The translations under genes and the position numbers were made by a program. This document shows, piece by piece, positions 1-64,000 of a stretch of DNA of 64,000 bases (position 1 is the stretch's first letter; every line of letters begins with the position of its first letter). Source of the DNA: Thioalkalivibrio sp. ALMg11 (lineage in GTDB: Bacteria; Pseudomonadota; Gammaproteobacteria; Ectothiorhodospirales; Ectothiorhodospiraceae); the NCBI RefSeq assembly GCF_000377905.1, contig NZ_KB898874.1, forward strand, positions 248,001-312,000, in the 5' to 3' direction. The notes under the pieces are model-generated. The model was not told the DNA's origin. It worked only from the letters and a program-made list of their open reading frames with translations, and ran no database searches.

Positions 1-502
1 CATCCTCGCCCAGCTCCACACGCCCCAACGACCGTGGCGTCTCGTTGTGAAAGAGTTGGGCGGCGGCCGCCGGGTCCTCGATCACCGCGTCGGTCATGCG
101 ATCGTGGAGCAGGTCGGCCAGCGCCTCCAGATCTGCGCTCGCCGCCGCTTCGCCCCCGATCTGCCAGTGGATGCCGCGCTCGATCCGCTCGACCGCGTCC
201 TCCAGCCCGGCATGGTGGGCGATCTCGGTGGCCTTGGACGACCACGGGCTGATCGTGCCAAAGCGCGGGATCACCACCAGTTCGCGTTCCACCGCAAACT
301 CGGGGGCCTCCCAGGCGTCGCCCTCGCGCAGCAGGCGCGCCAGCACCGCCTCCTCGTCCGGCCCCAGCCGGCGGCGCGTCTCCACGAAATAGATAAACCG
401 TGCCGCCAGCGGGCCGGCGCCCGGTACGCTTGCCCGCAGCCCTGCCTCCAGAGCCCGCAGCCGAAACGGCGAGACCGCCGCGCCCCCTTCCACAACCCGC
501 AT
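1..502 (-). CDS. purL: Phosphoribosylformylglycinamidine synthase, N-terminal part (runs off the window)
   Basis: This is the first 167 codons of the large single-chain FGAM synthase, which converts FGAR, glutamine and ATP to FGAM in purine synthesis in the cytoplasm. The start reads MRVVEGGAAVSPFRL, followed by GTISPWSSKATEIAHHAGL near residues 75-95 and LHDRMTDAV near 130-140. These match the N-terminal PurS-like and linker segments of proteobacterial PurL of about 1300 residues. The ATG at 502 has a GAGGAA ribosome site 5 bases upstream. The catalytic AIRS-like and glutaminase domains lie outside the window. The gene is divergent from ssrA. The match to E. coli PurL is from memory, but the GTISPWSSKAT block is diagnostic. 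Confidence 0.95.
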   Translation of the reverse strand, partial: MRVVEGGAAVSPFRLRALEAGLRASVPGAGPLAARFIYFVETRRRLGPDEEAVLARLLREGDAWEAPEFAVERELVVIPRFGTISPWSSKATEIAHHAGLEDAVERIERGIHWQIGGEAAASADLEALADLLHDRMTDAVIEDPAAAAQLFHNETPRSLGRVELGED

Positions 503-635
503 TGCGCTTCCTCGAAACCGGACGTACCGAAAGCCGCGCATTGTACCGGAGGCGCCTGCCGCGCGGGACCGGTACGTGACCGCAATTGCGCTGGTTGAGG
601 AACTCCCGATGCGTTACCCTGTCCATGTAGTACTT

Positions 636-996
636 GGGGGCGACATGGCTTCGACGCGGGTCGCGAAACCTGAGGTGCATGCCGAGGCTGTAGTGGACCT
701 CGTAAAAACCACTGCAAAAAAATAGTTGCCAACGACGACAACTACGCACTCGCCGCTTAAAAACCGGTAGATGCCGTCCGACTGGAGCCGTGCTTATGCG
801 TCCAGTATCGGGCGTCGACTCTCATAAGCTCGTGGTGAAGCGCGCCCGGCGTGGATCCATTAAAACTAAACCGGGATCGCCAGCTACATTCCCTGCCTGT
901 CGGGTAGTCGCTGGTTAAATTAAAAGACAGAATAAGCATGTAGAGCCGAAGGCGGAGGTCTTGCGGACGCGGGTTCGATTCCCGCCGCCTCCACCA
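636..996 (+). ncRNA. ssrA: Transfer-messenger RNA (tmRNA)
   Basis: This 361-nt RNA rescues stalled ribosomes. The 5' end GGGGGCGACATGGCTTCGAC and the 3' end with T-loop GGGTTCGATTCCCGC and an encoded CCA form the tRNA-like acceptor domain; seven pairs close the acceptor stem. The resume codon is GCC at 728 and the tag frame (728-760) reads ANDDNYALAA then TAA. That is the E. coli tag with Asp in place of Glu at position 4, and it keeps the LAA end recognised by ClpXP. The long 3' part contains the expected pseudoknot-rich segment. It is transcribed away from purL and ends before a clear terminator. A promoter is not obvious; TACCCT at 615-620 could be a -10. Confidence 0.97.
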
Positions 997-1012
997 ATTT
1001 AGAACGACCAAT

Positions 1013-1036
1013 CAAGCGCCTACGGGCGCTTTTTTG
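1013..1036 (+). terminator. Rho-independent terminator of ssrA
   Basis: AGCGCC (1015-1020), a TAC loop and GGCGCT (1025-1030) form a six-pair stem followed directly by a run of T residues. It lies 18 bases after the tmRNA CCA and 20 bases before the yjbQ start, so yjbQ probably has its own transcription or depends on read-through. Confidence 0.85.
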
Positions 1037-1055
1037 TTTGCATTCGAGGAAGCGC

Positions 1056-1475
1056 ATGGCCGTCTACCAGGACACCCTGACCCAGCAGACCCGAGGCCGC
1101 GGCACCCACGACATCACCACCGCCGTGGAGCACATCGTGCGCGCCTCCGGCATCACCACCGGCACCTGCCACGTCTTCCAGCATCACACCAGCGCCTCCC
1201 TGCTCGTCACCGAGAACGCCGATCCCGACGTCCGCCATGACCTGGAGACCCTGATCGAACGCATGGCGCCGGACGGCGACCCCGCCTACCGCCACGACAT
1301 GGAAGGCGACGACGACATGGCCGCCCACGCCCGCGCCATGCTCACGCACAACGACCTGACCGTGCCGGTCGGCCAGGGCCGATTGATCCTCGGCCAGTGG
1401 CAGGGCCTCTTCCTCTGGGAACACCGCTACGCCGCCCACACGCGCAAGCTTACGATCACGGTGCAAGGCGAGTAG
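1056..1475 (+). CDS. yjbQ: YjbQ family protein (UPF0047)
   Basis: This 139-residue protein has the length and pattern of the compact trimeric YjbQ/UPF0047 family. Visible family blocks are GTHDITTAVEHIV near residues 17-29, the FQHHTSASLLVTEN block near 45-58, NADPDVRHDLE, and the C-terminal LGQWQGLFLWEHR. The His and Glu residues in these blocks line the conserved pocket. Weak thiamine phosphate synthase activity has been reported for E. coli YjbQ, but the physiological role is unsettled. I chose ATG 1056 because GAGGAA lies 5 bases upstream; an in-frame ATG at 1038 sits in the ssrA terminator. The last codons and the following 50 bases are duplicated near 3740-3800. Confidence 0.9.
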   Translation: MAVYQDTLTQQTRGRGTHDITTAVEHIVRASGITTGTCHVFQHHTSASLLVTENADPDVRHDLETLIERMAPDGDPAYRHDMEGDDDMAAHARAMLTHNDLTVPVGQGRLILGQWQGLFLWEHRYAAHTRKLTITVQGE

Positions 1476-1519
1476 AACCCGACTCAGCCCCGCTCCACAT
1501 GCACCGTGAGCTCCTCCAA
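1463..1519. repeat. Junction repeat, left copy (yjbQ tail plus relic of rlmM tail)
   Basis: The end of yjbQ is followed by bases which, read on the minus strand, encode EELTVHVERG and a stop. This closely matches the true RlmM end EEITVHVERS at 3780-3810. Across about 63 aligned bases the copy is roughly 80 percent identical to 3752-3814, including an unbroken CGCTCCACATGCACCGTGA in both. Beyond 1519 the similarity to rlmM stops. This looks like one side of a direct repeat flanking 1.5-3.75 kb. Confidence 0.7.
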
Positions 1520-1711
1520 AACGCTCGATCCGCCCTTGCCGCCCACCCCGCCGGAACCAGACCCGAGCCGAACCGCCCCTGGCGGCGGCCCGCGGAGTCA
1601 CGGCGGGCATGTCCCGGAAAGGCACATCGCTACTTGGTGGTTACACGTCCCTTTTCAGGTTCCGGGGATCGGTCTAACCTGTTGCCCATATCCATGCCGA
1701 AAGGCTTCCCA

Positions 1712-1930
1712 ATGCCAAAGCACCATTTCACGCGCGCGCTCATCATCCTCGCCGTGACCCTGCCGATGGCCAGTGGCTGCACGGCAGTCAAGGTCGCCAG
1801 CACGGCCGGCAGCGCCGCCGTCAGTGTCACTACCGGGACCGTCAAGGCAACCGGCAAGACCGCAGCCGCTGTCGGACGGACCATCACCCCGAGCGGCAAG
1901 AAAGACAAGGATGACAACGCCGACGACTAA
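1712..1930 (+). CDS. Small outer-membrane-type lipoprotein (hypothetical)
   Basis: A 72-residue product begins with a charged n-region (MPKHHFTR), a hydrophobic core and the lipobox-like MASGC, so Cys23 would be acylated after signal peptidase II cleavage. The mature part is a short stretch rich in Thr, Ala, Val and Gly (TAVKVASTAGSAAVSVTTG) ending in a charged tail KKDKDDNADD. The pattern resembles the small NF038104-like lipoproteins, whose function is unknown. ATG 1712 is preferred over the in-frame ATG 1694 because AAGG precedes it and because the signal peptide then starts at its n-region. It stands alone, within the segment flanked by the duplicated yjbQ/rlmM junction. Confidence 0.75.
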   Translation: MPKHHFTRALIILAVTLPMASGCTAVKVASTAGSAAVSVTTGTVKATGKTAAAVGRTITPSGKKDKDDNADD

Positions 1931-2431
1931 TCCGCCCGGATCTGACTCCCACGCCGGTTATCGTTTGATGCACGCCCCGAGAAAGCGAACCAGCGTACCC
2001 GGGGGCAACCCCCACCTTATGCCATTGCCTTCTGCCCGTATGCCGGCCTGACAAATCCGAGCCTAGACCCCCTTGCGCGCTCGCAGGTCCGCCGCCCGTC
2101 CCTGGATCCGATCCGACTCCAATGCACCGCGAGCCAACTCCGACTCCATTCCCTGGTACACCCAGGGCACGGAGAACAGGTACCGCCACGGAGTCTGGAT
2201 CGCACCCGATCCTGAGAGGAAACAATCACCGGCTCGGCGTACATCCGCTTCAGAAAGGGCAAACGCCAAGGTTGCGGCCCGGAGACCTTTGTGGCCTCCC
2301 TCCCTGGAATGGCCATTTGAAGACAGAAATTGCAGTTTTAAGCCAAAACTCGGGCCCCAATTCGGCGTCTTCCTTCGCCGTTTCCATCAGTTAACATGGT
2401 CCGACCCCGTTATCTACGAGATGCTTGGGTC
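1931..2431. other. Intergenic stretch without a recognised gene
   Basis: About 500 bases separate the lipoprotein from the YihY-family gene. I see no start with a ribosome site, no RNA gene and no terminator. A minus-strand frame of 68 codons (2063-2269, TTG start) looks protein-like at its C-terminal side but matches nothing I know. Two short tandem-like blocks, TCCGACTCCA, occur near 2115-2150. Confidence 0.5.
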
Positions 2432-3397
2432 ATGAAAGAGCGTATCAGGCTCATCAAAGAGCGCATCGTGCAAAAGATTCCCTCGCCGCTGCGATACTGG
2501 GGGGCAATCCTTGCTGCGGCGGCAGGACACTGGCTGCAAAGCCAGGCCTTCATTTATGCCGCTGCTCTGGCATTTTTTACCGTCTTCTCGATCGCCCCGG
2601 TCATCATCGTTGTGGTGGCCATCGTCGGGCTGGTGCTGGGCGAGCAGGCTGCCAGGGGCGAACTAATGGCCCAGCTCGAGGAAGTGCTGGGGCCGCAGGC
2701 TGCCGAGGTGGTGCAGACTGCAGTCGTCAACTCCCAGATCGAGCAGAGCGGCATCTGGCCGACGCTGCTGGGCATTGTGGCGATCGTCGTCGGTGCGACC
2801 ACTGTCTTTGCCCAGATGCAGCAATCGCTCAACCAGATATGGGACGTGGCACCGCGCCCGTCGAAAAACAGCCTGTGGATCTTTTTCAAGGCACGCGTAC
2901 TGTCGCTAACCATCGTGCTGGCTATCGGTTTCGTGCTGATGGTGTCGCTGCTGCTCAGCGTGGCGATGCATGTCGTGATGAACTTTGCCGACCAGTGGCT
3001 GCCGGTGCCGATTTGGGCCATGGAAGGCATGGAAATCTTCGTTTCCCTCATCATCGTCACGCTGCTGTTCGCCGCGATTTTCAAGGTCCTTCCCGATGTT
3101 GTACTGCGTTGGCGCGATGTGCTGGCCGGCGCCTTTATTACCGCGATCCTGTTCACCGTGGGCCGTTCGCTGATCGCGATGTACATCGCCAATACCGCGA
3201 CTGCCTCCACTTATGGAGCGGCCGGCTCGCTGGCATTACTGCTCATTTGGGTCAACTATTCCTCGTTGATCCTGCTCTACGGGGCAGCGGTCACTCGTGC
3301 GCATTTCGAGGCGCGTGGCGAACACATCCGGCCGGGCGCGAACGCCGTGATCGTTCATCGCGAGCTGGTCGAGGAGCCACCGCCCGGCGGCTCCTGA
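2432..3397 (+). CDS. YihY/BrkB family inner-membrane protein
   Basis: This protein of about 321 residues has the six-helix layout of the YihY/virulence factor BrkB family. After a basic N-terminus comes FIYAAALAFFTVFSIAPVIIVV (family block A-L-x-F-x-x-x-x-S-x-x-P), then a helix pair around GIWPTLLGIVAIVVGATTVFAQMQQSLNQIWDV, two long hydrophobic segments, and the terminal STYGAAGSLALLLIWVNYSS signature. The role of the family is poorly defined; tRNA-processing claims for its members have been withdrawn in practice, and transport or envelope roles are suggested. Start choice is uncertain: ATG 2396 is also in frame, and neither has a good ribosome site. The gene is convergent with the globin relic, whose stop is 3 bases away. 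Confidence 0.85.
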   Translation: MKERIRLIKERIVQKIPSPLRYWGAILAAAAGHWLQSQAFIYAAALAFFTVFSIAPVIIVVVAIVGLVLGEQAARGELMAQLEEVLGPQAAEVVQTAVVNSQIEQSGIWPTLLGIVAIVVGATTVFAQMQQSLNQIWDVAPRPSKNSLWIFFKARVLSLTIVLAIGFVLMVSLLLSVAMHVVMNFADQWLPVPIWAMEGMEIFVSLIIVTLLFAAIFKVLPDVVLRWRDVLAGAFITAILFTVGRSLIAMYIANTATASTYGAAGSLALLLIWVNYSSLILLYGAAVTRAHFEARGEHIRPGANAVIVHRELVEEPPPGGS

Positions 3398-3399
3398 CC

Positions 3400-3640
3400 T
3401 CATGCCCGCGCACTACTGCCGAATAACGTCGGTTTCATCGGCACCAGCAGGGCCAGGACCTGGTTTTCCAGTCCGTAGGAAATATCGTTTCAGCGCATGT
3501 CCCGCTGAAAATCCTCGACCAGAGCATTGAACTCGGCTGCGGTGATGTCGAGCGCAAAATGCGCGCTTTCCATGTCCATGCCCTCGTATGTACAGGGCCC
3601 GCCGGCGAGCTGAAGTCTAGGAAGTATACCCTCCCCCTTT
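3400..3640 (-). pseudogene. Relic of a group 1 truncated haemoglobin (C-terminal half, in-frame stop)
   Basis: Read on the minus strand, 3640 to 3400 gives QLAGGPCTYEGMDMESAH, then FALDITAAEFNALVEDFQ, RDMR, a TGA stop, and NDISYGLENQVLALLVPMKP to a final stop. The GGP-x-x-Y-x-G-x-x-M-x-x-AH block carries the proximal (F8) His of truncated globins, and AEFNALVEDF and LLVPMKP match helices G and H. The N-terminal half with the distal pocket is missing and a stop interrupts the G-H region, so this is not a working gene. It lies inside the segment bounded by the duplicated junction. Confidence 0.75.
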
Positions 3641-3751
3641 CCACTGAAAAGCCACCCTGCCCCCCCCAAAGCAACTTCATGCCTCCGGGGTCTACCTTCG
3701 GAGTTAGCAGGCCGGCCAAAAGGGAAGGTCTGAACCTGGGGACTCCACGGA

Positions 3752-3814
3752 TTACGGTTCCGGGCGAGTAAAAGCCCGCTCAGCTTCGCTCCACATGCAC
3801 CGTGATCTCCTCGC
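3752..3814. repeat. Junction repeat, right copy (relic of yjbQ tail plus rlmM tail)
   Basis: On the plus strand, just before the rlmM stop, the frame ends PRITVPGE and a stop. This matches the YjbQ end TITVQGE and is followed by the genuine RlmM 3' end on the minus strand. The upstream bases show no further YjbQ similarity. It pairs with the copy at 1463-1519. Confidence 0.7.
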
Positions 3815-4856
3815 GGTCGTGATAGAGCTGTCGCGCCCGCATGCGGTGGGCGATTCGGGCATCCAGCAGGCGTTCCTCGATGTGGTCGAGGCAGTCGTAC
3901 ACGGTCTGCCAGCGCTGTTTCATCGGTAGCTTCAGATTGAAGATGGCCTCGCGGCACCAGCCGGCCTCCAGCCAGTCCGCCATGCGTGCGGCCACCCGTG
4001 AGGGCTTGTCCACGATGTCGCAGACCAGCCAGGTGACCGATTTCGGCGGCACCCAGGAGAAGGCGTCCTCGCGGTGGTGTTCCACCTGGGTGGTTGCCAT
4101 CAACGGGGCGTCCATCGGCCCGTTGTCCACTGCATGCACGTACATGCCGCGTCGCACCAGCTGCCAGGTCCAGCCGCCCGGGGCCGCCCCCAGGTCCGCG
4201 GCCTGCATCCCCTGCGCCAGGCGCCTGTCCCAGGCGTCCCGCGGGATGAAGGTGTGCCAGGCCTCCTCCAGTTTCAGGGTCGACCGGCTGGGTGCCTCGC
4301 GCGGCGAGCGCAGGTGCAGGATGCCGCCCGGCCATTCGCTGCGCTCGCCGGGCCGGCTGAGGCCCAGTTGCACGCAGTCGCCGGAGTGCCAGAAGACATG
4401 CAGGCGCACCCCGCCTGCCTGCGAACGCAGCACCCCGCGCTTGCGCAGGACGGAGGCCAGCGGCCGTTCCACGGCCTTGATCAACCGGCGCAGACCCTTG
4501 CCCTCGTTGGTATCCGGCATCTCGTGCCAGATGGAATCCACCGGGCAACCGGCTGCAAACGCCTGCTCGATGATCGGCGTCAGTCGATCCGCCCGATCCA
4601 GCCCCTCGAGCGCGGGCAACGCCGGGAACACCTGCCGCGCAAAGATCAATTCCTCGAAGGGCAATGCCCGCGCCAGCGCCTCCACCGTGCAGCCGGCCGG
4701 CTCGAAATGGACGTACCCGCTGCCTGGTTGCACCCGCGCAAACCCGCCCAGGCCTGCCCGGGCCGCGCGATCGGTCAGCTCCGCAGTGAGGTCCGCCTCG
4801 AAGCCCGCGCGGCAATACAGCAGCAGGCCGGAAAAGCCTGATCCGGTCGTTCCCAT
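3780..4856 (-). CDS. rlmM: 23S rRNA (cytidine-2498-2'-O)-methyltransferase
   Basis: RlmM methylates the ribose of C2498 in 23S rRNA in the cytoplasm. The 358-residue product has the family length. The N-terminal THUMP-like part runs from LLLYCRAGFEADLTAEL to about residue 150; the Rossmann methyltransferase part contains the SAM block QAADLGAAPGGWTWQL near 220-235, WLVCDIVDKP near 285, and the catalytic-Lys region AIFNLKLPMKQRW near 310-322. ADLGAAPGGW is shared with the FtsJ/RrmJ group. It follows soxB on the same strand after about 100 bases holding a probable terminator, so it is probably transcribed separately. Its last 60 bases are part of the duplicated junction. Confidence 0.95.
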   Translation of the reverse strand: MGTTGSGFSGLLLYCRAGFEADLTAELTDRAARAGLGGFARVQPGSGYVHFEPAGCTVEALARALPFEELIFARQVFPALPALEGLDRADRLTPIIEQAFAAGCPVDSIWHEMPDTNEGKGLRRLIKAVERPLASVLRKRGVLRSQAGGVRLHVFWHSGDCVQLGLSRPGERSEWPGGILHLRSPREAPSRSTLKLEEAWHTFIPRDAWDRRLAQGMQAADLGAAPGGWTWQLVRRGMYVHAVDNGPMDAPLMATTQVEHHREDAFSWVPPKSVTWLVCDIVDKPSRVAARMADWLEAGWCREAIFNLKLPMKQRWQTVYDCLDHIEERLLDARIAHRMRARQLYHDREEITVHVERS

Positions 4857-4876
4857 TCCAGAACCCCTCTCCCATA

Positions 4877-4913
4877 CAAAAGCCGCCGCACACCGGAATG
4901 GTGCACAGCGGCT
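4877..4913 (-). terminator. Probable terminator downstream of soxB
   Basis: AGCCGC (4881-4886) pairs with GCGGCT (4908-4913), with further pairing inside, and the minus-strand product ends in CTTTTG. The T run is short, so confidence is moderate. It would separate soxB from rlmM. Confidence 0.45.
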
Positions 4914-4957
4914 GCGAGACTACCCGGCCCGCTCGCGCGGGCCAAGCCAAACGCCAA

Positions 4958-6691
4958 TCAGCGATCCAGGCCGGGATCACCTGCGACGTTCTTCAGCTTC
5001 GGCAGGTAGGGCTTGCCGGGGCTGATGGTGTCGCGATCGCGCAGATAGCTGGCGACGACATCCCACACCGGATCGGTGTCCAGCGGTTCGTGCACATTGG
5101 CCCAGCCGGCCACCACGTATTTCTTGTCCGGGTCCAGCGCCTTGCCGTTGATGTGCATGTCGCTGATACGACTGCCCATCGATTCGTGCGGGTCGATGCT
5201 GTACTCGATGCCGGAGGTCCGCACCATGTCCCCGCCGCGGTGATGGTAGGGGTTGGCGTTGAAGATCGAGTTGGCCACGTCTTCCAGGGCGTTCTTCAGC
5301 TGCGAACCTGTCATTTCATTGCGCTGCGTCTCCGAGTAGGTGGTCGCGGTCTGCGTCATCAACTCCTCGAAGGTGATGGGCGAACCCGGCAGCACGCTCA
5401 CGCCCCAGCGGAAGCCAGGCGACAGGGCCACCTCGGCATCCATCTCCTTGATCATCGCGTCCATGATGACCTCGTCGAAGGTGCCGTTGAAGTTGCCGCG
5501 GCGGTAGAGAACACCGTCGGTTACGGCCAGTTCTTCGTTCAGCTTGTCCTCATAGGGCTCGCGCACCGTGCGGATGTGCTCCTCCATCTCGGCATCCGCC
5601 TCGAGCAGGTTGGAGAACACCGGCAGCAGGGTGAACTTGTAGTCGCGGATACCGTTGTCGGTCACGTCCAGGTCCATCACGCCAACGAACTTGCCATTGG
5701 AACCGGCATTGGTGACCAGCGTGGTCTCGCCGCCGGCATTCTCGATCTCCATCGCGCCCGGTACCGCGTCATGCGTATGACCGCCCATGATGATGTCCAC
5801 GTCGCGCAGACGGCGGGCCATCTCCATGTCGGTGACCATGCCGTTGTGCGACAGGATCGCTACGACCTTGGCGCCCTTCCCGCGGCACTCGTCGATCATG
5901 CGCTGCATGTGCTCGTCGCGGATGCCGAAGCTCCAATCCGGGATCTTGTAGTCCGGGTTCGCAACCGTGGTGTAGGGGAAGGCCTGCCCGATGACGGCGA
6001 CCGCCACACCGTTCATCTCGCGAATGGTATAGGGGTCGAACACCGGGTCGCCCCAGTCGCGATCCTCGACGTTCTGCGCGAGGAAATCGATGTTGTTGGG
6101 CTTGAAGTCGTTTTCGATGATCTCCATCACCCGGTCGTCGCCGAAGGTGAACTCCCAGTGGCCGGTCATGATGTCCACGCCCAGCAGCTTCTGCGCATCG
6201 ACCATGTCCTGCCCGTTCGTCCACAGCGACGTGGCGGAGCCCTGCCAGGTATCACCACCATCCAGCAGCAGCGAATTCGGGCGCTCGGCGCGCAACTTCT
6301 GGATCAACGTGGACAGATGGGAGAAGCCACCCAGGCGCCCGTATTTCTCGGCCGCGTACTTGAAGTCCATATGGGTAACCGCGTGCGCCAGCGGCGTGCC
6401 CGGTTTGAGGTCGAAATATTCGAGCATGTCTTTCCCGGCGAGCACCGGCGGCTTGCCCTGCATGTCGCCCACGCCGATGTTCACGTCCGGCTCGCGGAAA
6501 TACACCGGCTTCAGCTGCGCGTGGCAGTCGGTGTAGTGCAGCAGCGACACGTTGCCGAACTTCGGCAGGTCGTACATGTTCCCGTCGGCCGGCTTCCAGG
6601 ATCCCTTCTCGCCTGCCCAGGCATTCATCGAGAACCCGGCGGCACTGGCCGCGACCATGGCTTCGAGAAACTCTCTCCGCGTAAGACTCAT
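4958..6691 (-). CDS. soxB: Thiosulfohydrolase SoxB
   Basis: SoxB hydrolyses the terminal sulfonate of the cysteine-bound intermediate on SoxYZ, releasing sulfate in periplasmic thiosulfate oxidation. The 577-residue protein starts with a Tat signal (SLTRREFLEAMVAASAAG), as usual for SoxB folded before export. The 5'-nucleotidase-type metallophosphatase core carries ligand motifs LLHYTDCHAQL (residues 50-60), LLDGGDTWQGS, TGHWEF, SHNG and MGGHTHD; the C-terminal nucleotidase-like domain begins near residue 350. The two-manganese site therefore looks intact. ATG 6691 is chosen over 6697 because AAGGAG lies 7 bases upstream. No other sox gene is nearby, so it is a stand-alone locus. Confidence 0.96.
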   Translation of the reverse strand: MSLTRREFLEAMVAASAAGFSMNAWAGEKGSWKPADGNMYDLPKFGNVSLLHYTDCHAQLKPVYFREPDVNIGVGDMQGKPPVLAGKDMLEYFDLKPGTPLAHAVTHMDFKYAAEKYGRLGGFSHLSTLIQKLRAERPNSLLLDGGDTWQGSATSLWTNGQDMVDAQKLLGVDIMTGHWEFTFGDDRVMEIIENDFKPNNIDFLAQNVEDRDWGDPVFDPYTIREMNGVAVAVIGQAFPYTTVANPDYKIPDWSFGIRDEHMQRMIDECRGKGAKVVAILSHNGMVTDMEMARRLRDVDIIMGGHTHDAVPGAMEIENAGGETTLVTNAGSNGKFVGVMDLDVTDNGIRDYKFTLLPVFSNLLEADAEMEEHIRTVREPYEDKLNEELAVTDGVLYRRGNFNGTFDEVIMDAMIKEMDAEVALSPGFRWGVSVLPGSPITFEELMTQTATTYSETQRNEMTGSQLKNALEDVANSIFNANPYHHRGGDMVRTSGIEYSIDPHESMGSRISDMHINGKALDPDKKYVVAGWANVHEPLDTDPVWDVVASYLRDRDTISPGKPYLPKLKNVAGDPGLDR

Positions 6692-6924
6692 GTGCATCTC
6701 CTTCGTGGCTTTATCGTGTTTTCAGGGCGCCCGGAGGCTTACCTCACCTAGCTCACGACGCACCACGGCGTGAAATGTTCCGCACAGGACCCGGCATCAA
6801 GACGCCCTACAACGGTATGTTCGGAAGCATTCAAAGGAGATCAAGAATGAATGGGGGCAGTTCCTGAGCGTTGGCGAATTTCTCCCCCGTTGAGGAAAAG
6901 ATCACATTTCGCCCGAAAAAGACA

Positions 6925-6955
6925 CAAAAAAGCCTGCTATCCGGAGATAGCAGGC
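6925..6955 (-). terminator. Strong rho-independent terminator
   Basis: GCCTGCTATC (6932-6941), loop CGGA and GATAGCAGGC (6946-6955) form a perfect ten-pair stem. On the minus strand it is followed by seven T residues (A run 6925-6931). It ends the predicted small RNA and any read-through from fba. Confidence 0.9.
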
Positions 6956-7046
6956 CAAGACGCGACATACACCGTCGGAAGCAACCGGCCCGCACCGCAC
7001 GCTGGGGGGTCGTGCATCCCTTGCTGGGCCGAGGATCGAATCCGAC
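6925..7046 (-). ncRNA. Predicted FNR-activated small RNA (about 121 nt)
   Basis: Between fba and soxB a promoter-like unit (FNR box 7081-7094, -10 TAGCCT 7058-7053) points left and is followed about 90 nt later by a strong terminator, with no gene between. The predicted RNA begins near G7046. CGTCGGA at 7047-7041 can pair with TCCGACG at 6979-6973, closing a long-range stem ahead of the terminator hairpin. A 24-codon frame starts at ATG 7017, but its AAGGG is only one base from the ATG, so translation is doubtful. Layout recalls FnrS (E. coli) and the Anr-dependent PhrS (Pseudomonas), without recognisable sequence similarity. Purely predicted. Confidence 0.5.
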
Positions 7047-7052
7047 GATCTC

Positions 7053-7094
7053 AGGCTAGTCAGCCTTCCGGCGGTCTTTCTTGATCCAGATCAA
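7053..7094 (-). promoter_or_regulatory. Predicted class II FNR/Anr promoter
   Basis: TTGATCCAGATCAA at 7081-7094 matches all ten defined bases of the FNR consensus TTGAT-N4-ATCAA. On the minus strand the -10-like TAGCCT (7058-7053) sits so that a start at 7046 places the box centre at -41.5, the standard class II position. No coding start follows before the terminator at 6955. Confidence 0.65.
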
Positions 7095-7149
7095 TAGATA
7101 CGGCAATCCGTTTGCCGCGATTGCACACCGCGGCTGGTAGGCGGCGAAC

Positions 7150-8154
7150 TCAGGCCCCGTACTTCCCCTGGGCCGCCAGCCCGTTGTCGCGCGCGCGTTC
7201 GAAGACGGTCTGCTGGGCCTTTTCGAAATTGGCGGCCGGATCCTTGCCCCAAAGCTCCATCGCCGCCTGCTGCATGCCGCGGCCATAGGAGAACGAGAGC
7301 GGCCACGGGGTCCCGCCGATCTGGTTCATGGCGTCCAGGTGGTTGGTGGCATCGGCGTCGCTCTGCCCGCCCGAGAGGAACACCACCCCCGGCAGGATCG
7401 CCGGCACGGCGGATTCCAGGCAGCGCAGCGTCGCATGGGCGACGTCGTCCACAGTCGCTTGTTCCGGGCAGTCCTTGCCCGGGAGCACCATGCTGGCCTT
7501 GAGGATCGTGCCCTCGAGCAGCACGTGATGCTCGTACAGCGCCCGAAACACGGCCCTCTGAGTCGCCTCGGTCACGCCGTAGCAGGTCTCGATGTCGTGG
7601 TCGCCGTCGATCAGGATCTCTGGCTCTACGATCGGCACGATCCCGTGCTCCTGGCACAGCGCGGCATACCGCGCCAGGGCGTGCGCATTCGACTCGATGC
7701 AGGTATCGGTGGGCATGGTCTCGCCAATGGTGATCACCGCGCGCCACTTGGCGAAGCGGGCCCCCATGCTGGCGTACTCCTCGAGCCGCTCGCGCAGCCC
7801 GTCCAGGCCCTCGGTCACCTTCTCGCCGGGGAAGCCGGCCAGATCCTTCGCGCCCGTATCGACCTTGATACCGGGCAGGATGCCGGCCTCGTTCATCACA
7901 TCCACAAAGGGCTTGCCGTCGCGGGTCGACTGGCGAAGCGTCTCGTCGTACAGGATCGCGCCCGAGATGTATTCCTTCAGCTTCGGCGTGGTCAGCAACA
8001 ACTCGCGGTACGTGCGGCGGTTCTCCTCGGTGTTCTCGACACCGACCGCGCCCAGGCGCTTGCCGATCGTCCCGGTGGATTCATCAATGGCGATGATGCC
8101 CTTGCCGGGCTCCACCATCGCTTCGGCCGTCTCTACCAACTGATCGATCTTCAT
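7150..8154 (-). CDS. fba: Class I fructose-bisphosphate aldolase
   Basis: The 334-residue protein belongs to the vertebrate/plant-type class I aldolases, which split fructose-1,6-bisphosphate through a Schiff base and need no metal. It works in the Calvin-Benson cycle and gluconeogenesis in an autotroph. Family blocks are GKGIIAIDESTGTIGKRL (residues 17-34), ARFAKWRAVI near 130 with the catalytic Lys of KWR, IVPIVEPEIL near 172-181, the Schiff-base Lys in GTILKASMVLPG near 215, and GVVFLSGGQSD near 260. Start ATG 8154 has AAGGAG 6 bases upstream; a longer frame to 8235 lacks one. It is separated by about 70 bases from the next gene upstream on the same strand. Confidence 0.95.
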   Translation of the reverse strand: MKIDQLVETAEAMVEPGKGIIAIDESTGTIGKRLGAVGVENTEENRRTYRELLLTTPKLKEYISGAILYDETLRQSTRDGKPFVDVMNEAGILPGIKVDTGAKDLAGFPGEKVTEGLDGLRERLEEYASMGARFAKWRAVITIGETMPTDTCIESNAHALARYAALCQEHGIVPIVEPEILIDGDHDIETCYGVTEATQRAVFRALYEHHVLLEGTILKASMVLPGKDCPEQATVDDVAHATLRCLESAVPAILPGVVFLSGGQSDADATNHLDAMNQIGGTPWPLSFSYGRGMQQAAMELWGKDPAANFEKAQQTVFERARDNGLAAQGKYGA

Positions 8155-8307
8155 GCCTGCTCCTTGGATTTCTGCGCATTTCTGCTGTGCGTGGGCTGTC
8201 TTCGGAGAGTAGTCACCCTCCGCAGGTTCTTCCAACCCGACAGGAAAGACCCCACCACAGTTTCGGGCAAAGCACGAAAGGCCGTGTCCACGGCGCTTGT
8301 AAACCGC

Positions 8308-9495
8308 TCAGGCGTATTCGCCCGCCGCGTGCCCGGAGGCCCAGGCCCACTGGAAGTTGTGCCCGCCCAGATGCCCGGTCACGTCCACCACCTCGCCAAT
8401 GAAATAGAGCCCCGGCACCGTTCGGCACTCCATCGTCTTGGATGACAGCGCAGCGGTATCCACCCCGCCCAGGGTGACTTCCGCGGTGCGATAGCCCTCG
8501 GTCCCCGCGGGCCACACCGTCCATGGCTGACAGACGGTTACCACCTGTTCGATATCCGCGTTACTCAAGTGCTCCAGTGCCCGGTTCTCCACCCACAGCT
8601 CGCACCAGCGCTGCGCAACCCGGCGCGTCAGCTGCTCGCCCAGCACACTCTTGAGTTCCAGCTTCGGACGCTGCTCGCGCAGTTCGCGCAGGTGCGCCGC
8701 CAGATCCATGCCCGGGAACAGGTCGATCGCCACCGGCTGCCCCTCTTCCCAGTAGGAGGACGCCTGCAACACCGCGGGACCGCTCAGCCCCCGATGCGTG
8801 AACAGAAGATTCTCGCGAAACCCCACGCCCCCGGCCGTCGTCACCGTATCCAGCGCCACACCCGACAGCCCCTCCAGCTCCTCCAGGGGCCGCCCGCTCA
8901 AGGTGAACGGGACCAGCGCCGGCCGCGTCGGCTGTACCGGAAGCTCCAGTGAGCGGGCCAGATCCAGGCCAAAGCCCGTGGCCCCCATGCGCGGAATGGA
9001 GTAACCCCCCGTGGCAATCACCAGCGACTCGCAGGCGATCGCTTCCTGGCCGGCCATCAGCCGGTGCGGCGCACCTGGCTCCACGTCCGCCACCGGCGTA
9101 TCCGTGCGTACCGTGACCCCGGCCGCGGCGCACTCGTCCAGCAGCATCTGCACGATGTCCTTCGAGGAGCGATCGCAGAACAGCTGCCCCAGCTTCTTTT
9201 CGTGGTAGGGAATGCCGTGCTTTTCCACCAGGGCGATGAAGTCCCACTGGCTGTAGCGGCTGAGCGCGGACTTCACGAAATGCGGGTTCGCGGAGATGAA
9301 ATTCTCCGGCTCGCAGTACATGTTGGTGAAGTTGCAGCGGCCGCCGCCCGACATCAGGATCTTCTTCCCGACCCGGTTGGCATGGTCCAGTACCAGCACC
9401 CGGCGCCCACGCCCGCCCGCGGTCAGGGCGCACATCAGCCCGGCCGCCCCGCCACCGATCACGACCACATCGATATGCTTCGCCGCGTCACTCAT
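8308..9495 (-). CDS. HI0933/YhiN-family FAD-dependent oxidoreductase
   Basis: A 395-residue soluble flavoprotein of the HI0933-like (YhiN/BaiN) group. The N-terminal dinucleotide fold reads DVVVIGGGAAGLMCALTAG (residues 9-27), followed by the family-specific GKKILMSGGGRCNFTN near 43-58. Further blocks are ATGGYSIPRMGATGFG near 160-175 and the C-terminal GLYFIGEVVDVTGHLGGHN near 365-383, which closes the FAD site. The substrate of the family is not established in most bacteria. It is followed on the same strand by fba and preceded by the RDD gene, with gaps of about 150 and 50 bases, so co-transcription is possible but unproven. Confidence 0.9.
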   Translation of the reverse strand: MSDAAKHIDVVVIGGGAAGLMCALTAGGRGRRVLVLDHANRVGKKILMSGGGRCNFTNMYCEPENFISANPHFVKSALSRYSQWDFIALVEKHGIPYHEKKLGQLFCDRSSKDIVQMLLDECAAAGVTVRTDTPVADVEPGAPHRLMAGQEAIACESLVIATGGYSIPRMGATGFGLDLARSLELPVQPTRPALVPFTLSGRPLEELEGLSGVALDTVTTAGGVGFRENLLFTHRGLSGPAVLQASSYWEEGQPVAIDLFPGMDLAAHLRELREQRPKLELKSVLGEQLTRRVAQRWCELWVENRALEHLSNADIEQVVTVCQPWTVWPAGTEGYRTAEVTLGGVDTAALSSKTMECRTVPGLYFIGEVVDVTGHLGGHNFQWAWASGHAAGEYA

Positions 9496-9544
9496 GGCGC
9501 GCGCTGCGGCTCGAATCGGGAGTTGTGCGTAGCCCCTGGCACAC

Positions 9545-10093
9545 TCAGCGCACCCACTCCTTGCGCACCACCAGGGTCTGCGCGATCAGGTCGTGCAAGG
9601 CCTGACGACGCTTGGTAAAGGCCACCATGATGTAGCCGATCATCAGGATCAGCCCGGACAGGATGGTCGCGAAATGCCGCCCGGTCGCGCGCAGGAACGA
9701 GATCCGCTCGCCCTGGAAGTCCACCACCCGCAGGCCAAACACCATCTTGCCCAGCGTCGCCTGGTACTGGGAGCTGTGCATGCCGGCCCAGTACAGCCAG
9801 GCCACCACGACATTCACCAGAAACCAGGCCGCCTCCCCAGGCGGCACGGGGTCATCCGGCCCGCGCGCGGCCAGTGTCTCCGGGCTGATCAGCGCCTGCG
9901 CCACGATCTGTGGCACACCGATAATCACCGCATCCAGCAGATAGGCCCCCACGCGTACCCAGAAGCCACCGTAGGCCGAACGCGCCTCGGGCGGGCCATC
10001 GTGAGCACCGGCTCCGGCCTCCAGCGGTGCACCACACTGAATACAAAACCGCGCCTCTGGCGGGTTCTGCTTGCCACACTGTCCACAATCCAT
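9545..10093 (-). CDS. RDD-family membrane protein with N-terminal zinc ribbon
   Basis: This 182-residue protein begins with a zinc ribbon (CGQCGKQNPPEARFCIQCG, two CxxC pairs, residues 3-21), then an RDD domain with three predicted membrane segments: GGFWVRVGAYLLDAVIIGV (Arg and Asp of the RDD signature) near 42-60, a helix near 90-108 and one near 145-165 before RRQALHDLIAQTLVV. RDD proteins are integral membrane proteins, some linked to ion exchange in halophiles; the role here is unknown. Start ATG 10093 is the only good in-frame start before the ribbon. It lies 50 bases downstream of the PLD-fold gene on the same strand. Confidence 0.88.
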   Translation of the reverse strand: MDCGQCGKQNPPEARFCIQCGAPLEAGAGAHDGPPEARSAYGGFWVRVGAYLLDAVIIGVPQIVAQALISPETLAARGPDDPVPPGEAAWFLVNVVVAWLYWAGMHSSQYQATLGKMVFGLRVVDFQGERISFLRATGRHFATILSGLILMIGYIMVAFTKRRQALHDLIAQTLVVRKEWVR

Positions 10094-10142
10094 GATGTCT
10101 CGCTATCCCTTTATGTTGTGCGCTCTCGCCAGGATCGACCGC

Positions 10143-11705
10143 CTACAGTAACGGCTCGACGGGAAGGATCCGGGTCATGCCGGACACAAACCGCCGCCAC
10201 AAACCCGCCTTGGGCTCCTGACGGTAGGCATTTCCGGAACCGTCCCGCCATACCAGACCACCGGATGCATCCCGCTCCACCCGGTAGGCCACCTGCGGCC
10301 GAATCCCCCGTTGATGCAGTGCGGCCAGCCGTTCCACCAAAACCGGCTCGGACAAGAACACACCCGACTCGCTGTTGGTTTGCGCCGAGCGCGGGTCCAG
10401 GTTGAACGAGCCAACAAAGGCCTCCTCGCGATCGAATACCAGCAGCTTGGAATGCAGGCTGGCCTGCGAGGGCTCGATCCCGCGATCGCGCTCCAGGCGC
10501 GCCCAGCGCGGCGGCCCGGTCGGGCGCAGCTCGAACAGCTCGACCCGGGCATCCAGCAGCGCATGTCGACGCCGCGCATAGCCGGCATGGGTAAAGGCCA
10601 CATCGTTCGCCGCCAGCGAGTTCGTCAGCACCTGTACACGCGCCCCCGACTCGCTCATCCGCGACAGCTGGGCGGTCCCGTCACGCCCCGGAACAAAGTA
10701 CGGCGAGACGATCAGCAGTTCCTGCTCCACACCCAGCAGCCGCTCACCCAGGGCGTCCGCGACGCGCGAGCCATCGCCTCGTGCACGCGCCTTGGCCTCG
10801 TCATCGACCACGAACTCCGCGCGCGTCGTCCACACATATGCCGCCGCATCGGCAATCGGCTGCGGCACCGGCTGCCCATTCAGGGGTTCCATCTGCATCA
10901 GCGGGTGGGTGTGATTCTGTGCCAGCCAGGCCCGCAGGGACCCTTGCTGCAGCGCCAGGCGCTCCGGCGAACCGGCCTCTCGCGCAACGCGCTCGACCCC
11001 GATCGCGCCAGGGCTGTTCCAGAATTCCACGAACGACCGGTCGATCTCCCTGACCAGCGGCCCCACCACCACCAGATCCAGATCCGCAAAATTGTAATCG
11101 GGGCTCGCCTCGAAGTACTCGTCCCCGACATTGCGCCCGCCCGTAATCGCCAGGCGCCCGTCCACCACCCAGGCCTTGTTGTGCATCCGGTGGTTCAGGT
11201 CGCTGCCGCGAAAGAAGAACTCGACACTGGCCCGCAGCAGACCCTCGCGCGTACGGAAGGGATTGAAGATCCGAACTTCAACGTTCGGATGCTGGGCAAT
11301 CGCGGCCAGCGTCGCGTCACGCCCGCGCGCGTCGATGTCATCCAGCAGCAAGGAGACCCGCACGCCGCGATCCGCCGCCGCCAGCAACTCGCCCATCAGT
11401 ACCCGGCCGGCCGCATCGTCGCGCCAGATATAAGCCTGCACCTGGATCCGCTCGCGCGCCATGCGCACGCTCATCACCCGCCAGCGGAAGGCCTCGGCCC
11501 CCTCGTCCAGCAGTCGGAACCCCGTCTTCCCCTGCTCGCGAGCCGGCGCGAACCCTTCCAGCCACTCCGCCAGCGGCCCCTCTGAGGCGGGGAGCTCCAA
11601 CGCTTGCCATCCGCGTTCCGGCGCCGGCTGCAACGGCGCACAACCCGCCGCGAGTGCCAGAAACAGCACTGCCAGAAGCCAGGAAAACCGATATGGATCA
11701 CGCAT
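10143..11705 (-). CDS. Phospholipase D-fold lipoprotein (ClsC/cardiolipin-synthase-like)
   Basis: The protein carries a lipoprotein signal (FSWLLAVLFLALAAGC) and two HKD half-sites: HNKAWVVDGRLAITGGRN near residues 200-217 and HSKLLVFDREEAFVGSFN near 430-447. Two HKD motifs are required for phosphatidyl transfer. The architecture resembles the ClsC-like secreted or envelope-anchored phospholipase-D proteins that join phosphatidylglycerol with phosphatidylethanolamine or another acceptor; the substrate is inferred. I set the start at ATG 11705 because it places the signal peptide at the N-terminus; an in-frame ATG at 11750 lacks support. A second, different HKD protein lies at 23130-24449. Confidence 0.88.
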   Translation of the reverse strand: MRDPYRFSWLLAVLFLALAAGCAPLQPAPERGWQALELPASEGPLAEWLEGFAPAREQGKTGFRLLDEGAEAFRWRVMSVRMARERIQVQAYIWRDDAAGRVLMGELLAAADRGVRVSLLLDDIDARGRDATLAAIAQHPNVEVRIFNPFRTREGLLRASVEFFFRGSDLNHRMHNKAWVVDGRLAITGGRNVGDEYFEASPDYNFADLDLVVVGPLVREIDRSFVEFWNSPGAIGVERVAREAGSPERLALQQGSLRAWLAQNHTHPLMQMEPLNGQPVPQPIADAAAYVWTTRAEFVVDDEAKARARGDGSRVADALGERLLGVEQELLIVSPYFVPGRDGTAQLSRMSESGARVQVLTNSLAANDVAFTHAGYARRRHALLDARVELFELRPTGPPRWARLERDRGIEPSQASLHSKLLVFDREEAFVGSFNLDPRSAQTNSESGVFLSEPVLVERLAALHQRGIRPQVAYRVERDASGGLVWRDGSGNAYRQEPKAGLWRRFVSGMTRILPVEPLL

Positions 11706-11818
11706 GAACAAGCAATCGCCCGACGCGATGCCCCCTTTATCGAATAGCACGCCCGGTACCAGCCTGACGCCGCGTACGCGCCCTGTCGATCCGGGACATC
11801 CGCCGACCGCCCGGGCAT

Positions 11819-11857
11819 AAAAAAAGCGAGCCGGGCGGACCCTGGCTCGCTTTTTTC
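11819..11857 (-). terminator. Terminator after tRNA-Val
   Basis: GCGAGCC (11826-11832) pairs with GGCTCGC (11844-11850), flanked by A residues on the left and T residues on the right, so the hairpin can work on either strand. It ends tRNA-Val transcription on the minus strand. Confidence 0.85.
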
Positions 11858-11864
11858 AACAAAT

Positions 11865-11941
11865 TGGTAGGCGCGATTGGACTCGAACCAACGACCCCTA
11901 CCATGTCAAGGTAGTGCTCTAACCAACTGAGCTACGCGCCT
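11865..11941 (-). tRNA. tRNA-Val (GAC)
   Basis: The 77-nt cloverleaf has acceptor stem AGGCGCG/CGCGCCT, D-arm GCTCAGTTGGTTAGAGC, anticodon loop CTTGACA with anticodon GAC, T-loop GGTTCGAGTCC and an encoded CCA. It closely resembles E. coli valV/valW. No integrase or duplicated 3' end is seen beside it. Confidence 0.97.
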
Positions 11942-12157
11942 GTCGTCTTCGAGTGGCGTATTCTACCGACTCCCCGCCCCCTGTCAAAGCATCCGTTAAC
12001 TCATTTTGCGTGCCGCGTTAATGGGGTCAGCCCACGGCACCCTGGACGCGCGACGAAGCATTGACAGTCGATCGCGATCTTGCCGGTCTCCGCGCTTTCC
12101 CGGCGCGCAACCCGCCAGGGCTGGACCAGCATTTTCCGCACGGAGACAAAACCGGCC

Positions 12158-13495
12158 TTAGCCCCGTTTTACCGCCTTTTCATAGAGCCCCGGAAAGCGC
12201 CCGTCGGGGTCGCATTCGCGCTTGAGGGCCTCGTAGGCCGGGCGGTCGTAGTTCTGCCAGAACGTGGTCTCGTCGTAGGTACTGCGCGAGTACAGGCTCT
12301 TCTTGCCGCCGTGCTTCGCGACCAGTTCCTCGACCCGGGCGTTGTAGTAGCCATCGGGCTCACTGGAGCGGACCATGTCCCAGAAGCCGAAGTTGATGTA
12401 CGCGGTATCAGTACGCAACTGGAACAACGAGAACCCGGCGTCGGGAACGACAAACGGGCAGATCCACACCGGGCGGATGCCGATTTCGGCCTCGAAATCT
12501 TCCAGAAATGCCGCGGCGTTGGCGATCGGGATGTCGACGTCCTGGATCACCGCCTCGGTGCGCGGCTGAATGGACTGGAGCAGGCTCAGCGGCCAGCGGC
12601 GGCTGGCGCGCATGATCTTCTGGTAGGTGACACTCGACAGGCGTTTGCGCCCGAGAAGCAGCCGCACCGGCTTGAGGTTGGCCCCGACATTCCTGCTGCA
12701 CCAGAACCAGTCGGTGTCCCAGCGCCAGAGGTAGTCGTGGATGCTCAGATAATCCTCGCGCCGCTCGCGCAGGCTCTGCCAGTACTGGCGCATCCAGGTG
12801 TAGTCGCTGGCCTCGATGCCCGCTGGCAGCGATTCGACGAAATGCGCGCGGGTCAGCACGAAATCGCCGGGGGCGAAGTACACGCCATCGAGAAACGCGC
12901 AGGTCGGGTGCGCGCATTCCTCGTCGATCGCGGCGAACAGTTCTCCGGGGTCCCGGAAACGGATGTGCTCGAGCCGGACATAGGGCTGCACCGGAATCAG
13001 ACGCAGGCGGACCCGCGTGGCGTAACCGAGGCTGCCGTAGGAGTTCGGAAAGCCGTAGAACAGTTCCGGGCGCTGCTCGCGCGAACAGGTCAACACGCGG
13101 CCGTCGGCGACCATGACGTCGAGCTCTTCCACCATGTCATGCACCAGGCCGTAGCGGAACGCGCCTGACTCGATGCCGATCCCGGTGGTCGCGCCGCCGA
13201 CCGTGATGCTCTTGAGTTCCGGCACGATGGCCGGTGCCAGGCCGTATGGCAGGGTTGCGTCGACCACGTCGGCATAGGTCGTCATGCCCTCGACCTCGGC
13301 GACACAGGCCTCGGCGTCGATCGCGATGACGTGGTTGAGCGAAGCCACGTCGATCGCGGTCCGGCGGGCCTCCTCGCGCGGCCTGAACAGGTTGCTGGTG
13401 GACTTCCGGAGGCGCACCGGCCCGTCGGATTCGGCCAGCGCCGTGGCCATCGCCTGCACGCGATCGCGGTGGGCGTCCCAGGCGGCCTTGCTCAT
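12158..13495 (-). CDS. FAD-binding oxidoreductase partner of the CFA-type methyltransferase (TmsA/BfaA-like)
   Basis: This 445-residue protein has the PCMH-type FAD-binding fold: RLRKSTSNLFRPR near residues 28-40, VAEVEGMTTYADVV near 65-78, and the flavin block SITVGGATTGIGIESGAFRYG near 95-115, followed by a C-terminal catalytic half. Its start overlaps the stop of the upstream methyltransferase (ATGA), so the two are translationally coupled. In actinobacteria the pair TmsB/TmsA (BfaB/BfaA) makes 10-methyl fatty acids: the methyltransferase makes a 10-methylene acyl chain and the flavoprotein reduces it with NADPH. I assign the same role here by context; another oxidative lipid modification is possible. 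Confidence 0.78.
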   Translation of the reverse strand: MSKAAWDAHRDRVQAMATALAESDGPVRLRKSTSNLFRPREEARRTAIDVASLNHVIAIDAEACVAEVEGMTTYADVVDATLPYGLAPAIVPELKSITVGGATTGIGIESGAFRYGLVHDMVEELDVMVADGRVLTCSREQRPELFYGFPNSYGSLGYATRVRLRLIPVQPYVRLEHIRFRDPGELFAAIDEECAHPTCAFLDGVYFAPGDFVLTRAHFVESLPAGIEASDYTWMRQYWQSLRERREDYLSIHDYLWRWDTDWFWCSRNVGANLKPVRLLLGRKRLSSVTYQKIMRASRRWPLSLLQSIQPRTEAVIQDVDIPIANAAAFLEDFEAEIGIRPVWICPFVVPDAGFSLFQLRTDTAYINFGFWDMVRSSEPDGYYNARVEELVAKHGGKKSLYSRSTYDETTFWQNYDRPAYEALKRECDPDGRFPGLYEKAVKRG

Positions 13496-14622
13496 CGGAC
13501 GGGCTCATAGCGCGGCAGATCGCCGTGGCTGAGCACGAGCTGCCAGAGATTCAGGTTGCGCGCCCGGAAGGCGCCGGCACAGCTCAACAGGTAATAGCGC
13601 CACATCCGGTAGAAGCGCTCGTCCAGCCCGTCGCTTTGTTGCAGCTCCGGCCAGGCGGCGACGAAATTGTCGTCCCAGCCCATCAGGGTGCGGTCGTAGT
13701 CCGGGCCGAAGTTATGCCAGTCCTCGAGCACGAACAGACCTTCCTTGGCCCGGGTGAGCTGAGCCTCGGCCGGGATCACGCCACCGGGGAAAATGTATTT
13801 CGCGATCCAGGGGTCGGTGCTGGTGCGGCTGATGTTGCCGCCGATGGTGTGGACCAGCGCCAGGCCGCCGGGCTTCAGGCGGGCCCGGGCCAGGTCGAAG
13901 AAGGCGCGAAAGTTCTTCGGCCCGACGTGCTCCATCAGACCGACACTCAGGACCCGGTCGTATTGCCGGGATTCATTGGCCGCCTCGCGGTAGTCCTGCT
14001 GCCGAACGTCGACCGGCAGGCCTTCGCAAAGCCCTCTCGCGTACTCCACCTGCTGGCTGCTGATGTTGTAGCTGTCCACCTCGCACCCGTGCTCCGCGGC
14101 CAGAAACCGGGCCAGCTCGCCGAATCCGCCGCCCAGCTCAAGGACACGCATGCCCGGTTCCAGGTGCAGCTTGCGCGCGATCAGGTCCAGCTTCGCACGC
14201 TGGGCCTCGTCCAGGGTCGTGTCGGCCCCGTCGGGGCCGTAATAGGCGCAGGTGTACTGCATGGTCGGCCCGAGCATGGCCTCGTAGAGCCGGTTCGAAA
14301 GGTCGTAATGCTGCTCCGCGACCCGCCGCGAGCGCCTGCGACTCTGCTCGTTGCCGAGCCAGCTCAGCAACACCTGGCCCAGTACCGACGGCGTACGGAC
14401 CTTGTCGTCCAGGCTGGCCCGGAGCAACCGGAAGAACAACTCGTCGAGCCGCTCGGTGTCCCACCAGCCGTCCATGTAGGCCTCGCCGGCGCCGAGCGAG
14501 CCCTCGGCCAGAATCCGCTGATACAGGCGCTCGTCGTGGACCTGCAGATCCCAGGGCCGCTCGCCGCCGGCATCGACGTCAGCGCGGCGCAGCAGTTCCG
14601 TGACTTGTTGTCTTGCTGACAT
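13492..14622 (-). CDS. Cyclopropane-fatty-acid-synthase-family methyltransferase (TmsB/BfaB-like)
   Basis: This 376-residue SAM enzyme of the CFA synthase family acts on unsaturated acyl chains of membrane phospholipids. Blocks include GEAYMDGWWDTERLDELF (residues 45-62), the AEQHYDLSNRLYEAML block near 101-116, SAM motif MRVLELGGGFGELARFLA near 157-174, and MEHVGPKNFRAFFDLAR near 232-248. The C-terminal WHNFGPDYDRTLMGW is typical of CFA synthases. AAGGAG precedes ATG 14622. Its pairing with an FAD oxidoreductase favours methylene/10-methyl chemistry over cyclopropane formation, as inferred for TmsB/TmsA operons. Confidence 0.85.
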   Translation of the reverse strand: MSARQQVTELLRRADVDAGGERPWDLQVHDERLYQRILAEGSLGAGEAYMDGWWDTERLDELFFRLLRASLDDKVRTPSVLGQVLLSWLGNEQSRRRSRRVAEQHYDLSNRLYEAMLGPTMQYTCAYYGPDGADTTLDEAQRAKLDLIARKLHLEPGMRVLELGGGFGELARFLAAEHGCEVDSYNISSQQVEYARGLCEGLPVDVRQQDYREAANESRQYDRVLSVGLMEHVGPKNFRAFFDLARARLKPGGLALVHTIGGNISRTSTDPWIAKYIFPGGVIPAEAQLTRAKEGLFVLEDWHNFGPDYDRTLMGWDDNFVAAWPELQQSDGLDERFYRMWRYYLLSCAGAFRARNLNLWQLVLSHGDLPRYEPVR

Positions 14623-15122
14623 GCTCGCGCTCCTTGCAGGAATCGGATGGCCGGGGTCCGGCCGCGATCAATCCCATCACTTTAGCCATAATCAGGAGCT
14701 AGCCCCAAGTTCGCAATGGTCCGTTCTCCTCCGGACCCGGCCCGCTCGTTCACCCGACTTCCGCCGTTGTGCATGAACCGTCCGCCACCAAAAAGACCTG
14801 CGACGGGATAAGCCAACGCACATCACAGCCCGTACCCAGAAGATGTGCGGCCAAGCCAGACCAGACCAGGGCCGCGCCGCTACGTCCGAAAGCCGCCCCA
14901 CGGTGCCGGGCTGCCTCATCAGACCGCCTGCCGCAGGTCCGCAAACGCGACTGATTGTCCCACTCATACGCGCCGGGGCTACCGAACACTGCTTTTTTGA
15001 ACAGGATCGCCCTTCACGCCATGCGCGCAAGCCGGATCCCGTGCAAAGAGGAAAACCCGGCCGCGCACACTCGCACACCCCCGGGCCATTTCCGATTCCA
15101 ACCCCGTAGCGAAGGCCGCATC
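14623..15122. other. Intergenic stretch without a recognised gene
   Basis: Five hundred bases separate the methyltransferase start from the stop of the ATP-grasp gene. Open frames here are low-complexity and lack ribosome sites. No RNA gene or clear terminator is visible. The base composition falls toward the ATP-grasp gene. Confidence 0.5.
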
Positions 15123-16448
15123 TCAGGACACAGCATTCTGCACCTCCGGGGCCTTGCCTGACGTCTCTGGAACAGAACCGAACTCGAAGTGCAGGGCCTG
15201 CAGAATGCGATTGTATTTCTCCAGCAATGCCTTGCGATCCTCTGCGCCCGTATGGACATGGGCGATATCGTAGCTATAGCTGTCCTGCTCCAGCAGGTCC
15301 GAGAGCCGCGCCCCCTGCTCGACCTTGAGTTCGATCAGCGTATCCGGAAATTCCTCCTGGATACGCTCGATATCGCCGGCGCTGGGAACATGCGTGGCGA
15401 TTCCGTCCTCGAACACGCGCACGTGAAACTTCGCGGCACACCCATAGCGGCCGCGCCGTAACGGGAAATCCGGTGCCCTTCCCAAGGCCAGTTCCAGCAT
15501 GATCTGGAAATTAGAAGCCCCATCCACTTTTTCGAACATATCGCTATGTGATTGCGACAGTCGCGGATTGACTTCCAGCAACGTAAGTTCCTCGGTCTTC
15601 GGCCGGTAAAAAAACTCCACGTTGTAGGTCGCATTGTCGTAGCCAAAGTGTAGCAATACTTTGTTGGTCGCCTCACTGATCCTGTTCTTCACCCGCTTCG
15701 GAAGGCTAGACGGGTATTGATAGCGAAGAAACGACGAACGGTTGGGATAATTGATCGAATCGATGATCCCGTAATGCTGCGGTTTCCCGGCAAACACGTA
15801 ACCCTCTATCGTGCACTGGCGCCCGCCGACAGCCTGTTCAACGATACAGTTCCGGCCGCCGATGGCGGCAATCTCCTCAGGGAGATCTGCATACGAAAGG
15901 ATCTGGTCGAAGGGTCCGGCGATGCGATCAATGCGCGCGCGGAACTGGCCAATGGCGTGGCTCAGTTGGCGCTGGTTGCCTACCCTGAATGCAAGTAGCG
16001 AGTCCATCCCCTTAACCGGCTTGATCCAGAAGGGAAAGGGAACGTCTATGGCGTCGATGGCGGCATCATCGAACGGGTCCACGACATCGAATCGCGGGAC
16101 CATGCCGGGGATGACTTTGTGCTGTTCCAGCCGACTCCAGTACTTGTGCTCGCAGCGGAGGACACTCTCGAGCGAGGGCGAGGCAAGTCCATATTCGCGG
16201 CAGAGGATCGGCACCATCGTGGTCACTGGAAAATCCCAATAACCGAGAATTCCGTCGATCGAACCGTCGAATTCGTGGAGACGTTCGCGTGCCTTATCGA
16301 GGCATTCTTCGACAGGATAAAACCCTTTGGCTTTCACCTCATCAAAACTCAATAGTTCATGGAGTCTATAGTCGACGCCGATATCAACCGCCCTGATCTT
16401 CTTCATGTTGAAAGGGTCGGCCCCAACGATGAAAATATTCTTGGCCAT
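15123..16448 (-). CDS. ATP-grasp enzyme of unknown substrate
   Basis: A 441-residue ATP-grasp protein. The N-terminal pre-ATP-grasp fold (AKNIFIVGADPFNMKKIR) is followed by FPFWIKPVKGMDSLLAFRV near residues 138-156 (ATP-binding Lys), NCIVEQAVGGRQCTIEGY near 202-219, and the metal-binding NVEFFYRPKTEELTLLEVNP near 276-295 ending in Glu and Asn. It belongs with the carboxylate-amine ligases that join a carboxylate to an amine or thiol through an acyl phosphate; the substrate cannot be read from sequence. GGAGG precedes the ATG. The gene is visibly AT-richer than its neighbours and sits between two non-coding stretches, which suggests acquisition by transfer. Confidence 0.8.
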   Translation of the reverse strand: MAKNIFIVGADPFNMKKIRAVDIGVDYRLHELLSFDEVKAKGFYPVEECLDKARERLHEFDGSIDGILGYWDFPVTTMVPILCREYGLASPSLESVLRCEHKYWSRLEQHKVIPGMVPRFDVVDPFDDAAIDAIDVPFPFWIKPVKGMDSLLAFRVGNQRQLSHAIGQFRARIDRIAGPFDQILSYADLPEEIAAIGGRNCIVEQAVGGRQCTIEGYVFAGKPQHYGIIDSINYPNRSSFLRYQYPSSLPKRVKNRISEATNKVLLHFGYDNATYNVEFFYRPKTEELTLLEVNPRLSQSHSDMFEKVDGASNFQIMLELALGRAPDFPLRRGRYGCAAKFHVRVFEDGIATHVPSAGDIERIQEEFPDTLIELKVEQGARLSDLLEQDSYSYDIAHVHTGAEDRKALLEKYNRILQALHFEFGSVPETSGKAPEVQNAVS

Positions 16449-16909
16449 TTAAATTCCTCCACGGCGAAGTGATACAGAACACAATCGCCTTGGCCTGCAC
16501 CAGACCAAGTGCAGGTATTACAGAGCCGGGCTGGCCAAAACGCTCGCCCTGTCACATGAGGGCATTACCCCGAGATTAGATCGTGCCGACCAGATAGCAA
16601 GCTCGGGGGCCGCCCCCGATGGCCGTCCCGACTGTCGCGGTGAGAGGGGTTTGTCAGCGTGATCCGCCAATCGAGAGTTCGCGAAGCGGCTGATCATCAT
16701 CCACGGCCCGGAGATCAGGACACACAGGGGCTGAGTCGCCCCAAGGCTCAGTGTTTCAACGAGAATCGCCTCTTTCCAGGCCGTCTCTCATGCTGACGTC
16801 CACCGGTTACGGGAGATCGTCCAGGCCGGACCGACCGTTGTCTTCACCACGAGCGTCCCGAAACCACCGCTCGACATCCTCGGCACGGCACATCACGGTT
16901 CCTTCGCTT
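16449..16909. other. Intergenic stretch upstream of the ATP-grasp gene
   Basis: About 460 bases hold no convincing gene. The part nearest 16448 should contain the ATP-grasp promoter on the minus strand. The right end is the TA insertion site of the inverted-repeat element. Confidence 0.5.
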
Positions 16910-17192
16910 AAGGAAGCACTGATTAATGTACACGTTCGCGCTCGAGTCACTTTTGCGTGCGAACAAGGCGCGGTGACTGCCGTGCAGTCATTCTGCACAA
17001 GGGAGCCGCAACGCCGTGCGCGCGCAAAAGTGGCCGAGCCGCTGCATTCAATGGCTTGTGGGGTTGGTGCCCCAGGTTCCCCGATCCTGCGTTGCGCCCC
17101 TTGCCGGTAGAACCACTACCGGCTGCGGACCGCGCCTTGTCTCGGAAAACCTGGGGCACCAACGCGAACGTGTACATTAATCAGTGTTTCCT
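16910..17192. mobile_element. 283-bp MITE-like inverted-repeat element, copy 1
   Basis: The element starts AGGAAGCACTGATTAATG and ends with the inverse; 24 bases of the arms (CACTGATTAATG onward) are identical. It is flanked by TA on both sides (16908-16909 and 17193-17194), the target of IS630/Tc1-mariner transposases, and encodes no protein. Inside are a second inverted repeat (GTTGGTGCCCCAGGTT with its complement) and several short hairpins such as CCGGTAG/CTACCGG. A copy of close to 90 percent identity lies at 48113-48394. It is non-autonomous; no transposase is in the window. Confidence 0.85.
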
Positions 17193-17329
17193 TAAGGAGA
17201 CGCTGATTTAATCGCGCGGCGGCACCCGTGGCGACGGCATACCGCGCCGCACCCCCGATGACTCTTCAGCCGCCAGCCAGCGTAGTGGACGCCAGACACA
17301 CCCTCACCCCCTATCGGTCAACGTAGTGG

Positions 17330-19990
17330 TCACCTGCCGGGTTCTTCCGCAGCGCCCAGTTCCTCCAGCGCGGACTGCAGGGTGCGGACAATCTCTCGCT
17401 CGTCGGTACCGTAATGCTCCGGAAGAACCGGCTCCCCAATGACCACGCGCACCCTTCCGCCGAAACGCGGGAAATGCTTGCCTGGCGCCAACACCTCGCG
17501 CGTGCCTTCGATCCACACGGGCACCACCGGGACGAGTTGTGCCGCGAGCACGAGCCCGATACCGGGCCGCAGTCTCTGGAGCGTGCCGTCCGGGGAGCGC
17601 TGGCCTTCCGGAAACCAGATCAGGCTGTGTCCCCGCTTCACACTGGCCGCCGCCAGAGCGAGGCTCCTACGCGGCGCGGACCCGGGGTCGATCGGCAGGA
17701 CGCGCGCAGTGTGGCTGAGGGCTCCATATAACCGGTTGGAGAAAAAGTAATCCTCCAGACCGGCCCAGTACAGCGACTCAAGATCCCGCCTGCTCAGGGC
17801 GGGCAGCAGCGCCAGGGGGTCGACGAAACTCAGATGGCGGGGTGCGAGCAGGTAAGGACCGTCGGCCGGAAGACTGCCCTGCACCTCCACGCGCATCAGC
17901 AACCGCGAGAGCAGCCGCGCAAAAACCAGTAGCAGGCCGCCGACCACGCGGCGGGTCGTGCCGGGGGGCTCCAGGTCCTTTTTCTGGTCTTCGGCGAGCA
18001 GCGCTTCCGGATCTTCGAGTTGCGCCTTCAGTTCGCCCCGGCCCTCCTTGGCTCCGGAGGCCCCGGCCGCCTCCTGCAGCAGATCCCGGACCGTTTCGAC
18101 GCGTTCGATCGCCGAATCATCCAGGTCGATCCCGGCGCGGTCCTGCAGCGCAAGCGTGAGGTCGACCCAGCTGAGCGAATCGATCCCGAGCTCCTCGGCG
18201 AGGCTACTGTCCGGCGTAACGCGGATATCAGCAAAGCGCTCGGCGAGGTAGTTCCAGGTACGTTCGGCGCCCGGGTCCGAGAGCAGCTGCTGGTCCTCGG
18301 GGGCCATCGACTCCGGAGAGACCGGCTCCGGTCGCGCCTCGGAAACGGCATCTTCCTTGCCTAATTCCTTGAAAAGCTCTTCGAGCTTGTGCCGGCGCAG
18401 CTTGCCGAGACGCGTGCGCGGCAGGGGGTCGAGCGCAATGCGCACCACGCCCGGGCGGTGATGACTCGGCAGCTCCTCTGCCGCGCGCTTGACCGCATCC
18501 TTCACCCGTTTCTCCAGGTCCTCGCCGGTGACCTCGCGCAACAGCCCCGACTCCGGAACCACGACCACCGCCAGGCGATCGTCATGCGCAAGCACGCCGG
18601 CTTCGCGGATCTCGTCAATGCCTTGCAGGGCGCCCTCTACCCGTTCCGGATCGACGTTCTCGCCCCCGGAGAGCAGGATCATCGAGGACTCGCGACCGTG
18701 CAGGTGCAGGTAGCCATCGTCGTCGATCTCGCCCGTGTCCCCGGTGCGGAACCAGCCGTCCTCGTCGAGGACCTCCTCGGTCTTGTCCGGAAGATTCAGG
18801 TAGCCGGCAAAGATGTTCGGGCCCCGGGCCATTACCTCGCCGCGCCCGTCGCGGGACTCAGCGTCGTCGATGGCCAGCTCGACGCCCGGCAGGGGCAGGC
18901 CCGCGGCCTCCAGTCGCAACCGGTCCGGCGGGTTGTACGTGAGAATCGGCGCGGTCTCGCTGAGACCGTAACCGGTACCCACCTCCCAGCCCAGCGCCTG
19001 CAGGTCGCGCGCGAGGTTAGGGTCGAGCGCGGCACCCCCGGCAACCACCAGGCGCAGGCGCGGGGCGAGCCGCTGGTGCAGGCCCTTGAACAGCCTGCGA
19101 CCCAGGCGCAGCCCGAATCGCTGGCGCGCCAGTCTCGACAGCCCCAGCATCTGCCGGAACAACAGCGCCGCGATCCACCCACGCCCCGCAACCCGATCCT
19201 CCAGGGCCTTCCATACGGCCTCGTAGAGCCGCGGCACCCCCAGCATCACCGTTGCCTCGCCGTCGCGCAGGCCGCGCACGATCTGCGGCCCTACCAGGGA
19301 GAACGGCACGATGATGGGGGCCCCGAGGGTCAGGGGGACCAGGAGGCCAACGGTAAAGGGATAGACGTGGTGGAACGGCAGCGGGACCAGGACCCGGTCG
19401 CGATGGTCCGCGATTTCCTCCGCACACAGGGCCTCGACATTGCTGGTCAGGTTCCGGTGGGTCAGCGGCACGCCCTTCGGCGGTCCGGTGGTGCCGGAGG
19501 TGTAGAAGACCGCCGCTATATCGTCGTGTCGCGCAACCGACGATGCCGGATCCTGCTTCAGAAGCTTCTCCCACGCCTTCGATGTCTCCGGCTCGGCATC
19601 GAAGAGACAGGTGCGCACCTCGCCCAAGTCGTCCGGGAGGCGCTGTTCCAGCCTCGAGGTGGTGAAGACGAAGCGCGGACGCGAATCGGACAGGGCGTGC
19701 TGCAGATCCTCGGAGGGCATCTGCGTGTCCAGGGGCACCAGGCTGCCCCCCGCGCTCATCACGCCCAGCGCCGCGATGACCCACTCCGGACTGTTCGGGG
19801 CGAACAGCACCACCCGGTCCCCGCGCTCCAGGCCGGCCTCCCGGAGTCCGGCCGCCAAACGGCCGGCTCGCTCGAGCAGATCCGCCCGTGAAGTGGTGTC
19901 GAGGCCATCGCGGGTCATGGCGACAACCGCCACCTGCCCCTCTTCCGGCGACCGTGAGGCGAAGAGTTCGTCGATGGTCTGGGCAGTCAT
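17330..19990 (-). CDS. Acyl-activating enzyme / acyl carrier / acyltransferase fusion
   Basis: This 886-residue protein joins three domains. Residues 1-540 are an AMP-binding acyl-CoA/ACP synthetase with FYTSGTTGPPKGVPLTHRN near 180-198, TGYGLSETAPI near 330 and the catalytic Lys in RTRLGKLRRHKL near 535. A phosphopantetheine carrier follows, with the attachment Ser in EELGIDSLSWVDL near 615-627. The C-terminal PlsC-type acyltransferase has PRHLSFVDPLAL (HX4D) near 720 and WFPEGQRSPDG near 790. It probably activates a fatty acid, loads it on its own carrier and esterifies a lysophospholipid, like Aas but with a built-in carrier. GGAGG precedes ATG 19990. Membrane association via the acyltransferase is likely. 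Confidence 0.88.
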   Translation of the reverse strand: MTAQTIDELFASRSPEEGQVAVVAMTRDGLDTTSRADLLERAGRLAAGLREAGLERGDRVVLFAPNSPEWVIAALGVMSAGGSLVPLDTQMPSEDLQHALSDSRPRFVFTTSRLEQRLPDDLGEVRTCLFDAEPETSKAWEKLLKQDPASSVARHDDIAAVFYTSGTTGPPKGVPLTHRNLTSNVEALCAEEIADHRDRVLVPLPFHHVYPFTVGLLVPLTLGAPIIVPFSLVGPQIVRGLRDGEATVMLGVPRLYEAVWKALEDRVAGRGWIAALLFRQMLGLSRLARQRFGLRLGRRLFKGLHQRLAPRLRLVVAGGAALDPNLARDLQALGWEVGTGYGLSETAPILTYNPPDRLRLEAAGLPLPGVELAIDDAESRDGRGEVMARGPNIFAGYLNLPDKTEEVLDEDGWFRTGDTGEIDDDGYLHLHGRESSMILLSGGENVDPERVEGALQGIDEIREAGVLAHDDRLAVVVVPESGLLREVTGEDLEKRVKDAVKRAAEELPSHHRPGVVRIALDPLPRTRLGKLRRHKLEELFKELGKEDAVSEARPEPVSPESMAPEDQQLLSDPGAERTWNYLAERFADIRVTPDSSLAEELGIDSLSWVDLTLALQDRAGIDLDDSAIERVETVRDLLQEAAGASGAKEGRGELKAQLEDPEALLAEDQKKDLEPPGTTRRVVGGLLLVFARLLSRLLMRVEVQGSLPADGPYLLAPRHLSFVDPLALLPALSRRDLESLYWAGLEDYFFSNRLYGALSHTARVLPIDPGSAPRRSLALAAASVKRGHSLIWFPEGQRSPDGTLQRLRPGIGLVLAAQLVPVVPVWIEGTREVLAPGKHFPRFGGRVRVVIGEPVLPEHYGTDEREIVRTLQSALEELGAAEEPGR

Positions 19991-20016
19991 GTCGGAAACC
20001 TCCAGGGAAACAGGGA

Positions 20017-20148
20017 TCAATGCGCCACGTCGGGGTCGGCCTCGCCAATGCGATTCTCGTCGCGCACGTGTTTCTCCGGCTTCAGCAGCCGGAAGCGGCA
20101 GTCGTCGCCAGGTACCAACTCCCGGTAATGACCGCGGTAGGCGACCAT
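20017..20148 (-). CDS. Small open frame upstream of the fusion enzyme (doubtful)
   Basis: A 43-residue frame starts MVAYRGHYRELVPGDD and ends EADPDVAH, 26 bases before the fusion enzyme start. Its composition is protein-like, with mixed charged residues and no low complexity, but there is no ribosome site before its ATG and I recognise no family. It may be a leader peptide, or the tail of a lost gene, since the frame stays open upstream of the ATG to about 20210. Confidence 0.25.
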   Translation of the reverse strand: MVAYRGHYRELVPGDDCRFRLLKPEKHVRDENRIGEADPDVAH

Positions 20149-20214
20149 GATTGACCACGTAGACACGTCGATACCCCCAACCCGAACACCACATTGGCAT
20201 AGTGGTGGTCATAC

Positions 20215-20267
20215 TCGCGCACGTAAAATCGACTCAAGCGCGAACGTCTACAGTCATCAGTCCTTCC
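20215..20267 (-). repeat. Solitary arm of the MITE-like element
   Basis: About 50 bases match, in reverse orientation, the left arm of the element at 16910: AGCGCGAACGT followed by CAGTCATCAGT aligns with AGCGCGAACGTGTAC and ATTAATCAGT, and the inner part CGCACGTAAAA aligns with CGCACGCAAAA. The rest of the element is missing and no TA flank remains, so this is an old remnant. Confidence 0.6.
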
Positions 20268-20293
20268 CTCGCTTCTGATGTGACGAGATCCGT

Positions 20294-20926
20294 TCAGCAG
20301 ACGAAGTCAAAAGGATGCAACGGCGGCTGCGCCGGATAGATCCACGCGGGCTTGCCCTGGCTCCACTGCCAGGCGGCCAGGGCCGCGGCACAGGCCGCCA
20401 CCGAGTGGTCGCTGGCGTCCACAAGGTCCTGCACACCTGTCAGTCCCTGCAGCTGAAGCCAGTCCAGCAGCGTCTGCCGCGCCGCCAGGTCCTTCTTCAT
20501 GGCCCGCAAGACGGCGACGGGGGCCGCTCGCAGGGCCATGGCCACGGTGGGATGCACCTCGACCACTCGCGCATCCGGGCGTTCCAGACCGAGCATCCGG
20601 CTGACGGCCACGCCGCGCAACGTCAAGTAGGCCATGCGTGGCGCCGATGGGGCCATCACGGTCCCTGCCGGGAGACCCAGCCCCACGGCCCGGCGGCGCA
20701 AGGCCTGATCCGACTCGCGGCTACCGCCGGTGGCCGAATACGACAAGGGCGCGTCCAAACCGACTACCGCGCCTTCCGGGACCTGTTCCAGGATTCGGGC
20801 GTCATCCGCGCCAGCAACCAGCTCCATCAGCTCCAACGCGCTTCCCCGGGGGCGAAAGACCGCAACGGACGTATGCTGCGCGCTCCCCGGCCCGGAAAGG
20901 TCGACACCGGCAACCCATCCACTCAA
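20294..20926 (-). CDS. DUF429 family protein
   Basis: A 210-residue protein of the DUF429 family, which has an RNase H-like fold. The first strand is WVAGVDLSGPGSAQHTSVAVF (residues 4-24) with the conserved Asp; GAVVGLDAPLSY near 53-64 supplies the second acidic residue; ARVVEVHPTVAM and the final DASDHSVAACAAALAAW near 170-186 supply the others. The function is unknown, although the fold suggests nucleic-acid hydrolysis or a nucleotide role. Translation probably starts at TTG 20926, since GGGAGA stands 6 bases ahead and no ATG precedes the first strand. Confidence 0.8.
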   Translation of the reverse strand: MSGWVAGVDLSGPGSAQHTSVAVFRPRGSALELMELVAGADDARILEQVPEGAVVGLDAPLSYSATGGSRESDQALRRRAVGLGLPAGTVMAPSAPRMAYLTLRGVAVSRMLGLERPDARVVEVHPTVAMALRAAPVAVLRAMKKDLAARQTLLDWLQLQGLTGVQDLVDASDHSVAACAAALAAWQWSQGKPAWIYPAQPPLHPFDFVC

Positions 20927-20966
20927 GTTCTGTCTCCCGAGGCGTGTGTGAACACCGGATGGTGTC

Positions 20967-21590
20967 CTATGGCGTGCTCATGTCGGCAACCGGGGGACGT
21001 ACGACGACGATGCAGGAGGCCCGGCCGCCGTGACGAGCAAGCACGGTGAATTCTTCCAGTTCGAGACCCGCGTTGCGGATGTGGGCACGGAAATCCGCCT
21101 CGTAGGTCACCCGACCAAAGTCAATGGTCGTGATGCGCCTGAGCATCGGCTTGAGCCGTTCCAGCCAGCGCGCCGGGCGTTGCTGGATGGTCTGGGTAAA
21201 GTAGATCCGTCCGTCCGGCTTGAGCATTCTGCAGCAATGGGTGAGTGCGCGTTCCGGCTCGGGCAGAAGCATGAAACTGGCGGAGAAATACACCGCCTCA
21301 TACGGCCCGCCCTGATGGTCATAGACAGACTCCTGCCGCAGCTCCACCCGGTCCTCCAGCCCGGAGCCATGGAGCCTGCGCCGGGCATGCGCGATGTAGT
21401 CCGCGTCAACATCGATCCCGACCACGTGCAGGTGCTTGTCACGAATGGCGTCGGCATTCGCCAGAAGCGCACCGGCCGTCCCGACACCGACATCCAGGAC
21501 CACCGCATCCTCGGCCAGGCGCTGCAAGACCGCGGCATACCAGGGCGTGGTGAGCTTGAGAATAAAACGGTCGTAAAGGGCACTGCGCAT
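20967..21590 (-). CDS. Class I SAM-dependent methyltransferase
   Basis: This 207-residue protein has a Rossmann methyltransferase core: motif I VVLDVGVGTAGALLANA (residues 30-46), acidic end of strand 2 in VVGIDVDADYIAHA near 57-70, VYFSASFMLLPEPERAL near 102-118, and LKPDGRIYFTQT near 125-136. The N-terminal helix YDRFILKLTTPWYAAV resembles small-molecule or lipid methyltransferases, but the substrate is unknown. AAGGGG precedes ATG 21590. It is 40 bases upstream of the DUF429 gene on the same strand, so they may be co-transcribed. Confidence 0.8.
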   Translation of the reverse strand: MRSALYDRFILKLTTPWYAAVLQRLAEDAVVLDVGVGTAGALLANADAIRDKHLHVVGIDVDADYIAHARRRLHGSGLEDRVELRQESVYDHQGGPYEAVYFSASFMLLPEPERALTHCCRMLKPDGRIYFTQTIQQRPARWLERLKPMLRRITTIDFGRVTYEADFRAHIRNAGLELEEFTVLARHGGRASCIVVVRPPVADMSTP

Positions 21591-21834
21591 CACTTCCCCT
21601 TGAATTGGTCCGTGGCCGAATATTCAGGCGAGACGTGGATACCCCCGGAATGGGTGCCCAAAGGTGGCATGCGCCCGCGGACACCGAATCGCCATGCCGA
21701 CCGCCGCCGCAAACTGGCATCTTGTTTGCTTATCCCTCCATCAGAGGGGCGGGAACGCCATTTTTCCGTCACACACAGATGGAATCGCCCCTCGAGGACG
21801 TAACGGCAAACACCCTGCCAAGGAGGGTCACAAG

Positions 21835-22464
21835 ATGATCAATCTGTTCCTTACCCGACGCCAACTGTTTATTTTGGTGGTGGGCACCCCGCTGGCCACC
21901 ATCCTGCTTTTCGTTCTGGGCGTCTATTCAGGCGCCGCGATCGGAGCCCCGGGGCCCCTCGCCGCCGAGCCGGACCAATCGGCTAGCCAAGACGCGAGCC
22001 AGCCTCTGGAAGCCGAACACGTCACTCCTTCGATCCTGGACGCAGCGATGCCCTTGTCCATCGAGGACAGCGAGGCCGTTACGGAACCCGCGATCCGTCC
22101 TTTCTCGCGCGCTCGCCACTCGGTCCGAATTGAAAGGGAAAGCCGGGAGACGCCCCAGGAAGCCACCCTCGCAAGCAAGCACGCCCCGGCGGGAGACAAC
22201 CCCGCGCACGACCGCTTGTACTCTATCCAGGCCGGCGTATTCGCGGAACTGGCGAACGCCCGGAAACTTGATCGGACACTGAAGGCCCAGGGCCTTTCCA
22301 GCCGTCTGGAGGTGGTCGACGGCCCGGAAGGTGCTTCCAAGCACTACCGGGTTCGCATCGGGCTGTTCGCCACCCGTACCGCCGCGATGGCCACCCTCGA
22401 GGCACACGATCGGGACGCACTTCCAGGAGCCTTCATCGTGACGCGGCCGCTGAACCGTTCCTGA
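21835..22464 (+). CDS. SPOR-domain membrane protein
   Basis: This 209-residue protein has one N-terminal membrane segment (LFILVVGTPLATILLFVLGV, residues 11-30), a low-complexity periplasmic linker (31-128) and a C-terminal SPOR domain from DRLYSIQAGVFAELANARKL near 130 to the end. SPOR domains bind peptidoglycan strands stripped of stem peptides, usually at the division site. The topology matches DedD/FtsN-like proteins, but no FtsN activation motif is evident. AGGAGG lies 8 bases before ATG 21835. It stands alone between two divergent or convergent neighbours. Confidence 0.85.
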   Translation: MINLFLTRRQLFILVVGTPLATILLFVLGVYSGAAIGAPGPLAAEPDQSASQDASQPLEAEHVTPSILDAAMPLSIEDSEAVTEPAIRPFSRARHSVRIERESRETPQEATLASKHAPAGDNPAHDRLYSIQAGVFAELANARKLDRTLKAQGLSSRLEVVDGPEGASKHYRVRIGLFATRTAAMATLEAHDRDALPGAFIVTRPLNRS

Positions 22465-22546
22465 CCGGCCCCACAGAACAGACATACAGGCAACGCCCCC
22501 TGCGGGACGGTGCGGCGCCGACACCGCGCTTCGATAGCGAAAGGCT

Positions 22547-23092
22547 TCAGGCCGTGCGCGGATGGCCGCACAGGTAGCGCGCCTGGTCGGGGCTTTCAAT
22601 CGCGCCGGGGCGAGCCGCACGGACCTCCCGGATGGCATCCTCCGGCACGTAACCGCGTTCGATCAGTGTCAGGGCGGCAATGGTCCCGGCGCGGCCTTGC
22701 CCTCCGCCGCAGTGGAAAACCACGCGCTCGCCGGACCGCAACCGCTGGTGTATCTGCGGGCCCACCACCCGCCAGCCTTCCTCCCATGGGCGACCGGGGG
22801 CTGCCATATCGCCGATCGGAAGATGCAGCCAGTGCATGCCCGCCGCCTGGACGGTCTGCCCGAGATCCGGGACACCCAGATCGCTTAGCTCAGGCGCCTG
22901 ATTCAGGGTCACGAGCACGTTCGCACCCCAATCCCGCAGCGCCGCCAAATCCGCCTGCACATCCTGCACCTCGCAACGCGTTCCATCCGGCCGCTTACCG
23001 GGGCAGCGAGTCATGCCAATCGCCCCGCCCTCGGGCAAATGAATGACCCCGATGTCGAGCGAAGGGGTCTGGCCAGCCGTGGGGGGTGTCAT
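22547..23092 (-). CDS. Dual-specificity/tyrosine phosphatase-like protein (CDKN3-like)
   Basis: This 181-residue cytoplasmic protein has the Cys-based phosphatase signature HCGGGQGRAGTIAA near residues 126-139 (HCX5R, with catalytic Cys and Arg), preceded by the general-acid region MHWLHLPIGDMAAPG near 87-101. The N-terminal IGVIHLPEGGAIGMTRCPG is typical of the bacterial CDKN3-like group. The physiological phosphosubstrate is unknown. ATG 23092 has AGGAG 6 bases upstream; the longer in-frame ATG at 23146 has none. The gene is 37 bases downstream of the cardiolipin synthase gene, so the two probably form an operon. Confidence 0.85.
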   Translation of the reverse strand: MTPPTAGQTPSLDIGVIHLPEGGAIGMTRCPGKRPDGTRCEVQDVQADLAALRDWGANVLVTLNQAPELSDLGVPDLGQTVQAAGMHWLHLPIGDMAAPGRPWEEGWRVVGPQIHQRLRSGERVVFHCGGGQGRAGTIAALTLIERGYVPEDAIREVRAARPGAIESPDQARYLCGHPRTA

Positions 23093-23129
23093 GGCGCGCT
23101 CCTGCCAGGGGATGTAGATCGGTGGTGCA

Positions 23130-24449
23130 TTAGAGATAGGGACCAATCAGGTGCGTGATCCACCCCGCCAGGCGTCGCCGGAGCGGCCGGTTCTCCCAGT
23201 CCTCGATGGTCAGGCGTTCGGCATCGGCCTTGTCCGACTCGATCAACTCGCGGATCTCGCGGGCGAAATCCTCGTCCCAGATGTTCAGGTTGGCCTCGTC
23301 GTTGAAGCGAAACGACCGATTGTGCAGATTGGCCGAGCCAATGCTGGCCCAGCGGTCGTCGATCGCCATCAGCTTGGAGTGGTACATGCGCGGATGATAT
23401 TCGTACAGCTCCACCCCGGATTCGAGCATCGGCCGCCAGCGATTGACCGATGCATGACGGAAGAAGCCGAAGTTCATGCTGTCACCCGGGACCAGCACGC
23501 GAATACGGACGCCCCGGTCGGCCGCCTCCTCCAGCACCTCCAGGAACCGCGGGTCGGGATAGAAATAGGCCGTGCCGATGGTGATGTGCTCTTCCGCCGC
23601 GACGATCGCATGCAGAAACATCTGGCGTACCCGATGACGCCCCCTGCGCGGGGCACTGTTAACCACCTGGCCGTCGCGATCCCCCATTTCTGGCAGCTCG
23701 GGAAAATACGCCTCGCCGGTGGGCATCCGCCCCGTGGCGTCCAGCCAGGTCTCCATGAACACCGCCTGCAGATTACCGACCACCGGGCCCTGGATACGGA
23801 AGTGGTTGTCGCGATAACCATCACGGTCGTCACCGTCAACCCAGGGATCCGCCACGTTGGCACCCCCGATGAAGCCGATATGCCCATCCACCACCAATAG
23901 CTTGCGATGGGTGCGGTAATTCAAACGCGACATCTGATACCAGGATGGCGCGCTCCAGCGCACCAGTTCCACTCCGGCGTCCTCCATGCGCTCGAACATT
24001 TCGGGGTCGGCGTTGCGCGAGCCAAGGAAATCCAGCACGGCATGCACCCGGACCCCGCGTTCCGCCGCCCGCGCCAGGGCCTCGGAGAAGATCGCGGCCT
24101 GCTCGCCCCAGTACTCGTAGACCTCGAAGGTGACCGAATGCTTGGCGTTTTCGATCGCCTCAAGCTTCGCTGCGTAGATGGCCTCGCCGTCCTGCAACAG
24201 ATCAATCCGGTTGCCGCTCACGACCGGTTGTTGCAGGAGCAGGCCCATGTCCCGCCGGAACTGATCCGACGAAGTCCCGTAATCCAGCACCAGCGGCTCT
24301 TGCAGCCGGTCCGGTTTCGGCAGCGTATTGAACAGCACCACATTCCCCAGCGCGAAGATCAGGGCAATCAGCACCATCGAGAGCAAGACGTAGCGCACAG
24401 GGTCTCCAGGCAGCCAGGGGGTAGGTGAGAGCTTTGCCGCAGTGTACAC
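23130..24449 (-). CDS. Cardiolipin synthase (phospholipase D family)
   Basis: This 439-residue inner-membrane enzyme condenses phosphatidylglycerol molecules (or phosphatidylglycerol with another donor) into cardiolipin. One N-terminal membrane anchor (YVLLSMVLIALIFALGNVVLF) is followed by two HKD motifs: THRKLLVVDGHIGFIGGAN near residues 180-198 and YHSKLMAIDDRWASIGSAN near 355-373. Length and arrangement fit the ClsA/ClsB families, though only one membrane segment is evident. The likely start is GTG 24449. A 31-codon frame pointing the same way lies just upstream and next to the dnaE2 operator. Confidence 0.9.
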   Translation of the reverse strand: MYTAAKLSPTPWLPGDPVRYVLLSMVLIALIFALGNVVLFNTLPKPDRLQEPLVLDYGTSSDQFRRDMGLLLQQPVVSGNRIDLLQDGEAIYAAKLEAIENAKHSVTFEVYEYWGEQAAIFSEALARAAERGVRVHAVLDFLGSRNADPEMFERMEDAGVELVRWSAPSWYQMSRLNYRTHRKLLVVDGHIGFIGGANVADPWVDGDDRDGYRDNHFRIQGPVVGNLQAVFMETWLDATGRMPTGEAYFPELPEMGDRDGQVVNSAPRRGRHRVRQMFLHAIVAAEEHITIGTAYFYPDPRFLEVLEEAADRGVRIRVLVPGDSMNFGFFRHASVNRWRPMLESGVELYEYHPRMYHSKLMAIDDRWASIGSANLHNRSFRFNDEANLNIWDEDFAREIRELIESDKADAERLTIEDWENRPLRRRLAGWITHLIGPYL

Positions 24450-24480
24450 AACCGATTACAACAAACCGGGGAGCGGTTCG

Positions 24481-24576
24481 TCAGGGGATCAGGTAGCCCG
24501 GAACGTCCTCCTCGTTCACATCCGCATATCCCGCCACCCCCTTCAAGCGTAATGGGTGGGCGATCCCTGCGGTCAT
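24481..24576 (-). CDS. Small divergent open frame beside the LexA operator (doubtful)
   Basis: A 31-residue frame (MTAGIAHPLRLKG to DVPGYLIP) begins 9 bases outside the dnaE2 palindrome and runs toward cls. It is protein-like, and its C-terminal half reads ADVNEEDVPGYLIP, but no ribosome site is present and no family is recognised. If real it could be SOS-controlled with dnaE2; it may equally be the remains of a lost gene. Confidence 0.25.
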   Translation of the reverse strand: MTAGIAHPLRLKGVAGYADVNEEDVPGYLIP

Positions 24577-24584
24577 TGTGGAAC

Positions 24585-24624
24585 GGATTCCATATACTGT
24601 ATATATCGACAGTATATGGAATCC
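24585..24624. promoter_or_regulatory. LexA operator in a 40-bp palindrome
   Basis: TACTGTATATATCGACAGTA (24595-24614) differs from the E. coli LexA consensus only at the CG pair. The surrounding arms extend it: GGATTCCATATACTGT and its exact complement flank an eight-base centre. The right arm contains the ATG of dnaE2 (24616). TTGTGG (24576-24581) and TATATA (24600-24605) could be the promoter; LexA bound here would block it, and the transcript would start only a few bases before the ATG. Confidence 0.85.
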
Positions 24625-27600
24625 GCAGCCCATACCCCCACCCACAAGCATCCTGACGCAGCCCCGGCCTATGCCGAACTGACGACACTCAGCAACTTCT
24701 CGTTCCTGCGCGGGGCCTCGCACCCGGAGGAACTGGTCGAGCGCGCGCAGGCGCTGGGTTATCGCGCGCTGGCGCTGACCGATATCGCCTCGCTGGCCGG
24801 GGTGGTGCGTGCCCACGCGGCGGCGAAGGACTGCGGCCTGCACCTGATCCTGGGGGCAACCTTCCGGCTCACGGACGGCGCCACCCTGACCCTGCTGGTA
24901 CGTAACGCCGCGGGCTACCGGGCCCTGTGCCGCCTGATCACCCGGGCGCGCGGGGCCGCGGACAAGGGCCACTACTGTCTGACACAGGCCGATCTCGACG
25001 CCCTGCCCGCCGAGGCCCGCGCCGGCTGGCACGTCCTGCTGAGGATCGAACCCGAAGCCACCAAGGCAATGCTCACCAACGCCGCCCGCTGGCTGATCGA
25101 ATGGGCCGCGGCAGACCAGGCCCACCTGGCCGTCAGCCAGTTGCGCACGCCGGAGGATGCCCACCTGGCAGCCCGCGCCCGGGAGCTCCAGGCCGACAGC
25201 GGCTTGCCCGTCGTCGCCTGTGGCGACGTGCACATGCACCGGCGCGGCCGGCGCGCCCTGCAGGACGTGCTGACCGCCCTGCGTCTGCGCACCACCGTCG
25301 CGGAGGCGGCGCCGGCGCGCTTCCCCAACGGCGAACGCTGCCTGCGCCCGCGCGCCGAACTGGCCACGCTGTACCCCGCTGCCTGGCTCAAGGCCAGCGT
25401 GCAGATCGCGCGCGACTGCGACTTCTCGCTGGACGCGGTCACCTACCGCTACCCCACCGACCCGCTGCCAAAGACCATGACCCCGGCCGCCTACCTGCGC
25501 GAGGAGACCCTCAACGGTGCGCGCCAGCGCTGGCCCGACGGCATGCCACCGAAAGTACGGGAACAGATCGAACGCGAACTCGGGATCATCCACGAGCTCG
25601 GCTACGAGCCCTACTTCCTGACTGTCTACGACATCGTGTGCTTTGCCCGCAGCCGCGGGATCCTGTGCCAGGGGCGCGGCTCCGCCGCGAACTCGGCGGT
25701 TTGTTATGCCCTCGGCATCACGGCGGTCGACCCGTCGCGCTCCAGCATGCTGTTCGAGCGCTTCATCTCCGCCGAGCGCGGCGAACCGCCGGATATCGAC
25801 GTCGACTTCGAACACGAGCGCCGCGAAGAGGTCATCCAGTACATCTACCGGCGCTACGGCCGCGAGCGCGCGGCGCTGGCCTGCACGGTGATCCGCTATC
25901 GCCGTCGCAGCGCCCTGCGCGACGTCGGTCGGGCGCTGGGCATCTCGCGCGCACGGCTGGACGCGCTGACTGCGAACCTCGCCTGGTGGGACGACGGCAT
26001 CCCCGCCGAGCGCCTGCGCGAGGTCGGACTGGACCCGGATGGCGCCCTGGCCCGGCAGTGGCAGACGCTGACCGCCGAGCTGCTCGGTTTCCCGCGCCAC
26101 CTGTCGCAGCACACCGGCGGCTTCGTGATCGCCGAAGGGCGTCTGGACGAGCTGGTACCCATCGAGAACGCGGCGATGCCGGAGCGCTCCGTGATCCAGT
26201 GGGACAAGGACGACCTGGACGCGGTGGGGCTGTTGAAGATCGACGTGCTGGCGCTGGGGATGCTCTCCTGCGTACGCCGCGCACTGGAGCTGATGGCGCG
26301 CCACCGGGGCCGCGACTGGGGCCTGGCCGACATCCCCGCCGAGGACCCGGCGGTCTACCGCATGCTGCAAAGGGCCGACACCCTGGGCGTGTTCCAGATC
26401 GAGTCGCGCGCGCAGATGAGCATGCTGCCGCGCCTGAAACCGGCAAATTTCTACGACCTGGTCATCGAGATCGCCATCGTGCGCCCCGGCCCGATTCAGG
26501 GCGAGATGGTGCACCCGTATCTCAAGCGCCGCGCCCACCCGGAACAGGTGCACTACCCAAATAGCGAGGTGAAACGCGTTCTCGGGCGCACCCTGGGCGT
26601 GCCGATCTTCCAGGAGCAAGTCATCGAGCTGGCGATGGTCGCGGCCGGCTTCTCTGCCGGCGAGGCGGACGGGCTGCGCCGCGCGATCGGCGCCTGGCGC
26701 CGCACCGGCCAGCTCGCGCGCTACCGCGAACGCCTGATGGACGGTATGCGCGAACGTGGCTACCCGGAGAAATTCGCCGAGCAGCTGTACAAGCAGATCC
26801 TCGGCTTCGGCGAATACGGCTTCCCCGAGTCGCACTCGGCCAGCTTTGCCCTGATCACCTATGTCTCGTCCTGGCTCAAGTGCCACGAACCGGCGATCTT
26901 CGCCTGTGCCCTGCTGAACAGCCAGCCGATGGGCTTCTACGCCCCGGCGCAGATCGTCGCCGACGCCCGCCGCCACGGCGTCGAGGTACGCCCGGTGGAC
27001 GTGCGCCACAGTGAGTGGGACTGCACGGTGGAGCCGTTGGCCGGAAGCGGTGCGTTGGCCCTGCGCCTGGGCCTGAACCGCGTTGGCGGGCTGGCCCGCG
27101 ACGTGGCCGAGCGCGTGGTCACCGCCTGCGTTGAGCGGCCATTCGCGGACGTGCCGGACCTGGTGGCCCGCGCCACCCTCACCCGCGCCCAGGCCAATCG
27201 CCTGGCGCGCGCCGACGCGCTGAAGGGCCTGGCCGGCAACCGCCACCAGGCGCGCTGGGCGACGGAGGCGGTGGAGGAACCCCTGCCACTGTTCGCCGAG
27301 GGGCCAGGCGAGACCGTGCGCGAGGCCGACGTGACCCCGCTATTGCCACGCCCGGATGCGGTGGATGATCTGGTGCAGGACTATGCCACCACCGGGCTGA
27401 GCCTGGGCCCGCACCCGCTGGCGCTGATGCGCCCGTTTCTGAAGCAGCACCGGTTATCCACCGCCGCCCGGCTGCTCGAACAGCCCGGCTTTGGTGGCGC
27501 CCGCTACGCCGGCCTCGTGATTACCCGCCAGCGCCCCGGTTCGGCCAATGGCACGGTGTTCCTGACCCTGGAGGACGAGACCGGCACGCTCAACCTGATC

Positions 27601-27774
27601 GTCTGGCCGGACCGCGTGGAGCGCTTTCGCGCCGAGGTCCTGCACGGCCGCCTGCTGGAGGCCCACGGCGAATGGCAGTACAGCGAGGGCGTCGGCCACC
27701 TGATCGTGCAGCGCCTGATCGACCGCAGCACCTGGCTCGGTGAACTCGCCACCCACTCCCGCGACTTCGGCTAA
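24616..27774 (+). CDS. dnaE2: Error-prone DNA polymerase DnaE2
   Basis: This 1052-residue C-family polymerase performs SOS-induced translesion synthesis. It has the N-terminal PHP domain (AELTTLSNFSFLRGASHPEEL, residues 20-40), the palm with PDIDVDFEHERREEVIQYIY near 395-414 (catalytic Asp residues), QHTGGFVIAEG, the GVPIFQEQVIELAMVAAGF block near 675, and a C-terminal OB fold (FLTLEDETGTLNLIVWP near 980). Length and lack of the long C-terminal tail separate it from DnaE1. The LexA box abuts the ATG. It is alone: no imuA or imuB gene lies in the window, unlike the usual imuAB-dnaE2 cassette. Confidence 0.95.
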   Translation: MESAAHTPTHKHPDAAPAYAELTTLSNFSFLRGASHPEELVERAQALGYRALALTDIASLAGVVRAHAAAKDCGLHLILGATFRLTDGATLTLLVRNAAGYRALCRLITRARGAADKGHYCLTQADLDALPAEARAGWHVLLRIEPEATKAMLTNAARWLIEWAAADQAHLAVSQLRTPEDAHLAARARELQADSGLPVVACGDVHMHRRGRRALQDVLTALRLRTTVAEAAPARFPNGERCLRPRAELATLYPAAWLKASVQIARDCDFSLDAVTYRYPTDPLPKTMTPAAYLREETLNGARQRWPDGMPPKVREQIERELGIIHELGYEPYFLTVYDIVCFARSRGILCQGRGSAANSAVCYALGITAVDPSRSSMLFERFISAERGEPPDIDVDFEHERREEVIQYIYRRYGRERAALACTVIRYRRRSALRDVGRALGISRARLDALTANLAWWDDGIPAERLREVGLDPDGALARQWQTLTAELLGFPRHLSQHTGGFVIAEGRLDELVPIENAAMPERSVIQWDKDDLDAVGLLKIDVLALGMLSCVRRALELMARHRGRDWGLADIPAEDPAVYRMLQRADTLGVFQIESRAQMSMLPRLKPANFYDLVIEIAIVRPGPIQGEMVHPYLKRRAHPEQVHYPNSEVKRVLGRTLGVPIFQEQVIELAMVAAGFSAGEADGLRRAIGAWRRTGQLARYRERLMDGMRERGYPEKFAEQLYKQILGFGEYGFPESHSASFALITYVSSWLKCHEPAIFACALLNSQPMGFYAPAQIVADARRHGVEVRPVDVRHSEWDCTVEPLAGSGALALRLGLNRVGGLARDVAERVVTACVERPFADVPDLVARATLTRAQANRLARADALKGLAGNRHQARWATEAVEEPLPLFAEGPGETVREADVTPLLPRPDAVDDLVQDYATTGLSLGPHPLALMRPFLKQHRLSTAARLLEQPGFGGARYAGLVITRQRPGSANGTVFLTLEDETGTLNLIVWPDRVERFRAEVLHGRLLEAHGEWQYSEGVGHLIVQRLIDRSTWLGELATHSRDFG

Positions 27775-27813
27775 TTCCGGGCTGTCGGACGCAAACCCTT
27801 GCGGGCATATCCA

Positions 27814-29244
27814 TCAAACGCGGCCGTAAAGATCCTCCAACCGCACGATGTCGTCCTCGCCGAGGTAGCCGCCCGACTGGACCTCAATGAGTTCCAGCGG
27901 GATCGATCCCGGATTCTCCAGCGAGTGCAGTTGCCCGATCGGCACGTAGGTCGACTGGTTCTCGGTCACCAGATAGGTCTCCTCGCCGTTGCGTACCTTC
28001 GCAGTACCGCTGACCACCACCCAATGCTCTGCGCGATGGTGATGCATCTGCAGCGAGAGCTTCGCCCCCGGTTTTACGGTGATCCGCTTGACCTGGTAAC
28101 GGTGCCCCACGTCGACGCATTCGTAGCACCCCCATGGGCGGTACACCGAGGTGTGATCCACGTGTTCACTGCGGTTGTCCGCTTTCAGGCGCTCCACGAT
28201 GAGTTTGACGTCCTGAACGCGGTCGCGGTCGGCAACCAGTACGGCGTCACGGGTGGCGACCACGGCCAGGTTGCGCAGGCCGATGCCGGCGACCAGCAGG
28301 CCGTCGGCATCCACCACGCAGCCCTCGCTATCTTCCAGCAGGCAGTCGCCGCGCAGGGTGTTGCCCTGCTCATCCATGCCACGCACGCCCGCCAGAGCGG
28401 ACCACGAGCCGATGTCGCTCCACCCGGCGGCCAGCGGTGTGACGGCGGCGTGCTTGGTGCGCTCCATCACGGCGTAATCCACCGAGATATTCGGGGCCGC
28501 GGCGAAGGCCTCCGGGTCCACCCGCAGGAAGTCGAGGTCCTCGCGGGCGCCCTCCAGCGCGGCGCGGCAAGCCTCGACGATGCCCGGTTCGAAACGTTGC
28601 AGCTCTTCCAGGTACTGCGAGGCGCGGAACACGAACATGCCGCTGTTCCAGAGGTAATCGCCACTGTCGACGTACTCGCGCGCGGTGGCGGCATCCGGCT
28701 TCTCGACGAAACGCGCCACTCGCGCACCGGCATCCCCCAGGGACTCACCCTGCTGGATGTAGCCATAACCGGTCTCCGCAGCAGTAGGTACGATCCCGAA
28801 GGTAACCAGGTGGCCCGCCTCCGCCAGCGTCATGGCTCGCGCCACGGCGGCCTGGAAGGCCTTGGGATCACCGATGTGGTGGTCCGCCGCCAATACCAGC
28901 AACAGTGGGTCGCGCCCTTCCGCCTGCGCCTGCAACGCCGCCAGGGCGATCGCCGGGGCGGTGTTGCGCCCCTCCGGCTCCAGCACGATGCGGGCATGCT
29001 CCACACCGGCCGCCCGCAACTGCTCGGCCGCCAGGAAGCGATGCTCGACGTTGGCCAGCACCAGAGGCGCCGCTGCCCCAAGGCCGTCCAGACGCTGCGC
29101 CGTCTGCTGCAGCAGCGTTTGCTCCCCGGTCAGGGGCAGGAACTGCTTGGGATAGCGGCTGCGCGACACCGGCCACAGGCGGGTGCCCGATCCGCCGGCC
29201 AGGATCACCGGCTGCAGTTCGGTCCGGCTTTGCGTGTGTTCCAT
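27814..29244 (-). CDS. manC: Mannose-1-phosphate guanylyltransferase / mannose-6-phosphate isomerase
   Basis: This 476-residue bifunctional enzyme makes GDP-mannose. The nucleotidyltransferase domain opens with VILAGGSGTRLWPVSR followed by YPKQFLPLTG (residues 13-40), including the signature Lys; AADHHI near 110 holds the metal-binding region. The C-terminal cupin (type II phosphomannose isomerase, about 350-476) has RPWGCYECVDVG and LSLQMHHHRAEHWVVVSG with metal-binding His residues. It starts 5 bases after the manB stop on the same strand, so the two form an operon that feeds GDP-mannose to polysaccharide or lipid glycosylation. AlgA/XanB are equivalent names. Confidence 0.95.
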   Translation of the reverse strand: MEHTQSRTELQPVILAGGSGTRLWPVSRSRYPKQFLPLTGEQTLLQQTAQRLDGLGAAAPLVLANVEHRFLAAEQLRAAGVEHARIVLEPEGRNTAPAIALAALQAQAEGRDPLLLVLAADHHIGDPKAFQAAVARAMTLAEAGHLVTFGIVPTAAETGYGYIQQGESLGDAGARVARFVEKPDAATAREYVDSGDYLWNSGMFVFRASQYLEELQRFEPGIVEACRAALEGAREDLDFLRVDPEAFAAAPNISVDYAVMERTKHAAVTPLAAGWSDIGSWSALAGVRGMDEQGNTLRGDCLLEDSEGCVVDADGLLVAGIGLRNLAVVATRDAVLVADRDRVQDVKLIVERLKADNRSEHVDHTSVYRPWGCYECVDVGHRYQVKRITVKPGAKLSLQMHHHRAEHWVVVSGTAKVRNGEETYLVTENQSTYVPIGQLHSLENPGSIPLELIEVQSGGYLGEDDIVRLEDLYGRV

Positions 29245-29249
29245 CGGCC

Positions 29250-30593
29250 TTACCCCCGTATCAGGCGGGAAATCTCATCCACGCGGCGTTCCAGCAGGGC
29301 CGGATCGGCGCGGGTCTCCACATTCAACCGCAGCAGCGGCTCGGTATTGGAACTGCGCAGATTGAAGCGCCAGTCCGCGAATTCCAGACTGACGCCATCC
29401 GTATGATCCAGCCCCACGGCTTCCGACGCGTAGGCCTGCATCACCCGATCGGTGGCGGCAGCGGCGTCCTCGACCTCGAAGTTCAGTTCGCCGCTGCAGG
29501 GGAAGCGCGCCATGCGCTCGGCCACCATCTCGCCCAGCGTTTGACCGCGCCGGCCCATCAGCTCGGCCACCCGCAACCAGGGCAGCATCCCGGTATCGCA
29601 GTAGTAGAAGTCCCGGAAGTAGTGGTGAGCACTCATCTCTCCCCCGTAAATCCCATCCTCGTGGCGCAGCCGCTCCTTCATGAAGGCATGTCCAGTCTTT
29701 GACTGGATGGGTTCGCCCCCCGCGGCACACACCATTTCAATGGTGTTCCAGGTCAGGCGCGGGTCGTGAACGATGCGCTCGCCGGCGTGCCCCTCCAGGC
29801 AAGCCTCGGCCAGCAGGCCCACGATGTAGTACCCCTCGATGAAGTTGCCTTGGGCGTCAAACAGGAAGCAGCGATCGAAGTCGCCGTCCCAGGCCACACC
29901 CAGATCGGCGCCGTGCTTGCGCACCGCCTCTGCCGTGGCCGCGCGGTTCTCCGGCAGCAATGGATTGGGAATGCCATTGGGAAAATGCCCATCCGGTTCG
30001 AAGTTGACACGGATCAGCTCAGACGGCAGGTGCGGCTCCAGGGCCTCCAGCACCGGCCCCGCCCCCCCGTTCCCGGGGTTCACGACCACCTTGAGTTTCG
30101 GCAAGGTATCGCGGTCGACCGAGGCCAGCAGCCGGGAGATATAGTCCGCCCGATGATCCAGGTGCCGGACCTGCCCGTGGGGCATGGGCCGGAAATCACC
30201 GCGCTCTGCGCGAGCGCGAATCGCCTGCAGCCCGGAATCCCCGCTGATCGGGCGCGCGTCGCTGCGCACGAGCTTCAGACCATTGTAGTCCAGCGGATTG
30301 TGGCTGGCCGTCACCATGATCCCGCCACCGGCCCCGTAGTGGGCGGTGGCGAAATACACCTCTTCGGTGCCACACATGCCGATATCGGCAACGTCACTCC
30401 CGCCCGCCGTAAGTCCTTCGGTGAGCGCCCGCGCCAGTTCCGGGCTGGAAAGGCGGATGTCGTGCCCGACGACCGTCCGTCCCGGCCGGATCTCCTCGGC
30501 AAAGGCCCGCCCGATCGCTCGCACCACCTCCGGATTGAGCTGGTCCGGCACCCGGCCACGTATGTCGTAGGCCTTGAAACAGTCGATCTTCAT
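29250..30593 (-). CDS. manB: Phosphomannomutase
   Basis: This 447-residue protein interconverts mannose-6-phosphate and mannose-1-phosphate. The alpha-D-phosphohexomutase landmarks are all present: the phosphoserine loop VTASHNPLDYNG near residues 93-104, the metal loop WDGDFDRCFLF near 228-238, the sugar-binding loop YGGEMSAHHYF near 308-318, and the phosphate-binding loop LRSSNTEPLLRL near 410-421. GGEMSAHH favours mannose (CpsG/ManB type) over glucosamine. It is the first gene of the manB-manC pair. No polysaccharide cluster follows within the window. Confidence 0.95.
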   Translation of the reverse strand: MKIDCFKAYDIRGRVPDQLNPEVVRAIGRAFAEEIRPGRTVVGHDIRLSSPELARALTEGLTAGGSDVADIGMCGTEEVYFATAHYGAGGGIMVTASHNPLDYNGLKLVRSDARPISGDSGLQAIRARAERGDFRPMPHGQVRHLDHRADYISRLLASVDRDTLPKLKVVVNPGNGGAGPVLEALEPHLPSELIRVNFEPDGHFPNGIPNPLLPENRAATAEAVRKHGADLGVAWDGDFDRCFLFDAQGNFIEGYYIVGLLAEACLEGHAGERIVHDPRLTWNTIEMVCAAGGEPIQSKTGHAFMKERLRHEDGIYGGEMSAHHYFRDFYYCDTGMLPWLRVAELMGRRGQTLGEMVAERMARFPCSGELNFEVEDAAAATDRVMQAYASEAVGLDHTDGVSLEFADWRFNLRSSNTEPLLRLNVETRADPALLERRVDEISRLIRG

Positions 30594-30776
30594 GCACGCC
30601 CCTTACCGGCATCATTCGATTCCCGCATCGGACGGAAACCCGCTGCGTATACCTTCATGATACATAGCCAAAGGGCTCCGCGAGGCGATGCCAGCATCAA
30701 TGGCGTGAGTGCCGTTACTTGACGCTTTGCGCGCATACCCCCGAGCATGGTGGGTTTATACAACGAGGAAAAGCCG

Positions 30777-31538
30777 ATGAGTGAGCCGCAAGTGAAGACC
30801 GAGGAGAAGAAACAGCATTTCGACGATATCTACGTTGCCGAGACCCCGGTGCCGTTCAAGGAGCGCATTATCGACGCGCTCGACTACATCTCCGACGACT
30901 TCAACCGGCAAACCTTCGACCGGCTGATCCTGCCCTGGGCCGAGAAGCAGGCCGCCGCCGGCAAGACCCTGAACTACGTGGACCTGTGCTGCTGCTTTGG
31001 CAACACCACCATGGCCGCCATCCACAATATGGATGTCGAAGCGATCCGCGCCAACTGGGCCAATGAAGAGGCCTGCAAGACCGTCGCCGCCCCGCGCCGT
31101 CTGCCGATGAAGACCACCGGCATCGACATCTCGGGCAACGCGCTGGCCTATGGCAAGAGCGCCGGGCTGTTCGACGAAACCTTCGAGGCCGATCTGAACC
31201 AGCCCGCCCCGGAGACCCAGGCCGCGATCGAAAAGTCCATGGCCGACGCGGACATCGTGATCTCCACCGCGTCGCTGGTCTATCTGGACCCGCCGGCGAT
31301 CGAGACGCTGATCCGCTCCTTCGCCGAGACCCCGCGCGAGGGCTATATGCTGGTCAACTTCCTCAACCCCTTCGCCCTGGAGAAGGCCGACGCGACCAAG
31401 CGCCTGCTGCTGGACCACCTGGAATTCGTCGGCAGTACTGCCAGCCGCCACCGTCGCCTGTCGCCGCTGGAACAGGAGAACTATCCGGGCGAAGACTGGG
31501 CCCTGCTGGAAATCTGGGTGCTGCGCCGCCGCGCGTAG
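30777..31538 (+). CDS. SAM-dependent methyltransferase-like protein
   Basis: This 253-residue cytoplasmic protein has a partial Rossmann methyltransferase pattern: LNYVDLCCCFGNTTMAAI near residues 65-82 stands where motif I is expected but with three Cys residues in place of the Gly-rich turn, TTGIDISGNALAYGKSAGLF near 115-134 as motif II, and ADIVISTASLVYLDPPAIE near 160-178 as motif IV. The N-terminal KKQHFDDIYVAETPVPFKERI is a lid-like segment. The altered motif I may change SAM binding. Substrate unknown. GAGGAA precedes ATG 30777 and a strong terminator follows. Confidence 0.72.
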   Translation: MSEPQVKTEEKKQHFDDIYVAETPVPFKERIIDALDYISDDFNRQTFDRLILPWAEKQAAAGKTLNYVDLCCCFGNTTMAAIHNMDVEAIRANWANEEACKTVAAPRRLPMKTTGIDISGNALAYGKSAGLFDETFEADLNQPAPETQAAIEKSMADADIVISTASLVYLDPPAIETLIRSFAETPREGYMLVNFLNPFALEKADATKRLLLDHLEFVGSTASRHRRLSPLEQENYPGEDWALLEIWVLRRRA

Positions 31539-31579
31539 ACCCGACTCTGCCAACACCGGGGCGTTGCACCCCCGACTGG

Positions 31580-31613
31580 ACGGGCCGGCCCTTTCGGGGC
31601 CGGCCCGTTTTCG
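31580..31613 (+). terminator. Rho-independent terminator
   Basis: CGGGCCGGCCC (31581-31591) and GGGCCGGCCCG (31597-31607) form an eleven-pair GC stem followed by TTTTC. It ends the methyltransferase gene and precedes the convergent diguanylate cyclase. Confidence 0.88.
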
Positions 31614-31646
31614 TTAGGGGCGCACCCAGGCCCCGGCAGCATACCT

Positions 31647-32921
31647 TCAGAGCAGGACGACGCGGTTACGACCCGCCTCCTTGGCCTGGTACATCGCCTC
31701 GTCCACTCGGCGGGCGAAGGTCTTGGGGGTATCTCCCTGGCGCATCTCTGTCACCCCGAAACTCGCCGTAACCGACACCGGACACGTCGTTTCCATCGCC
31801 GCCACCGCCTTGCGCAGCTTTTCGGCCATGGCCTCGGCGCCCGCGCCAGGGGTCTCCGGCACGACGACCATGAACTCCTCCCCGCCCCAGCGCCCAAGGG
31901 CGTCTGCCTCGCGCAGCGCGCCCTGAACCGTGTCGGCCAGCCGTTTGAGGACGTCGTCTCCGGTCTCATGGCCGTAGTCGTCGTTGAAACCCTTGAAACG
32001 ATCGATGTCGAACATGATCAGGGACAGGGGCCGGCCGTAGCGGCGGCTGCGTTCCATCTCGGATTCCAGCGTGTTGCCCAGACTCAGGCGGTTGGCCAGG
32101 CCCGTCAGCCAATCGGTGTGAGCGAGGCGCCGGATCTCGTCCTCCATCCGCACACGATCGGTCACATCCTTGCTGATTGACACGTAGTGCGTCACCTGAC
32201 CATGGGCATCGGTCACCGGACTGATGCTCTGTTCCATGTTCATCAGGGAACCATCGCGGCGCCGGTTCACGAACTCGCCACGGAAGGCTTCGCCCCGTTC
32301 CAGGGTTTCCCACATCCCGCGATAGAACCCGGCCTCCTGCTGACCGGACTGGAGGATCCGCGGATTCTTGCCTACGGCTTCATTCCGGCTGTACCCGGTC
32401 TGCTCCTCGAAGGCGGCGTTCACATAGGTGATCGTGCCTTCCGGGTCGGTGATCAGCACGGGGTCCACTGACACCTCTAGCGCGGTCGACAGCAGCCGCA
32501 GCTCGTCATCCCGCCGCCGCTCCTCGGTAACATCCTTCTGCACCGAGACGAAATGGGTGATGTCACGGTCGTTATCCCTGGCGTATACGGGCGAGATATG
32601 CCAGCGAACCTCGTACGCGGAGCCATTCTTGCGGTAGTTGACCGTTTCGCCCTCGAAATACTCGCCACTGACGAGCGCCCCGCGCAACCTGTCCAGAACG
32701 GCGCGCGAGGTCGCTGGGCCCTGAAGGATACGCGGGGTTTTTCCGAGGGCTTCCTCCCGCGAATACCCGGTCATGCGCTCGAAACCGGCATTGACGTAAA
32801 CAATCCGCGGACCGGCGTCCAGATCCGCGTCTGTAATGACGACCGAGTTGTACGATTGCTCGATAGCGGCATCCAGCAGTCGGAGTTTCTCGAACCCCTC
32901 GATGATCGACACGGACGCCAT
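31647..32921 (-). CDS. PAS-PAS-GGDEF diguanylate cyclase
   Basis: This 424-residue sensor protein makes cyclic di-GMP. PAS1 (about residues 10-130) contains NAGFERMTGYSREEALGKTP; PAS2 (about 135-255) contains NAAFEEQTGYSRNEAVGKNP. Each ends in a PAC segment (ISPVYARDNDRDITHFVSVQ and ISPVTDAHGQVTHYVSISKD). The GGDEF domain has the active-site GRWGGEEF near 362, and READ placed five residues before it is a product-inhibition I-site. PAS1 reads PRILQGPAT where LOV domains have the photoactive Cys, so it is not a flavin-Cys photosensor. No membrane segment; the signal is unknown. Start ATG 32921 is preferred over 32963. Confidence 0.92.
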   Translation of the reverse strand: MASVSIIEGFEKLRLLDAAIEQSYNSVVITDADLDAGPRIVYVNAGFERMTGYSREEALGKTPRILQGPATSRAVLDRLRGALVSGEYFEGETVNYRKNGSAYEVRWHISPVYARDNDRDITHFVSVQKDVTEERRRDDELRLLSTALEVSVDPVLITDPEGTITYVNAAFEEQTGYSRNEAVGKNPRILQSGQQEAGFYRGMWETLERGEAFRGEFVNRRRDGSLMNMEQSISPVTDAHGQVTHYVSISKDVTDRVRMEDEIRRLAHTDWLTGLANRLSLGNTLESEMERSRRYGRPLSLIMFDIDRFKGFNDDYGHETGDDVLKRLADTVQGALREADALGRWGGEEFMVVVPETPGAGAEAMAEKLRKAVAAMETTCPVSVTASFGVTEMRQGDTPKTFARRVDEAMYQAKEAGRNRVVLL

Positions 32922-33005
32922 ATCGGGCCTTCTGCAAAAAATGAACGCACGACACGGGGTCATGCGCGAGGTGACTGAAATCCGACCCGCTTGCGGCGGC
33001 GGGGT

Positions 33006-33398
33006 TCAGTCCATGTCCGCCATTTCGAGGATCGATCCAACAATGTCGCTGGTCGTCACAATCCCTTCCAGCTCGTTGTCCTTCAGCACCACCAGCCGCC
33101 GAATCCCCTGGCTCACCATCAGCCGCGCGACGTACTTCACGTCCATCTCCGCGGGTACCGTGATGACCGGCTTGGTGCAGACATCATAGACATTCGAGAG
33201 GTCGATATCGCCCTCCTCCGCCACGATCGTCTTGAGGATGGTCGTGTAGGTGATGATGCCGTAAGCATCGTGGGCGTGCTGCTTCTCCACCACCAGCGAC
33301 TTAACGCCATGCTTGCGCATGAGCTGCATCGCCTCGCGCAGCGGTGCCAGCGGCGATACGGTGATGACATTGGGTCTTAGAATTTCGCTTACCAGCAT
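33006..33398 (-). CDS. Two-CBS-domain protein
   Basis: This 130-residue protein is a single Bateman module: CBS1 (MLVSEILRPNVITVSPLAPL to YGIITYTTIL, residues 1-55) and CBS2 (NVYDVCTKPVITVPAEMDVK to GIVTTSDIVGSIL, residues 68-125). Such modules bind adenine nucleotides and regulate enzymes or transporters. It is the last gene of the DUF1538-PII-like-CBS set, only 11 bases after the PII-like stop, so its likely partner is the DUF1538 membrane protein. Confidence 0.88.
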   Translation of the reverse strand: MLVSEILRPNVITVSPLAPLREAMQLMRKHGVKSLVVEKQHAHDAYGIITYTTILKTIVAEEGDIDLSNVYDVCTKPVITVPAEMDVKYVARLMVSQGIRRLVVLKDNELEGIVTTSDIVGSILEMADMD

Positions 33399-33409
33399 GT
33401 TGCTCTCCG

Positions 33410-33757
33410 TCAGAGTTCTTCCTTGACCTGTTCCTGGAACTGCTCGATCTGATTGCGCCCGATCCCGGCGAGGTGGGCCACATCCACGGTAAAGGCGACG
33501 CCTCGCGGGTCATTGGCCAGGTCCAGCTCCTTCGAGATGGACTTGAGTACATGAAGGGCCAGTTTCTTCTCCAGCACCCACAGCAACACGGACTGGCTGC
33601 CCTCATAGGTCATGCCAAGAAATGTCCTGCGCGCCTCGGCCCCGATGCCGCGCGCATCCATGATGGTCACGCCACCTGCGCCGGCCTTTTTCGCCGTGGC
33701 AATCGCCTGTTCCTCCAGATCATCCGAGAGGACGGCCACCAGTGCAGAAAACCTCAT
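33410..33757 (-). CDS. PII-like regulatory protein
   Basis: This 115-residue protein has the size and strand-helix pattern of PII signal proteins: MRFSALVAVLSDDLEEQAIATAKKAG, then GGVTIMDARGIGA, the loop GMTYEGSQSVLLWVLEKKL near residues 48-66, and GVAFTVDVAHLAGI near 85-98. It lacks the Tyr51 uridylylation loop of GlnB/GlnK, so it belongs to a transporter-associated PII-like group. It lies between a DUF1538 membrane protein gene (3-base gap) and a CBS gene. It may bind a nucleotide and gate transport, by analogy with SbtA-SbtB; that role is inferred. Confidence 0.8.
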   Translation of the reverse strand: MRFSALVAVLSDDLEEQAIATAKKAGAGGVTIMDARGIGAEARRTFLGMTYEGSQSVLLWVLEKKLALHVLKSISKELDLANDPRGVAFTVDVAHLAGIGRNQIEQFQEQVKEEL

Positions 33758-33760
33758 TGC

Positions 33761-35272
33761 TCACTCCTCCTGTCGCTTTTCACGCGCGAACCAGCGTTCA
33801 TAAAGATCCACGGCGATCGCATAGAGCATCACCGTGACAATGGGAAAAATCGAGGCAAACGCGATCAGGCCGAACCCGTCGATCAGCACGTTGCGATCCT
33901 CCAGGTGCGTGGCCAGACCGATCCCCAGAGCCGTCACCAGCGGCACCGTAACCTCCGAGGTGGTCACCCCGCCCAAGTCGAAGGCCAGCGCCACGATCTG
34001 CTTGGGCGCCAGGAGCGTCAGCACAATCACCAGCAGATACCCACCCATGATGTAGTGGTGGATGGAATCCCCCGCCAGGATGCGGTGCACCCCGATGGTG
34101 ATGCCAATGGCCACCCCCAGCGCCACCAGAAGACGGATCACGTTACCCCGCAGTGAACCACGCGCGGCCTCCTCGGCCTTCTGGCCGATCGCGATCAGCG
34201 CCGGTTCCGCCATGGTGGTCGCGAACCCGATGGAAAAGGCGAACAGGTACACCCACAGGAACAGCTCGTTGGTGATCAGCTGCTCGGCCATGCTCTCGCC
34301 GATCGGGAACAGCCCCAGCTTGAGCCCCACCACGAAGGCGTACAGCCCCAGGACCACCAGCACAAAACCCAACATCACCCGCGGCAGATACGGGATGCGC
34401 TTGCGCAGCACGAAGTACTGGAACACCACGATCACCGCGATGATCGGCGCCACGTCACGCAGCATCAGCAACAGATCCATACCCATCGCGGAGAGCCAGT
34501 GCCGCTCGCCAGTGCCCGGGAGGCCCGTGTCCGCGTCCATGGCCACGGTCTCGCCATTGCCCGGGGCCGCGACCTCCGCACCGGCAAACACGATGATCCC
34601 GTAGAGCTGCACCGTGATCATCGGCACCATCACCGCCAGCGCCACCAGCCCGAAGCCGTCGCGCAGCGGGTTGCGCCCGCTGATGGAGGCCGCCAACCCC
34701 AGACCCAGTGCCGCCACCAGCGGCACCGTCACGATGTTCGTGGTCACCCCGCCCGAGTCGTAGGCCAGGCCCACGATCTCCTCGGGGGCGAAGAAAGTCA
34801 CCAGGACCACCAGCACGTAGCCGGTCAGGATGTACCAATGCAGCGGGTGGCCCATCACCGTACGCAGGATCCCCAGCGCCACCACGGCCCCCACCGACAG
34901 CGCGACGATCAGCCGCAGCACCATGCCCTCGATGCGGCCCTCACTGATCACCTCCGCCTGCTCCGCCACCGCGATCAGCGCGGGCTCCGCAATCACCGTG
35001 GCAAACCCGAGCGTAAAGCCAAAGGCCATCAACAACAGCAACGATCCGCGGCGTGCAAGCGCGTTGGACAGGTTCTTGCCGATGGGGAAGATCCCCATCT
35101 CCAGCCCCTGCAGGAACAGCGCCACGCCGAACACCACGATGGCCAGGCCGACCACCATCGACAGCAGGCCATCCGGCACCGTGCGCAGCACCAGCGCCTG
35201 GAACACCGCCACCACGATCACGATCGGAGCGAGGTTGCGTGCCGCATGGCCCAGGGTGTGGAGAAAGTTCAT
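33761..35272 (-). CDS. DUF1538 integral membrane protein (duplicated domain)
   Basis: This 503-residue protein consists of two tandem DUF1538 domains with about a dozen membrane segments in total. The repeat is visible in paired blocks: FATVIAEPALIAVAEQAE near residue 95 and FATTMAEPALIAIGQKAE near 355, and the pair GGVTTNIVTVPLVAALGLGL and GGVTTSEVTVPLVTALGIGL. Such inverted or tandem duplications are typical of transporters. Substrate unknown. It is the first gene of an operon with the PII-like and CBS genes, which are probably its regulators. The conserved Glu in AEPALI and the T-V-P motif are candidate substrate or ion sites. Confidence 0.85.
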   Translation of the reverse strand: MNFLHTLGHAARNLAPIVIVVAVFQALVLRTVPDGLLSMVVGLAIVVFGVALFLQGLEMGIFPIGKNLSNALARRGSLLLLMAFGFTLGFATVIAEPALIAVAEQAEVISEGRIEGMVLRLIVALSVGAVVALGILRTVMGHPLHWYILTGYVLVVLVTFFAPEEIVGLAYDSGGVTTNIVTVPLVAALGLGLAASISGRNPLRDGFGLVALAVMVPMITVQLYGIIVFAGAEVAAPGNGETVAMDADTGLPGTGERHWLSAMGMDLLLMLRDVAPIIAVIVVFQYFVLRKRIPYLPRVMLGFVLVVLGLYAFVVGLKLGLFPIGESMAEQLITNELFLWVYLFAFSIGFATTMAEPALIAIGQKAEEAARGSLRGNVIRLLVALGVAIGITIGVHRILAGDSIHHYIMGGYLLVIVLTLLAPKQIVALAFDLGGVTTSEVTVPLVTALGIGLATHLEDRNVLIDGFGLIAFASIFPIVTVMLYAIAVDLYERWFAREKRQEE

Positions 35273-35332
35273 GCGCCCCCTAACCGAGGCGCGGCCCCGG
35301 AATCAATCGCCAATGTTTCGGTCACAGTGTCC

Positions 35333-36037
35333 ATGAAATCCCTGCAGATACCCTATCGTGCCGTGGTCATCGGCGCTACGGGCGGCCTCGGTGCCGCGTT
35401 CGTCGAACACTTGGAAAACGACCCGAACTGCGAGCGCGTAGTCGGCCTCGGGCGCCAAAGCGCCCCGCCCGTGGACCTGCTCGACGAGGCCAGCATCGAA
35501 AACGCCGCCGCCTGGCTGCGAGACCAGGCACCCGAGTGGGACCTGATCCTGGACGCCACCGGCATCCTGACGATCGACGGCCACGGCCCGGAGAAGCGCC
35601 TGCGCGATCTCGACCCGGCGATCATGGCCCGGTCCTTCGCCATCAACGCCATCGGCCCGGCATTGCTGTTCAAACACCTGGCACCCCTGCTCCCGCGTGG
35701 CCGCAAGGGCATCCTGGCAACCCTCTCGGCCCGGGTCGGCTCCATCGAGGACAACCACCTGGGCGGCTGGGTGAGTTATCGCGCCTCCAAGGCCGCGCTC
35801 AACCAGATCGTACGCACCGCGGCCCTGGAACTGCGTTTCAGCCATCGCCATGCGCTGGTGATCGCACTTCAGCCCGGCACCTGCGACACCCGCCTGTCGG
35901 AGCCGTACCGGTCACGCGCCCCGGAGGTTCTCAGCCCCGAATACGCAAGCGAACGCCTCCTCGGTGTCCTGGACCATCTGGGGGCCGACCAGTCCGGCAG
36001 CTTCCACGACTTCGAGGGCCAGCGCCTGCCTTTCTGA
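35333..36037 (+). CDS. Short-chain dehydrogenase/reductase (CsgA-like)
   Basis: This 234-residue SDR has the cofactor motif AVVIGATGGLGAAFVEHL near residues 10-27, a region LDATGILTIDG near 73-83, and the catalytic SYRASKAALNQIVRTAALEL near 148-167 (Tyr and Lys of YxxxK preceded by ARVGS). It resembles the C-factor (CsgA) group of NAD(P)-dependent SDRs with unknown substrates. No clear ribosome site stands before ATG 35333; GTG 35327 is an in-frame alternative. It diverges from the DUF1538 operon with a gap of about 60 bases that would hold both promoters. Confidence 0.88.
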   Translation: MKSLQIPYRAVVIGATGGLGAAFVEHLENDPNCERVVGLGRQSAPPVDLLDEASIENAAAWLRDQAPEWDLILDATGILTIDGHGPEKRLRDLDPAIMARSFAINAIGPALLFKHLAPLLPRGRKGILATLSARVGSIEDNHLGGWVSYRASKAALNQIVRTAALELRFSHRHALVIALQPGTCDTRLSEPYRSRAPEVLSPEYASERLLGVLDHLGADQSGSFHDFEGQRLPF

Positions 36038-36056
36038 GCGCTCACCCGCCACAACC

Positions 36057-36105
36057 ATGATCTGCATCAACAACCGCTAATACCGGTGGCGGGATAGTGC
36101 CTGTG
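36057..36105 (+). promoter_or_regulatory. Predicted class II FNR promoter of ompW
   Basis: ATGATCTGCATCAA (36057-36070) matches nine of ten defined bases of the FNR consensus. GATAGT at 36093-36098 stands as a -10 such that a start at about 36105 puts the box centre at -41.5. The resulting leader is about 27 nt with CGGAGA before the ATG. FNR control of ompW is known in E. coli. Confidence 0.6.
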
Positions 36106-36131
36106 AACAGACACTAACTCGGAGACTCGAC

Positions 36132-36794
36132 ATGCGACGTTCCACCACCCTTCGCGCTTTGACCCTGGCCGGCCTGCTGGCCCCCGCGGCCATGATTCCG
36201 GCCCACGCCACCGCTGCCAACGCCGATGTCTCCGCTGGCGACTGGCTGCTGCGCGGCGGCCTGACCCACGTGGCCCCCAAGTCCGACAACGGCAATCTGG
36301 ATGCAAGCGGATTGGGCCTGAGTGCCAACGCGCCGGCCGATGTCGGCTCCAACACCCGCCCGTCCGGCAACATCACCTACATGATGACCGACAACCTGGG
36401 CCTGGAGCTTCTGGTCGCTATCCCGTTCAAGCATGACCTGAACGTCGGCGGGGTGGACATCGGCAGCACGCGCCACCTGCCGCCGACCCTGAGCCTCCAG
36501 TACCATTTCAACACCGGGACGGCCGTTCGGCCCTACGTCGGCGCGGGCATCAACTACACCCACTTCTTCGACGAAGATACGGCTGACGTGACGGGGCAGG
36601 ACATCGACCTGGATGATTCCTGGGGAGCCGCGGTGCAGGCCGGAATCGACTTCGCCGTGGACGAAAACTGGTTCGTCAACGCCGAGGTTCGCTGGATCGA
36701 CATCGAAACCGACGTGTCGCTGGGCGGCGCCGACCTGGGCACGGTCAAGATCGATCCCTGGACCTTCGGGATGAACGTCGGCTACCGCTTCTGA
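36132..36794 (+). CDS. ompW: OmpW family outer-membrane beta-barrel protein
   Basis: This 220-residue protein has a cleavable signal (ALTLAGLLAPAAMIPAHATA, residues 9-28) and the eight-strand barrel pattern of OmpW: WLLRGGLTHVAPKSDNG near 36-52, NITYMMTDNLGLELLVAIPF near 79-98, the TRHLPPTLSLQYHF block near 112-125, VRPYVGAGINYTHFF near 131-145, and a C-terminal WTFGMNVGYRF ending in Phe, as needed for BAM insertion. OmpW forms a narrow hydrophobic channel for small molecules. A good ribosome site precedes the ATG; the predicted FNR promoter suggests higher expression at low oxygen. Confidence 0.93.
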   Translation: MRRSTTLRALTLAGLLAPAAMIPAHATAANADVSAGDWLLRGGLTHVAPKSDNGNLDASGLGLSANAPADVGSNTRPSGNITYMMTDNLGLELLVAIPFKHDLNVGGVDIGSTRHLPPTLSLQYHFNTGTAVRPYVGAGINYTHFFDEDTADVTGQDIDLDDSWGAAVQAGIDFAVDENWFVNAEVRWIDIETDVSLGGADLGTVKIDPWTFGMNVGYRF

Positions 36795-36821
36795 GGCTAG
36801 CCACGACCGTCTGACGCCGGC

Positions 36822-37244
36822 CTAACCGCCGACGTCTCCGACGAGGCCGAGGACCCGCGCAATGCGGTCCTCGGCCTCTTGCGTTTCCAGCCCGCGCGAT
36901 TTTGGGGCACCCCACACGGGGCCGGGCCACGCCGGGTCCCCCTCGCGGCGCGCTACATGATGCAGGTGCAGCTGCTCCACGATATTGCCAAGCTTGGCCA
37001 CGTTCAGCGCCTTCGGAGCGAAGGCCTGCTCCATCGCCCGCGCCAGTGCACCGGACTCGCGAGCCAGCTGGATGGCATCCTCGGGGGCCAGTTGATGCAG
37101 TTCGCGCACATCGGCGCGACGCGGCACCAGGATGAACCAGGGATAGTCGTGATGATCCATCAACCGCAGCCGCGATAGCGGCCACTCGGCCGCCGCCCAG
37201 GTATCTGCCTCGAGGCGTGGATCCAGCAGAAATTCATTCGTCAT
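36822..37244 (-). CDS. HIT-family hydrolase
   Basis: This 140-residue protein has the histidine-triad signature region NIVEQLHLHHVARREGDPAW near residues 90-109, with the catalytic His in the HLHH run, and FILVPRRADVRELHQL near 37-52. HIT proteins cleave or transfer nucleotide monophosphates. AGGAG precedes ATG 37244, which overlaps the end of the upstream M1 peptidase gene by 11 bases, so translation is coupled. The gene is convergent with ompW. Confidence 0.9.
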   Translation of the reverse strand: MTNEFLLDPRLEADTWAAAEWPLSRLRLMDHHDYPWFILVPRRADVRELHQLAPEDAIQLARESGALARAMEQAFAPKALNVAKLGNIVEQLHLHHVARREGDPAWPGPVWGAPKSRGLETQEAEDRIARVLGLVGDVGG

Positions 37245-39198
37245 CGGCAAGCTCCTGCCATATTCCCGGCTGGGCCCAAAGGCCGGTCTGCCACGCGCCC
37301 TTCGCGCCGGGCAACAGGTAACTGTAGTGCGATCGATGCCGCAGTGCGGCCGCGGCCTCGCGTCGTGCATCCGCGTCCGCGCCACTGACGACGATCAACC
37401 GGGTATCCGGTACGGCCCAGGCCCGCGCACCCGGACCCATTTCGCCTGCGTTCGCCAGTACGGCCGGGTCGTTCGGCAGATCACGTCTCTCCAGCCAGAC
37501 CGCCACAGAGGAATGCGAGCCCAGCACGATCCGCGTGCCTTCTGCATCGTCCGCGGAACCCGGCACCCGACCCAGCCAGGGGGCGACCTCGGAGGCCTCG
37601 GCGTCGTCCAGCGCCACAACCCGGGCTTCCGGGTCCAGGGCACCCTGACGCAGGATGGCGGGCGATTCGTCCGCTGCCAGATGGCGGAACATTCGCCAGT
37701 CGGGGTCGATGGCAATGGCCAGGGGTCGGCTGGAGGTCTCCAGCGAAATCCCCTTCTCTACCTCATTCAGCTCGACCCAATGCGTCTCGCGGCCGTTCTC
37801 GGTTTCCAGCTCCAGCGGGACATACAGCTCCCAAGGGGCCTGCTCGTCGCGTTGTTGCAGCCGGCCCTGTACTCGCCAACCGTCTCCCCGCGCCCCGCGG
37901 TGCAGTTCCGTCAGTTCCAGCTCAGGCGCACCGGCACGCTCTACCCACTGGGCAAAGAACGGCCGCAGGTCTTCGTCCGTCACGTCGTCGAATGCCCCGA
38001 TCACGGCATCCCAGTCCGCCTCAACAAAGCGCCATTCGTCGTAGAGGGCGCGCGCGCCTGTCAGGAATACCTCGCGGCCGATCCGGTCCTCCAGCATCCG
38101 CCACAACATCGCGCCGCGGTGGTAACCGGCGATACGGGCCGCCCCGGAATTGCCGCCGCGGAAGCTCCCGTGCGCGCGATCTTCCCCGGCCGGCAAGGCC
38201 GCGTAGTCCCGCAGCCACTGGCCCCGTTCCTCCCGCCCTTCGCCGCGTTCGCGCTTGAACTGATAGTCGGCCATGTAGGTCGTCAGACCCTCCGACCAGT
38301 TGCCGCCCGAATAGTCCACGTACACCCCGGTTCCCCACCAGGCGTGCAGGACCTCGTGGCCCAGCGAGGTATACGGAATAAACGGCAGCGGAATCACCCG
38401 CTCCCCCAACAGCGTGAAGCCGGAGAACGCCAGCCCCACGGGCTGCGGACTCGCCGCGATCGTGAAGGTCGCAAGCGGGTACGGCCCGATCTCGTCATTG
38501 AAGCGCTGCAGGTATTTGGCCGCCTGCTCGCGATAGGTCTCCCCGAATCGCTGTTCCAGGCCGGCTGGGAACAAGGTGCGCACCTCCACCTCGCCGACCC
38601 TCTGCTCGGCCGATTCCCAGGGGCCGGTGGCCACTGCCAGGGCGCGACCGGCCGGGTGCTCGAACGTGGCCTGGTATTCGTCACCGCGTCGCTCCTCGGC
38701 CACTCGCGACCCGGAAGTCACGCCGAGATGGCCACCGAGACTCTTCAACTCGATGCGTACTGCATGGGGCTCGGCGTCCGGGCGGCGCGGATACCAGTCG
38801 GCCCCTGGCGGCAGATACCCGCCGTCCGGGCCCAGATACCCGCTCCCCGGACGCGCCTCGGCGGGCAGCGGAAGACGCGCGCCATAGCGAATCGCCAAAG
38901 GCCCCGCATCCGCTGCCGGGTCGCGCGCCAGTTCCAGCCAGCCATCCCCGCTGCGGTAGAACTCCACCGCTTGGCCGCCCAGGGTAACGGCATCCACGGC
39001 GATACCCGGATCGAGCCGAAACCGCCGCAGAGAGGCTGGATCGAGCTGCCCCGGGTCCACCTCGAAACGCCCCTCCAGCCGTGACGTCCCAGGGTCCAGT
39101 TCAACCTCCAGGGTGATGCCCTCGAAGGTCTCGCTGGCCAGCGCAACGCCACCGGCCACCCACAAGACGGCGCTGCACAGCAACACACCCAGGCGCAT
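37234..39198 (-). CDS. Secreted M1-type (gluzincin) metallopeptidase
   Basis: This 654-residue protein has an N-terminal signal peptide (MRLGVLLCSAVLWVAGGVAL) and an M1-like catalytic region: SLGHEVLHAWWGTGVY near residues 288-303 gives HExxH, and NWSEGLTTYMADY near 308-320 gives the third zinc ligand Glu, at 17 intervening residues rather than the usual 18. The exopeptidase motif GxMEN is not evident, so substrate choice may differ from aminopeptidase N. The last 200 residues carry no recognisable domain. It lies between a ChaN-like gene (5-base gap) and the HIT gene (overlap), forming one operon. Probably periplasmic. Confidence 0.82.
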   Translation of the reverse strand: MRLGVLLCSAVLWVAGGVALASETFEGITLEVELDPGTSRLEGRFEVDPGQLDPASLRRFRLDPGIAVDAVTLGGQAVEFYRSGDGWLELARDPAADAGPLAIRYGARLPLPAEARPGSGYLGPDGGYLPPGADWYPRRPDAEPHAVRIELKSLGGHLGVTSGSRVAEERRGDEYQATFEHPAGRALAVATGPWESAEQRVGEVEVRTLFPAGLEQRFGETYREQAAKYLQRFNDEIGPYPLATFTIAASPQPVGLAFSGFTLLGERVIPLPFIPYTSLGHEVLHAWWGTGVYVDYSGGNWSEGLTTYMADYQFKRERGEGREERGQWLRDYAALPAGEDRAHGSFRGGNSGAARIAGYHRGAMLWRMLEDRIGREVFLTGARALYDEWRFVEADWDAVIGAFDDVTDEDLRPFFAQWVERAGAPELELTELHRGARGDGWRVQGRLQQRDEQAPWELYVPLELETENGRETHWVELNEVEKGISLETSSRPLAIAIDPDWRMFRHLAADESPAILRQGALDPEARVVALDDAEASEVAPWLGRVPGSADDAEGTRIVLGSHSSVAVWLERRDLPNDPAVLANAGEMGPGARAWAVPDTRLIVVSGADADARREAAAALRHRSHYSYLLPGAKGAWQTGLWAQPGIWQELADDE

Positions 39199-39203
39199 AT
39201 GCG

Positions 39204-40361
39204 TCAGTCCTCGCGCGGGAAGCGCGCTACGCGCTCGAGCCGCTCGCCTTCACGCTCGATTTCCAGCGGCAGCCACGTCCCCGGTGGAGTTGCCTGCACC
39301 ACCCGCTGCAGATCGCTTGTTGCACGGATCGTCCGTTCGCCCGCCTGCAGTACCCGATCGCCGGCCTGTAGCCCGGCGGCCTCGCCGACCGAACCCTCTT
39401 GTACCCGGAGAATGCGAATACCTGGATCGCCATCGGACTCCAGATGGACTCCCAGCATCGATCCCGAACGTTCAAAACGCTCGTCGTGCGGGACACCGAA
39501 GATCGCATGCGCAAGCGCCGGATCGCTGTCCGCGCAATCGCCGGGTTCGCGCGGCAGTAACACTGCGGCCTCGGTGACGCCCAGATCCACCAGTTGATGG
39601 GGCACCCCATACCCGTATTCCAGGTGGCCGGACCCGATGATCGCGACCACCAGTGGCGGGGGCTCGCCCCCCGCCTCGATCCGCGCCGCAATGCCGCCGG
39701 CCATCATCCGGTCCCACGCCAACTGCGTCGCGATGAACCGCTCCGGATCGGGTCCCATGCCCGCCGGATGGCGCTCCAGCACAGCCTCCAGATAGTCCCG
39801 ATAACCTTCGCTCGCCTCCGCCGGCGCCGAGACGCCGTCCCGAGTAGCCGCGTCCACGGCTTCCCAGCCCTCATGCCCCAGGCGCTGGATATATTCCCGC
39901 TCCAGGTTCAGCGCCAGCAGCGGTACGTCGTGGACCCGGGCAAAGTGCAGGATCGGCCAGTACAACTCCGGATCGAAACTCCAGGCCTCATACCAGCCGC
40001 TCTCCTCCAGAAATTCTTCCGGCGCCAGCTCGCCGGCGACCCAGGCATCCAGCACCGGCTGCCTGGAGCGGGGCAGCATCTCAAGCCCGATCACCATGTC
40101 CGGACGCTGCCCATGCAGCGCTGAAAGCGTGCCCAGTTGCCAGCGATGATGATCCATCCGGTCGTGGCGCTCACCCAGCAACACCGCCTCGCGGGTGGCA
40201 AGGTCGACATACAGCTCGGCGGCATTCAGGGGCTCGCCCGCCGGCGTGGACCAGGCCCCGGGAGCCGGACAATCGCCGTCCGCCTGCACGGTACCCGCCA
40301 TCAACGTCGCCAGCAGGCCAACAGCACCCGCCCATGTCCCAACCCGAAAACCTGCCTGCAT
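39204..40361 (-). CDS. ChaN-like (Tiki superfamily) protein with C-terminal PDZ domain
   Basis: This 385-residue exported protein has a signal peptide (GAVGLLATLMAGTVQA) and a ChaN-like domain: VLLGERHDRMDHHRWQL near residues 60-76 (Glu and His of the active-site or haem pocket), MVIGLEMLPRSRQPVLD near 88-104, and the closing GSGHLEYGYGVPHQLV near 240-255. A PDZ domain follows (GIRILRVQEGSVGEAAGLQAG, about 312-332). ChaN was described as a haem-binding, iron-regulated lipoprotein; related Tiki proteins are proteases. The PDZ fusion suggests substrate recruitment. First gene of the operon with the M1 peptidase and HIT genes. Confidence 0.83.
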   Translation of the reverse strand: MQAGFRVGTWAGAVGLLATLMAGTVQADGDCPAPGAWSTPAGEPLNAAELYVDLATREAVLLGERHDRMDHHRWQLGTLSALHGQRPDMVIGLEMLPRSRQPVLDAWVAGELAPEEFLEESGWYEAWSFDPELYWPILHFARVHDVPLLALNLEREYIQRLGHEGWEAVDAATRDGVSAPAEASEGYRDYLEAVLERHPAGMGPDPERFIATQLAWDRMMAGGIAARIEAGGEPPPLVVAIIGSGHLEYGYGVPHQLVDLGVTEAAVLLPREPGDCADSDPALAHAIFGVPHDERFERSGSMLGVHLESDGDPGIRILRVQEGSVGEAAGLQAGDRVLQAGERTIRATSDLQRVVQATPPGTWLPLEIEREGERLERVARFPRED

Positions 40362-40520
40362 GCATCACTCCTCGTCTCGAACGCCATATGCGGACACCGC
40401 TTTTCCGGCGAGCATCTTCCCGCGAATCTGCTTGCAAATGGCCCAGCGGGCGAACTACCCAGAAGACCCCACCGCGCCCCAGGCGTTCCCCCGCAGCGCC
40501 TGCTCGGTTAGCCTGCGGGG

Positions 40521-41291
40521 ATGAGCATTCTCACGCAAAGTCCGCGCTGGCTGGACCAGGCCATTGGCGTCCTGCGATCCCTGATCATCTATCGTCGCCC
40601 AGGACGCCAGCGCGGACTGCAGCATATGTATGCCCCGTTTATTCAGTCCGGGGACCTGGTGTTCGACATAGGAGCCCATGTAGGCGACCGCACCCGAGCG
40701 TTTGCGGACCTCGGCGCGCGCGTCGTCGCCCTGGAACCGCAACCGCAGCTCCTCCCCTGGCTGCGCCGCGCGGTCCGAGGGCGCCCGGGCATCTCGATCC
40801 GGCGCGAGGTGGCCGGGCCACGCCCTGGTACCGCGCAGCTGCAGGTCAGCCGCCGTCACCCGACCGTCTCCTCCGCCTCGCGTTCCTGGGTGCGATCACT
40901 GCGCACCCGCAACCGCAGCTTTGAACACGTACGCTGGGACGAAGAGATCGCGGTGCCCATGGTCACCCTCGACCAGCTCATCGCCGAATACGGTCTCCCG
41001 ACCTTCTGCAAAATCGACGTCGAGGGCATGGAGGCCGAGGTTCTGCGCGGCCTGAGCCACCCCATCTCCGCCCTGTCCTTCGAGTTCGTAGCCGGCGCGC
41101 TGGACGTCACCCGCGACTGCCTCGAGCAGATCGCGGAACTGGGCCCGTACGAATACAACCTGATCCGCGGCGAACGCCGCGAGTATCAATTCGCAGACTG
41201 GCAATCCGGTGCGGCGATCCTTGCCTGGCTGGAACAACACGGCGAACGCCTGGGTTCGGGCGACCTGTACGCCCGCCGACACGACACTTGA
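40521..41291 (+). CDS. FkbM-family methyltransferase
   Basis: This 256-residue protein has the FkbM methyltransferase core: SGDLVFDIGAHVGDRTRAFA near residues 43-62 (SAM motif I), ARVVALEPQPQLLPWL near 66-81, and the diagnostic FCKIDVEGMEAEVLRGLSH near 163-181. FkbM enzymes O-methylate sugars or other hydroxyl substrates; the target is not identifiable here. The N-terminal LDQAIGVLRSLIIYRRPG is amphipathic and may touch the membrane. It precedes the creatininase-like gene by 45 bases on the same strand. Confidence 0.88.
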   Translation: MSILTQSPRWLDQAIGVLRSLIIYRRPGRQRGLQHMYAPFIQSGDLVFDIGAHVGDRTRAFADLGARVVALEPQPQLLPWLRRAVRGRPGISIRREVAGPRPGTAQLQVSRRHPTVSSASRSWVRSLRTRNRSFEHVRWDEEIAVPMVTLDQLIAEYGLPTFCKIDVEGMEAEVLRGLSHPISALSFEFVAGALDVTRDCLEQIAELGPYEYNLIRGERREYQFADWQSGAAILAWLEQHGERLGSGDLYARRHDT

Positions 41292-41336
41292 TGGGGTCGC
41301 CTTGACGGAACCGGTCCGAGCGGCAAGGCTGAGCGA

Positions 41337-42140
41337 ATGAACGCCGACAACCTCCCCTGGTGGCAACACCACACGAGCGACGGGATCGCCGCGCTCGCCG
41401 CTCGCGACGCGGTCGCGATCCTGCCCCTCTCGGCCATCGAACAACACGGCCCCCACCTGCCGCTGGATACCGACTATCGCATCGGACTGGGCCTTCTGCA
41501 GGCCGCCTGCGAGACCATGCCGGAGGACCTTCCGATCGCGGTCCTGCCGCCGATGGCGATCGCCACCAGCACCGAACACACCGGCTTCCCCGGCACCCTG
41601 TCCCTGCAGCCCGAAACCGCCCTGGCCGCCCTGCGCGACCTCGGCGACAGCTTGTCCCGCAGCGGCCTGCGGCGCCTGTTGCTCGTCAACAGTCATGGCG
41701 GCAATACCGCGATCTGCGATCTGGCCTCCCTGGAGTTGCGCCGGGCCCACGGCATGCTTGTGGTCAAGCATCACTATTTCACCCAGGCCCCGCCAAAGGC
41801 AGTCGGAATCGCGCCCGCGGAGCTTCGCCATGGCCTGCACGGCGGGCTGATCGAGACCGCGATAATGCGGTTCCTCGCTCCGGAGCACGTGCGCATGGAA
41901 GCGGCCGCGGACGCACCGTCGCTGGGCGCGAGCCTGGAGAACGAACTGGAAGTGCTGGAGCCCGAAGGACGCGCGGCGTTCGCCTGGATGGCGGGCGACC
42001 TCCACCCGTCCGGCGTGGTCGGAGATGCCCGCGGCGCAACTGCCGAGTTGGGACAGCAATTGGTGGAACACTACGCCGGCACGCTGGCCGCCACGATCCG
42101 CGACGCGGTCCGGTTCGACCTGACGCGCCTCGCCCCCTGA
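41337..42140 (+). CDS. Creatininase-family amidohydrolase
   Basis: This 267-residue protein contains the metal-binding blocks of the creatininase family: LPLSAIEQHGPHLPLDTDY near residues 29-47 (Glu, His, Asp ligands), STEHTGFPGTLSL near 79-91, VNSHGGN near 119-125 (His ligand), and HGGLIETAIMRFLAP near 161-175. Relatives act on creatinine, mycofactocin precursors or riboflavin-pathway amides, so the substrate is open. AAGG precedes the ATG. It is convergent with ribA; an archaeal/plant-like link of this family to riboflavin synthesis makes the neighbour worth noting, but it proves nothing. Confidence 0.88.
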   Translation: MNADNLPWWQHHTSDGIAALAARDAVAILPLSAIEQHGPHLPLDTDYRIGLGLLQAACETMPEDLPIAVLPPMAIATSTEHTGFPGTLSLQPETALAALRDLGDSLSRSGLRRLLLVNSHGGNTAICDLASLELRRAHGMLVVKHHYFTQAPPKAVGIAPAELRHGLHGGLIETAIMRFLAPEHVRMEAAADAPSLGASLENELEVLEPEGRAAFAWMAGDLHPSGVVGDARGATAELGQQLVEHYAGTLAATIRDAVRFDLTRLAP

Positions 42141-42160
42141 CAGAGACGTAGAGTCGCGCG

Positions 42161-43306
42161 TCAGCCGCGCTCGGCCTCCGAAGCCAGAAGCTCCTGAAGC
42201 CAGTGGCCGCCACGGTCGGCCTTGGTGCTGAGATAGCGCAGGTTGTGCGGATTCAGCTTGCCATGCACCGGCTCGCGTGCCACCACGTCGATGCCACCGG
42301 CGCGCAGGGCATCCATCTTGCCGGGATTGTTGGTCAACAACCGTACGCTGTCGATGCCGAGGAATTCCAGCATCTCCACGGCCGCATCGTAGCGTCGGCC
42401 ATCGGCCTCGAACCCCAGCTGGCAATCGGAATCGATGGTATCCAGCCCGGCCGTCTGCATGGTGTAGGCGCGCAGCTTGTTGGCCAGGCCAATGCCACGA
42501 CCCTCCTGCGCCAGATACAACAGGACGCCTCCACCCGAGTCGTTGATGGTCTTCACGCCCAGGCGCAGCTGATCGCCGCAGTCACAGCGCAGGCTGCCGA
42601 ACAGATCCCCGGTCAGACAGGCGGAGTGCAGCCGGACCGGTACCGCATCCGGCCATTCGCTGGGCTCCCCAATCAGCACCGCGACGTGCTCCAGGATCCC
42701 GTTGCCCTCGCGGAACAGCATGAACCGGGTGACCGGCGCGTCCGCCAGCGGCACCGGGGCCTCGCTGACATAGGCCAGTTCCAGGCGCGGGTGCTTGGCC
42801 ACCGCGCGCGCTTCCTGCTCGTCCACGTCGAGGAACATGCCATCCGCCAGGGCGGTGCGAATGGCCTCCGGCAGCGGCTCGGGGACCGGCGCGGCCACCA
42901 CCGCCGGCAACAGACGCCCCGCACGCACGAGCTCCAGCGCCGCGACCTCTGCGGGAAGCGCACGAACCACCGTGGGCTGGCCAATCGCGGCGTCCGGATG
43001 GGTAGCCTCGTTCGAGGCCTCGGGTGCGCTGGCCAGTGTAAACAGGGCCTCGGGATCGGTATTCGGCGCGAATTCCAGGGCCACACCTTCCCAGCCTTCC
43101 TGCAGCGGCTGCGACCAGCCCATTGCAGAGGCGCGGTGCGCGGTTAGAATCAGTCGAGGCGCGGACCCGGTCATGTGGGTCAGGCGATCCAGCAACACAG
43201 GGGTCAGACCCTCGACAGCCGCAACGAGTACACTCGACTGCGAACCACTCACCAGGACCGGATGGCCCCGGCGAAGATCAAAGATCCCGCGATCGGCGTT
43301 GTGCAT
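42161..43306 (-). CDS. ribA: GTP cyclohydrolase II with RibB-like, probably inactive N-terminal domain
   Basis: This 381-residue protein opens riboflavin synthesis by converting GTP to a diaminopyrimidinone. The C-terminal GCHII domain (about 185-381) has the zinc site VRLHSACLTGDLFGSLRCDC, GGGVLLYLAQEGRGIGL with the catalytic Arg, and LLTNNPGKMDALRAGGIDV near 330-348. The N-terminal 180 residues are RibB-like in position but lack the acidic metal-binding signature of dihydroxybutanone-phosphate synthase, so that activity is probably lost or replaced. ATG 43306 has GGAAGC upstream. It diverges from the RibD-reductase gene at 43456. Confidence 0.9.
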   Translation of the reverse strand: MHNADRGIFDLRRGHPVLVSGSQSSVLVAAVEGLTPVLLDRLTHMTGSAPRLILTAHRASAMGWSQPLQEGWEGVALEFAPNTDPEALFTLASAPEASNEATHPDAAIGQPTVVRALPAEVAALELVRAGRLLPAVVAAPVPEPLPEAIRTALADGMFLDVDEQEARAVAKHPRLELAYVSEAPVPLADAPVTRFMLFREGNGILEHVAVLIGEPSEWPDAVPVRLHSACLTGDLFGSLRCDCGDQLRLGVKTINDSGGGVLLYLAQEGRGIGLANKLRAYTMQTAGLDTIDSDCQLGFEADGRRYDAAVEMLEFLGIDSVRLLTNNPGKMDALRAGGIDVVAREPVHGKLNPHNLRYLSTKADRGGHWLQELLASEAERG

Positions 43307-43455
43307 CGGGTGCTTCCATACGGAGTTTTGTTTATGACCAGCCCGCAAACCGCGAATTCCCCGGATGCGGCCCCCGGCTTGGCCAGGCAGGTCGAAGACG
43401 GCAATAGCCTACCCCAACTGGCTACTTGCGGTCCCGTAACCCCGGGGATTGCGGC

Positions 43456-44241
43456 ATGACGGCCTATCCGGTAACCGAGGAGCAGGCCTGGCGCTGGCTG
43501 TTGGCGCAGCGGGCCGATCCTGGCTGCTGCCCCCTGCCCGGTCCGCTGGCGCCGGGGGCCCACGAGTTGCTGGATCTCTACGGCCCCATCGTCGAGGCCC
43601 CCAGTATCACCGTGGCCCAATTGGGCCAGAGCCTGGACGGACGCATCGCCACCGCGAGCGGCAATTCGCATTACGTCACTGGCCCCGAGGACATCGAGCG
43701 CCTGCACCGGCTGCGGGCCCTGGTGGATGCCGTCATCGTCGGCGCCGGCACGGTCGTCGCCGACGACCCCCGCTTGACCGTGCGCAAGACGGAAGGCCCG
43801 AATCCAGTGCGCGTGATCCTGGACCCCGACGGCCGTATCGCCGCCGATGCCCAGGTATTCCAAAACGCCGAGGTTCGCACCATCGTGCTGCACGCAGCCG
43901 GGTATGGGCCCTGCGGACTGCCCGAACAAGTCGAATGTCTCGAGATGCCCACCGGGCCCGACGGCCGCTTCGACCCGGCCGACATCCGCGGTCGCCTTGC
44001 GGATATGGGCCTCCATCGCCTGCTGGTCGAAGGCGGGGGCCAGACCGTCTCGCGTTTTCTCGAGGCCGACACCCTGGACCGGCTGCACTTGACCGTTGCG
44101 CCCATGCTGATCGGTTCCGGGCGACCGGGTGTGACCCTGCCGGAGATCGATTCGCTGGATCAGGCGTTACGCCCGCCTTGCCGTATCTTCCGGCTGGGGG
44201 GCGACACCCTGTTCGACCTGGACCTGCGCAGCAAGCCCTGA
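43456..44241 (+). CDS. RibD C-terminal (pyrimidine reductase) domain protein
   Basis: This 261-residue protein is a stand-alone dihydrofolate-reductase-like domain of the RibD type: VAQLGQSLDGRIATASGNSH near residues 55-74, ALVDAVIVGAGTVVADDPRL near 90-109, the LHRLLVEGGGQTVSRFL block near 188-204, and LHLTVAPMLIGSGRPG near 213-228. In RibD this domain reduces the ribosylamino-pyrimidine with NADPH. The deaminase domain is absent, so either another RibD exists elsewhere or the protein reduces a different substrate. Position opposite ribA supports a riboflavin role. The ribosome site is weak. Confidence 0.82.
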   Translation: MTAYPVTEEQAWRWLLAQRADPGCCPLPGPLAPGAHELLDLYGPIVEAPSITVAQLGQSLDGRIATASGNSHYVTGPEDIERLHRLRALVDAVIVGAGTVVADDPRLTVRKTEGPNPVRVILDPDGRIAADAQVFQNAEVRTIVLHAAGYGPCGLPEQVECLEMPTGPDGRFDPADIRGRLADMGLHRLLVEGGGQTVSRFLEADTLDRLHLTVAPMLIGSGRPGVTLPEIDSLDQALRPPCRIFRLGGDTLFDLDLRSKP

Positions 44242-44293
44242 CTCGAGCCAGATTCGCTCTTCGCCATCGCGCCACGCACGATGGCGGGACGCC

Positions 44294-45436
44294 TCAAACC
44301 AGGTTGTCGCGAATCGCGCGGGAGACCGCGTCCAGCTCCGCCGGAACCTTGGCTGGCTGAACCACGCTCTGGGCGATGGCTGTATCCGGGTCCTTCAGGC
44401 CGTTACCCGTAAGCGTGCACACCACGGTGGAGCCTTCCGGGATCTTGCCATCGCGGATGTCGCGCAGCGCACCGGCCAGCGACGCGGCAGAAGCCGGTTC
44501 GCAGAACACGCCTTCCTTTTCCGCCAGCAGCTTCTGCGCAGCAAGAATCTCGTCGTCCTGGCACTCGTCGAACCAGCCGCCGGATTCCTCGCGGACCTTC
44601 CAGGCCATGTCCCAGGACTGCGGATGGCCGATACGGATCGCGGTCGCCACGGTGTCCGGGTTATCGACCATCGCGCCACGCATGAACGGTGCGGATCCCG
44701 CCGCCTGATAGCCGACCATGTGCGGACGGTTGCCGACCATGCCGCCACCGGCGTACTTGCAGTGGCCCTTGCAATAGGAACAGGCGGCGGTCACGTCGTC
44801 GCTGCTCTTGGCCGCCATCTCGCTGTACCCGATCCAGTGCGCGGTGATGTTCCCCGCGTTGCCCACCGGGAGGCAGTGGTAGTCCGGGGCGCGGCCCAGC
44901 TCCTCGACGATCTCGAAGGCGGCCGTCTTCTGGCCCTGCAGGCGATACGGATTCACCGAGTTCACCAGCGTCACCGGCGTGTTCGAGGCGACCTCCTTGA
45001 CCAGGCGCATGCCGTCGTCGAAGTTGCCCTCGATCTGGATCACCGTGGCGCCGTGCATCATCGCCTGGGCGAGCTTGCCCTGGGCGATCTTGCCGTCCGG
45101 TATCACCACGAACGCGGTAATGCCGGCGCGCGCCGCATAGGCGGCGGCGGCGGCCGAGGTGTTGCCGGTGGAGGCGCAGACAATCGCCCGCGAACCCTCC
45201 TCGATGGCCTTGGTCACGGCCATGGTCATACCGCGATCCTTGAACGATCCGGTCGGGTTCAGCCCCTCGAACTTGACGTAGATCTCGACCTCGCGCGTGA
45301 GCTCGCGCGGGATGTTGTTCAGGCGGATCAACGGCGTGTTGCCCTCGCCCAGCGAGATGATGCGCGTGTCGTCGTGCACCGGCAGGCGGTCACGGTAGCG
45401 CTCGATCAGTCCGGTATAGCGATGTCCAAAGGCCAT
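44294..45436 (-). CDS. thrC: Threonine synthase
   Basis: This 380-residue PLP enzyme converts O-phosphohomoserine to threonine. The short-type threonine synthase features are [16 protein letters not shown] near residues 27-42, the PLP Lys in [15 protein letters not shown] near 60-74, [19 protein letters not shown] near 88-106 (phosphate-binding), and [16 protein letters not shown] near 191-206. It is third in alaC-hom-thrC, 40 bases after hom. Confidence 0.95.
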
Positions 45437-45475
45437 GGTGTTCTCTTCGTCGTTGCGAAAGGCAAAACGCGCCGA

Positions 45476-46789
45476 CTAGCGCGCCAGTCCTTCCATGCGG
45501 ATACGGGTAATCGGGGTCAACAGGTGATCCAGGGCCTCGATCGCGGCAATTGCCTCGTTCATCGCGCCCTCGCGGACCTTGTGCGTCAGCATGATGATCG
45601 TGGCCTCGCCGCGCTCCGGGTCCGGCTCGCGCTGCAGGATCGCCTCGATGCTGATGCCGTGCTCGCCCAGGATACGGGTAATGTCGGCCAGCACGCCGGG
45701 CCGGTCCTGGGTGCGCAGGCGCAGGTAGAAGGAGGTCTCCACCTCGGCAAGATCCAGGACCGGCTTGTCCGACAGCGCATCCGGCTGGAACGCCAGATGC
45801 GGCACGCGGTTCTCCGGATCCGTGGTCAGGGCACGCACCACGTCGACCAGATCGGCCACCACTGCGGAGGCGGTTGCCTCGGCCCCGGCCCCGGCGCCGT
45901 AATAAAGCGTCGGGCCGACGGCGTCGGCATTCACCAGCACGGCATTCATCACGCCGTCGACGTTCGCGATCAGCCGGCGTTCCGGGATCAGCGTCGGGTG
46001 CACCCGCAGCTCGTAGCCCTTCGACGTGCGCCGGGCGATACCCAGGTGCTTGATGCGATATCCCAGCTCGGCGGCGAAGCCGACATCCTCGCGGGTGATA
46101 TCGCTGATCCCCTCCACCGCGACACGGTCGAACTGCAGCGGGATGCCGAAGGCGATCGAGGCCAGGATCGCCAGCTTGTGCGCGGCGTCGATGCCCTCCA
46201 CGTCGAAGGTCGGATCGGCCTCGGCATAGCCCAGTGCCTGGGCCTCGGCCAGTACGTCCTCGAAGTCGCGACCCTTGTCGCGCATCTCGCTGAGGATGAA
46301 GTTACCGGTGCCGTTGATGATCCCGGCCAGCCACTCGATCTGGTTGCCGGCCAGACCTTCGCGGATGGCCTTGATGATCGGGATACCGCCGGCCACTGCC
46401 GCCTCGAAGGCCACCATCACGCCCTTTTGCTGGGCACGCTCGAAGATCGCGTTGCCATGCAGCGCGATCAGGGCCTTGTTGGCGGTGACCACGTGCTTGC
46501 CCGCGTCAATCGCGGCCAGCACCAGGCTCAGGGCGGGATCCGTCCCGCCCATCAGTTCGACGACGACCTCGACCTCCGGATCGTTGACGACCTCGGCCGG
46601 ATCGGTGGTCAGGCGGATCTGCGAGCAGTCGCACTCACGCTCGCGCTGGATGTCGCGCGCGGCAGCCGCCACGACCTGAATGTCGCGACCCGCGCGGCGG
46701 GCGATCTCGATGCCGTTGCGCGCGAGCACGTTGATCGTCCCGCAGCCGACGGTTCCCAGTCCCAGAATTCCGATCTTTACCGGCGTCAT
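45476..46789 (-). CDS. hom: Homoserine dehydrogenase
   Basis: This 437-residue enzyme reduces aspartate semialdehyde to homoserine. The N-terminal Rossmann fold is KIGILGLGTVGCGTINVLA (residues 4-22); GTDPALSLVLAAIDAGKHVVTANKALIA near 82-109 and the catalytic-domain GIINGTGNFILSEM near 170-183 and YAEADPTFDVEGIDAAHKL near 201-219 follow. A C-terminal ACT domain (YLRLRTQDRPGVLADITRIL onward, 352-437) probably gives threonine feedback. It lies between alaC and thrC, all on the minus strand. Confidence 0.96.
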   Translation of the reverse strand: MTPVKIGILGLGTVGCGTINVLARNGIEIARRAGRDIQVVAAAARDIQRERECDCSQIRLTTDPAEVVNDPEVEVVVELMGGTDPALSLVLAAIDAGKHVVTANKALIALHGNAIFERAQQKGVMVAFEAAVAGGIPIIKAIREGLAGNQIEWLAGIINGTGNFILSEMRDKGRDFEDVLAEAQALGYAEADPTFDVEGIDAAHKLAILASIAFGIPLQFDRVAVEGISDITREDVGFAAELGYRIKHLGIARRTSKGYELRVHPTLIPERRLIANVDGVMNAVLVNADAVGPTLYYGAGAGAEATASAVVADLVDVVRALTTDPENRVPHLAFQPDALSDKPVLDLAEVETSFYLRLRTQDRPGVLADITRILGEHGISIEAILQREPDPERGEATIIMLTHKVREGAMNEAIAAIEALDHLLTPITRIRMEGLAR

Positions 46790-46863
46790 AGCCTCGCTGT
46801 CCTTGACTTCGGGCGCCGTGTGGCGCCCGGTGTTGATTGCATTCGGAGCCTGCGGCGAGCGTG

Positions 46864-48087
46864 TCAGCTACCCGAACCCGGATTCTCCACGGGGGCGTCG
46901 GCCAGGATCGAGTCCGCACGCAGCATCGCCTTGATCCCGCGCAGGGCCTGGCGCGTGCGCTGTTCGTTCTCGATCAGGCTGAAGCGCACGTGGTCATCCC
47001 CGTAGTTGCCGAAGCCAACTCCCGGCGAGACGGCCACCTTGGCATCGCGCAGCATCTTCTTGGCGAATTCCAGCGAGCCCATCTCGCGATAGGGCTCGGG
47101 GATCGGCGCCCAGACGAACATGGTCGCCTTCGGTTTCTCCACCTGCCAGCCGAGCTTGTTCAGCCCCTCGCAGAGGACATCACGGCGCACACGGTAGAGC
47201 TCGCGAATCTCCTCCACGCAGTCCTGCGGGCCCTCCAGCGCCGCGATCGCAGCGACCTGGATGGGGGTGAAGGTGCCGTAGTCGAGATACGACTTGATCC
47301 GCGCCAGGGCCGCGACCAGGGTCGCGTTTCCGCACATGAAGCCCACGCGCCAGCCCGGCATGTTGTAGGTCTTGGACAGGGTGTAGAACTCCACCGCAAT
47401 GTCCTTCGCCCCCGGCACCTCGAAGATCGAAGGCGCCTTGTAGCCGTCGAAGCTGATCTCTGCGTACGCCAGGTCGTGCACGATCCAGATGCCATGTTCC
47501 TTGCAGATCGCCACCACCCGCTCGAAGAACTCCCGATCCACGCACTGGGTGGTCGGATTCGCCGGGAAGTTGAGGATCAGCATCTTCGGCTTCGGCCAGG
47601 AGTCCTGAATCGCCCGCTCCAGCTCGGCGAAGAAGTCGACATCCGGCGTCAGCGGCACATGGCGCACGTCTGCACCGGCAATCACGCAACCATAGGGATG
47701 AATCGGATAGGCCGGATTCGGCACCAGTACCGCGTCGCCCGGGCCCAGGGTCGCCAGCGCCAGGTGCGCCAGGCCTTCCTTGGAGCCGATCGTCACGATC
47801 GCCTCGGTCTCCGGGTCCAGATCGACGTCGAACCGGGTCTTGTACCAGCGCGTGATCGCCCGACGCAGCCGCGGGATCCCCTTGGAGACCGAATAGCGGT
47901 GGGTATCGCCACGCTGCGCGGCCTCGCACAGCTTGTCCACGATGTGCTGTGGGGTCGGCTGGTCCGGGTTGCCCATGCCGAAGTCGATGATGTCCTCGCC
48001 ACGGGCGCGGGCCTCGGCCTTCAACTGATTCACGATGTTGAAGACGTAGGGCGGGAGGCGCTCGATACGGGGAAAGACGTCGGTCAC
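46864..48087 (-). CDS. alaC: Alanine-type aminotransferase (AlaC family)
   Basis: This 407-residue fold-type I aminotransferase matches AlaC (YfdZ), which makes alanine from pyruvate and glutamate and often precedes hom-thrC in gammaproteobacteria. Blocks are [19 protein letters not shown] near residues 35-53, [17 protein letters not shown] near 122-138, [13 protein letters not shown] near 172-184, and the PLP Lys in [19 protein letters not shown] near 232-250. GTG 48087 is the likely start, with AGGA 10 bases upstream. A 282-bp inverted-repeat element ends 26 bases before the start and leaves an open frame upstream, so the promoter may come from or through that element. Confidence 0.92.
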
Positions 48088-48112
48088 GGATTCTGGGTCC
48101 TGGTTGGGGCTA

Positions 48113-48394
48113 GGGAAACACTGATCAATGTACCCGCTCGCGCTCGAGTCGCTTTTGCGTGCGAACAAGGCGCGGCGACTGCCGTGCAGTCATTCTGCAC
48201 AAGGGAACCGCAACGCCGTGCGCGCACAAAAGCGGCCGAGCCCCTGCTTTTAATAGTTCGTGGGGTTGGTACCCCAGGTTCCCCGATCCTGCGTTGCGCC
48301 GCTTACGGATAGAACCACTACCCGCTGCGCGACGCGCCTTGTTTCGGAAAACCTGGGGTACCAACGCGAGCGTGTACATTGATCAGTGTTTCCC
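48113..48394. mobile_element. 282-bp MITE-like inverted-repeat element, copy 2
   Basis: This is the second copy of the element at 16910-17192, about 90 percent identical and in the same orientation. It is flanked by TA (48111-48112 and 48395-48396). Arms read GGGAAACACTGATCAATG and its inverse. Several differences from copy 1 occur in both arms of a stem at once: TTAAT to TCAAT, GTTCG to GCTCG, GGTGCC to GGTACC. It lies between alaC and the divergent Mth938-like gene. Confidence 0.85.
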
Positions 48395-48557
48395 TAACGG
48401 TCGCTTTGCAGGGCCAAACGGCCCCTCCGGATGCCGCACCGGAAAGCGCGCCAAAGTATAACCCGGGCCCTCGGCTGTCAACGAATCGAGGCTTGGGCAC
48501 TCCCCCAAGGGCGGATGGAATCTTGAGCATATCCCGGGCTCGGAGTAGCGTAAGGGA

Positions 48558-48932
48558 ATGCTGTTTTCCGAAGTCACCAGCGAAGACTCCTACATCGTGA
48601 CCGGCTACGAGTCCGGGCGCGTCGGAATCAACCAGATTGCGCACAACCGCAGCCTGATCGTACGCCCGCACGAACTGCGCACCGACTGGCCAGTGGAGTC
48701 GATCGAACAACTGAGCGTGGATCACCTGCAAGCAATACTGGACGCGCCGCCCGAGGTCCTGCTAATTGGCACCGGTACGGTCCAGCAATTCCCGGACCGC
48801 GCCGTCTGGCGTCATCTGCGCTCGCAGGGCCTCGGGGTGGAGATCATGGACACCGCGGCCGCCTGCCGCACGTACAACCTGATCATGGCCGAGGGCCGCG
48901 ACGTCGCCGCGGCCCTGATCATCAACGGATAA
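48558..48932 (+). CDS. Mth938-like (DUF498) domain protein
   Basis: This 124-residue protein spans a single Mth938-like domain: IVTGYESGRVGINQIAHNRSL near residues 13-33, EVLLIGTGTVQQFPD near 66-80, and LGVEIMDTAAACRTYNLIMAEGRDV near 91-115. The human relative AAMDC and complex I factor NDUFAF3 share the fold; bacterial function is unknown. TAAGGGA precedes the ATG. It is convergent with rpoS. Confidence 0.88.
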   Translation: MLFSEVTSEDSYIVTGYESGRVGINQIAHNRSLIVRPHELRTDWPVESIEQLSVDHLQAILDAPPEVLLIGTGTVQQFPDRAVWRHLRSQGLGVEIMDTAAACRTYNLIMAEGRDVAAALIING

Positions 48933-48953
48933 GCCCCTGCTCCGGCAGCCTGA

Positions 48954-50030
48954 TCAGGAGTTCGGCAGGACCTCGTCGCCCTTCATCCCGCGTGACTCCA
49001 GCAGCTTGCGCAGCCGCTTCAGCGCATCCATCTGAATCTGCCGCACCCGCTCCCGGGTCACCCCGATCTCCGCCCCCACCTGCTCCAGGGTCGAGCGCTC
49101 GAATCCGTGCAGCCCGAACCGACGCACCAGCACCTCGCGCTGTTTGTAGTCGAGCTCTTCCAGCCAGGCATCCACCAGATGGTGAAGATCCTGACCCTCC
49201 AGCAACGCGGAGGGCTCGGGCGCATTCACGTCGGCAAGGATATCGGCCAGCGAGCGATCGCCGTCTGGCCCCGACGGCAGATCCATCGAGGTGGAAGGCT
49301 CGGACATCGCGCGCAGCTTCTGGATCTCCGCCACCGGCTTGCCCAGGCGCTCCGCCAGCTCCTCCTCGGTGGGGTCGCGGCCCAGTTCCTGCGTCAGGTT
49401 GCGCGCAATCCGTGCGTGCATGCGCAGTTCCTTGCTTACATGCACCGGAATGCGGATGGTCCGCCCCTGATTCATCAGGGCCCGTTCGATGGTCTGGCGG
49501 ATCCACCAGGTGGCGTAGGTGGAAAAACGAAAGCCCCGCTCCGGGTCGAATTTCTCCACCGAGTGCATAAGACCGAGATTGCCTTCCTCGATCAGGTCAA
49601 GCAGCGGCAGGCCGCGGTTCAGGTAGCGCCGGGCGATCTTCACCACCAACCGAAGGTTGCACTCGATCATGCGCCGGCGACCGCCCTCATCGCCCTCGCG
49701 CGCCAGACGCGCGTACTTGCGCTCTTCTTCGGGGGTCAGCAGTGGGCGGTATTCGATATCGCGCAGGTAGATCTGGATCGCATCCAGTTCCGCGGGACGG
49801 GCGTCGCGCAGCGTTTTCGGCCGTACCGGAGCGCCTTTTTCCGGTTTCAGGCCGGCCGTGACCTCGGGTAGCACCGCCTCCGGGTCATCTTCCGGATCCT
49901 CGGATTCCTCGATCTTTTCGACCGGTCGGGCCAGATCCTCGGGCACCTGGGCCGCCTCCTCCAGGACCGGATCGTGGGTCAGGGTGTCGTTGTCCAGTTC
50001 CGGAGCGGCCGGTTGCCGGGTCTTGGCCAT
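48954..50030 (-). CDS. rpoS: RNA polymerase sigma factor RpoS
   Basis: This 358-residue sigma-70-family factor directs stationary-phase and stress transcription. A 75-residue acidic N-terminal leader precedes region 1.2 ([21 protein letters not shown]), region 2 ([20 protein letters not shown], then [17 protein letters not shown], near 145-185), region 3, and region 4 ([20 protein letters not shown] then [20 protein letters not shown]). Its place directly after nlpD, with surE-pcm upstream, is the classic gammaproteobacterial rpoS locus. In E. coli the main rpoS promoter lies inside nlpD; the same may hold here. Confidence 0.95.
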
Positions 50031-50053
50031 GTAGTTTCCTGCTCTCGATCGAG

Positions 50054-50830
50054 TCAGCGGTCCGGGAGGTATCGCGCCGGGTCTACCGGCGTCCCGTCTA
50101 CCCGGATCTCGAAGTGCAACATCGGGCGCTCTGCCCCCGATGACCCCAGACGCGCGATGGTGTCGCCTGCCTGCACCTGGTCACCCTCACTCACCAGCAA
50201 TTCATCGTTGTGCCCGTAGGCACTAAGGAACCGCGCGTCGTGCTTGAGGATGATCAATCGACCATACCCCACCAGTCCGCCACCTGCATAGACCACTTCG
50301 CCGGCCCGCGTTGCCCGAACGTGATCCCCCCGCTCGCCGCCGATCGCAAGCCCCCGCCGCGTGCCGCTGCTGGAGAATCCGCGCAGCACCTCGCCAGCCG
50401 CCGGCCATTGCCAGCCACCCGGATCGGAAGGCGGCGGACTCGAAGTCGACGAGCTTGAGGCGGACCCGGACGAGGCCCCGCCCCCGGCACTGCTGTCGCG
50501 GCCAGAAGCGCCCGAGGATGGCTGCCGCGTGCTCGGCGGCGAGGAGGCCTGCGGCGCGCTGGGCGACGACGAGCGCGCCGCACCTCGCAGCCGCAGGCGC
50601 TGACCGGGATGGATTACATAAGGGGCACCGATGGCATTGCGCCGGGCCAGATCGCGCCATTCCACGCCGTAGCGCTGGGCAATGCGGTACAGCGTCTCGT
50701 TGCGCTGCACCACGTGGGTATCCGGCATCGAGGCCCCGCTGGGCGCACGCGCCGCACAACCGGCCAGGACATTCGCAACCAGGACCAGCACCAGCGCGGC
50801 CAGCAATCCCTGAACCATGCGCCGGCGCAT
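50054..50830 (-). CDS. nlpD: NlpD: LysM/LytM-domain lipoprotein, amidase activator
   Basis: This 258-residue lipoprotein has a signal ending ANVLAGC (acylated Cys25), a LysM domain ([17 protein letters not shown], residues 39-55 on), a Ser/Gly/Pro-rich linker (85-140) and a C-terminal M23 domain. In that domain [12 protein letters not shown] stands where active peptidases have the HxxxD zinc ligands, while YGHNDELLV and MLHFEIR remain. It is therefore a degenerate activator of cell-wall amidases such as AmiC rather than a peptidase. It precedes rpoS by 23 bases. Confidence 0.93.
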
Positions 50831-50831
50831 G

Positions 50832-51416
50832 TCAGCCCATTACCACATAGATCGTCATCGCCGCGACCAGCAGGATCACGCCGGCCCAGCCCACACGCTC
50901 CATATACGGTCGCAAATGCCGCTCCGCGCGCGGCCCCGCCCAGGCCATGAACAGCGCAACCAGGAAGAACCGCAGCCCGCGCCCCACCAGCGACGCGATA
51001 AAGAACGGCAACAGGGCCATCGAAAGCGCCCCGGCGGTCACGGTGAACAGCTTGTAGGGAATGGGTGAAAAGCCCGCGATCAGGACGATCCAGACCCCCC
51101 AGGTGTCAAACCAGGCCTCGGCCTGGCTTAACTCCTCGCCATATCCAATCTGCTGCAGCCAGGGCCCGATCCACTCGAACGCCAGCCACCCAATCAGGTA
51201 CCCCAGCAAGCCGCCAAGCGCGGAAAACAGGGTGGTCAGCGCGGCCAGCCGCCAGGCAGAACGCGGCTGCGCCGCCGCCATCGGCGCAAGCATCACGTCC
51301 GGGGGGATCGGAAAGAAGGAAGACTCGGCAAACGAGAGCCCGGCCAGGTAACGCGGCGCATGGCGATGGCGGGACCAGGCCATCACCCGGTCGTAGAGCG
51401 GCTCGAAGAACTTCAT
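50832..51416 (-). CDS. YqaA/DedA-type (VTT domain) membrane protein
   Basis: This 194-residue inner-membrane protein has about five hydrophobic segments. The VTT-domain features are FAESSFFPIPPDVMLAPMAA near residues 29-48 and the re-entrant-loop region IAGFSPIPYKLFTVTAGAL near 112-130, which carries the membrane-embedded Pro and Lys. DedA-family proteins support envelope integrity and, in some members, lipid carrier recycling. It sits between pcm and nlpD, an order conserved in many gammaproteobacteria; the stop-start gaps are 1 base (to nlpD) and about 60 bases (from pcm). Confidence 0.9.
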   Translation of the reverse strand: MKFFEPLYDRVMAWSRHRHAPRYLAGLSFAESSFFPIPPDVMLAPMAAAQPRSAWRLAALTTLFSALGGLLGYLIGWLAFEWIGPWLQQIGYGEELSQAEAWFDTWGVWIVLIAGFSPIPYKLFTVTAGALSMALLPFFIASLVGRGLRFFLVALFMAWAGPRAERHLRPYMERVGWAGVILLVAAMTIYVVMG

Positions 51417-51475
51417 CGATGCCGTACCGCAGCCACCGATTCAGTCACAAACGCCTCGACATGCAGGGTCCGCCG

Positions 51476-52141
51476 TCATTGCTCGGCCCCCGGCAGCATC
51501 GGCACGAACATCACCGCATCCAGGATATCGCGCACATAGGCCTCTTCCGTCCGGGTATAGCGGACCAGCTGCTGACGCCCGTCCGGGCCTTCCACGGGCG
51601 CGACCAGACGCCCGCCCAGCGCCAGCTGGGTCAATAACGCCTCGGGGACCTCCTTCGGCGCTGCGGTCAGGATGATGCCGTCGAACGGCGCCTTGTCCGG
51701 CCAGCCGTCGGCCCCGTCACTGTGGCGAAGATTCACGTTGTTAATGCCCAGCCGGCTCAACAGTTCGCGGGCGTTCCGGCTGAGCGCCTGAATGCGCTCC
51801 ACCGAGAACACCCGGTCCACGATCTGCGCCAGCACCGCCGCCTGATAGCCGGAGCCGGTTCCGATCTCCAGCACCGTCCGGGGGCGCTCGCCCTCGAGCA
51901 GTGCCTCGGTCATGCGCGCGACAATAAAGGGCTGGGAGATGGTCTGACGATGGCCGATCGGCAGCGCCGTGTTTTCGTAGGCGCGATGACTCAGCGCCTC
52001 TTCGACAAACAGGTGGCGCGGAATCGAGCGGATCGCCTCCAGTACTCGCGGGTCGCGGATGCCCTGCCCCTCCAGCAACCGGACCAGTCGGTCACGGGCA
52101 CGCTGCGAGGTCAGACCGGCGCCGGTGGCGTCAGGAACCAT
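51476..52141 (-). CDS. pcm: Protein-L-isoaspartate O-methyltransferase
   Basis: This 221-residue cytoplasmic repair enzyme methylates isoaspartyl residues. Blocks are [30 protein letters not shown] split across residues 51-80, SAM motif [19 protein letters not shown] near 89-107, and [20 protein letters not shown] near 137-156. It overlaps the 3' end of surE by 11 bases, as in E. coli. Confidence 0.96.
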
Positions 52142-52901
52142 GCCCAGCCTCCGGAAGGGAGTCGTCCAGCCAGCGCCCCACCGTGTCGATCGCGTCGAAG
52201 CGCGTCAGGTCCACCTGGATCGGTGTCACCGAGACATACCCCTCGCGTACCGCGTGGAAGTCCGTGCCGGGCCCGGCATCCTGCTCGGAACCCGCAGGCC
52301 CGACCCAGTAGATCGGCCGTCCCCGCGGATCCTCGTCGGCGATCATCGGCTCGGCCCTGTGGCGATGCCCCAGACGCGTGGCCTGCACGCCGCGGATCTC
52401 GTCACGCGGCAGATCGGGGACATTCACGTTCAGGATGGTGGCCGCCGGCAACGGCACACGATTGATCCGGTCCAGCAACTCGACTACCACGCTCGCCGCG
52501 GCATCGTAGTGCTGCAGGTCCGGACCCACCAACGACACCGCGATCGCCGGAAGACCAAGGAAGCGCCCCTCCATCGCGGCCGCCACCGTCCCCGAATACA
52601 GGACGTCATCCCCCATGTTGGCGCCCGCGTTGATGCCCGAGATCACCAGGTCCGGCTCCTTCTTCAACAGCCCGGTAATCGCCAGGTGCACACAGTCGGT
52701 CGGGGTCCCGTCAACCTGTACATCACCGCTCTGGAGGTGGCGCGCCCGCAGCGGCCGCACCAGCGTCAGGCTGTTGCTGGCACCGCTGCGATCCCGGTCC
52801 GGGGCCACCACGTGCACCTCGGCAATCCGCCGCAGGTGCGTCGCCAGGCACTGGATGCCCGGGGCGTGAATTCCATCGTCGTTGCTAACCAGAATGCGCA
52901 T
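52131..52901 (-). CDS. surE: 5'/3'-nucleotidase SurE
   Basis: This 256-residue survival protein dephosphorylates nucleoside monophosphates. Catalytic motifs: [13 protein letters not shown] (residues 3-15, Asp-Asp), [10 protein letters not shown] near 40-49, and [20 protein letters not shown] near 90-109 (Asn ligand). Start ATG 52901 matches the canonical [10 protein letters not shown]; no strong ribosome site is visible. It is the first gene of the surE-pcm-yqaA-nlpD-rpoS series and diverges from the Smr gene. Confidence 0.96.
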
Positions 52902-53011
52902 GCAGGAACAGGGCCGTTGGGAGGGCACTCAATATACTGGAAACCGTCCAGGGAGACGCTCTCGAATCGACTCGATCGCGCCTGCCCCCCGAAAAGTGCG
53001 AGTATCCTGCC

Positions 53012-53569
53012 ATGAACTCCGGGGATGATCCCAACGATTTCGACGAATTCCTGCAGGCCGTTGGCAACGTGCGACGGCTGCACAGTGATCAGGCCGATGT
53101 CCGCCCCCCGCCTCCCGCCGCCCGGGCCCGCCAGCGAGAGGCCGACGAGGCTCGCGCCCACGCCGACTGGCTCAGCGATCCGCTCAATGCCGCTGACCTC
53201 CAACCAGGCGATGAGCTCCGCTTTGCCCGCCCCGGCATCAGCCAGCGCGTATTCCGCAAGCTGCGGGGCGGGCACTACCGCATCCAGGACGAGATCGACC
53301 TGCACGGCCTGTTCGCCGACGAGGCACGCCGCGCGATCGGCCTGTTCCTCGATGATGCCCGCCGGGGCGGCGCCCTGTGCGTGCGGATCGTGCACGGCAA
53401 GGGCCTGCGTTCGCGCCAGCAAGGGCCGGTTCTCAAGGGCCTGACCGATCACTGGCTGCGCCAGCGCGACGATGTCCTTGCGTTCTGCTCCGCGCGGCCG
53501 GCCGACGGCGGTACCGGTGCCGTCTACGTCCTCCTCAAGCGACCCCGGAGCACTGGCTCGGGCCGCTGA
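53012..53569 (+). CDS. Smr (MutS-related) domain endonuclease-type protein
   Basis: This 185-residue protein has a charged N-terminal arm (1-75) and a C-terminal Smr domain with EIDLHGLFADEARRAIGLFL near residues 94-113 and VRIVHGKGLRSRQQGPVL near 126-143. In E. coli SmrB the DLHG and HGKG motifs cleave mRNA between collided ribosomes. SmrA/SmrB assignment is not decided by sequence here. It diverges from surE, sharing a 110-base interval. Confidence 0.9.
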   Translation: MNSGDDPNDFDEFLQAVGNVRRLHSDQADVRPPPPAARARQREADEARAHADWLSDPLNAADLQPGDELRFARPGISQRVFRKLRGGHYRIQDEIDLHGLFADEARRAIGLFLDDARRGGALCVRIVHGKGLRSRQQGPVLKGLTDHWLRQRDDVLAFCSARPADGGTGAVYVLLKRPRSTGSGR

Positions 53570-53821
53570 AAGCGGTATCCAGAAGCACTCTTAAAGGCGC
53601 CAAACGGCGCACTCACATGCGCCATTCGATATATTCGCATTTTGCGATTTGGATGCTTAGACTGGCTCCAGACTCGCGAGGCGGCACCCGGAATCCTGAG
53701 CGGGATTCATCTATCATTCGGTGATGACCGTCCTTGCACTTTATTCACGATCGGTCCACTCTTTGTACAGGTCTTGTACATATACAGGACGCAACGGACT
53801 CTGCACTGCGAGGTATTTGCC

Positions 53822-54430
53822 ATGAAGAACTGGAAGCTTGCCCCCCTGGCCCTCGGCCTGATCGCCTTCTCTGCCGCCAGCGGCCAAGCGAGCGCAGACA
53901 GCATGCCGCAGCTCTCTCAGGACGACCTGCAGGAGCGCATCGCTGCCAATCGTGACGCCATTCAGAAATTTGCCAGCACCCTACAGGGCGAACTGATGTC
54001 CGCCATGGAGTCCGGCGGCCCCACCGAAGCGATCCAGGTGTGCAACGAGCGCGCTCCCGCAATCGCACGTGACATCTCGGCGGAAACCGGCATCCAGATC
54101 GGACGCACCAGCCTGAAGCTGCGCAATCAGGACAACGCACCCGACCGCTGGGAACGCCTGACCCTGCAGGGCTTCGAGGCCCAGCATGCGGCCGGCACCC
54201 CGGCCCCGGATCTGCCGCCACGCTTCGGCGTCGTTGAATCCGATGATGGTGACCCGAAATTCCGCTTCATGGCGGCCATCCCAACCGGTGGCGCCTGCCT
54301 GTCCTGCCACGGCTCCGACGTCAGTGGGGACGTAAAGCACGCGCTGGAACGTCTCTACCCCGATGATCAAGCTACCGGCTTCCGCGAGGGCGACGTGCGC
54401 GGTGCCTTCACCGTGACCCAGGAAATGTAG
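53822..54430 (+). CDS. Exported Tll0287-like (DUF3365) haem protein
   Basis: This 202-residue protein has a Sec signal (PLALGLIAFSAASGQASA), an N-terminal helical segment (32-82, with IQVCNERAPAIARDIS) and a C-terminal c-type haem site ACLSCHGSDV (Cys159, Cys162, His163). DUF3365/Tll0287 domains resemble PAS-like haem sensors; a free-standing exported form could be a periplasmic redox sensor or electron carrier. GAGG precedes the ATG. A terminator follows, so the transcript is monocistronic. Confidence 0.87.
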   Translation: MKNWKLAPLALGLIAFSAASGQASADSMPQLSQDDLQERIAANRDAIQKFASTLQGELMSAMESGGPTEAIQVCNERAPAIARDISAETGIQIGRTSLKLRNQDNAPDRWERLTLQGFEAQHAAGTPAPDLPPRFGVVESDDGDPKFRFMAAIPTGGACLSCHGSDVSGDVKHALERLYPDDQATGFREGDVRGAFTVTQEM

Positions 54431-54471
54431 GCATCCAGGGGTATCCGGCCCGAGTCCCGGGCCCATCTGAA

Positions 54472-54498
54472 GAGGCCGCCTCCGGGCGGCCTTTTTTG
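54472..54498 (+). terminator. Rho-independent terminator
   Basis: AGGCCGCC (54473-54480), loop TCCG and GGCGGCCT (54485-54492) form eight pairs followed by a T run. It ends the haem-protein gene. Confidence 0.9.
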
Positions 54499-54653
54499 TG
54501 GCCTATCCGCCCTCAGGGCCGCCCGCCACATGACCCATTTTCGAGCACGATCACACGGGAACGTGCTATTTTTGGCCATAGAAGCCGAGAGGCGGGCCAC
54601 CGAAACGGGCCCTCCGTGTGGCACATCCCGCAGACCCGACCGAAACGCCTTAT

Positions 54654-55085
54654 ATGACGCGAACGATAGACGCCGAACTGCTTGCCCTCGCCGTAGATGC
54701 CTCCAATGACGGCATCGTCATCGCCGAGCGCGAAGGCGACGACAACATCCTGATCTACGTGAATCACGCCTTCGAGGAACTCACCGGCTATCGGTCCGAG
54801 GAGATCCTCTATCGCGACTGCCGCTTCCTGCAGGGTGAAGACACCGACCAGGACGTGCGCCAGGAGATTCGTGCGGCCATCGACGAAAACCGGCCCTGCC
54901 GTGTGACCCTGCGCAACTACCGCAAGGACGGCAGCCTGTTCTGGAACGAGCTGTCGCTGACCCCGGTGTTCAACGACGAGGACCGGCTCACCTACTACAT
55001 CGGCATCCAGAAGGACATCACCGCCCGCGTGGAAGCCGAGCAGCGCGCCGAACGCGCCGAACGCAAGCTCAAGAACTCCGCCTGA
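54654..55085 (+). CDS. Short LOV-domain photosensor protein
   Basis: This 143-residue protein is a single LOV/PAS domain with N- and C-terminal helical caps. VNHAFEELTGYRSEEILYRD is followed by CRFLQGEDTDQ: Cys56 in the CRFLQG motif is the residue that forms the flavin adduct in blue light. Asp replaces the usual Asn just before it. RNYRKDGSLFWNELSLTPV near residues 92-110 holds the flavin-binding Asn and YYIGIQKDIT ends the core with Gln. No effector domain is attached, as in short LOV proteins of Pseudomonas. A GTG at 54618 in frame is an alternative start; neither start has a ribosome site. Confidence 0.88.
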   Translation: MTRTIDAELLALAVDASNDGIVIAEREGDDNILIYVNHAFEELTGYRSEEILYRDCRFLQGEDTDQDVRQEIRAAIDENRPCRVTLRNYRKDGSLFWNELSLTPVFNDEDRLTYYIGIQKDITARVEAEQRAERAERKLKNSA

Positions 55086-55091
55086 CGCGAA

Positions 55092-56165
55092 TCAGGCGCG
55101 ATCTGCGTCCCGTGGGACGCAAATCGCCTCCAGCAGGCCGGTCGCATACTCGCCGGCCCCCAGTTCCAGCGACAGCCACAGGTCATCCCCCTCCCAGCGC
55201 CAGTCCACCGCCCCCGGAACCATGCGCAGGGCGCGGCGAGCCGCCTTCACGTCCACCTTCACCAGCCCCTCCGCCAAGGCCGGCTCGCCAGCGGCCATCG
55301 TCGCCTCCAGCGCCTGAACCTCGCCTTCAGTCTGCATCGCGCCCTTGCCCCACAGCGGCCCAGTCGGATGGATATCCAGCCGGGCGGCGCGCGCCTCCAG
55401 CTCGGCATCCACTTCCGCCACCGGAAACACGCTGCCCGAGCCCTCGAGATTGGCTACATCGCCCGGCAGCAACCGATCCCAGTCCCCGCGGCGGACCCGC
55501 TCGGCCAGTACCGCGTTGAAGATCGCGGAACGGGCAGCGGACAACAGCAGACTGCGCTGATTGCGGCTGCGCGGCGCGCGGCCGCCCCCCAGCCAGGCGC
55601 GCGCCTTGGCCAGGTTGTCGCGGCCAAAGCGTTGCGCCCCGAAATAGTTGGGGATGCCCCCGCTACGGATCGCCTCCAGGATCTGTTCCGCGGCCTCGCG
55701 ATCGCCCTGTACATCACCCAGACGGATCTCGAAGCGATTGCCGGCCAGGTGCCCGGTTCGCAGCTTGCGCGCGTGGCGAACCACCTGCAGCACCCGCATC
55801 CGGCCCGCCTCCTCCCCGATTTCCTGCGCGGCATTCCAGGCCTCGGCCAGGGCCGCCCAATCCGGCTCGGACTCCGGCGGGCACTGCACGCTGAACCACT
55901 GGCGCGTCACCGCCTGGCGATCCTTGCGCCCGGCGTAGCTGACCTTGCCTCGGCCCGCGCCCGATTCGCGCGCCAGCCAGACGGCTACGTCCTCGCTGTT
56001 CAACAGGCGCTTTTCGATCTCCAGCCAGACATGTTCGCCGTGGCCTTCGGGCAGGGTCGCCGGCAATTCCTTGACCCGGAAATCTTCCGGGCAGGCCTTG
56101 ATCGTCGCAGTCAGTGGCGGGTGCCAGGGGTACGGGGTTGTGTTCATCTCGGGTTCCTGAGTCAT
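55092..56165 (-). CDS. truD: tRNA pseudouridine synthase D
   Basis: This 357-residue enzyme makes pseudouridine 13 in tRNA-Glu. KACPEDFRVKELPATLPEGH near residues 23-42 opens the catalytic part; VSYAGRKDRQAVTRQWFSV near 75-93 holds the catalytic Asp; GHLAGNRFEIRLGDV and PNYFGAQRFGRD near 172-183 are TruD-specific. Its ATG overlaps the tsaB stop (ATGA), so it is the last gene of the mrcB-TPR-yoaA-tsaB-truD operon. Confidence 0.95.
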   Translation of the reverse strand: MTQEPEMNTTPYPWHPPLTATIKACPEDFRVKELPATLPEGHGEHVWLEIEKRLLNSEDVAVWLARESGAGRGKVSYAGRKDRQAVTRQWFSVQCPPESEPDWAALAEAWNAAQEIGEEAGRMRVLQVVRHARKLRTGHLAGNRFEIRLGDVQGDREAAEQILEAIRSGGIPNYFGAQRFGRDNLAKARAWLGGGRAPRSRNQRSLLLSAARSAIFNAVLAERVRRGDWDRLLPGDVANLEGSGSVFPVAEVDAELEARAARLDIHPTGPLWGKGAMQTEGEVQALEATMAAGEPALAEGLVKVDVKAARRALRMVPGAVDWRWEGDDLWLSLELGAGEYATGLLEAICVPRDADRA

Positions 56166-56845
56166 CGGGGGGAGGCCGGTCGGGCCACATCGTCGCGCAC
56201 ATACACCGGCTGCGCGTCTTCGGGTGCCACGGCCTCGCCACGCTCCCAGGAATCCACCGCCAGCAACGCCACCTCGAGCGCGTCCGGCAGCGCGTCAGCG
56301 TCCACCGCATCGATTGCCAGCCCCTGCGCGGCGGCCAAATCGGGGAAGGCGGCGAATGCCGACCCCAGCCCGTACCGCTCGCCCACAGGCCAGGCCACCG
56401 CCAGGCTCTCCGGCGCGGCCACCTGCTCCGCCCCAAGGCACACTCGCTCGCCCTGAACCGGACAAAGGCTCCAGTACACCTCCCCCATGCGCGCATCCAG
56501 CGCCGCGAGCACGGACGCCGGCCGGCGATCACCACGCAGCGCCTGCTGGGCCAGGGCCTGCAACGTGGACACGGGCACCACGGGGCGGTCCAGGGCGAAG
56601 GCAATCCCTTGCGCCACGCCCAGACCCAAGCGCACGCCGGTAAACGCACCCGGCCCCCGTCCGACGGCCACGCCGTCAAGGCTGCTACGCGGCACATCCG
56701 CCTCGCGCAGCAACTGCTCGATCTGCCCCAGGATCAGCTCGCCATGCCGGCGCGCCGCGCGCTCGCGCACGCAATGGATTTCGCCATCAAGATAAAGAGC
56801 TGCCGAACACTGCTCGGTAGCCGTCTCCAGTGCGATCAAGCGCAT
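56162..56845 (-). CDS. tsaB: tRNA threonylcarbamoyladenosine biosynthesis protein TsaB
   Basis: This 227-residue ASKHA-fold protein is the scaffold partner of TsaD in t6A37 synthesis. Landmarks are LIALETATEQCSAALY near residues 3-18, HGELILGQIEQLL near 34-46, and VAVGRGPGAFTGVRLGLGVA near 59-78. It overlaps yoaA upstream by 10 bases and truD downstream by 3. The yoaA-tsaB neighbourhood is also found in E. coli. Confidence 0.95.
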   Translation of the reverse strand: MRLIALETATEQCSAALYLDGEIHCVRERAARRHGELILGQIEQLLREADVPRSSLDGVAVGRGPGAFTGVRLGLGVAQGIAFALDRPVVPVSTLQALAQQALRGDRRPASVLAALDARMGEVYWSLCPVQGERVCLGAEQVAAPESLAVAWPVGERYGLGSAFAAFPDLAAAQGLAIDAVDADALPDALEVALLAVDSWERGEAVAPEDAQPVYVRDDVARPASPR

Positions 56846-58824
56846 GTGTCGCGTCCCCGGGCCTGCTCCAGAAAACGCAGCGCCGCGGCCGGCTCCCGGG
56901 TACGGTGAAACGCCGGCAGGCTGGCCAGGAACCGCCGGCCATAGGCTTTTCCGGTCAGCCGCGGATCGCACAGTGCCAGGATGCCCGCATCGTCGGCGTC
57001 CCGAATCAGTCGTCCGGCCCCCTGCTTCAGTGCCAGCACGGCCTGCGGCAGGGTGAACTCCATGAACGGGGAACGCCCCTCCGCCTCCAACGCGGATGCG
57101 CGAGCCTGCAGCACCGGGTCGTTCGGGGCGGCAAACGGCAGGCGATCGATAATCACGATCGACAGGGCCTCGCCGCGGATGTCGACGCCTTCCCAGAAAC
57201 TGTGCGCCCCCAGCAGCCAGGCATTGCCCGACTCGCGAAAACGCGCCAGCAGATCGCCCCGCGGCTGTTCGCCCTGCACCAGCAGTTCGCGATCGCGCGG
57301 CAGCTCCGCGCGCAGGATCGCTGCCGCCTCCTGCAGGGCGCGGTGGCTGGTAAACAGGAAGAACCCGCCACCCGGATTGTCGCGCAGCAACGGCCAGGCC
57401 CAGGCGACACACGCTCGGGTATAACCCGGATCGTTCGGGTTGGGCAGCGGCGGCTGCGGATGCACCAGACAGGCCTGATTCGGGAAATCGAACGGGCTGT
57501 CCAGGCGTTCGCTGGCAACATCGGCCGGCAGACCGAGCCGGCGCGCCGCATGGCCGAAATCCTCGCCCACCGCCAGGGTAGCCGAGGTAAAGATCCACGC
57601 GGCGGGCCGTGCGGCACGCCGCTGGGCCAGCGGCCGTGCCGCATCCAGCGGCGTGCGGTGGAGGATCAGACTCTGGCTGAAGCGCTCCGCCCAGGCCACC
57701 GTGTCCGGGCTCTCTTCGCGCCATTCGCGCAGGCGTTCCAGCAGCAGAGCGCTGCGCCCGCGCAGCTGCTCGAGGCCCGGCGCCCGAGCGGCCGCGGCCT
57801 CGAGTGCGTCCCCGACAAAACCGAGGTTCGTATCGAGGCGATCCAGCAACGGATCGAGCTCGCCGGCCGGACTGACGGCATCCCAGCTGGAGCGGCCCTC
57901 CCAGGTCCGCGAGGCGTCCAGCAGCTCGGCCACGCTCGCCTCCAGCTCCGCGATGCGCTGGCGGATATCCAGCATCTCCGGCGCATGCTGTTCCTGCTCG
58001 CGCCGGGTGTCTCGTGCCAGTTCGCGCAACGCCCGCGTGCCAACCGCAATGCCGAAAAACGACCCGGCAATGTCGGGCAGCTGATGGGCCTCGTCGACAA
58101 TTACGGCGTCGACTTCCGGCAGGAGTTCGCCGAAGCCCTCTTCCTTCAGGGCCATATCCGCGAGCAGTAGGTGATGATTAACCACCACCACGTCCGCCTC
58201 CTGCGCCCGCTTGCGGGCCTGCACCACGAAGCAGTCGTTGTAGCTCGGGCATTCCCCTCCCAGACAGTTGTCCACGGTAGAGGTCACCTGCGGCCACAGC
58301 CTCGAGTCCTCCGCGAGGATTCCGGCCTGCCCCAGGTCACCGGTGGGGCTCGTACGCGCAAACCGTTGCAGGGCCTCGATCACCGGCAGTTGATCGCGGC
58401 GCACGGGGCCACCGGTTGCACCGCCGGCCTCGGCCGCGGCCAGCTCCAGGCGGTAGTGGCACAAATAATTGGCGCGGCCCTTCAGAAGCGCCGCCCGCGG
58501 GCGGTATCCCAGGGCCTTGCAGACCACCGGCAGGTCGCGATCGAAGAGCTGGTCCTGCAGGGTCTTGGTCCCGGTGGAGATCAGTGCCCGCCGGCGCGAC
58601 TGCAGGATCGGCACCAGGTACGCGAAGGTCTTGCCCACCCCGGTCGCCGCCTCGACCAGCAGAGCGGTTGGCGCGGTCGCCAGTGCCTCTTCCACCGCCA
58701 CGGCCATGCGTTGCTGGGGCTCGCGCGGGCGGAAGCCTTCGACTGCGGATGCCAGGTCCCCGCCCGGGCTCAGGGCCCGTACCGCCGCCGACTCCACCGC
58801 TACAGCGTTCGGCGACTCAGACAA
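56836..58824 (-). CDS. yoaA: DinG-family ATP-dependent helicase YoaA
   Basis: This 662-residue XPD-like superfamily 2 helicase has Walker A EAATGVGKTFAYLV near residues 58-71, an iron-sulfur cluster region (YLCHYR near 120 and NCLGGECPSYNDCF near 187-200), VDAVIVDEAHQLPDI near 237-251 (DEAH) and motif VI ALKQGAGRLIRDADD near 598-612. YoaA helps E. coli tolerate replication-blocking lesions. Its ATG overlaps the end of the TPR gene by 8 bases. Confidence 0.94.
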   Translation of the reverse strand: MSESPNAVAVESAAVRALSPGGDLASAVEGFRPREPQQRMAVAVEEALATAPTALLVEAATGVGKTFAYLVPILQSRRRALISTGTKTLQDQLFDRDLPVVCKALGYRPRAALLKGRANYLCHYRLELAAAEAGGATGGPVRRDQLPVIEALQRFARTSPTGDLGQAGILAEDSRLWPQVTSTVDNCLGGECPSYNDCFVVQARKRAQEADVVVVNHHLLLADMALKEEGFGELLPEVDAVIVDEAHQLPDIAGSFFGIAVGTRALRELARDTRREQEQHAPEMLDIRQRIAELEASVAELLDASRTWEGRSSWDAVSPAGELDPLLDRLDTNLGFVGDALEAAAARAPGLEQLRGRSALLLERLREWREESPDTVAWAERFSQSLILHRTPLDAARPLAQRRAARPAAWIFTSATLAVGEDFGHAARRLGLPADVASERLDSPFDFPNQACLVHPQPPLPNPNDPGYTRACVAWAWPLLRDNPGGGFFLFTSHRALQEAAAILRAELPRDRELLVQGEQPRGDLLARFRESGNAWLLGAHSFWEGVDIRGEALSIVIIDRLPFAAPNDPVLQARASALEAEGRSPFMEFTLPQAVLALKQGAGRLIRDADDAGILALCDPRLTGKAYGRRFLASLPAFHRTREPAAALRFLEQARGRDTCA

Positions 58825-59389
58825 TGTCGGCTTCCAGACGGCGGATCGCCTCGCGGGCCTCGTCGGCCCCGGCCGTATCGCCCTGCGCCTCGCGGGCCTT
58901 CAGGATCAGTCGCCAGTTCTCCAGGGCCAGTTCGCGGTCATGGGCGCCCACTATCTGCAATGAGCGACTGGCCAGGCGCTCGGCCTGCTGGTACTGCCGT
59001 TGTTCCATGCGCAGCGCGGCCATCTGGTGCCACAGCCCGGCATCCCGCGGCGCGATCCGCAAGGCACGCTCCAGGCGCTGTTCCGCCCGAGCCGTATCTC
59101 CAGCCTGGCGCGCGGACTCGGCCTGCTGCGCCAGGTTCAGGGCCGCGGCGGGTGTCGGCGCGCGTTCCGGTTCGCGGGGTTCGGCCCGATCTTCGCTGGG
59201 CGGCGCATCCTCCCCGGTTACATCCCCGTCGTCGGGCACCGGGGCGCTGGCATCCCGCGGCGCTGGCGTCGCACAGGCTGCGAGCAGCAGGGCCAGGGCG
59301 ACAGCACCCAGCCACTGCCCCGGACGCCATGCCGGACCGGCGGGCATCGCGACGCGAAACGGGGATCGTGCGGTACTGAACATCTTCAC
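58817..59389 (-). CDS. TPR lipoprotein
   Basis: This 190-residue protein has a lipobox LALLLAACATP (acyl Cys near 39), an acidic and Pro-rich linker (40-78), and tetratricopeptide-like helices from AALNLAQQAESARQAGDTARA near 82 to about 180, with ALRIAPRDAGLWHQMAALRM near 107-126. Its GTG start overlaps the mrcB stop (GTGA). Position after a class A penicillin-binding protein parallels the LpoB-type outer-membrane activators, but sequence gives no direct support for that. Confidence 0.82.
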   Translation of the reverse strand: MKMFSTARSPFRVAMPAGPAWRPGQWLGAVALALLLAACATPAPRDASAPVPDDGDVTGEDAPPSEDRAEPREPERAPTPAAALNLAQQAESARQAGDTARAEQRLERALRIAPRDAGLWHQMAALRMEQRQYQQAERLASRSLQIVGAHDRELALENWRLILKAREAQGDTAGADEAREAIRRLEADIV

Positions 59390-61740
59390 CGGAATAGCCT
59401 CTCGAACCAGCCCTGCGGGCTGGACTCACTGCGCAGATCACACTCGGCGCGTGTCTCGGGGCTCGAATTCTGCCAGAACGGCAGCGTCTTCACCGCCTCG
59501 CAGGCGTGATCATCACTTTCCACACGCAACCCGGAGGCGAGATCGATCCCCTGATAGTCGACACCGGGGTGGCCCTCCAGACGCAGGGATTGCACCCCGA
59601 TGCCCGCCATGATCTCCGCCCACACCGGCGCCGCGGACACCCCACCGGTCAGACCGGTGGGACGGTTGTCGTCCATCCCCAGCCAGACGACCGCCACGTG
59701 GCGATCATCGAAACCGGCGAACCAACTGTCGCGGAAGTTGTTGGTGGTACCGGTCTTGCCGGCCACGACCTGACCGTTCAGGCGGGCATTGATGCGGCTC
59801 CCAGTACCTTCGCGCGTCACGTCATGCAGCGCGTGGCTCAACACGCGAACCGCACCGTCCGACACCGCCCCCTGCAGGGACAGCCCGTAGTGCGAGAGCA
59901 TCTCGTCGTCCTGATCCAGCACATCCCGGATGACCCGGGTTCCGGTGGCGTAGCCACCATTCGCCAGTGCCTGATAGAGCCCGGCCACCTCCAGCGGCGA
60001 GAGCTCGATGGCCCCCAGGGCCAGCGACGGTAGCGGGGCCGGCGTGCGCTGCAGCCCCAGCGTCTGCATCAGGCTGATCACCTGCGAAATCCCGATATCC
60101 TCGGCCAGGCGCACGGTAGCAATGTTGTAGGACTGCACCAGGGCCTCCCACGCGGTCACCGGCCCCCGGTGTTCGCGGTCGAAGTTGCGCGGTGTCCAGG
60201 GCTCTCCATGCGGCAGCTGCAGGGTCAGCGGGCTGTCGTCGAGGAGCGTCGCCAGGGTGTATCGGTTCGGGTTGGTCAGGGCCGCGAGGTACACGAACGG
60301 CTTGATCACCGAGCCGACCTGACGCTGGGCCTCCACCGCGCGGTTATAGCCGGGATAACGCGGGTTGCGATCCCCGACCACCGCCAGCACCTCGCCGGCC
60401 TGCGGGTCGGTCACGACGGCCGCGGCCTGCAGATCGTCCAGGTCGCTCCCACCCCCACGACGCCGGACCAGGTCGTCCACGCCACGTACCAGCCGTTCCT
60501 CGAGACGCATCTGGACGACCGGATCCATGGTGGTGAAGATCCGCAGGCCCTCGCTGCGCAGGTCCTCGTCCGCGTAATCGGCGCGCAGCTCCCGGCGAAC
60601 CAGATCCAGGAATGCCGGGAAGCGGCTGCGTCCTTCCGGCATCACCGGGGAGACATCCAGTGCCGTCGCCAGCGCCCGGTCCACCCGGTCGCGTTCGGCC
60701 AGTCCGGTCTCGGCCATCGCCTCCAGCACCCGGTCCCGGCGCTGCGTGGCACGTTGCGGATAGCGTCGGGGATCATAGTAACTGGCCCCGCGCGCCAGCC
60801 CCACGAGCAGCGCCAACTGGTCCAGCCGCAACTCGTTCAACGGGCGCTGATAGTAGAACTGCGCAGCCTGACCGAAGCCGTGAATCGCCCGCTCACCGGT
60901 CTGCCCCAGAAACACCTCGTTCAGGTAGGCCTCGAGGATCTCCCGCTTGTCATACCGGTGCTCAAGCAGCAGGGCCATCACCGCTTCGTTCAGCTTGCGG
61001 GTCAGCGTCTGGTCACGGGTCAGGTAGAAGTTCTTCACCAGCTGCTGGGTCAGGGTACTGCCGCCCTGCACCGTGCGTCCGGCCCGCAGGTTCGCGACCG
61101 CGGCCCGCCCGATGCCGACCGGGTCGACCCCGCGGTGGGACATGAAGCGGCGGTCCTCGATCGCCAGCAAGGCCCCGATCAGCTCGCGCGGCACCTCGTC
61201 GATATCGACCAGGATGCGGTCCTCGCCATGGGTCGGGTAGATGCTGCCAATCAGCAGCGGCTCCACCCGCATCAGGTCAACATTGCGCCCACTCGACTGC
61301 TCGGCGACCGACTCCACGCGGCCATCGGACAGACGTACCCGCACCGAATGCGCCGGCTCCGGACCGTCACCAAAGGTGAACGGCCGGGTGGTCACTCGCG
61401 CGCTACTGCCTTCGATGCGGAACTCGCCCGGCCCGGCGCCATCCGGCGTCTCGCGATAGTTCAAAGTGCGCAGCTCGGTCTCCAGCGCATCCGCGGTCAA
61501 CGGCCGACCCGCATAGAGCTCCAGGGGCCGCGCATACACCCGCGCCGGCAACGCCCAGCGCTGACCCTCGAACCGTTCACGGATCTCGCGGTCCAGTTGA
61601 TGGACATAGATGCCACCCACCGTAAGCCCGGCGAGCAGCAGCCCCGCCAGGGTCCAACTGCCCGCACCGAACAGGCGCCGGAGCCGGCCCCTTCGGGGCG
61701 CGCTTCGCTTGCGGGGACGTGAAGTGGCTTTTCGCGGCAT
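59386..61740 (-). CDS. mrcB: Bifunctional penicillin-binding protein 1B
   Basis: This 784-residue class A penicillin-binding protein polymerises and cross-links peptidoglycan. A basic cytoplasmic tail and one membrane anchor (WTLAGLLLAGLTVGGIYVHQL, residues 29-49) precede a UB2H-type region, the GT51 glycosyltransferase (EDRRFMSHRGVD near 190, GGSTLTQQLVKNFYL near 218) and the transpeptidase with SVIKPFVY near 468 (SxxK), QSYNIATVRL (SxN) and GKTGTTNNF near 690 (KTGT). The linker plus short C-terminal tail fit PBP1B better than PBP1A. It heads an operon of five overlapping genes. Confidence 0.94.
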   Translation of the reverse strand: MPRKATSRPRKRSAPRRGRLRRLFGAGSWTLAGLLLAGLTVGGIYVHQLDREIRERFEGQRWALPARVYARPLELYAGRPLTADALETELRTLNYRETPDGAGPGEFRIEGSSARVTTRPFTFGDGPEPAHSVRVRLSDGRVESVAEQSSGRNVDLMRVEPLLIGSIYPTHGEDRILVDIDEVPRELIGALLAIEDRRFMSHRGVDPVGIGRAAVANLRAGRTVQGGSTLTQQLVKNFYLTRDQTLTRKLNEAVMALLLEHRYDKREILEAYLNEVFLGQTGERAIHGFGQAAQFYYQRPLNELRLDQLALLVGLARGASYYDPRRYPQRATQRRDRVLEAMAETGLAERDRVDRALATALDVSPVMPEGRSRFPAFLDLVRRELRADYADEDLRSEGLRIFTTMDPVVQMRLEERLVRGVDDLVRRRGGGSDLDDLQAAAVVTDPQAGEVLAVVGDRNPRYPGYNRAVEAQRQVGSVIKPFVYLAALTNPNRYTLATLLDDSPLTLQLPHGEPWTPRNFDREHRGPVTAWEALVQSYNIATVRLAEDIGISQVISLMQTLGLQRTPAPLPSLALGAIELSPLEVAGLYQALANGGYATGTRVIRDVLDQDDEMLSHYGLSLQGAVSDGAVRVLSHALHDVTREGTGSRINARLNGQVVAGKTGTTNNFRDSWFAGFDDRHVAVVWLGMDDNRPTGLTGGVSAAPVWAEIMAGIGVQSLRLEGHPGVDYQGIDLASGLRVESDDHACEAVKTLPFWQNSSPETRAECDLRSESSPQGWFERLFR

Positions 61741-61879
61741 GGCGTGTGATGGGCGACGTGACCGAAACGGCAGCAATGGTAACCTGATGGGTAAGCGAAA
61801 ACGGGTGCATAGCCAGCGATTCCGGGAAAAAGATGCGGATCCGGATGCCCAACACCCCACGTCCTACTGCGGAGCCCCG

Positions 61880-63442
61880 ATGAGCGAACTGGAACAGCAC
61901 CATAACCGCCTGCGCCAACTGGTCGAGAGCGGTGGATTTCCCGCCCCGGTGCCGGATGCGAACTCCGTGCGCACCATCGAAACCCATATCTCCACCGTGA
62001 TCCTCGCGGGCGAGGATGCCTACAAGTTCAAGAAGCCACTGAACCTCGGTTTCCTCGACTTCTCCACCTTGGAGGCTCGCCGCCACTACTGCGAGACCGA
62101 GCTGGAGGTCAATCGCCGTCTGGCGCCCCAGATCTATCTGGAGCTCGCCACCCTCAATGGCGACGATGCCCACCCCGTCATCAACGGCGAAGGCCCCATC
62201 CTCGACTACGCCGTGCACATGCGCCGGTTCGACCGCGCCCGCCAACTGGACCATCTGCTGGACAAGGGCCAACTACCCGCCGCCGCCATGGATACACTGG
62301 GCCACTACATCGCCGCCTTTCATGAACGCACCGAACGCACCGATGCGCAGTCCGAATACGGCACCGCAGAGGCCGCCACCCAGCCGATGCTGGACAACTT
62401 CCCGGCCCTCGACGAGACCGTGCGTGGCGCATCGGACCGGGCACGCCTGGAACGGCTGGAACAGTGGACTCGCTCGGAAATCCATCGACTGCATGATGTA
62501 CTTCAGGCTCGGCATGACGAAGGGTTCGTACGCCATGGCCATGGCGACCTGCACCTGGGCAACCTGGTCTATGTCGATGACGAGAACGGCGAGGAAGTGC
62601 CGGTCGCCTTCGACGCGATCGAGTTTGACCCCGCCTTGCGCTGGATCGACGTGATCTCCGAGATCGCCTTTACCACCATGGATCTTCTGGCCCGTCAGTC
62701 GCGCGCCCACGCCTGGCGACTGCTGAATGCCTATCTGGACGGGCGCGAAGACTTCGACGGCCTCGCGCTCCTGCCGCTGTACCAGGTCTACCGTGCACTG
62801 ATCCGGGCCAAGGTCCAGGGCATTCACGGGACCGAGGCACAGCTCCCCTCCGATGAACAGGCGGCCCACAAGGCCGAGATGGGGCGCTATCTTGCCCTGG
62901 CCGAGCGCCTGACCGAACGCGGATCGCCCCGGCTGATCCTGATGCACGGCGTCTCCGGCAGCGGCAAGACCGTGATCAGCACGCAGATCGTCGAAGCCCT
63001 GGGTGCCGTGCGCCTGCGCTCCGACATCGAACGCAAGCGCATGTCCGACGCCGTCTCCTACAGTGCGGACGCCCGGGCCCGGATCTACGCGCATCTGCGC
63101 GAGCGCGCCGAACACCTGCTGGCGCTCGGCCTGACCGTGGTGGTCGACGCCACCTTCCTCACCCGCGACCAGCGCGCCCCATTCCAGCGCCTGGCGCAGG
63201 AACAGGCGGCCGGCTTTGCAGTAGTTGCCTGCCGCGCCCGTGATGAGGTGCTGCGCGAACGACTCGAGGCACGCACCCGCGCGGCCCGTGATGCCTCGGA
63301 TGCCGGCGTCGAGGTGATGGAACAGCAACAGCCGCAGCAGGAATGGCCCGCCCCAGAGGAGGGCCGCATCGAGGTCGCTCCGGAGGCACCGCTGGATCCG
63401 GACGCGCTCGCCCGCCAGTTGCTGCAACCCGTCGCAACCTGA
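61880..63442 (+). CDS. Aminoglycoside phosphotransferase-like / P-loop kinase fusion
   Basis: This 520-residue protein joins an APH-fold kinase (1-330) to a C-terminal P-loop kinase (335-500). The first has LAGEDAYKFKKPLNLGFLD near residues 42-60 (ATP Lys) and the catalytic HGHGDLHLGNLVYVDDENGE near 219-238 with AFDAIEFDP. The second has the Walker A LMHGVSGSGKTVIS near 354-367 and VVVDATFLTRDQRAPF near 418-433. Such AAA/APH fusions are common in proteobacteria, with unknown substrates. GGAG precedes ATG 61880. It diverges from mrcB. Confidence 0.88.
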   Translation: MSELEQHHNRLRQLVESGGFPAPVPDANSVRTIETHISTVILAGEDAYKFKKPLNLGFLDFSTLEARRHYCETELEVNRRLAPQIYLELATLNGDDAHPVINGEGPILDYAVHMRRFDRARQLDHLLDKGQLPAAAMDTLGHYIAAFHERTERTDAQSEYGTAEAATQPMLDNFPALDETVRGASDRARLERLEQWTRSEIHRLHDVLQARHDEGFVRHGHGDLHLGNLVYVDDENGEEVPVAFDAIEFDPALRWIDVISEIAFTTMDLLARQSRAHAWRLLNAYLDGREDFDGLALLPLYQVYRALIRAKVQGIHGTEAQLPSDEQAAHKAEMGRYLALAERLTERGSPRLILMHGVSGSGKTVISTQIVEALGAVRLRSDIERKRMSDAVSYSADARARIYAHLRERAEHLLALGLTVVVDATFLTRDQRAPFQRLAQEQAAGFAVVACRARDEVLRERLEARTRAARDASDAGVEVMEQQQPQQEWPAPEEGRIEVAPEAPLDPDALARQLLQPVAT

Positions 63443-63559
63443 GCGACGGGCTACAATCAGCGATAGACAGACACCGGATACTCCGTCAACTTCGCTACGT
63501 ACGAACTGGCACGCTCGCCCTCGAGATCCGAACCCGTCCAGCAACCTGCAGGAGCCCCC

Positions 63560-64000
63560 ATGCATCATCGCCGCCCCGGCCCGCTCGACCGAATTCGCCG
63601 CGCCCTCATGCCCATCGCTCTAGGCGGGCTGCTCGCCATCGGCTCCACCGCCCAGGCCGATGCCCTGCTGCACTACGTCGACGACGAGGGGCTGGAGAGC
63701 CAGATCCTGGTGCGGGGCGAGACCGTGCGCATGGAACTCAACGAGTCCATCAGCGGAACCTCCGGCTACATGCTCTTCGATGCCACGACCGACAAGCTCA
63801 CGGTCGTGGATGACAGCGAGCAGACCTACACCCCGCTGACCCGCGAGGTGATGGACCAGCAAATGCGCGCCATGACCGACATGGTCAGTGACCTGCGCCG
63901 GCAGATGGAACAGCTTCCACCCGAGGTGCGCCAGCAGCTCGAGGACCAGCTGGGCATCGGGGCAGAGGGTTTCGATGCCGAAATCGACACCCGTGCCACC
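63560..64000 (+). CDS. Exported protein of unknown function (3' end outside window)
   Basis: The first 147 codons encode a Sec signal (LMPIALGGLLAIGSTAQA, residues 16-33) and a mature domain with LHYVDDEGLESQILVRGETV and YMLFDATTDKLTVVDDSEQT, followed by a charged helical stretch with Met-Arg and Gln-rich pattern (MRAMTDMVSDLRRQMEQLPP). No family is recognised with confidence; the early part resembles periplasmic proteins that read a bound value or metal in DUF4412-like fashion, but this is weak. CAGGAG lies just before the ATG. Confidence 0.8.
   Translation, partial: MHHRRPGPLDRIRRALMPIALGGLLAIGSTAQADALLHYVDDEGLESQILVRGETVRMELNESISGTSGYMLFDATTDKLTVVDDSEQTYTPLTREVMDQQMRAMTDMVSDLRRQMEQLPPEVRQQLEDQLGIGAEGFDAEIDTRAT

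Follow-up and report, generated by a model that had tools for sequence, protein, structure and literature searches.

The spacer that separates fba from soxB in this Thioalkalivibrio genome very probably holds a genuine gene under the control of FNR, and as far as sequence can tell, that gene is likely to be a stand-alone unit for an FNR-induced, trans-acting, base-pairing small RNA (sRNA) of ~121 nt. The original prediction, made on the 64-kb stretch of DNA analysed here (the window, to which coordinates refer unless another genome or locus is named), had proposed an FNR-activated sRNA standing alone at this place, a reading supported by: 1) an FNR box in the class II position; 2) a gene for FNR in the same genome; 3) a terminator belonging to the unit itself; 4) the lack of a conserved open reading frame (ORF). 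The predicted unit and its neighbours, in the direction of transcription, are as follows.

7150..8154, minus strand: fba, class I fructose-bisphosphate aldolase (NF033379, 518.6 bits), the upstream neighbour, outside the unit
7094-7081, minus strand: FNR box TTGATCTGGATCAA, a perfect TTGAT-N4-ATCAA centred at 7087.5
7058-7053, minus strand: -10 element TAGCCT, 22 nt past the FNR box
6926..7046, minus strand: predicted sRNA of ~121 nt, with its 3' end in a T run
6974..7046, minus strand: 5' stem-loop of 73 nt, with closing stem GUCGGA (7046-7041) paired to UCCGAC (6979-6974)
6973-6953, minus strand: invariant core of 21 nt, GGUGUAUGUCGCGUCUUGGCC (DNA: GGTGTATGTCGCGTCTTGGCC), the presumed pairing region (seed)
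6956-6931, minus strand: Rho-independent terminator, an 11-pair stem capped by a 4-nt loop, with the T run at 6930-6926
4958..6697, minus strand: soxB, thiosulfohydrolase (TIGR04486, 810.1 bits), the downstream neighbour

The box, perfect as originally described, is the only TTGAT-N4-ATCAA in the window; the 3.04-Mb genome has six in all and none of the reversed control pattern. It is from the geometry of a box centre at -41.5, relative to the -10 element, that we infer +1 at 7046. fba runs in the same direction and has its stop codon ~55 nt upstream of the box, and the terminator ends 228 nt ahead of the soxB start. Two structural details of the original prediction stand in amended form: the terminator exists, with 11 pairs around a 4-nt loop rather than ten pairs, and the proposed pairing of CGTCGGA with TCCGACG is realised as the six pairs of GUCGGA with UCCGAC, as a seventh would use the base at -1. 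The last letters of the core form the foot of the terminator, and its first 17 nt lie outside both main stems. Two results count against the unit: the terminator on its own is not above chance (1 found against 1.2 expected in 2 kb), and a sigma-70 scan of 6000-8000 returned no promoter, which could be because a class II FNR promoter needs no -35 box.

Comparison across genomes carries the case for the gene. Of 40 genomes given a blastn-type search, 10 hold the region (the one with the window is among them) and all 10 belong to one genus; a covariance model built from those 10 sequences and run on 47 genomes of the family gave 13 strong matches (E < 1e-20) and two intermediate ones (5e-7), with a match of any quality at E ≤ 1 in 27 of the 47. 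When the genomes were scanned for an FNR box followed after 20-50 nt by TAGNCTG, five free positions and a G, the pattern was present in 13 of 47, the same 13 as those with strong matches, and at one additional, unrelated place in G004. All 13 strong-match units lie between fba and soxB and keep a perfect TTGAT-N4-ATCAA, TAGNCT, the core and the terminator; the gap from box to -10 is 22 nt in every one, so that the hexamer, predicted as set for a box centre at -41.5, has identical spacing throughout. The retention of all five features (box, gap, TAGNCT, core, terminator) in each of the 13 spacers is the decisive evidence that the gene is real.

How conservation is distributed within the spacer points the same way. 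Mean pairwise identity among the 13 aligned spacers is 0.312 from the fba stop to the box, 0.952 in the FNR box, 0.441 in the gap, 0.906 in the -10 element, 0.506 over the six bases beyond it, 0.591 in the 5' stem-loop, 1.000 in the core, 0.739 in the rest of the terminator and 0.468 from there to soxB. Coding DNA of fba (0.809) and soxB (0.804) is thus less conserved than the core, and the functional parts are therefore islands within a drifting spacer. All 21 columns of the core are invariant in the 13 orthologues, and a single base varies once two diverged copies are added to make 15. These copies, in G006 and G012, also lie upstream of soxB, with a tRNA-Ser gene on the opposite strand replacing fba; they keep TTGATCTGCATCAC (the FNR box with one mismatch), the core and a terminator whose sequence differs, and their -10 reads TACAGT or TACACT, one base nearer the box. 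The unit and the divergent tRNA-Ser (GGA) stand side by side at 1501-1610 and 1779-1869 of locus L024 and at 1501-1617 and 1275-1365 of locus L025. With a tRNA gene in the place of fba in these two relatives, either fba or the soxB-sRNA block has moved.

The diverged copies bear directly on the simplest competing account, by which the element is merely the 3' untranslated region and terminator of fba, or an RNA processed from it, and the FNR box is incidental. Such an account would draw on the position of the fba stop, a short distance upstream and in the same orientation, and on a terminator that would also halt read-through from fba. It sits poorly, however, with a box and -10 far better conserved than the DNA around them, and with two genomes that retain box, -10, core and terminator beside a tRNA gene. 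As the unit is kept without fba upstream, it is independent of fba read-through and has a promoter of its own; we regard the 3'-untranslated-region account as quite improbable.

The sRNA family is limited to one lineage. With one base left free, the exact core is present in 15 of the 47 family genomes, which is 15 of 30 in the genus and none of 17 in other genera. At two to three mismatches it appears in G404 and G406 and as a second match in each of G401 and G403; the reversed control gives matches of this quality too. Within a 369-genome sample of the class that contains two genomes of the genus, those two alone gave matches. A core scan of genome_contigs (84,980 species, one genome each, from which the window's own record is possibly absent) returned 12 Thioalkalivibrio records, among them T. 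versutus AL 2, T. thiocyanoxidans ARh2 and T. halophilus HL17, and two records from elsewhere that were counted as chance for want of an FNR box. The 15 weak model matches (L026-L040; E 2e-4 to 0.94; second matches of G024, G010 and G012 included) were dropped: none has a TTGA-N6-TCAA box or a 10-12-nt fragment of the core, the 9-nt fragment in L038 being far from the model match, and of four inspected by eye, three have terminators unrelated to this one and the fourth, L028, has none. Scanning 15 of the 24 soxB loci fetched from non-carriers likewise revealed no core and no perfect box, with one loose box in L097.

A regulator able to read the box is encoded in the genome. A true FNR was identified (NF008365, scoring 254.9 bits with the cut-off at 228), in whose sequence CX2CX5C and ETISR can be seen by eye; alongside it are one CRP, one further HTH_Crp_2 protein over the cut-off that by eye has neither the FNR cysteines nor the helix, and a fourth HTH_Crp_2 match under the cut-off. 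Most of the other five perfect boxes lie near respiratory genes, assigned here by proximity alone: ccoN; a gene of the DmsC family, with a cbb3-type cytochrome c at a greater distance; a peroxidase of the CCP/MauG family; a cytochrome c; and a protein of 133 aa with a COX1 match below cut-off. The box beside this last small protein (G000:C9:37986-37999, L179) has a counterpart in G004 (G004:C8:24437-24450, L178) with the same following genes, and the neighbourhood is possibly a low-oxygen or NO-related gene set. Separately, an ompW-family gene in the window (PF03922; 36132-36794, plus strand) is preceded by an FNR-like box, ATGATCTGCATCAA, at 36057-36070, ~60 nt upstream of its start, and ATGATCTG(C/T)ATCAA stands upstream of ompW in all seven relatives in which the gene was found within the fetched stretches; in E. 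coli, ompW is among the established targets of FNR.

Folding and covariation favour a structured transcript. The 122-nt RNA has a folding energy of -57.1 kcal/mol, compared with -44.9 in shuffled sequences (3.4 sd better; 0 of 200 as good), its strongest stem being the terminator. Fold z-scores for seven sequences are -1.9 and -1.8 in the diverged copies, -2.2 in one of the 13 orthologues and -3.4 to -4.7 in the other four. Across the 15-sequence alignment the closing stem and terminator together have 95.2% of cells paired, compared with 88.4 in shuffles and 35-53 when the structure is slid along the alignment. Changes on both sides of a pair occur at five of the 17 stem pairs (2.8 in shuffles; reached by 18 of 500), and the covariation score of 0.333 exceeds both shuffles (0.221; 0 of 500 reach it) and slid controls (0.085-0.149); on a third measure, further pair types, the alignment does no better than shuffles (498 of 500 do as well). 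The terminator contributes four such pairs of its 11, and the closing stem (93.3% of cells paired in the 15) contributes one, changed on both sides in seven sequences. All 17 pairs hold in the 13 orthologues and every failure falls in the two diverged copies, where, on an alignment that is difficult in the terminator, three of the six pairs of the closing stem break down, as do several in the terminator, and where one copy folds differently. The inner 5' stem-loop differs between subgroups. Within the core, 13 of the 15 can form a weak mini-hairpin of three pairs (GUG/CGC, loop UAUGU), whose pairs are invariant, and UAUGU and GUCUU are largely free. Since the window sequence supplied the structure and the aligned sequences are relatives of one another, covariation here supports the structure rather than proving it.

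The transcript is also best read as non-coding. The original prediction had placed no gene within the unit; relatives were checked for a conserved ORF between box and terminator, and none of at least eight codons is common to all 15 sequences. One might propose a small-protein gene under FNR control, given that eight of the 15 (one subgroup) have within the core a GTG that starts a frame of 11 codons, and five (the other subgroup) an ATG that starts 10 codons in another frame. Yet the frame is not the same in the two subgroups, neither diverged copy has an ORF of at least eight codons, a Shine-Dalgarno sequence is absent by eye and the variable base of the core alters a residue in both frames, which leaves a small protein very improbable indeed.

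Oxygen-responsive sRNAs with which this one may be compared include FnrS of E. coli, which is similar in size and is represented in Rfam, AniS, as the meningococcal counterpart of FnrS is named, and PhrS of Pseudomonas, which responds to oxygen or nitrate. Against the 4227 families of Rfam (cmscan of 6000-8000, E ≤ 5), four matches were returned, none of them inside 6926-7046 and none near its gathering score, in keeping with the earlier view that the RNA recalls FnrS in size and control, to which layout can be added, but not in sequence. The FNR box of E. coli FnrS is centred at -41.5 (PMC3032703), the position found here, and under anaerobic conditions that sRNA represses over 30 mRNAs that the cell can spare when oxygen is absent (Durand and Storz 2010, as cited in PMC8139620); no Rfam match, to it or to any other family, falls within the present sRNA. 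Closest in layout is gonococcal FnrS, which shares a class II FNR promoter, a 5' stem-loop, an unstructured region and a Rho-independent terminator, and which gave no translational-fusion activity (PMC3032703), much as the present RNA has no conserved ORF by sequence; it differs in neighbourhood and organism, and the two were compared by description. PaiI of Pseudomonas (126 nt, controlled by NarXL) and PcrZ of Rhodobacter (FnrL, PrrA), both described in PMC8139620, share with PhrS and with the present RNA a similar physiological trigger and size class, but these three have other or additional regulators, and no Rfam match links them to the sRNA here. For Thioalkalivibrio itself, a 50-genome ncRNA survey that drew on one genome of the genus proposed structured RNA candidates that are likewise intergenic and limited to the genus (PMC11109978), although its mgtE, aceE-II, ykoW and smtA motifs sit elsewhere than the fba-soxB spacer; the main text of that survey makes no mention of fba, aldolase, nucleotidase, soxB or FNR, and its supplementary list may include the spacer. 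Our search of the open literature on Thioalkalivibrio small RNAs, FNR and soxB, and on sRNAs of sulfur oxidisers, found no report of this sRNA. As far as these searches reach, then, the RNA family is new, while its functional kind is already known.

An invariant single stretch of 14-17 nt would be the expected look of a seed serving several targets, and candidate partners for it were sought in several ways, with parts of the genomes screened; no convincing conserved target site came out of any test run. Allowing up to three mismatches, the 17-nt antisense pattern matched 231 times in the 15 carrier genomes (a count that takes in the RNA itself 15 times) and the reversed control 220 times; in G000 the figures were 17 and 12, and the 16 other sites there were inspected in context and no translation start was recognised at any. 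One recurrent site first taken as rplQ lies, by eye, at the end of a hisG-like gene. The shorter CGCGACATR was not above control (93 against 102 in G000, 94 against 98 in G004, 98 against 119 in G012), and a shared site near hfq, among the matches listed, proved to be inside the upstream gene (mutL by eye). Core pairing at 45 translation starts in the window showed no enrichment over 276 internal stretches, and 24% of 200 shuffled cores did as well there. The best-ranked of those starts, all with sites at the start codon, belong to an nlpD-like gene (50054-50830, named by eye), the gene at 37234-39198 and ompW, for which relatives were compared (three of three, five of seven and seven of seven found). 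The ompW site is not kept in the relatives, and the strong nlpD-like site is kept in the closest relative, G008, alone (0.003); none of the three genes was retained as a target.

Failure to find an mRNA partner, together with a core invariant over 21 nt and with one variable base in 15 sequences, could also suggest that the core is a protein-binding site through which the RNA works as a sponge or scaffold, with no need of base pairing. No known protein-binding motif was recognised in the core by eye, however, and Rfam has no match there; we consider protein binding unlikely, and a base-pairing sRNA remains the preferred reading.

The neighbourhood raises the question of a link to sulfur metabolism. 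All 15 carriers have soxB beside the unit and 13 have fba. Among the 32 non-carriers, 18 were searched for soxB (15 of the genus and three of other genera) and 17 gave a match, the best identities being 54-60% apart from a 71% copy in G016, compared with 78-100% over the part compared in carriers; the window soxB is thus of a type absent from most tested non-carriers. A clade of 15 Thioalkalivibrio species with a second soxB, possibly the product of one duplication or horizontal transfer, is described in PMC6382920, and because both the number and the soxB types match, the 15 carriers are taken to be that clade, with the window soxB fitting its accessory soxB. The sRNA is possibly a companion of the accessory soxB; shared synteny alone explains the association equally well.

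Pairing with the neighbouring mRNAs does little to strengthen such a tie. Against 200 shuffles, the core ranked 34 to 196 on the soxB leaders of 15 loci, 57 to 188 at the fba start (found in eight of 13 loci) and 5 to 179 at the soxB start (found in 12 of 13), where two of the 12 loci stood at 5 and six more at 11 to 35. The original suggestion that the sRNA connects oxygen to sox or carbon metabolism is accordingly not borne out by pairing, which is mostly within the shuffles for both mRNAs, and any tie to sulfur or carbon metabolism is a guess. soxB is the least negative of the candidate targets, with pairing that is weak. A related proposal would make the element a leader or local cis element of soxB, or an sRNA aimed mainly at soxB mRNA, and for this one can cite the constant presence of soxB downstream, the soxB type of the carriers, which most tested non-carriers lack, the two loci at 5 and six at 11 to 35 of 200 shuffles, and a best pairing site that falls at about +35 (+41 in the window), inside the coding region, in eight of 14 loci compared. 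That site nevertheless lies in conserved signal-peptide codons (by eye), soxB ranks 26th of 45 window gene starts for core pairing, its leaders pair within shuffles at most loci, and a strong terminator stands well ahead of its start, across a spacer of low identity. A role confined to soxB therefore has little probability, and a separate trans-acting sRNA is again the favoured interpretation.

Such an sRNA might work as follows. When oxygen falls, FNR would regain its iron-sulfur cluster, bind the box at -41.5 and recruit RNA polymerase as a class II activator, as the box geometry and the FNR protein suggest. The RNA would end at the terminator, and by analogy its U tail would probably bind Hfq, on which the sRNA probably depends; Hfq is encoded in this genome, and its gene is present in all five genomes of the genus tested. 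The exposed invariant core, the 17 nt ahead of the terminator, could then pair with several mRNAs, most likely silencing functions unneeded at low oxygen, if FnrS is a guide. Most Thioalkalivibrio strains are described as obligate aerobes (PMC6382920), so micro-oxic, rather than anaerobic, use of the sRNA is likely.

Seen more broadly, it is conceivable, if doubtful, that this oxygen-responsive sRNA, confined to its lineage, was acquired together with the second, accessory soxB or originated next to it, and that under oxygen shortage its single invariant seed retunes both sulfur oxidation and aerobic functions. It would then be another FnrS-type regulator of independent origin, here in chemolithoautotrophs. 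To our knowledge, most of the detailed work on low-oxygen sRNAs has been done in heterotrophs, E. coli, Neisseria and Pseudomonas among them. A well-conserved low-oxygen sRNA with a seed already in place in sulfur-oxidising autotrophs would suggest that the circuit of FNR plus sRNA has re-arisen from unrelated sequence, and it would offer a handle on how the sulfur oxidisers of soda lakes, which also serve in biogas desulfurisation, respond to oxygen limitation.
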